From Nitrospinota bacterium (lineage in GTDB: Bacteria > Nitrospinota > Nitrospinia > JACRGO01), in NCBI GenBank assembly GCA_016212295.1, contig JACRGO010000192.1:1-37170 (forward strand): DNA of 37,170 bases, given 5' to 3'. The notes beneath the pieces are model-generated. The model made no database searches. It was not told where the DNA came from and saw only the letters and a list, made by a program, of their open reading frames with translations. Positions 1 through 37,170 of this stretch are shown here, one piece after another; position 1 is the stretch's first letter; the number at the start of each line of letters is the position of its first letter. A program made the translations under genes and the position numbers.

Positions 1-114
1 TCCAAAGGTGTCTCCAATGTCGCGCAAAAGATGAGGCAACTACACCGTAGCGCCAGGTTGGTCTTCGATTACCTGCGCATGACAAAAAACTCCTGCACCC
101 TTAATGGCGTGTGA
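1..114 (+). CDS. Possible 3' end of a gene cut by the window start
   Basis: The frame is open from the first base and ends at a TGA at 112-114, giving a 37-residue basic tail rich in Arg, His and Leu. I do not recognise the family. The stretch could equally be a chance open frame, because so short a sequence gives little statistical support. Nothing downstream on the same strand looks like an operon partner. Confidence 0.2.
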   Translation, partial: SKGVSNVAQKMRQLHRSARLVFDYLRMTKNSCTLNGV

Positions 115-148
115 GATATGGTAGAACAAATTTACCGTGATTTGTCCA

Positions 149-178
149 TTGACATCCCTCCCATATTACGGCTAAACT
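149..178 (+). promoter_or_regulatory. Sigma-70-like promoter, copy 1 of a duplicated cassette
   Basis: TTGACA at 149-154 and TAAACT at 173-178 are separated by 18 nt. An ATG at 185 follows 6 nt after the -10 box. The block TATTACGGCTAAA is shared with the promoter at 797-825. Here the ATG opens only a 40-codon frame that runs antisense into the 3' end of the minus-strand gene at 214-582, so the product may be antisense RNA or nothing. The sequence similarity to the second copy is direct; function is inferred. Confidence 0.4.
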
Positions 179-213
179 TTAGCCATGAAGAAATTCTGTA
201 ACCTTGGGGTATT

Positions 214-582
214 CTACTTCAAAAACCCCTTTATCACCTCGGCCATTACGGGGTTCATCAGGGTAAGGGCTATGATCATCAGGATAATCATAAAGTTGAA
301 CTTCTGATTCAGTTTATCAATTTTCCCTTCCAGTTCTGTCCTGCTCTGCTCGATCTTCCCTTCCAGCTCAACCTTGAGGGTGTTCATTCTCTCCTCAAAT
401 AACTCCCTCGTTACAAATTCCTTTCTTATCGCGCCTAGCAGCTCATCCTTTGTAACCTTCCACTTATATTCCGTAAAATCGGAAATTACGGCCTCAAGCC
501 CCTTAACAACCTTTCTTGCGCTTTCATTGCCAAGCCCCTTTTCAAATTCCTCGTATACATCCACAGGTATCGTTGCCGGCAT
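214..582 (-). CDS. Small coiled-coil protein with C-terminal membrane anchor
   Basis: The 122-residue protein has a predicted soluble N-terminus, a charged helical middle with heptad-like Leu/Glu/Lys spacing (about residues 60-95) and one hydrophobic segment near the C-terminus (about 96-115). The start is set by a strong AAGGAGG Shine-Dalgarno sequence about 7 nt upstream of the ATG at 582, in preference to an in-frame ATG 14 codons earlier that lacks one. The architecture resembles DUF1640-like coiled-coil/tail-anchor proteins, but I cannot assign a family with confidence. It lies divergent from another coiled-coil membrane protein at 832-1308, and both share the same general plan. Function unknown. 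Confidence 0.75.
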   Translation of the reverse strand: MPATIPVDVYEEFEKGLGNESARKVVKGLEAVISDFTEYKWKVTKDELLGAIRKEFVTRELFEERMNTLKVELEGKIEQSRTELEGKIDKLNQKFNFMIILMIIALTLMNPVMAEVIKGFLK

Positions 583-780
583 ATTCCGCCCTCCTTGACC
601 AAGTATGCTAAAATCGTATAGCAAAACCCGTAAACAGTCAAGTGAATGTGAATGGGATTAAATGTGAAGTGGATCGCCTGTGTAGTAGTGAATAGCGGAC
701 GGCTTGGGAATTGTGGAATGATGAATAGGGCCGAGCCTTGAATTGTGAATTGGCTGGAGAAAAAGGAACGCGGATTTGGG

Positions 781-798
781 AATTAACAATTGTTAATT
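781..798. promoter_or_regulatory. 18-bp perfect palindrome at a promoter, possible operator
   Basis: AATTAACAATTGTTAATT is a perfect 18-bp palindrome. Its last two bases are the first two of the -35 box at 797-802. This position is typical of an operator for a dimeric repressor or activator of the 832-1308 gene. The palindrome is seen directly; the binding role is inference. Confidence 0.4.
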
Positions 799-825
799 GA
801 CACCCCCCGCTATTACGGCTAAATT
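797..825 (+). promoter_or_regulatory. Promoter of the 832 gene, predicted to give leaderless mRNA
   Basis: TTGACA (797-802) is a perfect -35 box, followed by a 17-nt spacer and TAAATT (820-825) as a -10 box. The ATG at 832 follows 6 nt later, where transcription should begin, and no Shine-Dalgarno sequence fits in between. The spacer contains the same TATTACGGC block as the cassette at 149-178. Confidence 0.6.
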
Positions 826-831
826 TAATAC

Positions 832-1308
832 ATGGTAAAGACGCTTGCCCTTTTATTCCTTCTTTTAGTTGCCCTCTGCCATGCCCCTGTCTTTGCCGTG
901 GAAACCGCTCCCCGGATATCCGACAGGGAGATAATAGAAAGCCTTGCGGAATTAAAGGCCGGGCAGAAGGCCCTTGAGCAGCGGTTAGACGACATGAATA
1001 ATTCCGTCAACGGACGGTTTGACGATGTCAACAAACGGTTTGATGATCTTCAGGAGTCAACCAATAAACGATTCGATGATATCAACGGACGGTTCGATAT
1101 CCTCCAGTGGATGCTCGGCCTTTTCATTACTGTTGCCCTTTCCATCTTTGGGATCATGGGCAGGATACTCTGGAACCAGCAGAAGAAACTGACGCAAATC
1201 GAAGCCACCCTTGAAGCGCAAAAAGAGGAAATCTCATTCCTTAAATCCCTCATCGAAAAATTCCAATCCCTCATTGAAAAACTCCTTTCCCCAAGAGGGG
1301 TTTTGTAG
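832..1308 (+). CDS. Secreted or membrane-anchored coiled-coil protein with NxRFDD repeats
   Basis: The 158-residue protein begins with a clear signal peptide (hydrophobic residues about 3-20, AxA-like site near 22). Residues about 40-92 form a coiled coil built from 11-residue units ending in RFDD or RFDI (four clear copies). A transmembrane helix follows at about 95-117, then a second charged coiled coil with repeated SLIEK motifs. Such proteins are usually annotated as hypothetical. The start is supported by the promoter at 797-825, whose -10 box ends 6 nt upstream, implying a leaderless message. A hairpin with a U tract at 1428-1456 may end the transcript. Function unknown; a membrane-linked scaffold is only a guess. 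Confidence 0.75.
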   Translation: MVKTLALLFLLLVALCHAPVFAVETAPRISDREIIESLAELKAGQKALEQRLDDMNNSVNGRFDDVNKRFDDLQESTNKRFDDINGRFDILQWMLGLFITVALSIFGIMGRILWNQQKKLTQIEATLEAQKEEISFLKSLIEKFQSLIEKLLSPRGVL

Positions 1309-1427
1309 TCACCCGTCGCCGCGGATTTGCAATTCGCTCCAAGAAGCGTTTGAAAAACCACCTCAACTTTTTGAGAAGTTATTTCAAAACCTTCTAATTT
1401 TCCTGCCTTATCCTGCCCCCCTATACT

Positions 1428-1456
1428 AAAACTTTGTTTTTTTAGCAAAGTTTTTT
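1428..1456 (+). terminator. Possible intrinsic terminator after the 832-1308 gene
   Basis: The 9-bp stem AAAACTTTG / CAAAGTTTT (1428-1436 and 1446-1454) has a 9-nt loop and runs straight into a T run. The stem is AT-rich, so the terminator is weak on paper. Confidence 0.4.
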
Positions 1457-1470
1457 CCAGTTCGAGTTTA

Positions 1471-1551
1471 AAGTGACTAAAGTTTCAAGTGAGCTAAAGT
1501 TGTGGTAGAAAAGCAATTTTTGTTTTTAACTTTAGTCACTTTAGCTCACTT
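1471..1551. repeat. Two interleaved inverted repeats (X-Y-X'-Y')
   Basis: AAGTGACTAAAGTT (1471-1484) pairs with 1528-1541, and AAGTGAGCTAAAGTT (1487-1501) pairs with 1538-1551. The X and Y arms resemble each other, so the RNA or DNA could form alternative hairpins or a pseudoknot. The gap from 1309 to 1598 holds no recognisable gene. At 1561-1583 there is a reverse copy of the ATGGCCGCAACCAAA repeat seen elsewhere in the window. Confidence 0.6.
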
Positions 1552-1598
1552 CAGGCGCTTTAAATTTGGTTGCGGCCATGCCGCTCCGTGAACCATAC

Positions 1599-2243
1599 CT
1601 ATTTCGGCGGCTTGAACAGTCCAGCCTTTCTTGACCCCAAAAGCCCGGCCTTGAAGGAGCGAGGGTCCACAGGCGAAAGGCGGGAGCACATCCCTTTTGT
1701 AATGATCTCGAACCTTCGCAACTCGTCCAGCCTGTCCGATATAAGGTCCACCGTCCCATCCTCCGTCATCCAATTTAGCTTGTCAAAGGACTTTAAATCT
1801 AGCGGCATTGTATAGCCGCGCAAGGTTTTCTCCCCGTAGATATTAAAATACTGCTCGAAGTAGGACAGGACCAACTCGCGCAAGGTCCTGTAGACAGGCT
1901 CCCTGAACCTCAACCCCACGCAATTGGATTTCGCCACCGCGCCCCAATGTCCGCCTGTCTTATACAAGGCAAGCAAATGGCTGTCGTCCCTTCCGTTCGA
2001 AAGCATTTCAAGGACCAGGGGAGGACGGCCGGCGAGACGCAGAGCGGCCGCCGCGAACAAGGCGCCGTCAAAACAATGGCCTGTGCCGTCCCGCAGGACG
2101 CGCAATGGAGAGCGGTAAATTTCCTCAGCGCTGTATTTTATTTGGTCCAGGAAAGACTGGATAGCGGCCGGACTTCTAAGCTTATCCATTATGGAGCGTT
2201 CCTTTTTGGAAAGCGCCTTATTAAACGCTTTTATGGCTGGCAT
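1599..2243 (-). CDS. Transglutaminase-like (cysteine protease fold) hypothetical protein
   Basis: The 214-residue protein contains GTGHCFDGA around Cys57 and DDSHLLAL around His89, the spacing and context of the Cys and His of the transglutaminase-like fold. The third catalytic residue is not obvious. There is no signal peptide or membrane segment, so it is probably cytoplasmic. The start chosen at 2243 overlaps the upstream methyltransferase by 13 nt, which suggests translational coupling. Starts at 2327 (longer) and 2189 (shorter, with AAGGAA upstream) are possible, but the segment LSKKERSIMDKL looks like genuine family sequence and favours 2243. Substrate unknown. Confidence 0.65.
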   Translation of the reverse strand: MPAIKAFNKALSKKERSIMDKLRSPAAIQSFLDQIKYSAEEIYRSPLRVLRDGTGHCFDGALFAAAALRLAGRPPLVLEMLSNGRDDSHLLALYKTGGHWGAVAKSNCVGLRFREPVYRTLRELVLSYFEQYFNIYGEKTLRGYTMPLDLKSFDKLNWMTEDGTVDLISDRLDELRRFEIITKGMCSRLSPVDPRSFKAGLLGSRKAGLFKPPK

Positions 2244-3112
2244 GATTGCTTTCCCGAATAACGCGCGAACACACCTTGAGGCAGAATGAGTCCGGAGGAC
2301 CTGGACCGCAGGCCGAGTTCTCCGCAACTGAAGTCGCCGTCATGCCTGGCCCCGATTGTCAGGCTGAGCATATTTTGCAGGACAGTTGGCGAAAATCCGG
2401 TTGTATAGGAATTGACCAGGACGAAAAGCGGATTTTCCCGCAGGAGCCGCGCACAGAGAGCCAAGAGGTCGAAGAGGCTTTTCTCAATGGTCCATACCTC
2501 TCCCTTGGCGCCGCGTCCAAAGGAGGGCGGGTCCATTATGATGGCGTCATAGGTCTTTTCCCTGCGTATTTCCCTTTGCAGGAATTTGAACACGTCGTCC
2601 ACTATCCACCGGACCGGACAACTCCCCAGGCCTGACAGCTCAAGGTTTTCCCTGGCCATTGTCACCATGCCCTTGGCGGAATCCACATGGCAGACAGAGG
2701 CCCCGGCCTTGGCGCACACAACGGTCGCGGCCCCTGTGTAGGCGAACAGATTCAAGACGCTGGCTGGCCGCTTGGCCCTCTCGATTTGTTCCCGCATCCA
2801 TAACCAGTTCACCGCCTGCTCCGGGAAAATCCCTGTATGCTTGAAGGTCATGGTCTTCACGTAAAAGGAAAGGGATTGGTATCCGATGGTCCAGCGTGGC
2901 GGCAGGGACCTTTTATACTCCCAATGCCCTCCTCCCTCGGAGCTTCGCAGATAGGCTGCGTCCGCTCCAAGCCATGTTTTTTCCGGCAGAGTCCTGGGCC
3001 AGATGATCTGCGGGTCCGGCCTGCGCAGAATGAAGTCCTTCCACCTTTCCAGCTTTTCACCGTCGCCGGTATCGATCAATTCATAGTCTTCCCAACCTTC
3101 GGCAATCAGCAT
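2231..3112 (-). CDS. Class I SAM-dependent methyltransferase, RlmI-like (COG1092 type)
   Basis: The 293-residue protein has the SAM-binding motif NLFAYTGAATV at about 121-131, an acidic residue in motif II (HVDSAKG, about 142-148) and the DPPSFGRG motif at 174-181. The last is typical of the COG1092 family that methylates cytosine C5 in 23S rRNA. It lacks the N-terminal PUA domain of E. coli RlmI, which is about 100 residues longer, so the target may differ. Start ATG at 3112 has no strong Shine-Dalgarno sequence. It overlaps the downstream transglutaminase-like gene by 13 nt, implying an operon. Methyltransferase assignment is firm; rRNA target is inferred from the family. Confidence 0.85.
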   Translation of the reverse strand: MLIAEGWEDYELIDTGDGEKLERWKDFILRRPDPQIIWPRTLPEKTWLGADAAYLRSSEGGGHWEYKRSLPPRWTIGYQSLSFYVKTMTFKHTGIFPEQAVNWLWMREQIERAKRPASVLNLFAYTGAATVVCAKAGASVCHVDSAKGMVTMARENLELSGLGSCPVRWIVDDVFKFLQREIRREKTYDAIIMDPPSFGRGAKGEVWTIEKSLFDLLALCARLLRENPLFVLVNSYTTGFSPTVLQNMLSLTIGARHDGDFSCGELGLRSRSSGLILPQGVFARYSGKQSCQP

Positions 3113-3159
3113 TTTGCTCTATTGGATTTCAAAATTTTACTTTAAAAAACAAAAACTTA

Positions 3160-3366
3160 GTAACCACGGATTTCACTGATGACATGGCTAGGCTTCGCAG
3201 AAACCAAAACTTTATTAACCACGGATTACGCAGATGGCACAGATTAAATTATTTTTTATAAAATCTGCGCAATCGGTGAAATCTGTGGCTCCAGCTTTTC
3301 ATTAATCAATTCGCGAAACTACATTCTCTCTTCGCGTCCTTCGTGAATTTCGTGGTGAAAATCTTT
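3160..3366. repeat. Composite palindromic repeats (ACCACGGATT and TTCGTG families)
   Basis: This gap between two minus-strand genes is almost entirely repeat. A palindrome runs from ACCACGGATTACG (3218) to the AATCTGTGG ending at 3288, with the central AGATTAAATTATTTTTTA shared with 6636-6707. It is preceded by GGCTTCGCAGAAACCAAAACTTT (from 3190), a variant of the GCAACCAAAA hairpin. At 3307-3362 a TTCGCG/TTCGTG-rich segment of the 'cgcgaag' family follows, related to 18330-18425. Confidence 0.7.
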
Positions 3367-3404
3367 TGGGTCACGGCTAGTCCCGGGAGGGGAAACAAAA
3401 AGAC

Positions 3405-4340
3405 TCATACGATCTGGGTGAGCTTTCTGAGGGTTTCGATGGTTTCTTCTATCGTGTTTTCCTGGTCCACCGTGAATTGCTTGAATTCCACTCCAAACGA
3501 GCTTGGAAAAATAATCTTTACCGTGCCGGTGAAGGGAAAAACCTTCCCGCCTTTCAGACAGAGTTCGCCGGAAATTGCGTTGCCCTCATGCAAATTCTCC
3601 TTTATTTTTTCCGGGAGATTATATACATTCAGCCTTACTCCTCCTTGGGAAATGTCTTTAACGTTCACGGTTTTTCCATCTATTTTGGTAAAGCAAAGGC
3701 TGGGATCAGTAACTGATACGCGTAGATGTTTTCTTTTCGGGTGAAGGTCCCGTGTCTTGTCCTGGAGGGCCATGTCCTCAAGCAGTTTATTTGGAACTAT
3801 TTCCGCTTCACTTTTTTCTTCAAGGGACTTCCTTGTCCTGTTAATTTCCAATTCCTTTTGCCGCAAGTTGTCTATCAAGGTAATAATTTTTTGATTGTCC
3901 TCATTGATTTTATTTCCCAGGCACAGAATTATATTCCGGTGGATTTTGTGGCTCAGTTTTGGATCGGTCACGAACATGGAATCGAATTTCGACTGGACTA
4001 TGGTGAGGATGATCGTATTGTTATCGGAGGCCCTTACCGTGGCATTTCTTGGCATGCCTGTAAAAAGTCCGATTTCTCCGATCAACGCAGGTGACGGGAG
4101 TGAGAAAATCTTCTTGTCAGCCTTGAAAATATCCACTCCTCCGGACAACAGAATAGCCATGAAAAAGCTGTGGTCCCCTTCATTGAAGAGCGCCTCGTCT
4201 TTTTTGAGTTCCTTATAGTCACAATGGATTATGAATTTGCCCAACTCATTGACAGGTATGCCTTGAAACAGGATGATGTTTTTTATGGTTTCGGCATGGT
4301 CCTTGATTATTTTTTTAAAATCTTCCGCTTTTGTCGACAT
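3405..4340 (-). CDS. Cyclic-nucleotide-binding domain plus PilZ domain protein
   Basis: The 311-residue protein has an N-terminal CRP-type cNMP-binding domain (about 20-140), with the phosphate-binding cassette GEIGLFTGMPRNATV at 88-102 including the key Arg98. A charged linker helix follows (about 150-190). A C-terminal PilZ domain has R203xxxR207 and D229xSxxG, the two c-di-GMP-binding motifs. No DNA-binding helix-turn-helix is present, so it probably works as a dual nucleotide sensor rather than a transcription factor. GGAGAG lies about 9 nt before the ATG at 4340, and a TATAAT-like sequence lies upstream near 4380. It is monocistronic. With 28251-29030 and 29412-30908 it forms a dispersed c-di-GMP set. 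Confidence 0.9.
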   Translation of the reverse strand: MSTKAEDFKKIIKDHAETIKNIILFQGIPVNELGKFIIHCDYKELKKDEALFNEGDHSFFMAILLSGGVDIFKADKKIFSLPSPALIGEIGLFTGMPRNATVRASDNNTIILTIVQSKFDSMFVTDPKLSHKIHRNIILCLGNKINEDNQKIITLIDNLRQKELEINRTRKSLEEKSEAEIVPNKLLEDMALQDKTRDLHPKRKHLRVSVTDPSLCFTKIDGKTVNVKDISQGGVRLNVYNLPEKIKENLHEGNAISGELCLKGGKVFPFTGTVKIIFPSSFGVEFKQFTVDQENTIEETIETLRKLTQIV

Positions 4341-4508
4341 GGTTAAATCTCTCCAGTAAAATAAAAATATTGTACTATTATAATATAGGAATTTCCATAA
4401 ACTTATGTGGTGGATTTTAAACCATGAATGGAGAGAAGATCACGGCGCTTGCGTAAACATGGGGCAGGGATCAGTGGGCAGTTAGCCGAAAATATTAGCG
4501 TTGCTTTA

Positions 4509-4540
4509 GTATGGCGCGGCTTGGTTAATAAAAAAATCAG
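4509..4540. repeat. GCGCGGC-type short repeat downstream of dxr
   Basis: ATGGCGCGGCTTGGTTAATAAAAAAA matches the left half of the hairpin family at 36748 and 29072, here degenerate. No gene lies between 4341 and 4543. Confidence 0.4.
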
Positions 4541-4543
4541 AAT

Positions 4544-5692
4544 TTAAATAATCTCCTCGGTCTTCCTCCGCGTCTCCTCGTCCACCTTTAGTATCTCATC
4601 TATTCCGCAGCCATGCCGTGGAACGTGCCGCCCAAGGACCTCTTCTATGATCCGCGGTATCTGGAGATAGCGGATGCGTCCATCAAGGAATGCCTGGACC
4701 GCCACCTCATTTGCGGAATTGAGCGCGGCGGTCATGGTCCCTCCGGTCTTCAACGCCTCGAAAGCCAAGCGCAGGCAGGGGAATCTTTCAATATCCGGTT
4801 TATGAAAGGTCCATGTGCTCTTTTCAAAAAAATCAAGGGACGGAAAATCATTTTTCAGGCGGTGGGGATAATGCAGGGCGTAGGAAATGGGGACGCGCAT
4901 GTCCGGGACCCCGATCTGGGCGATGACCGAGGTGTCGATGAACTCAACCATGGAATGTATGATGCTCTGTGGATGGACCACCACCTCTATCTGCTCCGGG
5001 GGCACGTCAAAGAGCCACCGGGCCTCGATCACTTCAAGCCCCTTGTTCATGAGGGTGGAAGAATCTATGGTTATTTTCGGTCCCATGTCCCAATTGGGAT
5101 GGTGGAGAGCTTCCTTTAGAGTTACCTTCCCTAGTTCCTTCATGGTCTTTTCCCTAAAGGGACCTCCTGACGCGGTGAGAATCAGCTTTTTGATATGATG
5201 CGCCTTTTTATTCCCTTCCAGGGACTGGAAGATGGCGCTGTGCTCGCTGTCCACCGGGAGTAGCTTAACCTTATTCTTCTCCGCCTCGGCCATCATTATC
5301 TCCCCGGCCATGACCAGGGTTTCCTTGTTGGCCAGGGCTATCTTTTTCCTGGACTGGATGGCCCTCAGGGTAGGGAGCATCCCGGCGGCGCCCACAATGG
5401 CCGCCACCACCATGTCCACCTTGGCGTGGGTGGCCACTTCAGTGGTCCCTTCAACGCCTGACAAGACCTTCACCTTGCCCCTGCCGATTTTTTGTTTCAG
5501 GGCCTTCGCCGCCTGGACGTCATGCACCGCCACTATTTCGGGCCGGAACTCCTCAATCTGTTCCTCTAGGAGTTTCACGTTCTTCTGGACAGCAAGCCCG
5601 ATAACGCGGAATTTATCCGGGTGGGCGCGTACGATATCCAAGGTGCTGCGTCCTATGGAGCCTGATGACCCTAAAATCGCTATGTTTTTCAT
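4544..5692 (-). CDS. dxr: 1-deoxy-D-xylulose 5-phosphate reductoisomerase
   Basis: The 382-residue cytoplasmic enzyme converts DXP to 2-C-methyl-D-erythritol 4-phosphate with NADPH, the committed step of the MEP isoprenoid pathway. Visible motifs are the NADPH-binding GSSGSIG (8-14), ANKETLVMAGE (121-131), metal ligands in PVDSEHS (Asp148, Glu150) and MNKGLE (Glu220), and the flexible-loop Trp201 in HPNWDMG. Length is normal for the family (about 380-400). The ATG overlaps the cdsA stop by 4 nt (ATGA), so the two genes are translationally coupled. The usual downstream neighbour rseP is not found; the next minus-strand gene is the unrelated cNMP/PilZ gene. Confidence 0.97.
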   Translation of the reverse strand: MKNIAILGSSGSIGRSTLDIVRAHPDKFRVIGLAVQKNVKLLEEQIEEFRPEIVAVHDVQAAKALKQKIGRGKVKVLSGVEGTTEVATHAKVDMVVAAIVGAAGMLPTLRAIQSRKKIALANKETLVMAGEIMMAEAEKNKVKLLPVDSEHSAIFQSLEGNKKAHHIKKLILTASGGPFREKTMKELGKVTLKEALHHPNWDMGPKITIDSSTLMNKGLEVIEARWLFDVPPEQIEVVVHPQSIIHSMVEFIDTSVIAQIGVPDMRVPISYALHYPHRLKNDFPSLDFFEKSTWTFHKPDIERFPCLRLAFEALKTGGTMTAALNSANEVAVQAFLDGRIRYLQIPRIIEEVLGRHVPRHGCGIDEILKVDEETRRKTEEII

Positions 5693-6483
5693 GAGAGGGC
5701 TATTTTATAGTAAAAATAAAAAACGGGACCGCTGAAAAGGACCCCGTCTATCCTGTCCAGGAAACCACCGTGTCCTGGGATGCTGCTTCCAGAGTCCTTC
5801 ACTCCTAGGCCCCTCTTGATAATTGATTCCACCAGATCACCCAGTTGCCCGAATGCCCCGCAAAGGAGGGAGACCGCAAGGCAGTGGATGAGCGGGAGGG
5901 CCGGAATAAAAAATAGGCGCATTAAAAGCCCGGCAATCAGACTTCCGGCCAGGCCGCCGATTGCCCCTTCTATGGTTTTCTTGGGGCTGATCCCGGGCGC
6001 AAGTAAATGTTTTCCAAAGGACTTGCCTATATAAAAGGCGAAGGTGTCTCCGCTCCATGTCACAGCCAGGACGAAAAAAACGAAGAAGCCGTGATCGTCC
6101 AGCGCCCGGATGAGGACCAGGTATCCCATGCAAAGGGACAGGTATAGGATGCAGAACAGGGTATTGGCGGCGGCCTCCACTGCATAGGCAAGGGAAAAGT
6201 TTCGCGGAAAAGCGGAAAAAAAGAGGACCGGAAAAAGGGCAAAGAGGATGAATGCCAGCAGATCGTATCGCCCCAGGTAAAAGGACGCAAGGAGAAACAA
6301 AATGAAGGCCAGGGGCAGCAAGGGAGTAAAGGGTTTGCCTGCATGTTCAAACATGCCCTTCAACTCAATGGAACATATACCGGCGGAAACCGCCGCCAGG
6401 AAAAAAAAGGCGGGCCTTCCTCCAAAATATATGACAAGGATTAAAAGCGGAATTCCGATAACTGAACTGATTATTCTTTGCAA
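5689..6483 (-). CDS. cdsA: Phosphatidate cytidylyltransferase (CDP-diglyceride synthase)
   Basis: The 264-residue integral membrane protein makes CDP-diacylglycerol from phosphatidate and CTP for phospholipid synthesis. About seven hydrophobic segments are visible. The family signature is near the C-terminus: SPKKTIEGAIGG, GDLVESIIKRGLGVKDSG, and PGHGGFLDRIDG with the catalytic Asp residues. The start is the TTG at 6483, since no ATG gives a better N-terminus; the Shine-Dalgarno sequence is weak. It overlaps dxr by 4 nt. In most bacteria uppS lies immediately upstream, but here the upstream 830 bp hold only repeats. Confidence 0.93.
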   Translation of the reverse strand: MQRIISSVIGIPLLILVIYFGGRPAFFFLAAVSAGICSIELKGMFEHAGKPFTPLLPLAFILFLLASFYLGRYDLLAFILFALFPVLFFSAFPRNFSLAYAVEAAANTLFCILYLSLCMGYLVLIRALDDHGFFVFFVLAVTWSGDTFAFYIGKSFGKHLLAPGISPKKTIEGAIGGLAGSLIAGLLMRLFFIPALPLIHCLAVSLLCGAFGQLGDLVESIIKRGLGVKDSGSSIPGHGGFLDRIDGVLFSGPVFYFYYKIALS

Positions 6484-6610
6484 CCTTGGATGCCCTAAGC
6501 AAGTTGGGGGAGTTGATAAATATTAATCGTTGTTCCCGGACATGTCAAATCCCGGCCCCACTGGCTTTTTATCCCTTCCTCCATGGGCTGCAAAAGAGGA
6601 CCATAATCCG

Positions 6611-6768
6611 GACAAGCCGGAACCAAAACTTTTAAACCACAGATTACGCGGATCGCATAGATTAAATTATTTTTTAAAAAATCTGTGTACTCGGTGAAAT
6701 CTGTGGTTTTGAATACTTTAAAAAAAACTTTGTGATCTTTGCGCCTGCTTTGTGCGCTTTGTGGTAAA
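6611..6768. repeat. Composite repeat: ACCACAGATT palindrome plus TTTGTGGT segment
   Basis: AAGCCGGAACCAAAACTTTTAAA leads into a palindrome (6636-6707) whose arms are ACCACAGATT and AATCTGTGGT. It is the closest relative of 3218-3288, and both share the central AGATTAAATTATTTTTTA. It is followed by a TTTGTGATCTTTGCGCC / TGCGCTTTGTGGT segment (6728-6765), which recurs inverted at 13002-13043 and in degenerate form at 31080-31150. Confidence 0.7.
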
Positions 6769-6818
6769 AAAAGGCATGCTAAAAACGTAATATAATAATA
6801 AGTCCAAAAACAAAAAGT

Positions 6819-6920
6819 GAGCGTTTCCTTACCACACTTCTGGGCTTACACAGCCCTATGCGTTTTAGGGAGTAATCCCCGGCAATTTCGGATTTCCACT
6901 ATTTACGTAAGGAAACGCTC
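6819..6920. repeat. 102-bp element with 14-bp perfect terminal inverted repeats
   Basis: GAGCGTTTCCTTAC (6819-6832) is the exact reverse complement of GTAAGGAAACGCTC (6907-6920). Adding AGT on the left and GACT on the right extends the arms with one unpaired base. The interior has a small GGGCT/AGCCC hairpin and no coding capacity. The form is that of a miniature inverted-repeat element. No clear target duplication is visible. Confidence 0.65.
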
Positions 6921-7225
6921 GACTATAAATATAATCCAAACAAGAAATTTTGCAAGGGGAAAAACTGAAAATTCCCGCAAATGCGCAAAAATCGTGAGAC
7001 GTGCCCGGGAGAAAAAACAAAAAACGGACACGGAGGGCGGCCCTATCCTGAATCAAGAATCCGTAATCACAAGCCCAAAATTTCCTTTGCCTTTTTGGCG
7101 AATTTTATAAAAAAAATCCGCATAATCAATTAGGTTGATAAATAAGGAATGGATTTTGCATAGCATGAAAAGAAGGACTTTACATGAAAACCTGTCAATG
7201 CCCCGACGCTAAAAATGCGCCGAAC
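6921..7225. other. Gene-free stretch before the zinc-ribbon/FliL-like gene
   Basis: No convincing gene is seen. Open frames here have neither family resemblance nor good start signals. One 28-codon frame (7184-7270) has AAGGA upstream of its ATG and a CxC near its N-terminus, but it runs through the predicted promoter at 7226-7254 and is not annotated as a gene. Confidence 0.5.
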
Positions 7226-7254
7226 TTAATAAATACAAAGAATTCCCGTATAAT
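7226..7254 (+). promoter_or_regulatory. Predicted promoter of the zinc-ribbon/FliL-like gene
   Basis: A perfect TATAAT (7249-7254) lies 17 nt after TTAATA (7226-7231, 4 of 6 matches to TTGACA). The ATG is at 7313, giving a leader of about 50 nt. Confidence 0.45.
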
Positions 7255-7312
7255 AATAGTCAGATATTAAAAAAAATCCTTTTGCCAGGTAAAGTTCCGG
7301 CAGGTTTCCAAT

Positions 7313-10003
7313 ATGAAGATTCAATGCCCAAAATGTAAATCTAAATATTCAGCCAAGCTGGACTCCATTCCGGAGAAAGGCCAAAAACTGGAATGCGCGA
7401 CCTGCAACCATGTATTTCTCGTCCGCAAAAAGCAGGGGAGCATAGACAGGACACTGGCCGCCTTGAAGGACCAGTTTAGTTCCTGGGACTCCAAAATGGC
7501 CTCAGTGGAAGAGGACCAGTTCACAAAAGACCTCCTCAATGGCGAAGCGGGCCACGGCTTCACGGAAACTAGTAGCGAAGACCTAAACCGCTTTCTGGAA
7601 GAAGCGGACATGGCCGAAAAGTTCCCGGAGGCACTGGGAACGGGTTTATCGATGCCTGGAACCGAAAACGGGACGTTAAAGAATCTGGCGGATGAACTCA
7701 GCAGCCAACGGACGGAAAAATTCCCTGAGGTTTCCGATGCGATGTTCGATGACCTGTTCGAGGAGGTGGAATCCCGCGACCTTATTGAGCAAGGCCCGGA
7801 CGGAATTCTTGATGAAAAATCCGGCCTTGAGGAAGAACCTGGTTCAGGAGTGTCAGGAATCCAGGAACCGCCGGAGGAAGATCTCGATAATCTGTTCGAT
7901 GTCCTGATGGAAGAAAGCGGTGAAGCGCCCCCCAAGAAATCAATGGCCGCGGCAGCGATAGAGGATATGGCCTCAGGTCTTGAGGATTTATTTGACGACA
8001 TTCCCACTGCTGAAAATGTTATAGAACCCGTTGCCGCCGAGGGGAAAGGCGTGTTATCAGGCGAGAAGGCAGAAGGCGCGGCAGGCGATACAGGGGAAGC
8101 CCCTTTTATTATGGAATCTTCCGCGTTGAAGGACCTGGATTCGGCGTTCGACGAGATGTTCGGTGAAGATGTTGGCGCGGTTGTTTCCAAACCATCTCAG
8201 CAATTGGAGCCGGCGCCGGGAGGCATGGATGGTTTGGAGGGTCTCTCTGATTTGGTTCAGGACTTATCCACGGCGGAGCCGGCGGAGGGGGACTTCAGCT
8301 CTCTTGATGACTTATTTGAGGAACCGGCGCCTGCCCGGGAATCAGGCCAGGGAGGAGACCTGATAGACCAATTAATGGAAGAATCCGGGACGGGGACCGC
8401 TGACGAAGACGCGGACACGAAAATGCTGCAAACCCCTCCGCCTCCCGGCACCACCGCGCCTGATGCGGAGCCCAAGTATCAGAGCGAGGAAGACCTTTGG
8501 TCCGAGGCATTGGAAGAACAAGCTTCCACCGAGAAGCCTCAAGCCGGGCAGGGGGAATCCGAGGAGGACCTCTGGGCGGCCGCCTTGAATGAACAAAAAG
8601 CCGCGGCCGCGCAGCCTGGCGAGGATGAAAAAACAAAGGCGGCCGTTTCCGCTATTTCATCCACGCATGAGGATGAAACAACGGCTGTGGGGGGCATCAG
8701 CCAGTCGGATTTAGACCAATTATTTTCCCAGGCCGCGGGCGAAGATAGCGGCGTCCAGGACACCGGAACACAACCAACGAAGCCTCAAGGCCAGACCGAG
8801 ATTATCAGCCAGGACGAGTTGGACAAGCTTTGGGGAGCCGCGGTAACAGAGCAGAGCGGCCCAGGAGAAGTAAAGGAAGGCGCGGGACCCACTGGAGAGG
8901 TGGAGGATTTATGGAACGCCGCTCTACAGGAGCAGGCTGGCGGCGGGCAGCAAGAGGAAGCCAGGAAGCCTTCCGGGGGCGGCGTAATTTCCCAGGAGGA
9001 GTTGGACGGACTTTTCGCCAAGGCGACGGAAGGGGGAGCCGCCGAGCCGGAAAAAGAGGAGCCAGCCGAGGACTTGACCTCTCAAACCGAGGTTTTCGCG
9101 GCAGGTGAAGAAAAAACCGAATTGATTGCCGATGGAGCGGTCCAAGAAAAGGAAGAGGCCGCGCATGGCGAGCATGGTGAGTTTGAAATTGACGATGAAC
9201 TTCTTGCCGGGAAAAAATCCTTTAAGGAAAAGCTGGCCGGGCTCCTTGCCTTCAAATTCCTGCCTGCTGAAGGGAAAAAACGCTACGCGGTCCTTGGAGC
9301 CATGCTGCTCTCTTTAGTCGGAGTACTGGGAGGCGGTGGATATTTTGCCTATAACCATTTCACGGGTCTAAAAACCGCCATAAAAGAAGCGGACAAGCCG
9401 GACATGGAGGCAAGGGCGAAGAAGGAAGAACGCCGCGCGGAGAGGGCGGCAAAGGAAATACCGGCTGAAACTCCCTCACAACCAGAGGAACACGCAAAGG
9501 AAACCCCGGCAACGCCAGTGTCGCCGCAAGCCCCTTCAACTCCTCAGCCGGAGCAGACAACTCCCCAGGCGCCCATCGGAGAAAAAAATACCCTGGAGGT
9601 CGGGCTTATCCTTCCCATACAATTCAGCCCCATGGAGACAAAGGTCCTGCAAGCGGACTTCGTGTTCGAGATGAGGGACCACAAGGCGTACGAGCAGTTG
9701 AAATTTTATTTGCCCATCTTCCAGGACCTGATGGAAAAAATCACAAATGAATTTTTAAGCCAGGATTTTTATAATGAAATTCATTACGCAAAGGAGAAGC
9801 TCAAGGACAGGCTGATGGAAAACTTCAACGAAAGGATGAAGGGGGACTGGGTAAAAAACGTTTTTGTGAAGAACTTTGTCATTGATATCAAGAAGAAGGA
9901 AGAGGCCGATAAGAAAAAAGAAGCTGCCGCGAAACATGGCGAGGAGGAGAAGCATGAAGAGAGGAAGGATGAAGGGACGAAACATGAGGAAAAGAAGCAC
10001 TAA
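7313..10003 (+). CDS. MJ0042 zinc-ribbon protein with acidic repeats, TM helix and FliL-like C-terminal domain
   Basis: The 896-residue protein starts with an MJ0042-type zinc ribbon (Cys5, Cys8, Cys28, Cys31). Residues about 60-640 are acidic, low-complexity and rich in short motifs: LDDLFEE-like units in the first half, EEDLWxxALxEQ units (three), and SQxxLDxLF/W units near 462, 499 and 560. The SQxELDxL motif resembles the FliM/FliY N-terminal SQxEIDALL peptide. One transmembrane helix lies at about 657-682, then a Pro/Glu linker. A conserved-looking domain at about 759-866 has the FliL pattern (a leading strand, long helices, a VKNVFVKNFVID end strand). A His/Glu/Lys-rich tail closes it. 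Expected topology is N-terminus in the cytoplasm and FliL-like domain outside. Fusion of these parts is unusual; no flagellar genes are nearby. Confidence 0.8.
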   Translation: MKIQCPKCKSKYSAKLDSIPEKGQKLECATCNHVFLVRKKQGSIDRTLAALKDQFSSWDSKMASVEEDQFTKDLLNGEAGHGFTETSSEDLNRFLEEADMAEKFPEALGTGLSMPGTENGTLKNLADELSSQRTEKFPEVSDAMFDDLFEEVESRDLIEQGPDGILDEKSGLEEEPGSGVSGIQEPPEEDLDNLFDVLMEESGEAPPKKSMAAAAIEDMASGLEDLFDDIPTAENVIEPVAAEGKGVLSGEKAEGAAGDTGEAPFIMESSALKDLDSAFDEMFGEDVGAVVSKPSQQLEPAPGGMDGLEGLSDLVQDLSTAEPAEGDFSSLDDLFEEPAPARESGQGGDLIDQLMEESGTGTADEDADTKMLQTPPPPGTTAPDAEPKYQSEEDLWSEALEEQASTEKPQAGQGESEEDLWAAALNEQKAAAAQPGEDEKTKAAVSAISSTHEDETTAVGGISQSDLDQLFSQAAGEDSGVQDTGTQPTKPQGQTEIISQDELDKLWGAAVTEQSGPGEVKEGAGPTGEVEDLWNAALQEQAGGGQQEEARKPSGGGVISQEELDGLFAKATEGGAAEPEKEEPAEDLTSQTEVFAAGEEKTELIADGAVQEKEEAAHGEHGEFEIDDELLAGKKSFKEKLAGLLAFKFLPAEGKKRYAVLGAMLLSLVGVLGGGGYFAYNHFTGLKTAIKEADKPDMEARAKKEERRAERAAKEIPAETPSQPEEHAKETPATPVSPQAPSTPQPEQTTPQAPIGEKNTLEVGLILPIQFSPMETKVLQADFVFEMRDHKAYEQLKFYLPIFQDLMEKITNEFLSQDFYNEIHYAKEKLKDRLMENFNERMKGDWVKNVFVKNFVIDIKKKEEADKKKEAAAKHGEEEKHEERKDEGTKHEEKKH

Positions 10004-10014
10004 GGGGGACTAAC

Positions 10015-10120
10015 AGCAAATTACAAATAAATTACAAATTGCATTTCCTTGCTTGTTATTTGTGATTTTGGTTATTGAGATTTATTTGTAATTTGCTATT
10101 TGTCATTTGGGATTTCGTTT
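10015..10120. repeat. AT-rich dispersed repeat, short variant
   Basis: GCAAATTACAAATAAA (10016-10031) is a perfect inverted repeat of TTTATTTGTAATTTGC (10081-10096). Between them lie the family core CATTTCCTTG and GATTTTGGTTATTGAGA. This copy lacks the GAATGTCCAAAAC module found at 26103, 34729 and 13050. It fills the space between the zinc-ribbon/FliL-like gene and coaBC and could act as a terminator-like hairpin. Confidence 0.7.
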
Positions 10121-10158
10121 AAATTTGATAACAGCTCTTCCATGTAGGATTTAAAACC

Positions 10159-11361
10159 TTGTCTCTATCAAACAAAAACATTCTGTTGGGCGTAACAGGC
10201 GGCATAGCCGCGTATAAATCCGCGGAAATAGTCCGTGGACTCGTGAAAAAAGGGGCCGGCGTCAGAGTGGTTATGACTGAAAGCGCCATGCGGTTCATTA
10301 CCCCTCTAACCCTGGCGGTCCTTTCCAAAAACCAAGTCAATACCGGCCTGTGGGAGGGGGACCAGGAGAGGATAGACCATGTCTCCATTTCCTCTGGATC
10401 GGATTTATTCCTAATCGCGCCCGCCACCGCCAATACATTGGGTAAAATAGCGCATGGACTGGCGGACAATCTGCTGACCAACCTTTTCCTTACGTTCAAA
10501 GGACCTGTTGTTGTCTGCCCGTCCATGAATTCCAATATGTACCTCCACCCGGCGGTTCAGGCCAATCTTGAAATATTGCGTCAAAGAGGCGTCCACATTA
10601 TAGCGCCTGCTGTGGGGGAACTTGCCTGCGGCGTGGAAGGGGTCGGCAGAATGCCCGCGCCCGAGGCCATTGTTATGGAAGTGGAAACCCTTCTAATGAA
10701 AAGGGCGAAATTGTCAGGGAAAAAGATTTTGATAACCGCCGGGCCGACAAGGGAATTTTTCGACGCGGTGAGGTTCATATCCAATCCCTCCTCAGGCAAA
10801 ATGGGATACGCCATAGCGGAAGCCGCGGCCAGGAGAGGCGCGGATGTGGTATTGGTTTCCGGCCCGTCCCTTCTGCCCAAACCCGCTGGAGTCCGGCTGG
10901 TCAACGTTGTCACAGCCGAGGAAATGAATGAAGCGGTGATGAGTAATTTGAAGGACGTGGACGCAGCCATCATGGCAGCCGCTGTTTCAGATTACAGGCC
11001 GGTGGGGCGTTATCCTGAAAAATTGAAAAAGGGGGAAGAAAAAATTTCCAATGATTTGGAAAGGACCCCGGATATTCTGGAAAACGCCGGGAAGAGAAAA
11101 AACGGGTTTTTGCTGGTTGGCTTCGCGGCGGAGACCGAAGGCCTGCTGGAAAATGCGCGGGAAAAGATGCTCAGGAAAAATTGCGACATGATGGTTGGAA
11201 ACCTGGTGAATTCCTCACGGAGCGGTTTTGAAAGCGACGAAAACGAGGTGATGGTCATAAGCAAAAAAAAAGACACTGTGGACAAACTTCCCCTGATGAG
11301 CAAACGGCAAGCCGCGGAACGCATCATGGACAAGATCATTGAGGAGATGGGGCTTGATTAA
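10159..11361 (+). CDS. coaBC: Bifunctional phosphopantothenoylcysteine decarboxylase / phosphopantothenate-cysteine ligase
   Basis: The 400-residue cytoplasmic flavoenzyme catalyses two steps of coenzyme A synthesis. The N-terminal CoaC half (about 1-180) has GVTGGIAAYK, the catalytic His74 in IDHVSIS, the PSMNSNMY motif (121-128) and the active-site Cys157 in GELACGVEG. The C-terminal CoaB half (about 188-400) has ITAGPTREFFDAVRFISNPSSG and the NDLERTPDIL region. The start is the TTG at 10159 with AGGA about 9 nt upstream; the nearby ATG at 10142 is followed by a stop. The 3' end overlaps the carbonic-anhydrase-like gene by 8 nt, so they are coupled. Confidence 0.96.
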   Translation: MSLSNKNILLGVTGGIAAYKSAEIVRGLVKKGAGVRVVMTESAMRFITPLTLAVLSKNQVNTGLWEGDQERIDHVSISSGSDLFLIAPATANTLGKIAHGLADNLLTNLFLTFKGPVVVCPSMNSNMYLHPAVQANLEILRQRGVHIIAPAVGELACGVEGVGRMPAPEAIVMEVETLLMKRAKLSGKKILITAGPTREFFDAVRFISNPSSGKMGYAIAEAAARRGADVVLVSGPSLLPKPAGVRLVNVVTAEEMNEAVMSNLKDVDAAIMAAAVSDYRPVGRYPEKLKKGEEKISNDLERTPDILENAGKRKNGFLLVGFAAETEGLLENAREKMLRKNCDMMVGNLVNSSRSGFESDENEVMVISKKKDTVDKLPLMSKRQAAERIMDKIIEEMGLD

Positions 11362-11860
11362 ACCTTATAAGGGCATTTTGCCGAAGATCCACCACACGGC
11401 CTTTATCGAGGATTCCGCCCAAATCATCGGCGACGTGGAAATTGGCGAAGACTCCAGCATATGGTTCAATACCGTCGTTCGAGGAGACGTCCACTACATC
11501 CGCATCGGGAAGCGCGTGAATATCCAGGACGGGTCCGTTATCCATGTCACAAACGCCAAATACCCGTCCGTGGTTGAGGACGAAGTGACAGTGGGCCATG
11601 GGGTCATCCTCCACGGGTGCACGGTCAAGTCCCATAGCCTGATAGGCATGGGGGCCATTGTCATGGACAACTCTGTTATCAGCAGCGAAGTGATCGTTGC
11701 CGCGGGATCGGTGGTTGCTGAAAACACGGTTATTGAATCCGGTTGGCTGGCTTTAGGCGTCCCCGCCAAACCAAAGCGAAGGCTAAGCAAGGACGAGATT
11801 GCCTGGATTCACCGCTCCGTCAATAATTATGTGGAATATAAGAATGACTACATAGCGTGA
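11354..11860 (+). CDS. Gamma-carbonic-anhydrase-like hexapeptide-repeat protein
   Basis: The 168-residue left-handed beta-helix protein carries the gamma-CA metal ligands His64 (SVIHVT), His82 and His87 (GHGVILHGC), plus Arg43 (RGDV) and Gln58 (NIQDG). These match the YrdA/CaiE/PaaY/Cam family, where activity is hydration of CO2 in some members and unknown in many. The start TTG at 11354 is chosen because GAGGAG at 11341-11346 sits 7 nt upstream and the resulting N-terminus MIKPYKGILP is the normal one. A TTG at 11339 would lack a ribosome site. The overlap with coaBC indicates one operon. Confidence 0.9.
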   Translation: MIKPYKGILPKIHHTAFIEDSAQIIGDVEIGEDSSIWFNTVVRGDVHYIRIGKRVNIQDGSVIHVTNAKYPSVVEDEVTVGHGVILHGCTVKSHSLIGMGAIVMDNSVISSEVIVAAGSVVAENTVIESGWLALGVPAKPKRRLSKDEIAWIHRSVNNYVEYKNDYIA

Positions 11861-11861
11861 C

Positions 11862-12020
11862 ATGGCCGCAACCAAAATAAATTTTCCGCGCATCAAGACG
11901 TTTGATGATATTATTACGTTCAGAAATTTGCCTTTTCCGCTTGAAATAAAACCTGCGTTGAATGCTTAAATAGAAATTTATTTTGGTTGCGGACAACGCA
12001 AATTTCTGAACGTAATAATA
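11862..12020. repeat. Interleaved perfect inverted repeats (A-B-A'-B')
   Basis: Arm A, CCGCAACCAAAATAAATT (11866-11883), is the exact complement of 11975-11992. Arm B, 23 bp at 11909-11931 and starting TATTATTACGTTCAG, is the exact complement of 11998-12020. The arms interleave instead of nesting, so both hairpins cannot form simply at once. The left part, from GGCCGCAACCAAAATAAATTT to GATGATATTATT, recurs at 28129-28178. The rest of the gap to 12096 has no gene. Confidence 0.75.
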
Positions 12021-12096
12021 CAGGGTACAGTTGTCAGGGTGCGGGATAAGACATCGGGCGGGACGCCCGCGCTCCCAGGACTTGCTGCCATAAACC

Positions 12097-12960
12097 TCAA
12101 TCAACTGACTCCTTGCTGCCTGCGGCAGGGACAATTTTTCCCGTCCTCAAGACGGCGCGTATGTCTCCGAAACCGATATAGTTCTCAACCACCCCTATAA
12201 TGGGCAAGATTCTGTCATCCATGAGAATGGCTACCTCTCCGGTCTTCGATTTAAAAATCTCCTTCGGCACCTTCACTTTTATGGGCATCAGGTCTTCACG
12301 GTAATCCTTGCCGAACATGGACTTGAGCTTAAGGGCGGCCTCGCGTGAGAGAATATTGACGTCGATTATAGCCTGTCCCTTTTCAGGGATGGTGTTGATG
12401 GAAAACTTCCGCTCCCTTTCAATGGGGCCGTACACCCCAAGCCTGAAATTCAAAAAGGCCGAAAGGATGTCCTCATATTCCATCCCTGCCGGGATCTCCT
12501 GGGATTTTTTTTCCTTTAACTTGCCGCCTTTGTAGTCTTCCCACTCCATCAAGCGCCTGCCGTAATCCAGGTAGGTGATTGTTCTCTCCGTTTTATCGCC
12601 GATAACCACGTTTCGCTCAAAGACCCTGGCGCGCAGCTTTCCCTTTTCAGGCACGTAAACAAGATGGGAAATATAGACGTGCTTGCGGTAGGAGGTCAAA
12701 AAGCCGATGAAGCCCTTGGTCTCCGCCTGCAGGACCGCCTTGAATCCGTCGTCCTCGCGCATGAACTGGAAGGACCCCTCAGCCGCCTTGTCGAACCAGA
12801 GAAAACTGATATCGTAATCGGCCTTTTCATTGAAAAAATAATCAATGGTCTTGAATGGAATGGCGGAATCGGATATGGATTCCGCGAAAAGGGGGCGCGG
12901 TTTAAGGAATGCGGTTAGCGCCAAAAAGGCCAGGATAAAGAAAAATCGTTTTCGCGTCAT
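12097..12960 (-). CDS. DUF3108 family exported protein
   Basis: The 287-residue protein has a signal peptide (basic MTRKR, hydrophobic core to about residue 24, cleavage near FAES). The mature part is a beta-rich DUF3108-type fold (lipocalin-like sheet) with YDISFLWFDKAAEGSF near the start and KVPKEIFKSKTGEVAILMDD near the end. DUF3108 proteins are periplasmic or outer-membrane-associated with unknown function. No Shine-Dalgarno sequence is evident; the ATG at 12960 is preceded by seven A residues on the coding strand. It is followed by the glycosyltransferase gene upstream on the same strand, but about 325 bp of repeats separate them. Confidence 0.85.
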   Translation of the reverse strand: MTRKRFFFILAFLALTAFLKPRPLFAESISDSAIPFKTIDYFFNEKADYDISFLWFDKAAEGSFQFMREDDGFKAVLQAETKGFIGFLTSYRKHVYISHLVYVPEKGKLRARVFERNVVIGDKTERTITYLDYGRRLMEWEDYKGGKLKEKKSQEIPAGMEYEDILSAFLNFRLGVYGPIERERKFSINTIPEKGQAIIDVNILSREAALKLKSMFGKDYREDLMPIKVKVPKEIFKSKTGEVAILMDDRILPIIGVVENYIGFGDIRAVLRTGKIVPAAGSKESVD

Positions 12961-13001
12961 TTTTTTTATAAGGAATGCAGGAAAAAAATTTTATAGTTTT
13001 T

Positions 13002-13218
13002 TTACCACAAAACGCACAAAACAGGCACAAAGATCACAAAGTTTTATGAAAATCCAAATCACAATTGTCAAATAACAAATAAATTTCAATAACCAAAATT
13101 ACATATGAAAAACAAGGAAATGAAATTGTTTTGGACATTCGGTAATTGTAATTTGTAATTTATTTGTAATTTGCTATTTGTAATTTGGGATTTGTAATTT
13201 GTAATTTGGGATTTTGCT
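13002..13218. repeat. TTTGTGGT-family segment plus full AT-rich repeat (reverse orientation)
   Basis: ACCACAAAACGCACAAAACAGGCACAAAGATCACAAAG-type sequence (13002-13043) is the inverted relative of 6720-6768. It is followed by a full AT-rich repeat (13050-13218) in reverse orientation, recognisable by CAATAACCAAAATTACA, AACAAGGAAATGAAATTG and TTTTGGACATTCGGTAATTG. Its far end carries extra tandem TTTGTAATTTGGGA units. A further TTTTGGTTGCGGC at 13223-13235 belongs to the GCAACCAAAA family. Confidence 0.75.
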
Positions 13219-13285
13219 TTCCTTTTGGTTGCGGCAAAACAACGCCACGCTCTTAGTGCCTTTGTGGTTAATAGATACAATTTTT

Positions 13286-14416
13286 TTATATGAGCTTTTT
13301 CAGCTTGCCCTGCTTCAAATCCTCAACAAAACCGCTGATAATGAAATCCCAGTCCCAGAATTTCCTTACGAACTCTCTTCCATCCTCTATCCTTTTTCTA
13401 TCTGGCCGGAAGAGGGCCTCCTTCAGTTTTCCCGCAAAACCCGCAACGGACCCGGTCGGATAAGCGTAAATGTAATCCCGGAACTGGAGCAGGTCCGAGC
13501 CTGCCTCATTACACACCACCGGGACCCCGGCGGCCAGCGACTCCCTCACCTTTATGGAAGATCTGCAACGGTTAGCCTCCGTGTCTTCCAGGTAATTAAC
13601 CGATACATCAGCGGAGGCAAAGTAGCCTGGCATTTCCCCATGGCGCGCCCCTCCGGCGAATACCACCCTCCCCTCCAGCCCCATTCGCGACGCCATGAGC
13701 TTGTACTGGCCGGCCAAGTCCCCGGCGCCCACGACCAGCAGGACCACGTCCTCTCTTTCCTTAAATACCTCACGGCAGCCGCGGAAAAGAAACTCCAGGC
13801 CCCCCTTGGCGGCTATGCCTAAGTGGGCAGTATATAAAATTATTTTCTTTTCTTCCAGGCCGGGTCTTTTTGCGGCGTCCCTGGAACTCCCCTGGAAAAG
13901 GGAAGTCCTGACCCCTTGCCTCAGGAAGACCAATTTATTTTCCGGCGCTCCCAAGCTTTTCAGGGCGTATTGCCGCAGTTCCCCGGTGTGGACGGCGACC
14001 TTGTCGAAAAACCTCACGAAAAGCCGATCCGTGAATTTCAATACAGGCTCCAGCCATGTTCCGGCCCAATACCCGTACTCAAGATCATCCAGGTCCAGCG
14101 CCTTGATTCTCCCCTTGCCTGGACAAAGGAGAACCGGAAGCGCTGAGTTAGGGAGGGTCTTGGACGCGAAAAGCACATCCGGCCTTTCCCTCAGGCAAAC
14201 CACGCTATTAACCGCCAATGAGAGCAAAAGCGCCAGCGCCCTGTTCCCTATATCAGGAATTTTGATGTACCGGACTTTTTCGAGTCCATCGGGCCTCGGC
14301 CCAATGCCTGTCATGGCCACCGCATGGCCTTTTTCCGCAAGCGAGCGTGCTATATTGGAAATACGGATGCCGGTCCCGGATTGAATAGGTATGGAGGAAA
14401 GTATCAGGAAGGTCAT
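13286..14416 (-). CDS. Glycosyltransferase family 4-like protein
   Basis: The 376-residue protein has the GT-B plan. The N-terminal half starts with an SGTGIRISNIARSLAEKGH motif (about 13-31), typical of GT4 acceptor-side domains. The C-terminal Rossmann half has ILYTAHLG (about 192-199), VVGAGDLAGQY, the GARHGEMPGYFASADVSV segment and the E-x7-E-like SSIKVRESLAAGVPVVCNEAG donor-binding region. It probably transfers a nucleotide-sugar to a cell-envelope glycan; donor and acceptor cannot be told. No Shine-Dalgarno sequence is evident before ATG 14416. No other envelope-glycan genes are adjacent. Confidence 0.88.
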   Translation of the reverse strand: MTFLILSSIPIQSGTGIRISNIARSLAEKGHAVAMTGIGPRPDGLEKVRYIKIPDIGNRALALLLSLAVNSVVCLRERPDVLFASKTLPNSALPVLLCPGKGRIKALDLDDLEYGYWAGTWLEPVLKFTDRLFVRFFDKVAVHTGELRQYALKSLGAPENKLVFLRQGVRTSLFQGSSRDAAKRPGLEEKKIILYTAHLGIAAKGGLEFLFRGCREVFKEREDVVLLVVGAGDLAGQYKLMASRMGLEGRVVFAGGARHGEMPGYFASADVSVNYLEDTEANRCRSSIKVRESLAAGVPVVCNEAGSDLLQFRDYIYAYPTGSVAGFAGKLKEALFRPDRKRIEDGREFVRKFWDWDFIISGFVEDLKQGKLKKLI

Positions 14417-14445
14417 GGGGTTTTAATTGTGGTAACCGTTCTCAA

Positions 14446-14640
14446 GGCGTCATGGAAAACGACGCCAGGCTCAATTGCAGATGGAGCGACATCCCCCTTA
14501 ATCCCCCTTGTTAAGGGGGAATTAAACCAGAGCCCTTTTAGTGGCGCTACCGGATTCTCCCTTATCAAAGGGGGACCAAGGGGGATGTAAAAAATTAACA
14601 AATGAGGCTCCCCCCAATTTTTCATGGCAACCCCGTGAAC
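14446..14640. repeat. GGCGTCATG...CCCCCTT repeat element, copy 1
   Basis: The element starts GGCGTCATGGAAAACGACGCC and AGGCTCAATTG, continues with ACATCCCCCTTAATCCCCCTT and AAGGGGGATGTAAAAAATTAAC, and ends near CAATTTTTCATGG. A shorter version with the same order lies at 33092-33212. Internal CCCCCTT / AAGGGGG arms form strong hairpins. No coding capacity is seen. Confidence 0.7.
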
Positions 14641-14717
14641 GAGATTACTAATTCCGTTTGCTAGTCCAAAGCGTCTATATTACTATTTAAAGAGAGCAGA
14701 GGAAAGGGGAACTTATG

Positions 14718-14801
14718 CAGTCATTGGTCATTAGTCAGTGGTCATTGGTAAGCAGAAAGATGCCTAACTGACTAATGACTAATGACAAGTGACCACTGAC
14801 A
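14718..14801. repeat. TCATTGGTCA/TGACCAATGA repeat, copy 1
   Basis: A run of AGTCATTGGTCATTAGTCAG, a core CAGAAAGATGCCT, and TAATGACTAATGACAAGTGACC. The whole is an imperfect palindrome. A copy in reverse orientation with core CAGAAAGACACCT lies at 29195-29272. Immediately upstream is GGAAAGGGGAACTTATG (to 14717), a good ribosome site and ATG whose frame ends inside the repeat. Confidence 0.7.
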
Positions 14802-14837
14802 ATAATATAAAACTCTTTGGTTCATAGGCGATGGAAA

Positions 14838-16208
14838 ATGCTTATTCCCTTAAAGCGATTCGCGTATCGCTTCTACCGGTCTTCCAGTTCACTCCAGTAC
14901 CGGCTGCTAAGAAGATTCACTCCAGGCGGACTGCTGGCAATGTCGGCCATGTCCGCCTCGGTCTTGATTGGCCTGGACACCAACCGCAATCTGGCCCACC
15001 AAATCTTTACTCTCCTGTTTTCCCTCATGGCAATTTCGGTTGTGGCCGTACGACGCTTCCGTGGACGTTTTTTCGTACGCCGCGAACTGCCTCGATACGG
15101 GACCGTGGGGGAAAAGGTATCGTACAAAATAACCGTCCATAACCAGACAAGTAAATTTCAAAAGGGACTTTTCCTGAGGGAGGAACCCGCTGATCCGCGT
15201 CCCTCCTTCGATGAGTTTTTCAATGCCAGGGAGCCTGGCGAGGAGAAGCGGAACTGGGTTGACCGTACCCTGGGCGCTTACCGGTGGAGTTGGCTGATAT
15301 CTCAAAAACAGCTTGCGGACCTCAAGGACCAATCCCTGCCAAGCCTGCTTCCAAACGGCGCAGGCGAGGTCCGGATGGAATTCACTCCCGGGAGAAGGGG
15401 CGTCGTGCGGTTTTCAAGGATATCGATCGGGAAGACCGACCCCCTGGGCCTATTCAGTTCCTTCATCTCCATCCCGGATGAGCAATCGCTGCTCGTCCTC
15501 CCTAAGCGCTACGCAATACCCCGCCTCCAGCTTCCCGGCGCAAGAAAATATCATCAAGGCGGCGTTGCCCTGGCATCAGAGGTGGGCGACTCCGAGGAAT
15601 TCATCGGACTGCGGGACTACCGGCCAGGAGACCCCTTGCGCCACATCCACTGGAAAAGCTGGGCCAGGACCGGAAATCCGGTGGTAAAGGAATTTCAGCA
15701 GGAGTACTTCGCGCGCCACGCTTTGATACTGGATACCTTCACCAGCCCTGGCAACGTGGAACTCTTTGAGGAGGCAGTAGCGGTGGCTGCCTCCTTTGCC
15801 AATGGACTGGAGACGCGTGACGCCTTGCTCGACCTCATGTTCATTGGAGACGAGGCGCATTGTTTCACGGCAGGCAGGAGTCTGGCCTCTCCGGATGGAA
15901 TGCTGGAAATCCTGGCCTCTGTGAAGATTTGCCATGACCGGCCCTTCTCTTCCTTGCGCGACGCCGTATTGAATCGAGCCCCCTTGCTGAGCGGCTGTAT
16001 ATGCATATTGCTTGCTTGGGACGATGAGAGAAAGGACCTCGTGCAGAGGCTCGAGGCGTATGGCGTGTCCCCGACGGTCCTGGTCCTTTCGGACGCTCCC
16101 CTTGATCCGCAAGCAGGCCAAGGCCAAAGGGGAAGCGCGTCAGGGAATTTTCACGCGCTGGAAGTCGGCAAGGTTAAAGAAGGATTAGCGCGACTTAGCA
16201 TAAGATAG
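14838..16208 (+). CDS. DUF58 domain membrane protein
   Basis: The 456-residue protein has two hydrophobic segments near the N-terminus (about 32-48 and 52-71). The DUF58 signature RDYRPGDPLRHIHWKSWART lies at about 259-278, followed by a vWA-like fold with ALILDTF. DUF58 proteins usually work with a MoxR AAA ATPase and a TgpA-type transglutaminase, possibly in envelope protein maturation. The partner transglutaminase follows at 16337, but no MoxR gene is present in the window. The ATG at 14838 is preferred; a TTG at 14817 has no ribosome site. Repeats on both sides separate it from its usual operon context. Confidence 0.9.
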   Translation: MLIPLKRFAYRFYRSSSSLQYRLLRRFTPGGLLAMSAMSASVLIGLDTNRNLAHQIFTLLFSLMAISVVAVRRFRGRFFVRRELPRYGTVGEKVSYKITVHNQTSKFQKGLFLREEPADPRPSFDEFFNAREPGEEKRNWVDRTLGAYRWSWLISQKQLADLKDQSLPSLLPNGAGEVRMEFTPGRRGVVRFSRISIGKTDPLGLFSSFISIPDEQSLLVLPKRYAIPRLQLPGARKYHQGGVALASEVGDSEEFIGLRDYRPGDPLRHIHWKSWARTGNPVVKEFQQEYFARHALILDTFTSPGNVELFEEAVAVAASFANGLETRDALLDLMFIGDEAHCFTAGRSLASPDGMLEILASVKICHDRPFSSLRDAVLNRAPLLSGCICILLAWDDERKDLVQRLEAYGVSPTVLVLSDAPLDPQAGQGQRGSASGNFHALEVGKVKEGLARLSIR

Positions 16209-16330
16209 TTGACAGTGACAAGTGACGAGTAACGAGGGGCAAGGGACAAGGATTTTTGCTTTTAACCGTTAACCGTCAACTGTCAACCGATAACTGAAAC
16301 CTGATCCCTGAAACCTGAAACCTAACCCCT
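16209..16330. repeat. GTGACAAGTGACGAG / AACTGTCAACC / CTGAAACC tandem-like repeat
   Basis: The 128-bp spacer between the DUF58 and transglutaminase genes is made of short near-repeats: GTGACAAGTGACGAGTAACG, then AACCGTTAACCGTCAACTGTC, then CTGAAACCTGATCCCTGAAACC. TGACAGT near the DUF58 stop pairs with ACTGTCA at 16279-16285. It directly precedes the next ATG and supplies no Shine-Dalgarno sequence. Confidence 0.6.
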
Positions 16331-16336
16331 GACTTA

Positions 16337-18322
16337 ATGAACACACCACCTTTTCTAATCAGCGCGGCCTTGCTTTTCTGGGGATGGCACGCCGGCCTCC
16401 TTTTCCTGGCCTCGGTCTGCGCCATTCTTCTTGAGGCGTCGCGCCTTGTCCACCGGCGGTGGGAGTTTTCCACTTCAGTCCTGTGCCGGGTGTGGGACCT
16501 CTGCGCGGTCTTGTTTCTGGCCGCTTTCATTTTTCATTATGCGGCCGAGACGCCCATCGGAGTGTTGATGGGGACAGTGCAATGGCTTCCGCCGGTATTT
16601 CTTCCGATCATGGCGGCCCAGGCTTACGGCGAAAAGGACAAGATGGAGTATAGCGTGTTCTTTCTTCTGCTCCGGAGAATGAAAGGCCGGAGGAAAATGC
16701 CTCAGGAAAAGACGCTTAATATATCCTGGTGTTTTTTCGCCGTGTGCGTGGTTTCAGCAAGCGTCACCGAATATCGCACCCCCTGGTTCTTCATTGGATT
16801 ATGCTGCCTTGCCGCCTGGGCCTTGTGGTCCGCAAGGCCGGGAAGATACTCCGCCTGGACATGGCTTGCCCTGCTGATTATAGCGATGGCGTCCGGTTAC
16901 GGCGGAGGGACCGGCCTTCCGATGCTGCAACGGACCCTGGAGCAAAAATTCGTTGACATGTACGCTCAATATCTGATGGGAAGAATGGACCCCTTCAAGA
17001 CCAGGACCGCCATAGGGGAAGTGGGGGCTCTTAAACTCTCCAACTCCATCCTTTTCCGCGTGGAAGATTTGTCAGGATCAGGCGGCCCGCTCCTGCTAAT
17101 GGAATCAGCTTATAATGTTTACCTCAGGGCGTCATGGTTCGCCATCCGGTCCCCCTTTGCCTCAGAGTCCACCGGACCTGATGGCGCCACATGGTCTCTG
17201 CAAGAAATCTCCCTATCAACCGCTACCCTTTCCATATCCGCTTGGCTCAGGAGGGGCCAAGGGATACTCTCACTGCCAAAAGGAACCATGCTGCTGGAAG
17301 GACTGCCCGTAGGGAGGTTGTGCAAAAATCGCATGGGAGCGGTGAAGGTGGAGAAAGGCCCGGACCTTGTGACCTACCGCGTATCGACCGCCGCTAACTC
17401 CTCGCTGCAAGGCGCGCCTGACGAAACGGACCTTGAGGCGCCGCCCGATGATGCCTCAGCCGTCTCCGCCATAGCCGGGGAACTAGGGCTTGGCTCCATG
17501 CCGCCTGCTGAGGCGCTGAACACGATCAAGTCTTACTTCCAAAAAAATTTCAAATACTCCCTGGATTTAAAACGGAAAAATGCCTGGTCAACCCCGCTCG
17601 ATGACTTTCTCCTCCGCGTCCGCTCTGGCCATTGCGAATACTTCGCCACGGCCACGGTCCTTTTGCTGCGGAAGGCGGGGATCCCGGCGCGCTATGCGGT
17701 TGGTTACATGGCCAGCGAATACAGCGGCCTAGAAAAAAAGCTCATAGTGCGTGGCACGGACGCCCATGCCTGGGCCCTGGCTTATGTAAACGGCCAATGG
17801 CTGGAGGTGGACTCCACCCCTGCTGTATGGGTCCAAAGCGACCGGTCCAAGGGGTCCTTCATGAAGCCCATCTCCGATTTTGCGTCATACATTTATTTTT
17901 TATTTTCCCGGTGGCGTTGGGGCGAGGAAGAGAGCAGTGTTAAAAAATATCTGCTTTACTTGTTGGTTCCGCTTATCCTGGTCCTGGTGTGGAGAATTTA
18001 CTCGCGCACAAAATCAGCGGCCCCGAAGCGTCCCGAGGTGGAAAAGGAAACCGGCCTGCCTTCCCCGGAAGATGAATCCGGGTTCCACAGGATAGAAAAA
18101 CGCCTGATGGAAACCGGCATGGGCCGTATGCCCTGGGAGACTCCTTACAACTGGATCAAGAGGCTTGAGGCGTCGCACATACAGGAAATATCCCGTTCTT
18201 CCCTTGGGCCTATCCTCTCCCTTCATTACCGGAGCAGGTTCGATCCGGTGGGGATTTCCAGGAAAGAAGAAGAGTTTTTGAGGTCGCGCGTGGATGCGTG
18301 GCTGGAAAAGGTCTCCATTTAA
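16337..18322 (+). CDS. TgpA-like membrane transglutaminase (DUF3488/transglutaminase/DUF4129 type)
   Basis: The 661-residue protein has several N-terminal transmembrane helices (about 1-200). A periplasmic region follows, with a transglutaminase domain whose triad is visible: Cys433 (SGHCEYFAT), His477 (TDAHAWA) and Asp492 (EVDSTP). A transmembrane helix at about 537-555 follows, and a cytoplasmic C-terminal DUF4129-like tail contains WETPYNWIKRLE. TgpA in Pseudomonas is an essential inner-membrane protein of this plan. The gene follows the DUF58 gene, matching the common DUF58-TgpA pairing. No Shine-Dalgarno sequence precedes ATG 16337; the upstream bases are repeat. Substrate unknown. Confidence 0.93.
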   Translation: MNTPPFLISAALLFWGWHAGLLFLASVCAILLEASRLVHRRWEFSTSVLCRVWDLCAVLFLAAFIFHYAAETPIGVLMGTVQWLPPVFLPIMAAQAYGEKDKMEYSVFFLLLRRMKGRRKMPQEKTLNISWCFFAVCVVSASVTEYRTPWFFIGLCCLAAWALWSARPGRYSAWTWLALLIIAMASGYGGGTGLPMLQRTLEQKFVDMYAQYLMGRMDPFKTRTAIGEVGALKLSNSILFRVEDLSGSGGPLLLMESAYNVYLRASWFAIRSPFASESTGPDGATWSLQEISLSTATLSISAWLRRGQGILSLPKGTMLLEGLPVGRLCKNRMGAVKVEKGPDLVTYRVSTAANSSLQGAPDETDLEAPPDDASAVSAIAGELGLGSMPPAEALNTIKSYFQKNFKYSLDLKRKNAWSTPLDDFLLRVRSGHCEYFATATVLLLRKAGIPARYAVGYMASEYSGLEKKLIVRGTDAHAWALAYVNGQWLEVDSTPAVWVQSDRSKGSFMKPISDFASYIYFLFSRWRWGEEESSVKKYLLYLLVPLILVLVWRIYSRTKSAAPKRPEVEKETGLPSPEDESGFHRIEKRLMETGMGRMPWETPYNWIKRLEASHIQEISRSSLGPILSLHYRSRFDPVGISRKEEEFLRSRVDAWLEKVSI

Positions 18323-18329
18323 AATAAAG

Positions 18330-18453
18330 GATTTTTTTAGCCGCTAAGGGCGCGAAGATAAGGAAGGTAAAGTCTTTCACGAATTATTCGCGTTTATTTC
18401 GCGATCTTCGCGGCTAATAATCTTTTTGCTTGCAGCCAAAGGCCGCGCCATGC
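18330..18453. repeat. GCCGCTAAGGGCGCGAAG palindrome plus reverse GCGCGGC hairpin
   Basis: TTAGCCGCTAAGGGCGCGAAG (18338-18358) pairs imperfectly with CGCGATCTTCGCGGCTAA (18401-18418). Downstream, TTGCTTGCAGCC AAAGG CCGCGCCATG (18427-18451) is a reverse copy of the ATGGCGCGGC...GCAACCAAA hairpin. Confidence 0.6.
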
Positions 18454-18520
18454 TATTATTTTTTCCCCATTGCGCTCAGGGGAATTTTTAAATTTTAAAC
18501 AATTCATCAAGGAAAAAATC

Positions 18521-19618
18521 ATGAAACGGCTCTATATCTTCATTTTTTTATTTTTTCTGGCGCATTTTTTTCCGAAAACACAGCCTGCCTTTGGAGAAAA
18601 CGCCCTTGAGTGGTTCAAGGCAGTCCAGGTAAACGGCTTCGTGTCTTCCGGCTACACCTATAATTTTAACCGGCCTTCGGATTCCATCAACGGCATCCGC
18701 GTTTTTGACAGGGACGACAACAGCCTTAAGCCGGACGTCGCGGAATTGGTTTTCCAGAAAGAGGCGGCGGACCCCGGCAACGTGGGGTTCAGGGTTGACC
18801 TCAACTATGGGTTTTCGCTGCCGGCCGTGGAGCATGCCGCCGGCGCAGCGCAATCCGATGACTTTGACCTTCAGCAGGTTTATGTTTCCTATAACGCGCC
18901 GCTGGGCAACGGGCTCAAGATCGATTTCGGGAAATTCATCACCCACATGGGGCTGGAAGTGATTGAGGGATATGACGGCTGGAACTATAACTACTCCCGC
19001 TCAATGCTCTTCGGCTGGGCCATTCCTTTCACCCATACCGGACTGCGGGCCTCTTATGAGTTTAATGAGGTTTTTTCCGCGATGGCGATGGTGGTGAACG
19101 GATGGGACAATGTAAAAGACAACAACGACGCCAAAACCCTTTGTCTTCACCTTGGAATCAATCCCTGGGAGGACGTCTCGCTTTCGCTGAATTACATTGG
19201 AGGGCCGGAACAGGCAAACAATGACCAGGACTGGAGACATGGAGTTAACGCGGTCCTGATCATTAAACCCGCCGACCGTTGGGAGCTTCAATTCAACGGC
19301 GATTACGGGATCGAGGAGATGGCATCAAGGAACAATGTGGAGTGGTGGGGTTTAGCGGGCGTTGTCCGCTATGCCTTAACGGATTTTTTCGCCTTGAATC
19401 TGAGGGGTGAATACTTTGACGACACTGACGGCGCCAGGACAGGCATGGGCCAGAAACTATGGGAAATTACCCTGACGCCGGAAATCACTGTAAGCGAACG
19501 CCTTATCCTGCGGCCAGAGTACAGGCATGACGATTCCAACGCTAAATTCTTCAACGATCATGGCGCCCCGGATGACTCGCAGGGCACAATCGCCCTGAAC
19601 GCGATTTATTATTTTTAG
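18521..19618 (+). CDS. Outer-membrane beta-barrel porin (OmpL-like/bbp2 type)
   Basis: The 365-residue protein has a signal peptide (MKRLYIF..., cleavage near AFGEN at about 25). The mature protein is rich in alternating hydrophobic/aromatic strands, including VNGFVSSGYTYNF, LKIDFGKFITHMGLE and RASYEFNEVF. It ends in IALNAIYYF, the C-terminal aromatic signal recognised by the BAM machinery. The pattern fits the putative beta-barrel porin-2 family (OmpL-like), which forms passive outer-membrane channels. The ATG at 18521 is chosen because AAGGAAA lies just upstream and it begins the signal peptide; a longer frame from 18470 adds non-signal residues. Substrate unknown. Confidence 0.88.
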   Translation: MKRLYIFIFLFFLAHFFPKTQPAFGENALEWFKAVQVNGFVSSGYTYNFNRPSDSINGIRVFDRDDNSLKPDVAELVFQKEAADPGNVGFRVDLNYGFSLPAVEHAAGAAQSDDFDLQQVYVSYNAPLGNGLKIDFGKFITHMGLEVIEGYDGWNYNYSRSMLFGWAIPFTHTGLRASYEFNEVFSAMAMVVNGWDNVKDNNDAKTLCLHLGINPWEDVSLSLNYIGGPEQANNDQDWRHGVNAVLIIKPADRWELQFNGDYGIEEMASRNNVEWWGLAGVVRYALTDFFALNLRGEYFDDTDGARTGMGQKLWEITLTPEITVSERLILRPEYRHDDSNAKFFNDHGAPDDSQGTIALNAIYYF

Positions 19619-19654
19619 GTAATAGTTCACTTTGCAAACAGCCACGAAAATCTT

Positions 19655-19842
19655 TAACACACCCCGGCCTTCGGCCACCCCTCTCAAGAGGGGAATTTTT
19701 CAGAGGAAAAAATTTTAAATCGCCGACGGTATGATTTCCCGCGGTTTGCCGCGACGCCTTATTCCTTAAACCCCTATTGAAAGGGCGTCAAAACCTGTTA
19801 ATTCCCCTCTTGAGAGGGGTGGCCGAAGGCCGGGGTGTGTTA
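19655..19842. repeat. 42-bp perfect inverted repeat with 104-bp spacer
   Basis: The left arm at 19655-19696 (starting TAACACACCCCGGCC) is the exact reverse complement of the right arm at 19801-19842. Each arm is itself partly self-complementary: GGCCTTCGGCC, and CCCCTCTCAAGAGGGG. A degenerate half (CACCCCGGCGCTCCGCGCCACCCCTCC order) occurs at 31032-31076. It occupies the gap between the porin and gpmI genes. No gene is seen in the spacer. Confidence 0.85.
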
Positions 19843-19936
19843 GCGGGCTTCTTGGTTTTCATGTATTATTCCGCACCTTGTCCCCTGACAACTGCCCCTT
19901 TTTTACTATTTTACCAAATACCAACAGCCAAAACCC

Positions 19937-21604
19937 ATGAAACTGGAACTGAAAAAACACGAAAAATTCAAGGCCCCTGAAGGCCCCCTCCTCATTGTCA
20001 TAATGGACGGCGTGGGCCTTGGACCGGAAAACGAGGGAAACGCCGTGCGTCTGGCCCACACCCCGAACCTGGGCCGCCTCATGGCCGAGTGTCCCTGGAC
20101 CTCCATCATGGCCCACGGGACCGCTGTCGGGCTGCCATCGGACGCGGACATGGGAAACTCCGAGGTGGGGCACAACGCCATCGGCTCAGGGAAGGTCTGC
20201 GACCAGGGGGCCATGCTTGTGAACAGGTCCCTTGAGTCCGGCGAGCTCTTCCAGGGAGAGACATGGAAATGGCTCGTAAGGGGTGTGGCGGGCGAAGGCC
20301 CCGGCGCAACGGCGGACCAAAGGACCCTCCATATCATCGGACTCCTCTCGGACGGAAACGTCCACTCCCACATAGACCAGATCACAGGCATCATCGACGG
20401 GGCTGACCGCGACGGCGTGAAACGGCTCAGGTTCCACTCCCTATTGGACGGAAGGGACGTCGGGGAGACCTCAGCCTTGTTATATGTGGACCCTATGGAG
20501 GAAAAGTTAAAGGCCATCTCCTCCCGGCCGGACCGGGACTACCGCATAGCCAGCGGAGGCGGCAGGATGTTCATCACAATGGACCGCTATGAGGCGGACC
20601 TCCAGATGGTGAGGCGTGGGTGGGAATGCCACGTTGAGGGAAAGGGGAGACGGTTTAAATCCGCCAGGGAGGCGATAGAGACGTACCGGGCCGAAAAACC
20701 CGAGGCCACGGACCAGTTTCTGCCTGAATTCGTCATCGTTGACGAAGACGGCCCCATAGGCGCCATCCGCGACGGCGACAGCGTGGTCTTCGCTAATTTC
20801 CGGGGGGACCGCGCCATTGAGATCACCCGCGCCTTTGAGGAAAAAGAGTTCTGGGGAATGCCCAGGGAGAGTTATCCAACGGTCCGTTACGCGGGGATGA
20901 TGCAATATGACGGCGACCTGAAGCTGCCCAGGAAGTACCTTGTGGAGCCTCCGGCCATAGCTAACACCATGGGGGAATATCTGGCCAGGAGCGGCTTGGC
21001 CCAATTGGCCATCAGCGAGACCCAAAAGTACGGCCACGTCACCTATTTCTGGAACGGAAACCGCAGCGGCAAATTCGACGACAAGGCCGAGACCTACATA
21101 GAAATTCCATCCGACCTCGTCCCTTTCGAGCAAAGGCCCTGGATGAAGGCCGCTGAGATCACCGACGCCACGATCAGGGAATTGGAAACCGGCAAGTACC
21201 GGCAGGCCAGGATCAACCTGGCCAACGGTGACATGGTGGGCCACACCGGCAAGCTCTATCCGGCCATCCTGGGCGTTGAGGCCGTTGACCTGTGCGTGGG
21301 AAGGCTTTTGGAAACGATCCGGAGGATGAATGGCATCGCCATCATAACCGCGGACCACGGAAATTCCGATGAGATGTTCATGCTGAAAAACGGGGTCGTG
21401 GAGAGGGACAAGGACGGCAAGCCGCAGGCCAAGACTTCCCACACGCTTAATCCCGTTCCCTTCATCATACATGATCCGCGCGGGGCCGGAGGATATGAGT
21501 TGATTAAGGACGCAAAATTCGGCCTCGGCAACATTGCCGCTACTGCCTTGAATCTTATGGGATACCGGACGCCTGAGGGCTTTTATGAATCCATGATAAG
21601 ATGA
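19937..21604 (+). CDS. gpmI: 2,3-bisphosphoglycerate-independent phosphoglycerate mutase
   Basis: The 555-residue cytoplasmic alkaline-phosphatase-fold enzyme interconverts 3- and 2-phosphoglycerate in glycolysis and gluconeogenesis. Visible motifs are VIMDGVGLG (metal ligand Asp24), DMGNSEVGHN with the phosphoserine nucleophile Ser75, LLDGRDVGE, NGDMVGHTG, ITADHGNSDE and KTSHTLNPVPF. It is about 40 residues longer than typical GpmI, with extra sequence in the middle, consistent with the longer subgroup of this family. The ATG at 19937 lacks a Shine-Dalgarno sequence. A weak promoter (CTGACA 19885, TATTTT 19907) would give a leader of about 18 nt. Confidence 0.95.
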   Translation: MKLELKKHEKFKAPEGPLLIVIMDGVGLGPENEGNAVRLAHTPNLGRLMAECPWTSIMAHGTAVGLPSDADMGNSEVGHNAIGSGKVCDQGAMLVNRSLESGELFQGETWKWLVRGVAGEGPGATADQRTLHIIGLLSDGNVHSHIDQITGIIDGADRDGVKRLRFHSLLDGRDVGETSALLYVDPMEEKLKAISSRPDRDYRIASGGGRMFITMDRYEADLQMVRRGWECHVEGKGRRFKSAREAIETYRAEKPEATDQFLPEFVIVDEDGPIGAIRDGDSVVFANFRGDRAIEITRAFEEKEFWGMPRESYPTVRYAGMMQYDGDLKLPRKYLVEPPAIANTMGEYLARSGLAQLAISETQKYGHVTYFWNGNRSGKFDDKAETYIEIPSDLVPFEQRPWMKAAEITDATIRELETGKYRQARINLANGDMVGHTGKLYPAILGVEAVDLCVGRLLETIRRMNGIAIITADHGNSDEMFMLKNGVVERDKDGKPQAKTSHTLNPVPFIIHDPRGAGGYELIKDAKFGLGNIAATALNLMGYRTPEGFYESMIR

Positions 21605-21718
21605 ACCGCCGGGACGCTGTGGCGCGGAGGAAATATATTGATTTAATAAGAAATTTTCCGGGTGTTGTTAAATGAAGATAGCCTGACAGCCTCTCAAGGT
21701 GTGACCCCTGGCGTTCGA

Positions 21719-21747
21719 TTGACAAAATTTTTATTGATTAATATACT
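21719..21747 (+). promoter_or_regulatory. Near-consensus promoter giving a predicted leaderless GTG start
   Basis: TTGACA (21719-21724), exactly 17 nt, then TATACT (21742-21747). The GTG start codon at 21754 comes 6 nt later, at the expected transcription start, with no ribosome site between. Confidence 0.7.
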
Positions 21748-21753
21748 ATAGTC

Positions 21754-21945
21754 GTGGGATTAACGAAAAGACAGAAAGAAAATCTTTCAAAAGCCCTTTT
21801 TGATATAGGTAAATTAACCTTTGTTACCGTAGTCCTGGGACGATTTATTTCAGAAAAACCATTAAATCTATTGATTATAATATCAGGCGCTTTATTTGTC
21901 TTGCTTTGTTTCACTATTGCAATATACTTGGATAAAGGAGAATAA
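21754..21945 (+). CDS. Small two-helix membrane protein
   Basis: The 63-residue protein has a short basic N-terminus (LTKRQKENLSKA), then two hydrophobic helices (about 18-30 and 37-58), and a charged end. Similar small proteins of this pattern occur widely as hypothetical proteins next to a second, smaller membrane protein, as here. The GTG start is supported because the conserved-looking LTKRQKE segment begins there and a near-consensus promoter ends 6 nt upstream. Function unknown. Confidence 0.75.
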   Translation: MGLTKRQKENLSKALFDIGKLTFVTVVLGRFISEKPLNLLIIISGALFVLLCFTIAIYLDKGE

Positions 21946-21946
21946 C

Positions 21947-22063
21947 ATGGATCTTGTAATATTTTTTTCTATTTTCATTGTGCTGCTCATTATCTTTGGC
22001 GGCTATGTTTATTACCAGGACCATAAGAAATCTCTTACCCCATCCAAAAAAAAGCATGCATGA
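21947..22063 (+). CDS. Tiny single-helix membrane protein (38 residues)
   Basis: The ATG at 21947 follows the upstream stop codon by 1 nt, and AAAGGAG lies 6-7 nt before it. The frame gives MDLVIFFSIFIVLLIIFGG, then YVYYQDHKK and a basic tail: one transmembrane helix with a cytoplasmic positive end. Spacing and ribosome site make it an operon partner of the 63-residue protein, and the two may form a complex. Function unknown. Confidence 0.75.
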   Translation: MDLVIFFSIFIVLLIIFGGYVYYQDHKKSLTPSKKKHA

Positions 22064-22121
22064 CTTTTTAGTAGCAACAGTCGAAGCATCCGCATTCCGC
22101 ATTCCCAAATCCGCAATCCAA

Positions 22122-22553
22122 TCACTGTCCGCCGCGAACGCACCGGACATGGAAGTAGAGTGACTTATCGTTGTAGTAGGTGTTGCCATTGCGGAAATAG
22201 ACGTGCCACGCGAGGGACGTGCTGGACGCGTAGGTGGTGCTTGACCAATAGTTGGACGAATTCACATTGGGGAAATAAACAGTGTCAATGGCGGGGTTGT
22301 TTTTGTCATAATTCACAATGGACACGAGTTCCTTTTTGTCCGGCAGCCGCCAGTCGAACTTTCCGGCAAGTCCGAGGCCCTCGCAATAGGATATGGCGGA
22401 CTTCCAGGCCATTGCGCCCCCTTCGGTCTTCTGCCATGTAAGCCCGGTGTAAGTGTCCGTTACCGTGTAGTTTCCATAGTCCAGGAAGTTTCCGGCAAAG
22501 GCGTCGGCCATTGCCAGAAACGCGGCCAAGATAAAGAATACCCGCTTTTTCAT
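22122..22553 (-). CDS. DUF1566 (Lcl C-terminal-like) exported protein
   Basis: The 143-residue protein has a signal peptide (MKKRVFFILAAFLAMADAFA). It has a single DUF1566 domain with TGLTWQKTEGGAMAWKSAISYC, WRLPDKKEL and NYWSSTTYA, and ends in HVRCVRGGQ. This fold is related to C-type-lectin/FGE-like exported domains and is often found on the cell surface; function is unknown. GAGGAGG 8 nt before ATG 22553 supports the start. The next minus-strand gene upstream is an FGE-fold protein with a similar C-terminal FRCV ending, but repeats separate them. Confidence 0.85.
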   Translation of the reverse strand: MKKRVFFILAAFLAMADAFAGNFLDYGNYTVTDTYTGLTWQKTEGGAMAWKSAISYCEGLGLAGKFDWRLPDKKELVSIVNYDKNNPAIDTVYFPNVNSSNYWSSTTYASSTSLAWHVYFRNGNTYYNDKSLYFHVRCVRGGQ

Positions 22554-22639
22554 CCTTTTGCCTCCTCATCTCCGTACCGATATAAAACATGGATTAGAAC
22601 AGCATGGGCACGATGCATCGTGAGGGACGCTGCATCGCG

Positions 22640-22915
22640 GCGGTTATTAACTCCAGCCTTCAGGCTGGAGTCTGCGAATAAGCCCTGAATAGCAGCAATT
22701 CTCGGTGAAACACGAAAGGCTTGAGATTCTTCGCTTTGCTCAGAATGACAGCCACAAACTTTCGTAATGTCATTCTGAAGAAGCGAAGCGACTGAAGAAT
22801 CTCCTGCAATTTTCACCGGGAATTGCTGCCTGAATAGATCTTTGCCTGGCAAAAAAATCATGGCTGAAGCCGGGTGGTTGTTTCCGTTTCTCCGCCATGA
22901 ATGGCGGAGTTATTA
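22640..22915. repeat. Nested palindromic repeats including a TGTCATTCTGA element
   Basis: Three units are visible. CTCCAGCCT/AGGCTGGAG hairpin at 22651-22670. A larger nested element has outer arms GCAGCAATTCTCGGTGAAA (22692-22710) and TTTCACCGGGAATTGCTGC (22811-22829, one mismatch) and inner arms GAGATTCTTCGCTTTGCTCAG (22723-22743) and TGTCATTCTG...GAAGAATCTC (22768-22803). A CTCCGCCAT/ATGGCGGAG hairpin lies at about 22890-22909. No gene is seen in 22554-22955. Confidence 0.75.
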
Positions 22916-22955
22916 AAAACCAATCGTGAGGAAATGCCGCGCTATGAAGATAATT

Positions 22956-24275
22956 TTAAAAATGCGAAAAATAAGCGCCGTTAAATTTCAAAAGCTTTTG
23001 CCCGGATTTCGTAATTTTAAACTCGCCTATTCTATTTTTTAATACCCTCTTAATGTTTTGGGCACTGCTACCCTGCACATCTTTCACACAACGAAAACCT
23101 GTAACATCGTTGTAACCCCTAGGAGGAAGCTCAAAAACCCGCGCACCTGATTTCAAGAGGTAACTAAAATAATCATCTTTACTTCCTTGATAACCGGTAA
23201 CCTCAGAATAATAATCATAAGAACCATTCCACCAATCACCTCCTTTTTCGATCATCGCATCATTTTTTTTATCAGAAGTCAATTCAAGAACATTCCCGGC
23301 CAGATCATGCGCCCCATAAGGCGAAACCCCAGCGGGATAACTGCCCACGGGAACCGTATCACCGACCTGCATTCCATAGTTCGCCTTACTGGCGTCAGGC
23401 GCTTCGTTTCCCCAAGGATAAGCGCGACCATCGGTACCCCGAGCGGCTTTTTCCCATTCTGTCTCCGTCGGCAATCTTTTCCCTTGCGCTTGGCAAGCTG
23501 GAACAGCTTGCCACTCATAACTTACATTAACCACCGGATGCTCGGCATAATCGGGATCAAGATAACGACCAACTTTTTCTCCATTTTTTCCTCCATTCGC
23601 TCCAACCTGGGAGATAAGAACATCTAGAGGCATACCACCAGCGCTTATAAATGCGTCAGACTGGGCAATAGCGCTGAACTTGCCATTCGTCATTTCATAT
23701 TTATCCATACAATAAGCCCCGGTAGCCGCCGTATGTAAAGGATTATCCGCCTCTTCTCCACCCATCAAAAAATCGCCAGCAGGGACAAATACCATCTCTT
23801 CGGGACAAACCGATCCCACTCCCTGCACTGTAAATTTCCAGTTTGTTCCGACAACTTTCAGTGGATTACCATCTAGCGACACTATCAATTCCACTATCCG
23901 GGTTTCTCCGTCAAACAAACCCAACTCCGGTATTTCCACGGTCACAACCGCTCTTTTTGAGCCTATCATTGACACTTCCTTGATTGTGCCTTTAGTATCC
24001 CAGAATTCTACCGTTACCTGTCTTCTGGCAACTTTTTTTGCCAACTTTCGCAAATAAATTTTTGCGCTGCTCCCTTCCTTTCCTTGGGTAGGACTAACCT
24101 TAAAAACTTCCGCTGTTGTTGATTCTGATTTCTTGCCTTCAGCGGCAGCCATGTCCGCGGCAAAACCATTGGCAAACAAGGCAAGGGCAAGGTAAACGGC
24201 CTTGCGATCAAGAACATTGAAACGTCCGCTTGTTTCTTGTTGAATGGCGGTGATGGCTGGTTTTTGCCTGGACAT
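22956..24275 (-). CDS. Exported FGE/SUMF1-fold protein with IPT-like N-terminal domain
   Basis: The 439-residue protein has an atypical signal-like hydrophobic stretch (about 27-45) and a beta-sandwich, IPT/TIG-like region (about 50-155). A formylglycine-generating-enzyme/sulfatase-modifying-factor domain (about 157-400) contains MVFVPAGDFLMGGEE, GKRLPTETEWEKAARG, YPWGNEAP, GAHDLAGNVLE and GFRCVKDV. The Cys pair of true FGE enzymes is not evident, so a non-catalytic or binding role is likely. The start at 24275 is fixed by AAAGGAGG 7 nt upstream. Codon use is more AT-rich than in the neighbours, hinting at transfer. A long leader with promoter and terminator-like hairpin lies upstream. Confidence 0.85.
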   Translation of the reverse strand: MSRQKPAITAIQQETSGRFNVLDRKAVYLALALFANGFAADMAAAEGKKSESTTAEVFKVSPTQGKEGSSAKIYLRKLAKKVARRQVTVEFWDTKGTIKEVSMIGSKRAVVTVEIPELGLFDGETRIVELIVSLDGNPLKVVGTNWKFTVQGVGSVCPEEMVFVPAGDFLMGGEEADNPLHTAATGAYCMDKYEMTNGKFSAIAQSDAFISAGGMPLDVLISQVGANGGKNGEKVGRYLDPDYAEHPVVNVSYEWQAVPACQAQGKRLPTETEWEKAARGTDGRAYPWGNEAPDASKANYGMQVGDTVPVGSYPAGVSPYGAHDLAGNVLELTSDKKNDAMIEKGGDWWNGSYDYYSEVTGYQGSKDDYFSYLLKSGARVFELPPRGYNDVTGFRCVKDVQGSSAQNIKRVLKNRIGEFKITKSGQKLLKFNGAYFSHF

Positions 24276-24303
24276 GGTGGGGCCTCCTTTGGTTGTTTTG
24301 GGT

Positions 24304-24325
24304 AGGGGCGAATAATGATTCGCCC
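24304..24325. repeat. GGGCGAAT/ATTCGCCC hairpin in the leader
   Basis: GGGGCGAATAATGATTCGCCC forms an 8-bp perfect stem with a 4-nt loop, about 30 nt before the FGE-like start codon. Just upstream on the coding strand is a run of GTTCCAACAGTTCCAG / GGTTGGAACGG imperfect repeats (24350-24400). Confidence 0.45.
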
Positions 24326-24431
24326 TTACTTCGGGTTTCGGGTTTAAAATTCGTTTCAACCGTTCCAACCGTTTAAACCGCTGGAACTGTTGGAACTGTT
24401 TTTTTTCTTCGCGCTCCTCGCGGCTGAAAGC

Positions 24432-24482
24432 CAAAAAATAAAAAAGCCCGTTTGACGCCTTATACAGGCTTTTCAAACGGGC
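24432..24482 (-). terminator. Intrinsic terminator-like hairpin in the leader of the FGE-like gene
   Basis: On the minus strand AAGCCCGTTTGA pairs with TCAAACGGGCTT (12 bp, perfect) around a 17-nt loop that holds a second small GCCT/AGGC pair. The stem is followed by TTTTTTATTTTTT. The orientation is that of the FGE-like gene, and it sits about 160-200 nt before that start codon. Confidence 0.65.
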
Positions 24483-24610
24483 TTCTGAACTTAAAACAAA
24501 AGAAAGAGTCAGGAAGAGATGTTTCGCGGAAGAAAAACGATAAGGGTAACGTACAGGGTATAGGCGCAGTGGAGAGGTTAGCGGGTAAATGGCAAGGGTA
24601 GAAATGCGGA

Positions 24611-24620
24611 GGGGGGGGGG
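24611..24620. repeat. Homopolymer tract of 10 G (10 C on the minus strand)
   Basis: Ten consecutive G residues. On the minus strand it lies in the leader of the FGE-like gene, within a frame that stays open from an ATG at 24641 into that gene. Such tracts slip during replication and can act as phase-variation switches. Confidence 0.6.
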
Positions 24621-24674
24621 ATTAACTCTTAAGGAATTCATAATGGATTTTTTTTAAAATTAAATGACCGCACT

Positions 24675-24703
24675 ACAATAAACTAAAAATAATCCGTTGT
24701 CAA
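24675..24703 (-). promoter_or_regulatory. Promoter upstream of the FGE-like gene
   Basis: On the minus strand TTGACA (24703-24698), 17-nt spacer, TATTGT (24680-24675, 4 of 6). Predicted transcription start near 24668 gives a leader of about 390 nt, in contrast to the leaderless genes elsewhere in the window. Confidence 0.6.
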
Positions 24704-24796
24704 TAATTTTTTGAATACTCCGGTCAAAGCGCTGTGAAAATTTGCGCTCAATCGTGTGGGCTTTTTTCAAAATTTCTTAATATTACTACGACAATT

Positions 24797-24909
24797 TGTC
24801 ATTCCGAGGAGTACATTCGCTTCACTCAGCATGAACTCCGCGACGAAGAATCCCAATCTTTGGCATTCAAAATACGGGATTCTTCGCTCCCTTCGGTCAC
24901 TCAAAAATC
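24797..24909. repeat. TGTCATTCCGAGG / GAAGAATCCC repeat
   Basis: TGTCATTCCGAGG, then CGAAGAATCCC (24844-24854) paired perfectly with GGGATTCTTCG (24876-24886), then CGGTCACTCAAAAATCTCC. It is a relative of the 22723-22803 element. It ends where the ATPase remnant begins. Confidence 0.6.
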
Positions 24910-25065
24910 TCCAGTTCAGTTGGGTATGCGGACGCCTGGGGTTTAAGGGTTTTTCTTGAAGAGTATCCAGAAACCGTTCTTGGCGTTCTGGTTTATAATG
25001 GAGATGAAATCCGCCGCCTGGATGAAAAGATCGTTGCCATTCCATATACGCTTTTTACGGGGTAA
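24910..25065 (+). pseudogene. C-terminal remnant of a DUF4143-type AAA ATPase
   Basis: The frame ending at TAA 25063-25065 encodes GLRVFLEEYPETVLGV, LVYNGDEIRRLDEKIVAIP and YTLFTG. This closely resembles the C-terminal end of DUF4143-containing ATP-binding proteins (a YPE...GVV.Y.GDEI..LDEKI.A.PW pattern). About 50 codons remain; upstream the frame meets the TGTCATTCC repeat and nothing of the ATPase domain is left. The remnant overlaps the convergent aminopeptidase stop codon by 11 bp. The family assignment is from remembered pattern only. Confidence 0.5.
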
Positions 25066-26140
25066 GCAGCTTTCGCAGGCGTTCCTGTCTTTCCTCCTCC
25101 GGCTTTCCGGCCAGGGCCTTGCACTCCCCGTAAAACTTCCTCAAGTCACCGCCGTTTTTCAGGAGCAGCCTCTCAAAGGCCGGGACCAGATCGTTATAAA
25201 CCGAAACCGAAATAATCAAGGCGTTATTGGCCGGCTGCTCGAACCAGGAGTCATAACCGGCGCAGCCCTTGCCCTCCCGCTTCCAGGTCCCATACTCCTC
25301 TTTCAACGCGGCGAAGGTCCGAGCCTTTTCCTCCCTTTTTTCCGCGTCCCCGATGTCCTTGCCGTACAGGGTTTCCAACTGGACCCTGTACTTCTCGACC
25401 AGTTGCGTGAACCGGTCCGAGCAATCACGCCTTTTCAAATAAGCCGCGTACGCGTCCTTTTTTCCTGCTGACTCAAACCACCTGCGGACCCCTTCCTGTT
25501 CCACCGCGACGGCAAAACTTTCGTTGAAGGTGGTGTCGCCCGGGGCAAAGGCCGCTTGATGGGCGAGTTCGTGAAAGACCAGCCCTGCCAGCGACGCCTC
25601 GGAGCGCATGATAAAGGAGCTGAACACCGGATCATCGAACCAGCCAAGGGTGGAATATGCCTCCACTCCACCCACATGGACGTCAAGCCCCTCCCCCTTT
25701 AATTCTTCCGCGTACTCCAAGGCGTCCTTTTCCGCAAAATAGCCCCGGTATGCGGCGCAACCAACGAAAGGATAGCGCCACGTCCTGGGCTCCAGGGAAA
25801 ATTCCGGGGCCGCGAACACGTTCCAGGCCACATAGGGCCTGTCTATTCCCACGTAAGTTAGGTAATGTCCCCCTGCCGGCAATTGAAGCTCCTTTTCCGC
25901 GAACCGGCGTATTTCCAATACCAGCCTCAACCGCGCCTTGAGTTTTTCCGGGACGCCCTGGTCCGCTATGAGTTTTTCAATGGACGTTCTTTTCCGGAGA
26001 ATGTCCGCCTGGCCGCGAATGGCCTGCCCGTAATACCGGACCGATTGGCACCCCATTAAAAACAGGCATAATACCGGGAGAAAATAAATTTTATAATTTT
26101 TCAACAAATTACAATTACTGAATGTCCAACGCAATTTCAT
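25055..26140 (-). CDS. Predicted aminopeptidase lipoprotein (COG4324, PF10023 type)
   Basis: From the ATG at 26140 the protein has 361 residues. The hydrophobic stretch YFLPVLCLFLMGC ends in a lipobox Cys31, so it is probably a membrane-anchored lipoprotein. The zinc-protease motif HELAHQ is at 190-195 with a downstream NESFA glutamate (Glu207), as in the predicted aminopeptidase family COG4324. The first 12 residues are encoded by a dispersed repeat (26103-26214). A TTG at 26104 at the repeat boundary would give MKNYKIYFLPVLC, a normal-length signal peptide, and may be the older start. Neither has a good ribosome site. Substrate unknown. Confidence 0.85.
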   Translation of the reverse strand: MKLRWTFSNCNLLKNYKIYFLPVLCLFLMGCQSVRYYGQAIRGQADILRKRTSIEKLIADQGVPEKLKARLRLVLEIRRFAEKELQLPAGGHYLTYVGIDRPYVAWNVFAAPEFSLEPRTWRYPFVGCAAYRGYFAEKDALEYAEELKGEGLDVHVGGVEAYSTLGWFDDPVFSSFIMRSEASLAGLVFHELAHQAAFAPGDTTFNESFAVAVEQEGVRRWFESAGKKDAYAAYLKRRDCSDRFTQLVEKYRVQLETLYGKDIGDAEKREEKARTFAALKEEYGTWKREGKGCAGYDSWFEQPANNALIISVSVYNDLVPAFERLLLKNGGDLRKFYGECKALAGKPEEERQERLRKLLTP

Positions 26141-26214
26141 TTCCTTGTTTATTTTTTGTAATTTTGGTTATTGAGATTTATTTGTTATTTGACAATTGTA
26201 ATTTGGAGTTTCAT
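26103..26214. repeat. AT-rich dispersed repeat reaching into the aminopeptidase 5' end
   Basis: It carries the family order AACAAATTACAATTACTGAATGTCC, ATTTCATTTCCTTGTTT, GTAATTTTGGTTATTGAGATTTATTTG, TTATTTGACAATTG and TTGGAGTTTCATA. Same orientation as 34729-34872 and 28181-28253. The left end overlaps the first codons of the aminopeptidase frame. Confidence 0.75.
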
Positions 26215-26272
26215 AGCACGCCGCCCCTCCTCCATTGCCAAATCGCGGCTTCAATGATACGCTATACCAGCC

Positions 26273-26371
26273 GTGAAAACCAGCGTAAAAAACGTCTTCT
26301 TAAGCTCAACCGGCAAGGACCTGGATGAATACCACTGCGTCCGCATGGAAAATTTCGGCGCAAGGGACTAA
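26273..26371 (+). pseudogene. Truncated DUF4062 gene remnant
   Basis: A GTG-started frame of 32 codons reads VFLSSTGKDLDEY and then directly HCVRMENFGARD before a stop. Both blocks match the N-terminal DUF4062 domain, where they are normally separated by about 15 residues. So an internal deletion and a C-terminal truncation have occurred. Full DUF4062 proteins are large and often linked to defence-type or NTPase domains. The remnant sits directly upstream of the MNT/HEPN pair. AATTTCGGCGCAAGGG near its end recurs as AATTTCAGCGCAAGGG at 26428-26443, a possible recombination scar. Confidence 0.6.
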
Positions 26372-26449
26372 TTGCAATACCGGCCTCATTTATCCATAAT
26401 ATATTTTCGCGGTTTATAAACAAAATTTCAGCGCAAGGGCGGGCATGAC

Positions 26450-26776
26450 ATGCAACGGATTAATTCCAAATTGATCGAAACAGTTAAGGACAAATTAGTA
26501 AACGCCTATCATCCTAACGAAATTTACCTCTTTGGTTCCTCGGCTTGGGGAACTCCTGGTGATGAGAGCGATTTGGATTTGCTTATTGTGGTTGAAAAGT
26601 CCGAGGAAAAACCATATAAGCGGTCCATTAAGGGCACAAAGGCTTTAAGGGGCCTAGGTATTGCCGAAGACATTCTGGTTTATACCAAGGATGAGTTCAA
26701 GGCTCTTTCTGGTGATATATCCACACTGTGTTTTAAGATCAAAAATGAAGGCATAAAGCTTTATGAAGCAGCATGA
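26450..26776 (+). CDS. MNT-type minimal nucleotidyltransferase
   Basis: The 108-residue protein has the nucleotidyltransferase signature GSSAWGTPGDESDLDLLIV (29-47) with Asp41 and Asp43 as metal ligands. Minimal nucleotidyltransferases of this size pair with HEPN proteins in toxin-antitoxin modules, where the MNT can inactivate the HEPN toxin by adding AMP. The next gene encodes a HEPN protein and overlaps it by 14 nt. The ATG at 26450 has only a weak GGGCGG upstream. The toxin-antitoxin role is inference from family context. Confidence 0.9.
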   Translation: MQRINSKLIETVKDKLVNAYHPNEIYLFGSSAWGTPGDESDLDLLIVVEKSEEKPYKRSIKGTKALRGLGIAEDILVYTKDEFKALSGDISTLCFKIKNEGIKLYEAA

Positions 26777-27155
26777 GGTATGGCTAATTAAAGCCGGAAA
26801 TGATTTAAAATCGGCTAAAAAATTATTAGATGGCGATGACCCCATTTTAGATACAGCCATCTACCATACCCAACAGTGCGCTGAAAAGGCCTTAAAAGCC
26901 TACCTTTCCTTCCAGCAAAAACCCATCCAAAAAATTCATAACCTTGGGGCATTGATTGATCTCTGCTCTGGCTGCGATAAGGATTTTATAGCGCTGCTGG
27001 AAGATGCGGAAGAGCTGAATCCCTACGATGCCGCGTTTAGATATCCGGACCTTATTTTAGAGCCGGATAAAAAAGATGTAAGCGACGCCATTGAAAAAAG
27101 CGAAAAAATACTTTCTTTCGTTAAGCATAAAATAAGGCATTTATGCTTAGAATAG
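26763..27155 (+). CDS. HEPN domain protein
   Basis: The 130-residue all-helical protein has the HEPN pattern: KAGNDLKSAKKLL at the start, IYHTQQCAEKALKAYL (about 34-49) and KIHNLGALIDLC. The catalytic RX4-6H motif of ribonuclease HEPN toxins is not obvious, so it may be of the COG1895 substrate-binding type. It overlaps the MNT gene by 14 nt and the downstream PfkB gene by 13 nt, so all three are likely translated together. A PfkB kinase as the third partner is unusual. Confidence 0.88.
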   Translation: MKQHEVWLIKAGNDLKSAKKLLDGDDPILDTAIYHTQQCAEKALKAYLSFQQKPIQKIHNLGALIDLCSGCDKDFIALLEDAEELNPYDAAFRYPDLILEPDKKDVSDAIEKSEKILSFVKHKIRHLCLE

Positions 27156-28105
27156 TTTGTTTTGGTGAAATTTTAGTGGACTTCACGGCAAGGGGGACGC
27201 CGGCCTCTCCGGGTGACGCCTCTATCTTCGAGAAGTATCCAGGCGGCGCGCCGGCCAATACAGCCTCTGCCCTGGGTAGATTGGGGGCGGAAGTAGCGAT
27301 GCTAGGTTCCGTGGGCGCGGATTACTTCGGGGAGTTCCTTAAAAATGAATTGGACCATAATGGAGTGGACACGCGGTACGTCCAGTTCCTGAAAAACAGG
27401 CCCACGGCCGTGGTCTTTGTCTCCCTTGACTCGCGAAAGGTCCCTCACTTCCACTCCTTTGGAGAGGGGGTCGCGTATAATTATTTCCGCGCCGGCAGGA
27501 AGGCCCTTGGCCTCATCTCCGGAGCCAGGATACTGCACTTCTCTTCCGTATCGCTCATCCAGGCGCCATACAGGAAGGAGGCCATGAAGGCCCTGGAGGC
27601 GGCGCGAAAGGCGGGCGTGTGGGTGAGCTTTGATCCCAATATACGCTTGCACCTTTTTAAATCGGACAAGAGCGCAAGGGACCTGATAACCAAGGCCGTT
27701 CCTTATGCCAGAATACTGAAACTTGGGGAGGAGGAATTCCGGTTTCTGTTCGGCGGCGCTGATCCGGAAATGGCCTGCGCGAAACTGGCCCGGAAGGGCG
27801 CGGAGTTGATTTTAATAACCGAGGGCGAAAAGGGATCAACCTTTTACTTCAAGGGGACCTTGCAAAGGGCCGGTGCCTTTCCGGTTAAAACCGTTGACAG
27901 CACGGGCGCGGGAGACGCTTATATCGGGGGGATTTTGAGCAGGCTGGCCGCTTATAAAGAAATGGGGGAGATTTCCCTGGAGGAGATGAGGGAGATAGTC
28001 CGCTTCGGTTCAGCGGTCGCGGCCATCTCCACCACCAAAAGAGGGGCCACTACAGCCCTGCCGGATTTGAAACAGACGCTTAGGTTTTTAAAAGTACGCT
28101 CTTAA
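27143..28105 (+). CDS. PfkB-family sugar kinase, fructokinase-like
   Basis: The 320-residue cytoplasmic ribokinase-fold kinase has the N-terminal signature FGEILVDF and GGAPANTASALGRLG (about 33-47). The ATP/anion-hole motif is DSTGAGDAYIGG (Asp252 to Gly263) with catalytic Asp258. The overall pattern is closest to bacterial fructokinases that make fructose 6-phosphate, but substrate cannot be fixed by eye. ATG 27143 has a weak AAGG upstream and overlaps the HEPN gene by 13 nt. The 3' end is followed by a GCAACCAAAA-family and AT-rich repeat tract. Confidence 0.92.
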   Translation: MLRIVCFGEILVDFTARGTPASPGDASIFEKYPGGAPANTASALGRLGAEVAMLGSVGADYFGEFLKNELDHNGVDTRYVQFLKNRPTAVVFVSLDSRKVPHFHSFGEGVAYNYFRAGRKALGLISGARILHFSSVSLIQAPYRKEAMKALEAARKAGVWVSFDPNIRLHLFKSDKSARDLITKAVPYARILKLGEEEFRFLFGGADPEMACAKLARKGAELILITEGEKGSTFYFKGTLQRAGAFPVKTVDSTGAGDAYIGGILSRLAAYKEMGEISLEEMREIVRFGSAVAAISTTKRGATTALPDLKQTLRFLKVRS

Positions 28106-28126
28106 AATTGGCCGCTGAGACACTGA

Positions 28127-28253
28127 ATGGCCGCAACCAAAATAAATTTCTATGTATTCAAACGTTCGATGATATTATTCCATTTCCTTGTTTGCTATTA
28201 GTTTTGGTTATTGAGATTTATTTGTTATTTGGCAATTGAAATTTGAAGTTTCA
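28127..28253. repeat. GGCCGCAACCAAAATAAATTT element joined to AT-rich repeat
   Basis: AATGGCCGCAACCAAAATAAATTTC (28127-28150), then AACGTTCGATGATATTATTCC, matches 11864-11914. An AT-rich repeat follows (28181-28253: ATTTCCTTGTTTG, GGTTATTGAGATTTATTTG, TTATTTGGCAATTG, GAAGTTTCA). The last three bases of the repeat are the stop codon of the convergent receiver-PilZ gene. Confidence 0.75.
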
Positions 28254-29030
28254 CTCCAATGAGTCTGCCGCCGCTCCTCCATCCTTAAGCCTGTCAATAT
28301 CGGCCCTGGCCTTTTCAAAAATCCCTTCAAATATTTTCTTTTTGTTATCCGGCATTTCCATGAACTGCCAGCCTATGCGGATTTGCTCAGGCAGATTGCC
28401 GCCGGTGCTGGTCAATACATTCAGCCTCAGGAATTTGCACGGAATATTTCCTATTTCTATATTGGCGTATTCAGCCGGGAGCTCAATCGAAATATTAGGG
28501 GTCTTCATGAGCCTTACTATATACTCCTCCGAAAACTCCATGTCACAAAGCACGCCGCCCGCGCTGATGTTCACCACCTTGGCCTCCACCCTGCGCCCGT
28601 CAATGGAAATAAACGCCTTTGTGTCCGGTATGCTGATACGGTCATGTACCCGCTTTTTCACGGGATTGGACAGGGCGTTGATCCTTGCCGCAAGTTCCTT
28701 TGCGGTAAAGGGGGTAATCATGTAATGCTGGATCCCATGCGCCGCGAACTCGTGCAAGACCTCCTCCGACAGGGATGACGTCAAGACGAGGAAAGGGGTG
28801 TCCGTGTTCAGTGGAAATTCCCGGATTTTCTGGTAAAGGGCCGGGCCATCCATTCCCTGCATTTTGTTTCCGCAGATGGCCAAATCGAATTTTTCCTCCT
28901 TTAATCTCTGAAGGGCCTCTTGAGTGGAAGAGACGTCCATTGTAAGAACATCCGGGACCTCGGTGGAAATGTATCCCTTTAGAAGGTTTCGCAGTCCTCG
29001 AAACTCATGCACTATCATGATTTTTCTCAT
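28251..29030 (-). CDS. Pseudo-receiver domain fused to PilZ domain
   Basis: The 259-residue protein has a CheY-like receiver fold (1-118) followed by a PilZ domain (about 123-240). The receiver is degenerate: the phospho-acceptor Asp is Gly54 (in LAICGNKMQGMDG), the acidic pair is His8-Glu9, and the conserved Lys is Thr106 (MITPF). It therefore should not be phosphorylated in the usual way. The PilZ domain keeps R127xxxR131 and N154xSxxG, so c-di-GMP binding is expected. The start ATG 29030 with AGGAG upstream is preferred to a longer frame from 29162 that begins with non-domain sequence. It lies near the HD-GYP gene. Confidence 0.88.
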   Translation of the reverse strand: MRKIMIVHEFRGLRNLLKGYISTEVPDVLTMDVSSTQEALQRLKEEKFDLAICGNKMQGMDGPALYQKIREFPLNTDTPFLVLTSSLSEEVLHEFAAHGIQHYMITPFTAKELAARINALSNPVKKRVHDRISIPDTKAFISIDGRRVEAKVVNISAGGVLCDMEFSEEYIVRLMKTPNISIELPAEYANIEIGNIPCKFLRLNVLTSTGGNLPEQIRIGWQFMEMPDNKKKIFEGIFEKARADIDRLKDGGAAADSLE

Positions 29031-29071
29031 ACCTTTTCTCCTGAAATTCCCTATAAGGGATAATTGAACAA

Positions 29072-29097
29072 GGCGCGGCTGGGCCGCGACCAAAATC
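29072..29097. repeat. GGCGCGGC...GCCGCGACCAAAA hairpin repeat
   Basis: GGCGCGGCTGGGCCGCGACCAAAA: GCGCGGC pairs with GCCGCG. Same family as 34699-34722 and 36748-36775. It is followed by a tract of short AATCC/AAATGGCAAACAACAAATCC sequence up to about 29175. Confidence 0.55.
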
Positions 29098-29194
29098 AGA
29101 ATACCGGATATCGAAATACGAAACAAATCCGAATAACCAAAATCCCAAATGGCAAACAACAAATCCCAAAGAACTTAACGCCCTTCGGGCGGAC

Positions 29195-29391
29195 TTTAAA
29201 GAGTCATTGGTCACTGGTCATTAAGGTGTCTTTCTGTTCATCAATGACAAATGACTATTGACCAATGACTATCACCTGATGTCGCTAATATGCAACTGTT
29301 TGATTTATAAACGAAAAAAATGGAAATTCCTATACTATTAAATTACAAATTACAAATTACAATTACCGAATGTCCAAAACAATTCCTTGTA
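29195..29391. repeat. TCATTGGTCA repeat (copy 2) and partial AT-rich repeat
   Basis: GAGTCATTGGTCACTGGTC to GACCAATGACTA (29203-29272) is the reverse-orientation copy of 14718-14801, with core GGTGTCTTTCTG. A partial AT-rich repeat (29339-29391) contains ACAATTACCGAATGTCCAA and AACAATTCCTTG. No gene is seen in 29031-29411. Confidence 0.65.
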
Positions 29392-29411
29392 ACCCGTGGT
29401 TTTGAATGCCT

Positions 29412-30908
29412 TTAATTCTTATTATCCAGGGTTTGTTTTCCCAGCATGGTGACAAAGTGTTTAAATATAACCTGGTCAAACTCCTCCGGCTGTTTTGAAA
29501 GCAGGCTTGCCGCCTCGAACGGCCTGAAAGCCTTTTTGTAGGAGCGCTCAGTTGTCAATGCGTCGTAAATATCCACAATGCATGAAATCCTTCCATAGAC
29601 GTGTATCTGCTCCTGCTCCAGGTTGCGGGGATAGCCCCTCCCGTTCAATTTTTCGTGGTGTTGCAACATGGGAATGAATATGCTTGGGGAAAGGTCCTGG
29701 TGTTCCCTCATAAGCTCCGCCCCCCATTCAACGTGTTTTTTCACCAGATCGAATTCCTGGTACGTCAGCTTCCCAGGCTTGTTAATGAGGTGGCTCGGCA
29801 CCCGGCTCTTCCCCACGTCGTGCATAATGGACCCAAGGGCCAGATTGAAAAGGTCCTTTTCCCTCATGCCCAGGGACATGGCCAGTCCTATGGAGAGGGT
29901 GCAGACATTTATGGAATGGACGTAGGTGTAATAGTCGTAGGTGTTGATCTTCATCAGACCGTAAAAGGAGGACGGAAGATTCAGTATGGCGTCAATCATT
30001 TCCGCGACCGTTTTTTTCGCCTCCTTCACCGCCTCCCCGCTGCGCGGATTTTCCAGCAGGTCCTTTGTGACCATTTTGGAGTTTTCCTTGACCACGGCAG
30101 CGCGCATCTTTACGACTGCCTCTGAATCCCCGGAGGATTTTTTCGCGGCCAACTCCCTTATGAAATTTCTGTATTTTTCATTGTCGTTGATATGGATCAG
30201 GAGATTTTTCCGCTTTTTCCCTTCCTCCTCTTTTCCGAAAACATCATCATCCGGGACCATCCTTTCGGCCTTGAGAATTAAACTTACGTCTGTGTGGTTT
30301 TCCAGATATAGATTGACAGGCGTCCTGGTCCCATGAACAAAGACTTCACGGTCCACCGGAATATAATTATCAAGATAGTCGATATAACGTTCGATTTTCT
30401 CCTCCGACTCAAATCCCTTGGAAAGCCCTTTATGGGACAACTCCCATTCCCTTTCCATCCCTTTTTCGTAAGAGTTGAAAAGGTCCCGTTGAGAGCAAGG
30501 TATGTATATCGTCTTGACGCGGTTGGATTCGAGGTAGTGGTTGACCTCGAAATGGAAGGGGAGGTTCTTGCGCAAGTATAGGAAGTGTTCTCCATCTTTT
30601 TTTATATACAGGTCAAAGGGCAGAACCGAATCCACCATGAGTTTGCCCGGCGGCGCCCCGAAAAATTCCGTGGGTTTTTTCTCCTGGATTTTTGGTTTTT
30701 CCTGTGTCCCATCCGCTTCCATGGCGTCCAGCCCCTTTTCAGTATTGATGTATACCTCCTCTATCCCGTATTCTTCCATTTTTTTAATCTCTTTTTCGGA
30801 AGCGATTTTGAACTTGTTGAAGAAAAAGGGGGTCATGAGCCAGCTTTGCTCAATTTTTTCCACATAGACTCCAATCCTGAGCTTTTTTACCGGGACCTTC
30901 TTAATCAT
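29412..30908 (-). CDS. HD-GYP domain cyclic-di-GMP phosphodiesterase with DUF3391
   Basis: The 498-residue cytoplasmic protein begins with a DUF3391-type domain (KKVPVKKLRIGVYV at 3-16). A middle region resembles a second, divergent PilZ-like or DUF3391-like segment. The HD-GYP domain (about 315-490) has HSINVCTLS, the metal-binding pair His363-Asp364 (HDVGK), HHEKLNGRGYP with the GYP motif near 425, and DIYDALTTERSY. HD-GYP enzymes hydrolyse c-di-GMP to GMP or pGpG. A TATAAT sits only 3 nt before the ATG, with no good -35 box and no ribosome site. It lies two genes from the cNMP/PilZ type of sensor in function though not in position. Confidence 0.93.
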   Translation of the reverse strand: MIKKVPVKKLRIGVYVEKIEQSWLMTPFFFNKFKIASEKEIKKMEEYGIEEVYINTEKGLDAMEADGTQEKPKIQEKKPTEFFGAPPGKLMVDSVLPFDLYIKKDGEHFLYLRKNLPFHFEVNHYLESNRVKTIYIPCSQRDLFNSYEKGMEREWELSHKGLSKGFESEEKIERYIDYLDNYIPVDREVFVHGTRTPVNLYLENHTDVSLILKAERMVPDDDVFGKEEEGKKRKNLLIHINDNEKYRNFIRELAAKKSSGDSEAVVKMRAAVVKENSKMVTKDLLENPRSGEAVKEAKKTVAEMIDAILNLPSSFYGLMKINTYDYYTYVHSINVCTLSIGLAMSLGMREKDLFNLALGSIMHDVGKSRVPSHLINKPGKLTYQEFDLVKKHVEWGAELMREHQDLSPSIFIPMLQHHEKLNGRGYPRNLEQEQIHVYGRISCIVDIYDALTTERSYKKAFRPFEAASLLSKQPEEFDQVIFKHFVTMLGKQTLDNKN

Positions 30909-30939
30909 TGTATTATAAGTTTAGAAATTTGCGTTTCCC

Positions 30940-31215
30940 GCCTGCCTGTGGCAGACAGGCGCAAGTTTTTCAACCGCGTCTATTCCTTGTAATTTTGGTT
31001 ATTAACAGTTTCAAAGTAATATTAATATAACCCACCCCGGCGCTCCGCGCCACCCCTCCAAGGAGGAAAATTTTTTAAGCAGGCGCAAAGGCCATAAAGT
31101 TTTTTCTCCGCGTCCTTTGTGAATTTTTTGTGCCCTTTGTGGTTATTTATTGTTTTTTGGTTTCGGCCATGCGCGCTCCAAGAAGCGGTTAAAAAACTCT
31201 ATCATGGAACTCAAG
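30940..31215. repeat. Mosaic of short palindromic repeats
   Basis: GCCTGCCTGTGGCAGACAGGC hairpin (30940-30960). A fragment of the AT-rich repeat (ATTCCTTGTAATTTTGGTTATTAAC, 30982-31006). A degenerate copy of the 42-bp inverted-repeat arm (31030-31076). A TTTGTG-type segment (31080-31150). A TTTTGGTTTCGGCCATG (31154-31170) reverse GCAACCAAAA element. No gene lies in 30909-31236. Confidence 0.6.
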
Positions 31216-31236
31216 TTTCCGAGCGTAATAATATAA

Positions 31237-32958
31237 TCAACCGTTCCCCTTGCCGAAAATGGCGTAGTGGTCGATACGGATGTCCTTGATCAACATGTCT
31301 ATTTCTCCAACGCCGAAGCCGAAGGCGTGCAGCAGTTCGGACACGATCTTCAAGGACGCCTCGAACTCCTCCGGGACCACCAGGTCCGCCCCGGCCTTCT
31401 TCATGGCCTCAAGGTTCTGGACGTATCGCGTCCGCACAAGGATGAAGAGACCGGGGTTCATGCTCCTTGCCAGTTGCGCTATCCTGCCCACGGATTCGTA
31501 CTCATTGATGGAGAGGACAATGGCCCTGGCCCTTTTTATGCCGACTGCCTCCAGTATCTCCCTTCTCCCGGCGTCTCCGAATACTATCCTTTCCCCGGCC
31601 TTCATCCCTTTTTCCACATTAGACCAGTTCATATCCAGCACCACGTAAGGTATATCAAGGGTCTTGAGGGACCTGGCAATATTTTTCCCGGCCACTCCGA
31701 ATCCGCACACCACCACGTGGTCCTTGAGGTCCTCCCCTTTCTCAATCGCGTCCAGGACCGGCAAGGCGGAAGCGATCCCGCCAAGGAGCCGGGTGGAGGA
31801 GAGATAAAAGGCAATGGAGGCGGCCTTGTCCATGAGAAAAGGGGCGGCGAGCATGGACAACACGATGGCCGATAGAAGGGTCTGGTACTGGCCCTCGTCA
31901 ATTAGTCCGTGTCCCTTTCCCTCCATCAGGAGGATAAAGGCGAATTCCCCGGCCTGGGCCAGGGCCAGACTTATCATGATGGTCTGGCGGAAGGGATACC
32001 GCAAGGCCATAAGGACTATCTGGGCCAGCGCGGCCTTCACCAAAACGATAAGAAGGAACAGGGACAGGACCTTTCCCATATTTGAAAATAGGTAAGAGAC
32101 ATCCACCAGCATCCCCACTGATATAAAAAAAAGCGGGAGGAGGCTGTCACGGAACGGGAGGAGGTCCGCCGTGATCTGATGCTTGAATTTCGTCTCTGAC
32201 AGTATCAGCCCGGCGGTAAAGGCGCCGAGGATGAGGGAAAATCCGGCCTGATACGTAAGAAGCGCGGTTCCGATGCAGATGCACAGCACTGAGATAAGGA
32301 AAAGCTCAGGGTTCCTTTGCCTCGCTATGTATCCCATCAACGGTTTCAGAAAATAACGGGCAAGCAGGAGTATGGTGGCGATCACCAATCCGGCCTTTCC
32401 TATGGCCTTCAAAAAAAGGATGGAGGTGGATTCATTTTCGCTTCCCGCCAGAATGGGGACCAGGATCATGATTGGCACGATCATCAGGTCCTGGAAGATG
32501 AGTATATACAGAGAGGTCCTGCCGTACATGGAGTCCAGTTCCGATTTTTCCGCCAGCATCTTTAGGACTATGGCCGTGCTGGAGAGGGCCAGGACCATTC
32601 CGGCCAAAAGGGCCTGTGGAGGGGAGAAACCCATTTTCAGAAAAAGGAGATGAAACACAAGAGAGGTAGCGGCCACCTGCAAGGCGCCCGCGCCGAAAAC
32701 CGCTTTCCTCGCCTCAGCCAGCCTCTCCATCGGAAATTCCAGGCCCACAAGAAACAGAAAGAAAATGACCCCGATTTCCGCCAGAAATTCCACCTGCTGG
32801 ATGCTGGACACGAGATTCAAGGCGTAGGGTCCGATGATGGCGCCTGCCACCAGAAAGCCCGCCAAGCTTGTCTGCCTGAGTCTTTTGAAGACAAGGACGC
32901 TCACTATGGCGGCCAGATAGACAACCAGGATATCCAAAACTATTGATAAATTCCGCAT
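31237..32958 (-). CDS. CPA2-family monovalent cation/proton antiporter with TrkA-N domain
   Basis: The 573-residue protein has an N-terminal Na+/H+ exchanger domain with about 12 transmembrane helices (about 5-385), including the LFLVGLEFPMERL and TAGLILSETKFKHQI patterns of KefB/YbaL-type transporters. The C-terminal RCK/TrkA-N domain (about 414-530) has the NAD-binding motif VVVCGFGVAGKNIARS. Expected role is K+ or Na+ exchange for protons across the inner membrane, gated by nucleotide binding. The usual name KefB/YbaL/RosB cannot be chosen by eye. The start at 32958 is preceded by a promoter whose -10 box ends 6 nt upstream. Confidence 0.93.
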   Translation of the reverse strand: MRNLSIVLDILVVYLAAIVSVLVFKRLRQTSLAGFLVAGAIIGPYALNLVSSIQQVEFLAEIGVIFFLFLVGLEFPMERLAEARKAVFGAGALQVAATSLVFHLLFLKMGFSPPQALLAGMVLALSSTAIVLKMLAEKSELDSMYGRTSLYILIFQDLMIVPIMILVPILAGSENESTSILFLKAIGKAGLVIATILLLARYFLKPLMGYIARQRNPELFLISVLCICIGTALLTYQAGFSLILGAFTAGLILSETKFKHQITADLLPFRDSLLPLFFISVGMLVDVSYLFSNMGKVLSLFLLIVLVKAALAQIVLMALRYPFRQTIMISLALAQAGEFAFILLMEGKGHGLIDEGQYQTLLSAIVLSMLAAPFLMDKAASIAFYLSSTRLLGGIASALPVLDAIEKGEDLKDHVVVCGFGVAGKNIARSLKTLDIPYVVLDMNWSNVEKGMKAGERIVFGDAGRREILEAVGIKRARAIVLSINEYESVGRIAQLARSMNPGLFILVRTRYVQNLEAMKKAGADLVVPEEFEASLKIVSELLHAFGFGVGEIDMLIKDIRIDHYAIFGKGNG

Positions 32959-32964
32959 GAATTA

Positions 32965-32993
32965 ATAATACCCTTTCCACTAAATTTTTTAAA
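32965..32993 (-). promoter_or_regulatory. Promoter of the antiporter gene, predicted leaderless
   Basis: On the minus strand TTTAAA (-35, 4 of 6), 17-nt spacer, TATTAT (-10, 5 of 6), 6 nt, then the ATG. Same geometry as the 832 and 21754 genes. Confidence 0.5.
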
Positions 32994-33091
32994 TAAACAT
33001 GAGAAAAAGGAAAAATTTGTTTTGCCATAAAATCTTTGCTATAGTTGTTCAAACGGCATAATTGCCTTGAAAAATGTGTAATAGTGCACGT

Positions 33092-33212
33092 GGCGTCATG
33101 AAAAACTACGCCAAGCTCAATTGTAGAGGTAGCTATACATCCCCCTCAGTCCCCCTTTGATAAGGGGGATGTAAAAATAACGAAAGAGCCTTCCCACGGT
33201 TTTTTATTACAA
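33092..33212. repeat. GGCGTCATG...CCCCCTT repeat element, copy 2
   Basis: GGCGTCATGAAAAACTACGCC and AAGCTCAATTG, then ACATCCCCCTCAGTCCCCCTT / AAGGGGGATGTAAAAATAAC. It is the shorter relative of 14446-14640 with the same order of blocks. It ends just upstream of the parvulin gene. Confidence 0.7.
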
Positions 33213-33256
33213 TCCAGGTGAACTACTACAAAAAAACTAATAAAAGGAGAACATTT

Positions 33257-34366
33257 GTGAATAAGACCAAATCCATGCAGAAATGGGCAGTCATTACCTT
33301 GGGAATTTTTTCCTTTTTCGCCTGTTCAGGGGAAAAGAGCGTTTCCTCGCAGGAAAAAGCGGCCGCTCCCAAACCAGTTGCGGAGGCGCCCAAGCCAACC
33401 GCTGAGGCTACCCAAAAACAAGGCGAGGAACTAAAGACAGCTCTGGAAGGCGGCAAGCAGCAGGAAAGAACCGCCATTCCTGAAGTGGTGGCCAGGGTCA
33501 ACGGAGTGGAAATAAAAGGAAAAAACATAAAGGCCTCCATTGAGGCCATGGAGGCCCGCGCCGGACAGCAGGGAAAGGCCCTGGAAGGCGCTGAATACAA
33601 TGAAATCGCAAGGAACATGGTTACGCAAAACATCAACACCGAGCTTATTTCCCAAAAGGGGAAGGCCCTTGGAATAACCGCCAAACCGGAGGAAGTTGAC
33701 GCGCAGGTGGAAAAACTAAAGTCACACTACGGTCCAGGGGTGCTTGAGAAAATCCTCACTGAAAGGAATATGACCATTGAGGAGTTGAAGAAGGACCTGT
33801 CAGAGGAATTGATCGTTCAAAAGACCATCACCCAGGAGGCATTATCAAAGCAGCCGGAACCGACCGTGGAGGAAGCGAACGACTATTTCACGAAGAACAA
33901 GGAAAAATTCATCGCCCCTCAAATGGTCAAGGCAAGCCATATCCTGAAGAAAACCGTTCAGGGAGAAAGCGCCAAGGCAAAAAACGACGAGACGCGGAAA
34001 GCAATGGAAGGAATTCTCAAGGAGGCAAAGGCCGGGAAAGACTTCGCGGAATTGGCTAAAAAACATTCCGAAGACGGGAGCGCCGGGCAAGGGGGCGATC
34101 TCGGATACTTCTCCAAGGGCCAAATGGTCCCGGAATTTGAAAAGGCCGCCTTTGCGCTGAAGGCCGGCGAAATCAGCGATATAGTGGAGACCCAATACGG
34201 CTACCACATCATCAAGACGTTTGAAATCAAGGAAGGCGGGCCGATGGCCTTTGATGACGTCAAGGCCAAGATCATAAGTTTCATGAAGCGGCAAAACGGC
34301 GAGAAGGCGGTGGACGCATACCTGGAGCAACTGGGCAAGGAAGCCAAGATAGAGATATTGATGTAA
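33257..34366 (+). CDS. SurA/PpiC-type peptidyl-prolyl cis-trans isomerase lipoprotein
   Basis: The 369-residue protein begins with a lipoprotein signal peptide (lipobox FFACSG, Cys23), then an Ala/Pro/Lys linker. A SurA_N-like chaperone region (about 80-215) includes VARVNGVEIKG. A parvulin domain (about 222-330) has VKASHIL, ELAKKHSEDGSAGQGGDLG, the YFSKGQMVPEFEKAAF segment and YGYHIIK. It would help fold outer-membrane or exported proteins while tethered to a membrane. The GTG at 33257 is chosen because GGAG lies 7 nt upstream; an in-frame GTG at 33218 lacks this and spoils the signal peptide. Confidence 0.93.
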   Translation: MNKTKSMQKWAVITLGIFSFFACSGEKSVSSQEKAAAPKPVAEAPKPTAEATQKQGEELKTALEGGKQQERTAIPEVVARVNGVEIKGKNIKASIEAMEARAGQQGKALEGAEYNEIARNMVTQNINTELISQKGKALGITAKPEEVDAQVEKLKSHYGPGVLEKILTERNMTIEELKKDLSEELIVQKTITQEALSKQPEPTVEEANDYFTKNKEKFIAPQMVKASHILKKTVQGESAKAKNDETRKAMEGILKEAKAGKDFAELAKKHSEDGSAGQGGDLGYFSKGQMVPEFEKAAFALKAGEISDIVETQYGYHIIKTFEIKEGGPMAFDDVKAKIISFMKRQNGEKAVDAYLEQLGKEAKIEILM

Positions 34367-34654
34367 TCAGTCGAGATCAACGTCTCTTATATATTTGCCG
34401 AAGTCCTTCTCTTCCCGGACGCGTTTTTCCTCCTTGGAGAACAGCTTGTCGAGCCTTTCCGATTTGGTTCTTTCTTCCTCCTTGGCTCTCTGAAACATCT
34501 CCAATCGCCCGGCCTCCTGGGCCTTCAGCGATTTCACCGCGTCCGTGAGGTCGATGCTCTTTTGCTTTTTACCGTGGCTGACCACCTTTCTGGCGTCCGC
34601 GTCCCATTCGATCTGTTCCCCGCAGGCAGGGCATACGATGTTTTGTGTTCTCAT
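34367..34654 (-). CDS. Small zinc-ribbon protein with coiled-coil tail
   Basis: The 95-residue protein has CPACGEQIEWD near the N-terminus; the CxxC is a half zinc ribbon, with no second CxxC visible. A long charged helix (about 40-85) rich in Glu, Lys and Arg follows. It is convergent with the parvulin gene, their stop codons being adjacent. GGAGAG about 7 nt upstream supports ATG 34654. Such proteins are hypothetical; function unknown. Confidence 0.75.
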   Translation of the reverse strand: MRTQNIVCPACGEQIEWDADARKVVSHGKKQKSIDLTDAVKSLKAQEAGRLEMFQRAKEEERTKSERLDKLFSKEEKRVREEKDFGKYIRDVDLD

Positions 34655-34698
34655 TTTTCTCTCCAGTCATGAATATTTTCTGGTTCAAATTATAACAT

Positions 34699-34872
34699 AG
34701 CGCGGCATGGCCGCAACCAAAGGGAAAACAAAATCTCAAATGACAGATAGCAAATTACAAATAAATTACAATTACTGAATGTCCAAAACGATTACGCTTC
34801 CTTGTTTGTCATTTGTAATTCTGGTTATCGGGATTTATTTGTTATTTGACAATTGAGATTTGGAGTTTCATA
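34699..34872. repeat. GCGCGGC hairpin plus full AT-rich repeat
   Basis: AGCGCGGCATGGCCGCAACCAAAG (34699-34722): GCGGC pairs with GCCGC. A full AT-rich repeat follows (34729-34872) with AGCAAATTACAAATAAATTAC, ACTGAATGTCCAAAACG, TTCCTTGTTTGTC, GGTTATCGGGATTTATTTG and TTGACAATTGAGATTTGGAG. It is the most complete plus-orientation copy and ends about 40 nt before the acyl-CoA synthetase start. Confidence 0.8.
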
Positions 34873-34910
34873 AAATTTTGCCAAAAAACGTAAAGCATTG
34901 GTAAGCAGAT

Positions 34911-36716
34911 ATGCCGACCCTGGACCTGATTCCTATCGAAACAGCTAAGACCCTGGACGGACTTTTCCGGGAACGGGTCCGCAGAACCCCCAACGCCGTC
35001 GCATACAGGCATTTCGATAAAGCCTTTGGGACATGGAAGGAGATGGACTGGGGGGAAGCCGCCTTTCAAACGGCACGATGGCAGGCGGCCCTGGAAAAGG
35101 AATCCTTAAGGCCTGGGGACCGCGCGGCTATATGGCTCCGCAACTGCCCTGAATGGGCCATAATGGAGCAAGCCGCGCTGGGATTAGGATTGGTGGTGGT
35201 CCCACTGTACTGCAACGACCGCCCGGAAAACGTGGCCTATATCCTCCATGACTCAGGCGTCAAATTCCTCCTCGTTGAAAAGGAGGAAAACTGGAGACTC
35301 TTGGCCGCCAGCGGACAGCCCATTGGGTCACTGGAACGGGTGGTGTGCCTGAATCATCCGGGAGACGTAGAAGCAGGTCCCCTTCTTCGCTGGGCGGACC
35401 AATGGCTTCCGGATGAAGGGGGAGAATTGGCGGAGAACCGCTGCGCTCCAGGGGACCTCGCCACGATCATTTATACGTCCGGCACAATGGGCCACCCCAA
35501 GGGCGTGAAACTCAGCCACCATAATATCCTCTGGAACGCTTATAGCGGAACGCAAAGCGTCCCTGTCCACAGTAAAGATACCTTCCTCTCGTTTCTTCCC
35601 CTGTCCCATGCCTTTGAACGGACCACCGGTCACTACATCCCTATGATGGCCGGGGCGACCGTGGCTTACGCCCGCTCCATTCATCAATTGGCGGACGACA
35701 TGGAAGTCGTTCGCCCGACAGTGTTGATCTCGGTCCCCCGTGTTTTCGAGAGGATATATTCCAGGATTAAACACCAATTGGAAAAGAAGGGGCCATTGGA
35801 AAGGCGGCTCTTTGAATGGACGGCCCGGCTGGGATGGGGCCGGTTCGAATGCCGGCAAAAGAGAAGAGGATGGTCTCCAGCTTTTTTGCTCTGGCCCTTG
35901 CTGGATGCGCTGGTAGCGCGTAAAGTAAGAAACGGCTTTGGCGGACGGTTGCGTCTGGCCATAAGCGGCGGGGCGGCCCTTCCGCCGGAACTGGCCAGGG
36001 TCTTTATAGGAATGGGAATTACCTTGCTGCAGGGATACGGGCTCACGGAAACCAGCCCCTTCGTGAGCGTGAACGTCAAGGAGAATAATGATCCCCTTGG
36101 CGTGGGGCTTCCCATAAAAGACATAGAGGTCCGGATGGGAAAGGACGGAGAGCTTCTCGTGAAGGGTCCAGGCGTAATGCAGGGATACTGGAACAATCCG
36201 GAGGCCACTGCGGCCATTATAGACGCTGAAGGCTGGCTTCACACCGGGGACATCGTCCGGATTGAGCAGGGACATATCTACATAACAGGCCGCATCAAGG
36301 AAATAATCGTGATGCTCAATGGCGAAAAGGTCCCTCCAGCGGACATTGAAATGGCCATTGCCATGCATCCGCTGATAGACCAGGTCATGATCATTGGGGA
36401 GGGAAGACCTTATCTGGCCGCCTTGGTGTTACTTAATGAAACCCAACTGGTCCCGCTCGCGAAAAAATGGGGAATGGACCCGGCTTCTGAAGGTTTTTAT
36501 TCCGGTCTGCGGATTAAGAAACATGTCCTGGGCGAAATCTCCAGGCAAATGCACGCCTTTCCCGGATACGCCAAGGTGAGGCGCGTGGCCCTGCTGAAGG
36601 AGCGCTGGTCAGTGGAGAATGAATTGCTGACCCCTACCCTGAAACTTCGCCGAAGCAGGATCATGGAGAGGTATAAGGAGGAAATAGCCGGGCTATACGA
36701 GGACCATGAGGCGTGA
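34911..36716 (+). CDS. AMP-dependent synthetase, long-chain fatty-acid-CoA ligase-like
   Basis: The 601-residue protein activates a carboxylate through an acyl-adenylate. Motifs are IIYTSGTMGHPKGVKLSH (about 187-204, P-loop-like AMP-binding), LSHAFERTTGH, VPRVFERIYSRIKH, GYGLTETSP (about 376-384), GWLHTGDI and the final-domain ITGRIKEIIVMLNGEKVPP. The VPRVFERIY segment and length point to the long-chain acyl-CoA synthetase subgroup (FAA1/FadD15-like). ATG 34911 has GGTAAG upstream. No beta-oxidation genes are adjacent. Confidence 0.92.
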   Translation: MPTLDLIPIETAKTLDGLFRERVRRTPNAVAYRHFDKAFGTWKEMDWGEAAFQTARWQAALEKESLRPGDRAAIWLRNCPEWAIMEQAALGLGLVVVPLYCNDRPENVAYILHDSGVKFLLVEKEENWRLLAASGQPIGSLERVVCLNHPGDVEAGPLLRWADQWLPDEGGELAENRCAPGDLATIIYTSGTMGHPKGVKLSHHNILWNAYSGTQSVPVHSKDTFLSFLPLSHAFERTTGHYIPMMAGATVAYARSIHQLADDMEVVRPTVLISVPRVFERIYSRIKHQLEKKGPLERRLFEWTARLGWGRFECRQKRRGWSPAFLLWPLLDALVARKVRNGFGGRLRLAISGGAALPPELARVFIGMGITLLQGYGLTETSPFVSVNVKENNDPLGVGLPIKDIEVRMGKDGELLVKGPGVMQGYWNNPEATAAIIDAEGWLHTGDIVRIEQGHIYITGRIKEIIVMLNGEKVPPADIEMAIAMHPLIDQVMIIGEGRPYLAALVLLNETQLVPLAKKWGMDPASEGFYSGLRIKKHVLGEISRQMHAFPGYAKVRRVALLKERWSVENELLTPTLKLRRSRIMERYKEEIAGLYEDHEA

Positions 36717-36747
36717 ACTTATCGCTTCCGGCTGACCTTTTTAAACG

Positions 36748-36894
36748 ATGGCGCGGCTTCGCAGCAACCAAAACTTTTTAAACCACAGATTCTGCACTAC
36801 AAAGAACAAACAAGGAAAAGGAATTGTTTTGGACATTCAACAATTGTAATTTGTGATTTATTTGCAATTTGTTGTTTGTCATTTGGAATTTTGT
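36748..36894. repeat. GCGCGGC hairpin plus reverse AT-rich repeat
   Basis: ATGGCGCGGCTTCGCAGCAACCAAAACTTT-type sequence (36748-36777) leads into AACCACAGATT (36781), the left arm of the ACCACAGATT palindrome, which is then cut off. It is followed by a reverse AT-rich repeat (36800-36894: AACAAGGAAAAGGAATTGTTT, GGACATTCAACAATTG, TTTGTGATTTATTTGC). This shows the order in which the repeat families join. Confidence 0.7.
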
Positions 36895-36940
36895 TTCCAC
36901 TTTACTTCTTCTATGTTGGCGCTCGATGTTCAACGCGTCT

Positions 36941-37170
36941 TTACGAACCTTTCATGCTCTCCTCCTCCCGTTTCAGGAAGGAAATGGATTCATCGAGTTT
37001 TCTGCCCAGCATCCTGCTGACGTTCTCTATCCCGCCAAGCAAAATCCTGTAGGAGTGAAGGCTGGTTTGTATAGGGCCGTCCTTGGACTTGGCCTTGTAC
37101 TCCTGCATCTTCTCTATCAGGACGTCAATGGTCCATTTGTTCAACTCCAGAAACTCGTCTTCCGAGAGGA
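36941..37170 (-). CDS. C-terminal part of a helical hypothetical protein, cut by the window end
   Basis: The frame is open to the last base, and residues upstream of the TTG at 37144 (LSEDEFLE) continue the helical, acidic pattern, so the true start probably lies outside the window. About 75 residues are visible, with NKWTIDVLIEKMQEYK and HSYRILLGGIENVSRMLGRKLDE. No family is recognised. The stop lies 47 bp from the end of the reverse AT-rich repeat. Confidence 0.55.
   Translation of the reverse strand, partial: LSEDEFLELNKWTIDVLIEKMQEYKAKSKDGPIQTSLHSYRILLGGIENVSRMLGRKLDESISFLKREEESMKGS

Follow-up and report, generated by a model that had tools for sequence, protein, structure and literature searches.

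A zinc-ribbon protein family of the Nitrospinota with a FliL-type domain and repeated rotor-tail-like peptides, possibly an overlooked component or organiser of flagellar motors

The 896-residue protein described here is encoded in a 37,170-nucleotide stretch of DNA from a Nitrospinota bacterium (hereafter the window) and belongs to a conserved, so far unnamed protein family, which has a FliL domain and is not canonical FliL. It may have escaped notice as a component, or as an organiser, of the flagellar motor. Our favoured reading, to which we give roughly even chances, is that it represents an accessory flagellar protein of the phylum, a single-copy member of the FliL family whose tail carries docking peptides that imitate the tails of rotor proteins. 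Our literature search for a zinc-ribbon FliL protein retrieved no relevant report, and we know of no described counterpart of the tail.

Based on ORF reading, Pfam and NCBIfam searches and comparison with orthologues, a single ORF (7313-10003, + strand) codes for a protein that joins a zinc ribbon, an acidic tail, a transmembrane (TM) helix and a FliL-like domain, as the preliminary description had it. The N-terminal MJ0042-type zinc ribbon (residues 1-36; 7313..7420, +), with a CxxC-x19-CxxC pattern, matches both Pfam Zn_ribbon_4 (PF13717; E 4e-10) and NCBIfam MJ0042 (E 4e-8) over their cut-offs. The zinc-ribbon model matches 17 of the 18 full-length orthologues, and all four Cys residues are invariant among the 18. 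The acidic region that follows (residues ~61-638; 7493..9226, +), delineated by composition, contains 25% Asp and Glu and 6% Lys and Arg, with repeated acidic-hydrophobic motifs of the LDxLFD type. It is presumably disordered; in most orthologues the tails contain 24-51% Asp and Glu. Hydropathy and flanking charges predict a single TM helix (residues ~657-683; 9281..9361, +) with an N-in/C-out topology. As positive residues precede the TM helix in nearly all orthologues, its N side being the more positively charged in 18 of the 19 scored, we expect the tail to lie in the cytoplasm and the FliL domain in the periplasm, which is also the arrangement of FliL. A linker, the FliL-like domain (residues ~756-859) and a charged C-terminal end complete the protein, a layout that supports its earlier description as a membrane scaffold. 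A DUF3426-type zinc-ribbon membrane protein was also considered and rejected, since Pfam shows no match to the DUF3426 C-terminal domain in the protein or its orthologues.

The FliL match of the C-terminal domain (residues 756-859; 9578..9889, +), initially proposed from its layout, held up in sequence, profile and structure comparisons. Pfam FliL (PF03748) scored the window protein at 24.5 bits (E 4e-5), next to the cut-off of 24.6, and at 28.6 bits, over the cut-off, in the search of the genome. Several orthologues exceed the cut-off and 12 of the 18 full-length ones match at E <= 0.01, while the match of the window protein to NCBIfam FliL is weak. Using a family-only profile built from the 18 orthologous C-terminal domains, we searched 77 genomes and retrieved the family itself at E below 1e-34; the remaining matches were only short FliL proteins, i.e. 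canonical flagellar FliLs and other paralogues (E 1e-10 to 1e-3). The alignment of the family profile with that of FliL by hhalign gave a probability of 98.3 (E 1e-14). A sequence search of the PDB returned FliL of Helicobacter pylori (7sgn, E 2.8e-5) and of Campylobacter jejuni (9hmf, E 2.7e-4), with no other match up to E 1. AlphaFold2, run on the single window sequence without the orthologue alignment, modelled the domain as beta-beta-alpha-alpha-beta (pLDDT 80.8, pTM 0.70). The best eleven Foldseek matches of this model in the PDB are FliL structures (E down to 1.2e-5, TM-score up to 0.76, about 0.75 to 7sgn), followed by the SPFH domains of prohibitin and stomatin. By these sequence and model comparisons, the domain is of FliL type, with a predicted stomatin-like fold.

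Canonical flagellar FliL is a short protein of about 170-200 residues encoded beside fliM/fliN, and its cytoplasmic end is normally short. We rejected the window protein as a canonical FliL orthologue: it has 896 residues, its gene is unlinked, and the canonical FliL of the genome sits beside fliM on contig C97. As canonical FliL is also present, the window protein is not the main FliL of the motor. The genome also harbours a second short FliL paralogue of 207 residues outside the flagellar operon (L067, G000:C37, 7001-7621, -). A similar paralogue of 180-230 residues is found in most genomes of the phylum, and thus FliL-domain proteins often number three per genome.

The acidic tail carries two kinds of short peptides. 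The EEDLWxxALxEQ units, previously likened to FliM, match Pfam FliN_N (PF16973) instead, and thus resemble the N-terminal tail of proteobacterial FliN; they do so over its cut-off, with an E value of 3.2e-8 in three stretches: EEDLWSEALEEQ (residues 392-403; 8486..8521, +), EEDLWAAALNEQ (residues 417-428; 8561..8596, +) and VEDLWNAALQEQ (residues 530-541; 8900..8935, +). We therefore rejected the likening of these W units to FliM. The window protein is the sole FliN_N match in its own genome, and among 14 control genomes the model matches E. coli. It also matches 10 of the 18 full-length orthologues (best E 2.7e-15), and across the phylum most orthologues conserve and repeat the W unit, with one to seven copies per protein. 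The copy number is six in G031 (EDDLWAKAFAEQDELNEKM) and four in each of G048, G043 and G059; in G022 it can reach seven when SEEDAWAAAF variants are included. The orthologues of G004, G047 and G035 have no W motif. The window protein was not taken for a FliN, as FliN_N alone matches and the SpoA/FliMN_C domain (PF01052) gives no match in it. In the five FliN proteins that we read, from this genome and four relatives, the DLW unit is absent from the N-terminal ends. Our literature search on the FliN tail motif found no relevant report and no account of its binding partner.

The second kind of peptide contains an SQxE(I/V/L)DxL core, present in three copies identified by profile and matrix scoring: SQSDLDQLF (residues 463-471; 8699..8725, +), SQDELDKLW (residues 499-507; 8807..8833, +) and SQEELDGLF (residues 560-568; 8990..9016, +). 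With a profile that included FliM's own N-terminus, only these three copies and the FliM N-terminus (VLSQEEVDALLRG) rose above noise in the genome. When FliM was excluded from the matrix, its N-terminal peptide still ranked second, the three copies aside, of 71,456 15-mers drawn from a subset of loci in the same genome, which upholds the resemblance to FliM noted initially. The second SQ peptide continues as GAAVTEQ, making it a hybrid of the SQ and FliN_N-like types (SQDELDKLWGAAVTEQ). As it belongs to both types, the SQ and W peptides may represent two forms of a single docking helix. All four Trp residues of the acidic region fall inside W units or SQ peptides. In 20,000 composition-preserving shuffles of the sequence, the W motif occurred 0.0006 times on average and the SQ motif 0.00015 times, never more than once, compared with three observed copies of each.

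The two types of peptides differ in their distribution, so that the conservation of the repeats expected among orthologues was found across the phylum for the W units and at the genus level for the SQ peptides. The latter are confined to this genome and that of its congener G001 (SQDALDGLF, NQDELDNLW), with a single loose match outside the genus, SQEEMNKLL in G015. The congener orthologue (L042, 4214-10054) reaches 1946 residues because its acidic tail contains some ten repeats of one unit (LDSLFDEMPED ... LDDALDEMFEEE). A JAB/Mov34-like protein, so named by reading and encoded on the flagellar contig (L119, G000:C97:27478), starts with MEDSFISQKDLDRIFGHA and gives a weak SQ match (E 2), which is probably due to chance.

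The preliminary description had also pointed out that no flagellar genes are near. This is correct for the window, and for the orthologue loci that we read, and yet misleading, since the genome is that of a flagellate and the family tracks flagella. FliL, FliM, FliN, FlhA and FlhF are all encoded on contig C97, and the idea that the organism has no flagella was accordingly dropped. In the phylum sample of 77 genomes, all from one class, the family is present as a single copy in 57. The 18 full-length orthologues share the zinc-ribbon Cys residues and the domain core, with tails of widely varying length and overall protein sizes from 463 to 1946 residues. Outside the phylum, a full-protein scan of contigs detected only zinc-ribbon relatives with other C-terminal parts, namely receiver domains or integral membrane domains, and we thus found no close relative there.

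Flagellate status was scored by the presence of FliM and FlhA, or of FlhA alone for G060-G076. With kinship ignored and G002 counted as lacking the gene, 54 of 64 flagellates and 2 of 13 non-flagellates harbour it (Fisher's test, 3e-6). For genomes at least 80% complete, the gene is intact in 47/52 flagellates and 0/5 non-flagellates (p 6e-5, again with kinship ignored; p 0.0015 if the G002 remnant is counted as present), and at 90% completeness or above the numbers, then small, are 27/30 and 0/2 (p 0.02). The two genomes with an intact-looking gene and no FlhA, G061 and G068, are both incomplete (72% and 65%, respectively). Three further candidate exceptions were discarded: FlhA was found in both G039 and G052, which thus count as flagellates, and the match in G007 is a 239-residue protein with no FliL domain. 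In G002, which is 96% complete and lacks FliM and FlhA, the gene is reduced to 132 residues of the C-terminal domain; the zinc ribbon, the tail and the TM helix are missing. This remnant would represent decay of the gene following the loss of flagella, and we count it in favour of a flagellar role. Conversely, three flagellates at least 90% complete lack the gene. In G005, where it is missing, the flhA and fliL reading frames are interrupted, possibly reflecting a flagellar system in decay or assembly errors; G029 also lacks it, and has FliM with no FlhA or FliL match; G037, the third, has a zinc-ribbon fragment. The non-flagellates span at least four families, some of which are otherwise flagellate, making several independent losses likely. 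Nevertheless, the sample includes incomplete genomes and those of the non-flagellates tend to be small, so that general gene loss could mimic co-loss.

The genetic environment of the gene is not flagellar. In the window it is isolated, flanked by dxr/cdsA-type genes of the opposite strand and by coaBC. Its neighbourhood is conserved in three other families, with divergent genes for a FimV_N/SPOR protein, a small haem-motif lipoprotein and an SLT transglycosylase on one side and obg-rpmA-rplU, named by reading, on the other. M23-peptidase-like genes, also identified by reading, adjoin the orthologue in G001 and G043. In a consensus scan, the start codon proved to be preceded at a distance of 59 bases by a sigma-70-type promoter-like site, TTAATA-17-TATAAT (10/12 matches; 7226..7254, +). 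Sites of this quality are only slightly commoner here than in shuffled sequences; a TATAAT is also present upstream of the orthologue in several relatives. The upstream region shows neither a sigma-28 site nor a convincing sigma-54 site. The unlinked gene and its housekeeping-like promoters are the main facts that speak against a purely flagellar role.

Several other genes in these regions deserve mention. The conserved neighbour at L043 (4256-6256, -) joins FimV_N, an NTF2-like Cds6_C domain and SPOR, an unusual combination. The window also encodes a cNMP-binding plus PilZ protein (3405-4340, -), a receiver-domain protein (28251-29162, -) and an HD-GYP-type protein with DUF3391 and HD domains (29412-30908, -), which might be involved in c-di-GMP signalling. 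According to Pfam, an Lcl_C (DUF1566) gene and one for an FGE-sulfatase-like protein lie side by side in the window (22122-22553, - and 22956-24641, -), and by reading a second such pair is present in the genome (L066, 3340-5594).

In the reading that we favour, the FliL/stomatin-type domain would face the periplasm and, like that of FliL, probably assemble at the stator units, surrounding or flanking them, or at a different membrane complex within the basal body. The periplasmic domain of FliL is stomatin-like and forms rings of stator size (PMC6426602), and motor output is modulated by its N-terminal cytoplasmic plus TM region (PMC10127578). In the window family, the short cytoplasmic end of FliL would have grown to several hundred residues, zinc ribbon included, and this tail bears multiple short, presumably helical peptides that mimic the FliN tail throughout the phylum and the FliM tail in one genus. 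Being multivalent, the tail might serve as a docking strip where partners that recognise the tails of rotor proteins are concentrated at the membrane, thereby coupling rotor regulators to the stators or to the place where the motor is assembled. The candidate partners of the FliM-like peptides are CheY-P, which binds the FliM N-terminus (PMC7355467), and/or FlhG. As FlhG also docks on that N-terminus (PMC12826062), it may be considered a candidate equal to the receiver proteins first put forward.

For this interpretation we counted the FliL homology established by several routes, FliN_N matches over the cut-off, the FliM-like peptides, the co-occurrence with flagella, the decay of the gene in G002 and the state of the three near-complete flagellates that lack it (interrupted frames in G005, missing FlhA and FliL matches in G029, a gene fragment in G037). 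Against it stand the genus-level restriction of the SQ peptides, the three orthologues with no W motif, the presence of canonical FliL as well, and the two intact-looking genes in genomes lacking FlhA. A bolder version seems unlikely to us, namely that the family is a motor component throughout the phylum in which multiple copies of the FliN tail peptide sit on a FliL-family protein at the stator rather than on the rotor. This one membrane protein would both encircle the stator and rival or stand in for the docking tails of the rotor, forming a physical bridge from stator to rotor regulators. To our knowledge, no described flagellar motor has a bridge of that kind.

Placement at the stators is our best reading, with the cell pole as its rival. 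The protein might be a polar organiser, or landmark, like HubP/FimV, whose acidic repeat tail recruits FlhG/FlhF and pole proteins, the FliL-like domain serving only as an envelope anchor. HubP has one TM segment and an acidic, D/E-rich, repetitive cytosolic region (PMC8789113), as does the window protein; the FliM N-terminus mimicked in the tail is a docking site of FlhG (PMC12826062), FlhF is encoded in the genome, and the FimV_N/SPOR protein and SLT transglycosylase are conserved neighbours. However, those neighbours are divergent genes whose joint working with the family is putative, and the layout is reversed, the periplasmic part of HubP coming first. In Pfam and NCBIfam searches the window protein lacks LysM, TPR and the FimV C-terminal domain. 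Membership of HubP/FimV was rejected, with no LysM/FimV_N, TPR or FimV C-terminal match in the protein or its orthologues, and an organiser of that kind appears doubtful.

We judge improbable an envelope or cell-wall protein with no flagellar role, whose stomatin/FliL-type domain would serve another complex, e.g. an ExbBD-type motor or wall remodelling, with W motifs that bind a housekeeping partner and a convergent likeness to FliN. The transglycosylase, M23-peptidase-like and FimV_N/SPOR genes nearby, the sigma-70-like promoters, the five MotA/ExbB-family proteins of the genome and the gene's retention in two incomplete genomes without FlhA are consistent with that view. It is at odds with the tight distribution with flagella and decay after flagellar loss, with best structural matches to FliL rather than to general SPFH proteins, and with FliN_N matches that exceed a curated cut-off. 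A scaffold for gliding-type surface motility of the GltJ kind, with a small GTPase bound by the zinc ribbon and acidic region and an envelope motor engaged from the periplasmic side, is very improbable. NCBIfam GltJ matches 9/18 orthologues (best E 9e-12), but the window protein scores 17.3 bits against a cut-off of 450, its match ends at residue 136, and Pfam detects no GYF or TonB domain in the protein or its orthologues. Given a score so far below the NCBIfam cut-off, we rejected GltJ membership.

If the accessory FliL reading is correct, a whole phylum carries a flagellar protein that none of the curated models searched names. The family would then offer a route to the partner of the FliN N-terminal tail, since evolution would have isolated and repeated that very peptide. 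FliL, on the stator side, would be linked to the rotor-side peptides that receive CheY-P and FlhG, a link relevant to the coordination of stators, switching and flagellar placement.

Among known systems, GltJ of Myxococcus gliding shares an N-terminal MJ0042 zinc ribbon and an acidic region in a membrane protein, unlike the window family in having GYF and TonB domains, and its model scores the family far under the cut-off. HubP/FimV have in common with the family a single TM segment and a long, acidic, repetitive cytoplasmic region, whereas the family is devoid of LysM, TPR and FimV C-terminal domains and has a reversed topology and a FliL-like periplasmic domain. The FliN N-terminal tail, the FliN_N peptide of E. 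coli FliN, shares the EDDLWAxALxEQ peptide; in the window family this peptide is repeated and lies within a membrane protein, and the FliNs of the phylum that we read do without it. The FliM N-terminal CheY/FlhG-binding peptide (SQxEIDALL) shares an SQ-acidic-acidic-L-D-x-L core, the genome's own FliM being the best match, in contrast with the SQ peptides of the window protein, which are internal, present in three copies, end in Phe or Trp and are restricted to the genus. Lastly, FliL itself (H. pylori 7sgn, C. jejuni 9hmf, Vibrio-type 6ahq) has the same succession of a TM helix and a periplasmic stomatin-like beta-beta-alpha-alpha-beta domain, with sequence, profile and fold matches, and both proteins co-occur with flagella. 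The family is nevertheless only about 20% identical to FliL. It differs further in its added zinc ribbon and in the repeated peptides of its cytoplasmic tail, which measures ~200 to 1700 residues, and its gene is unlinked to flagellar operons and coexists with that of canonical FliL, often together with a third FliL paralogue.
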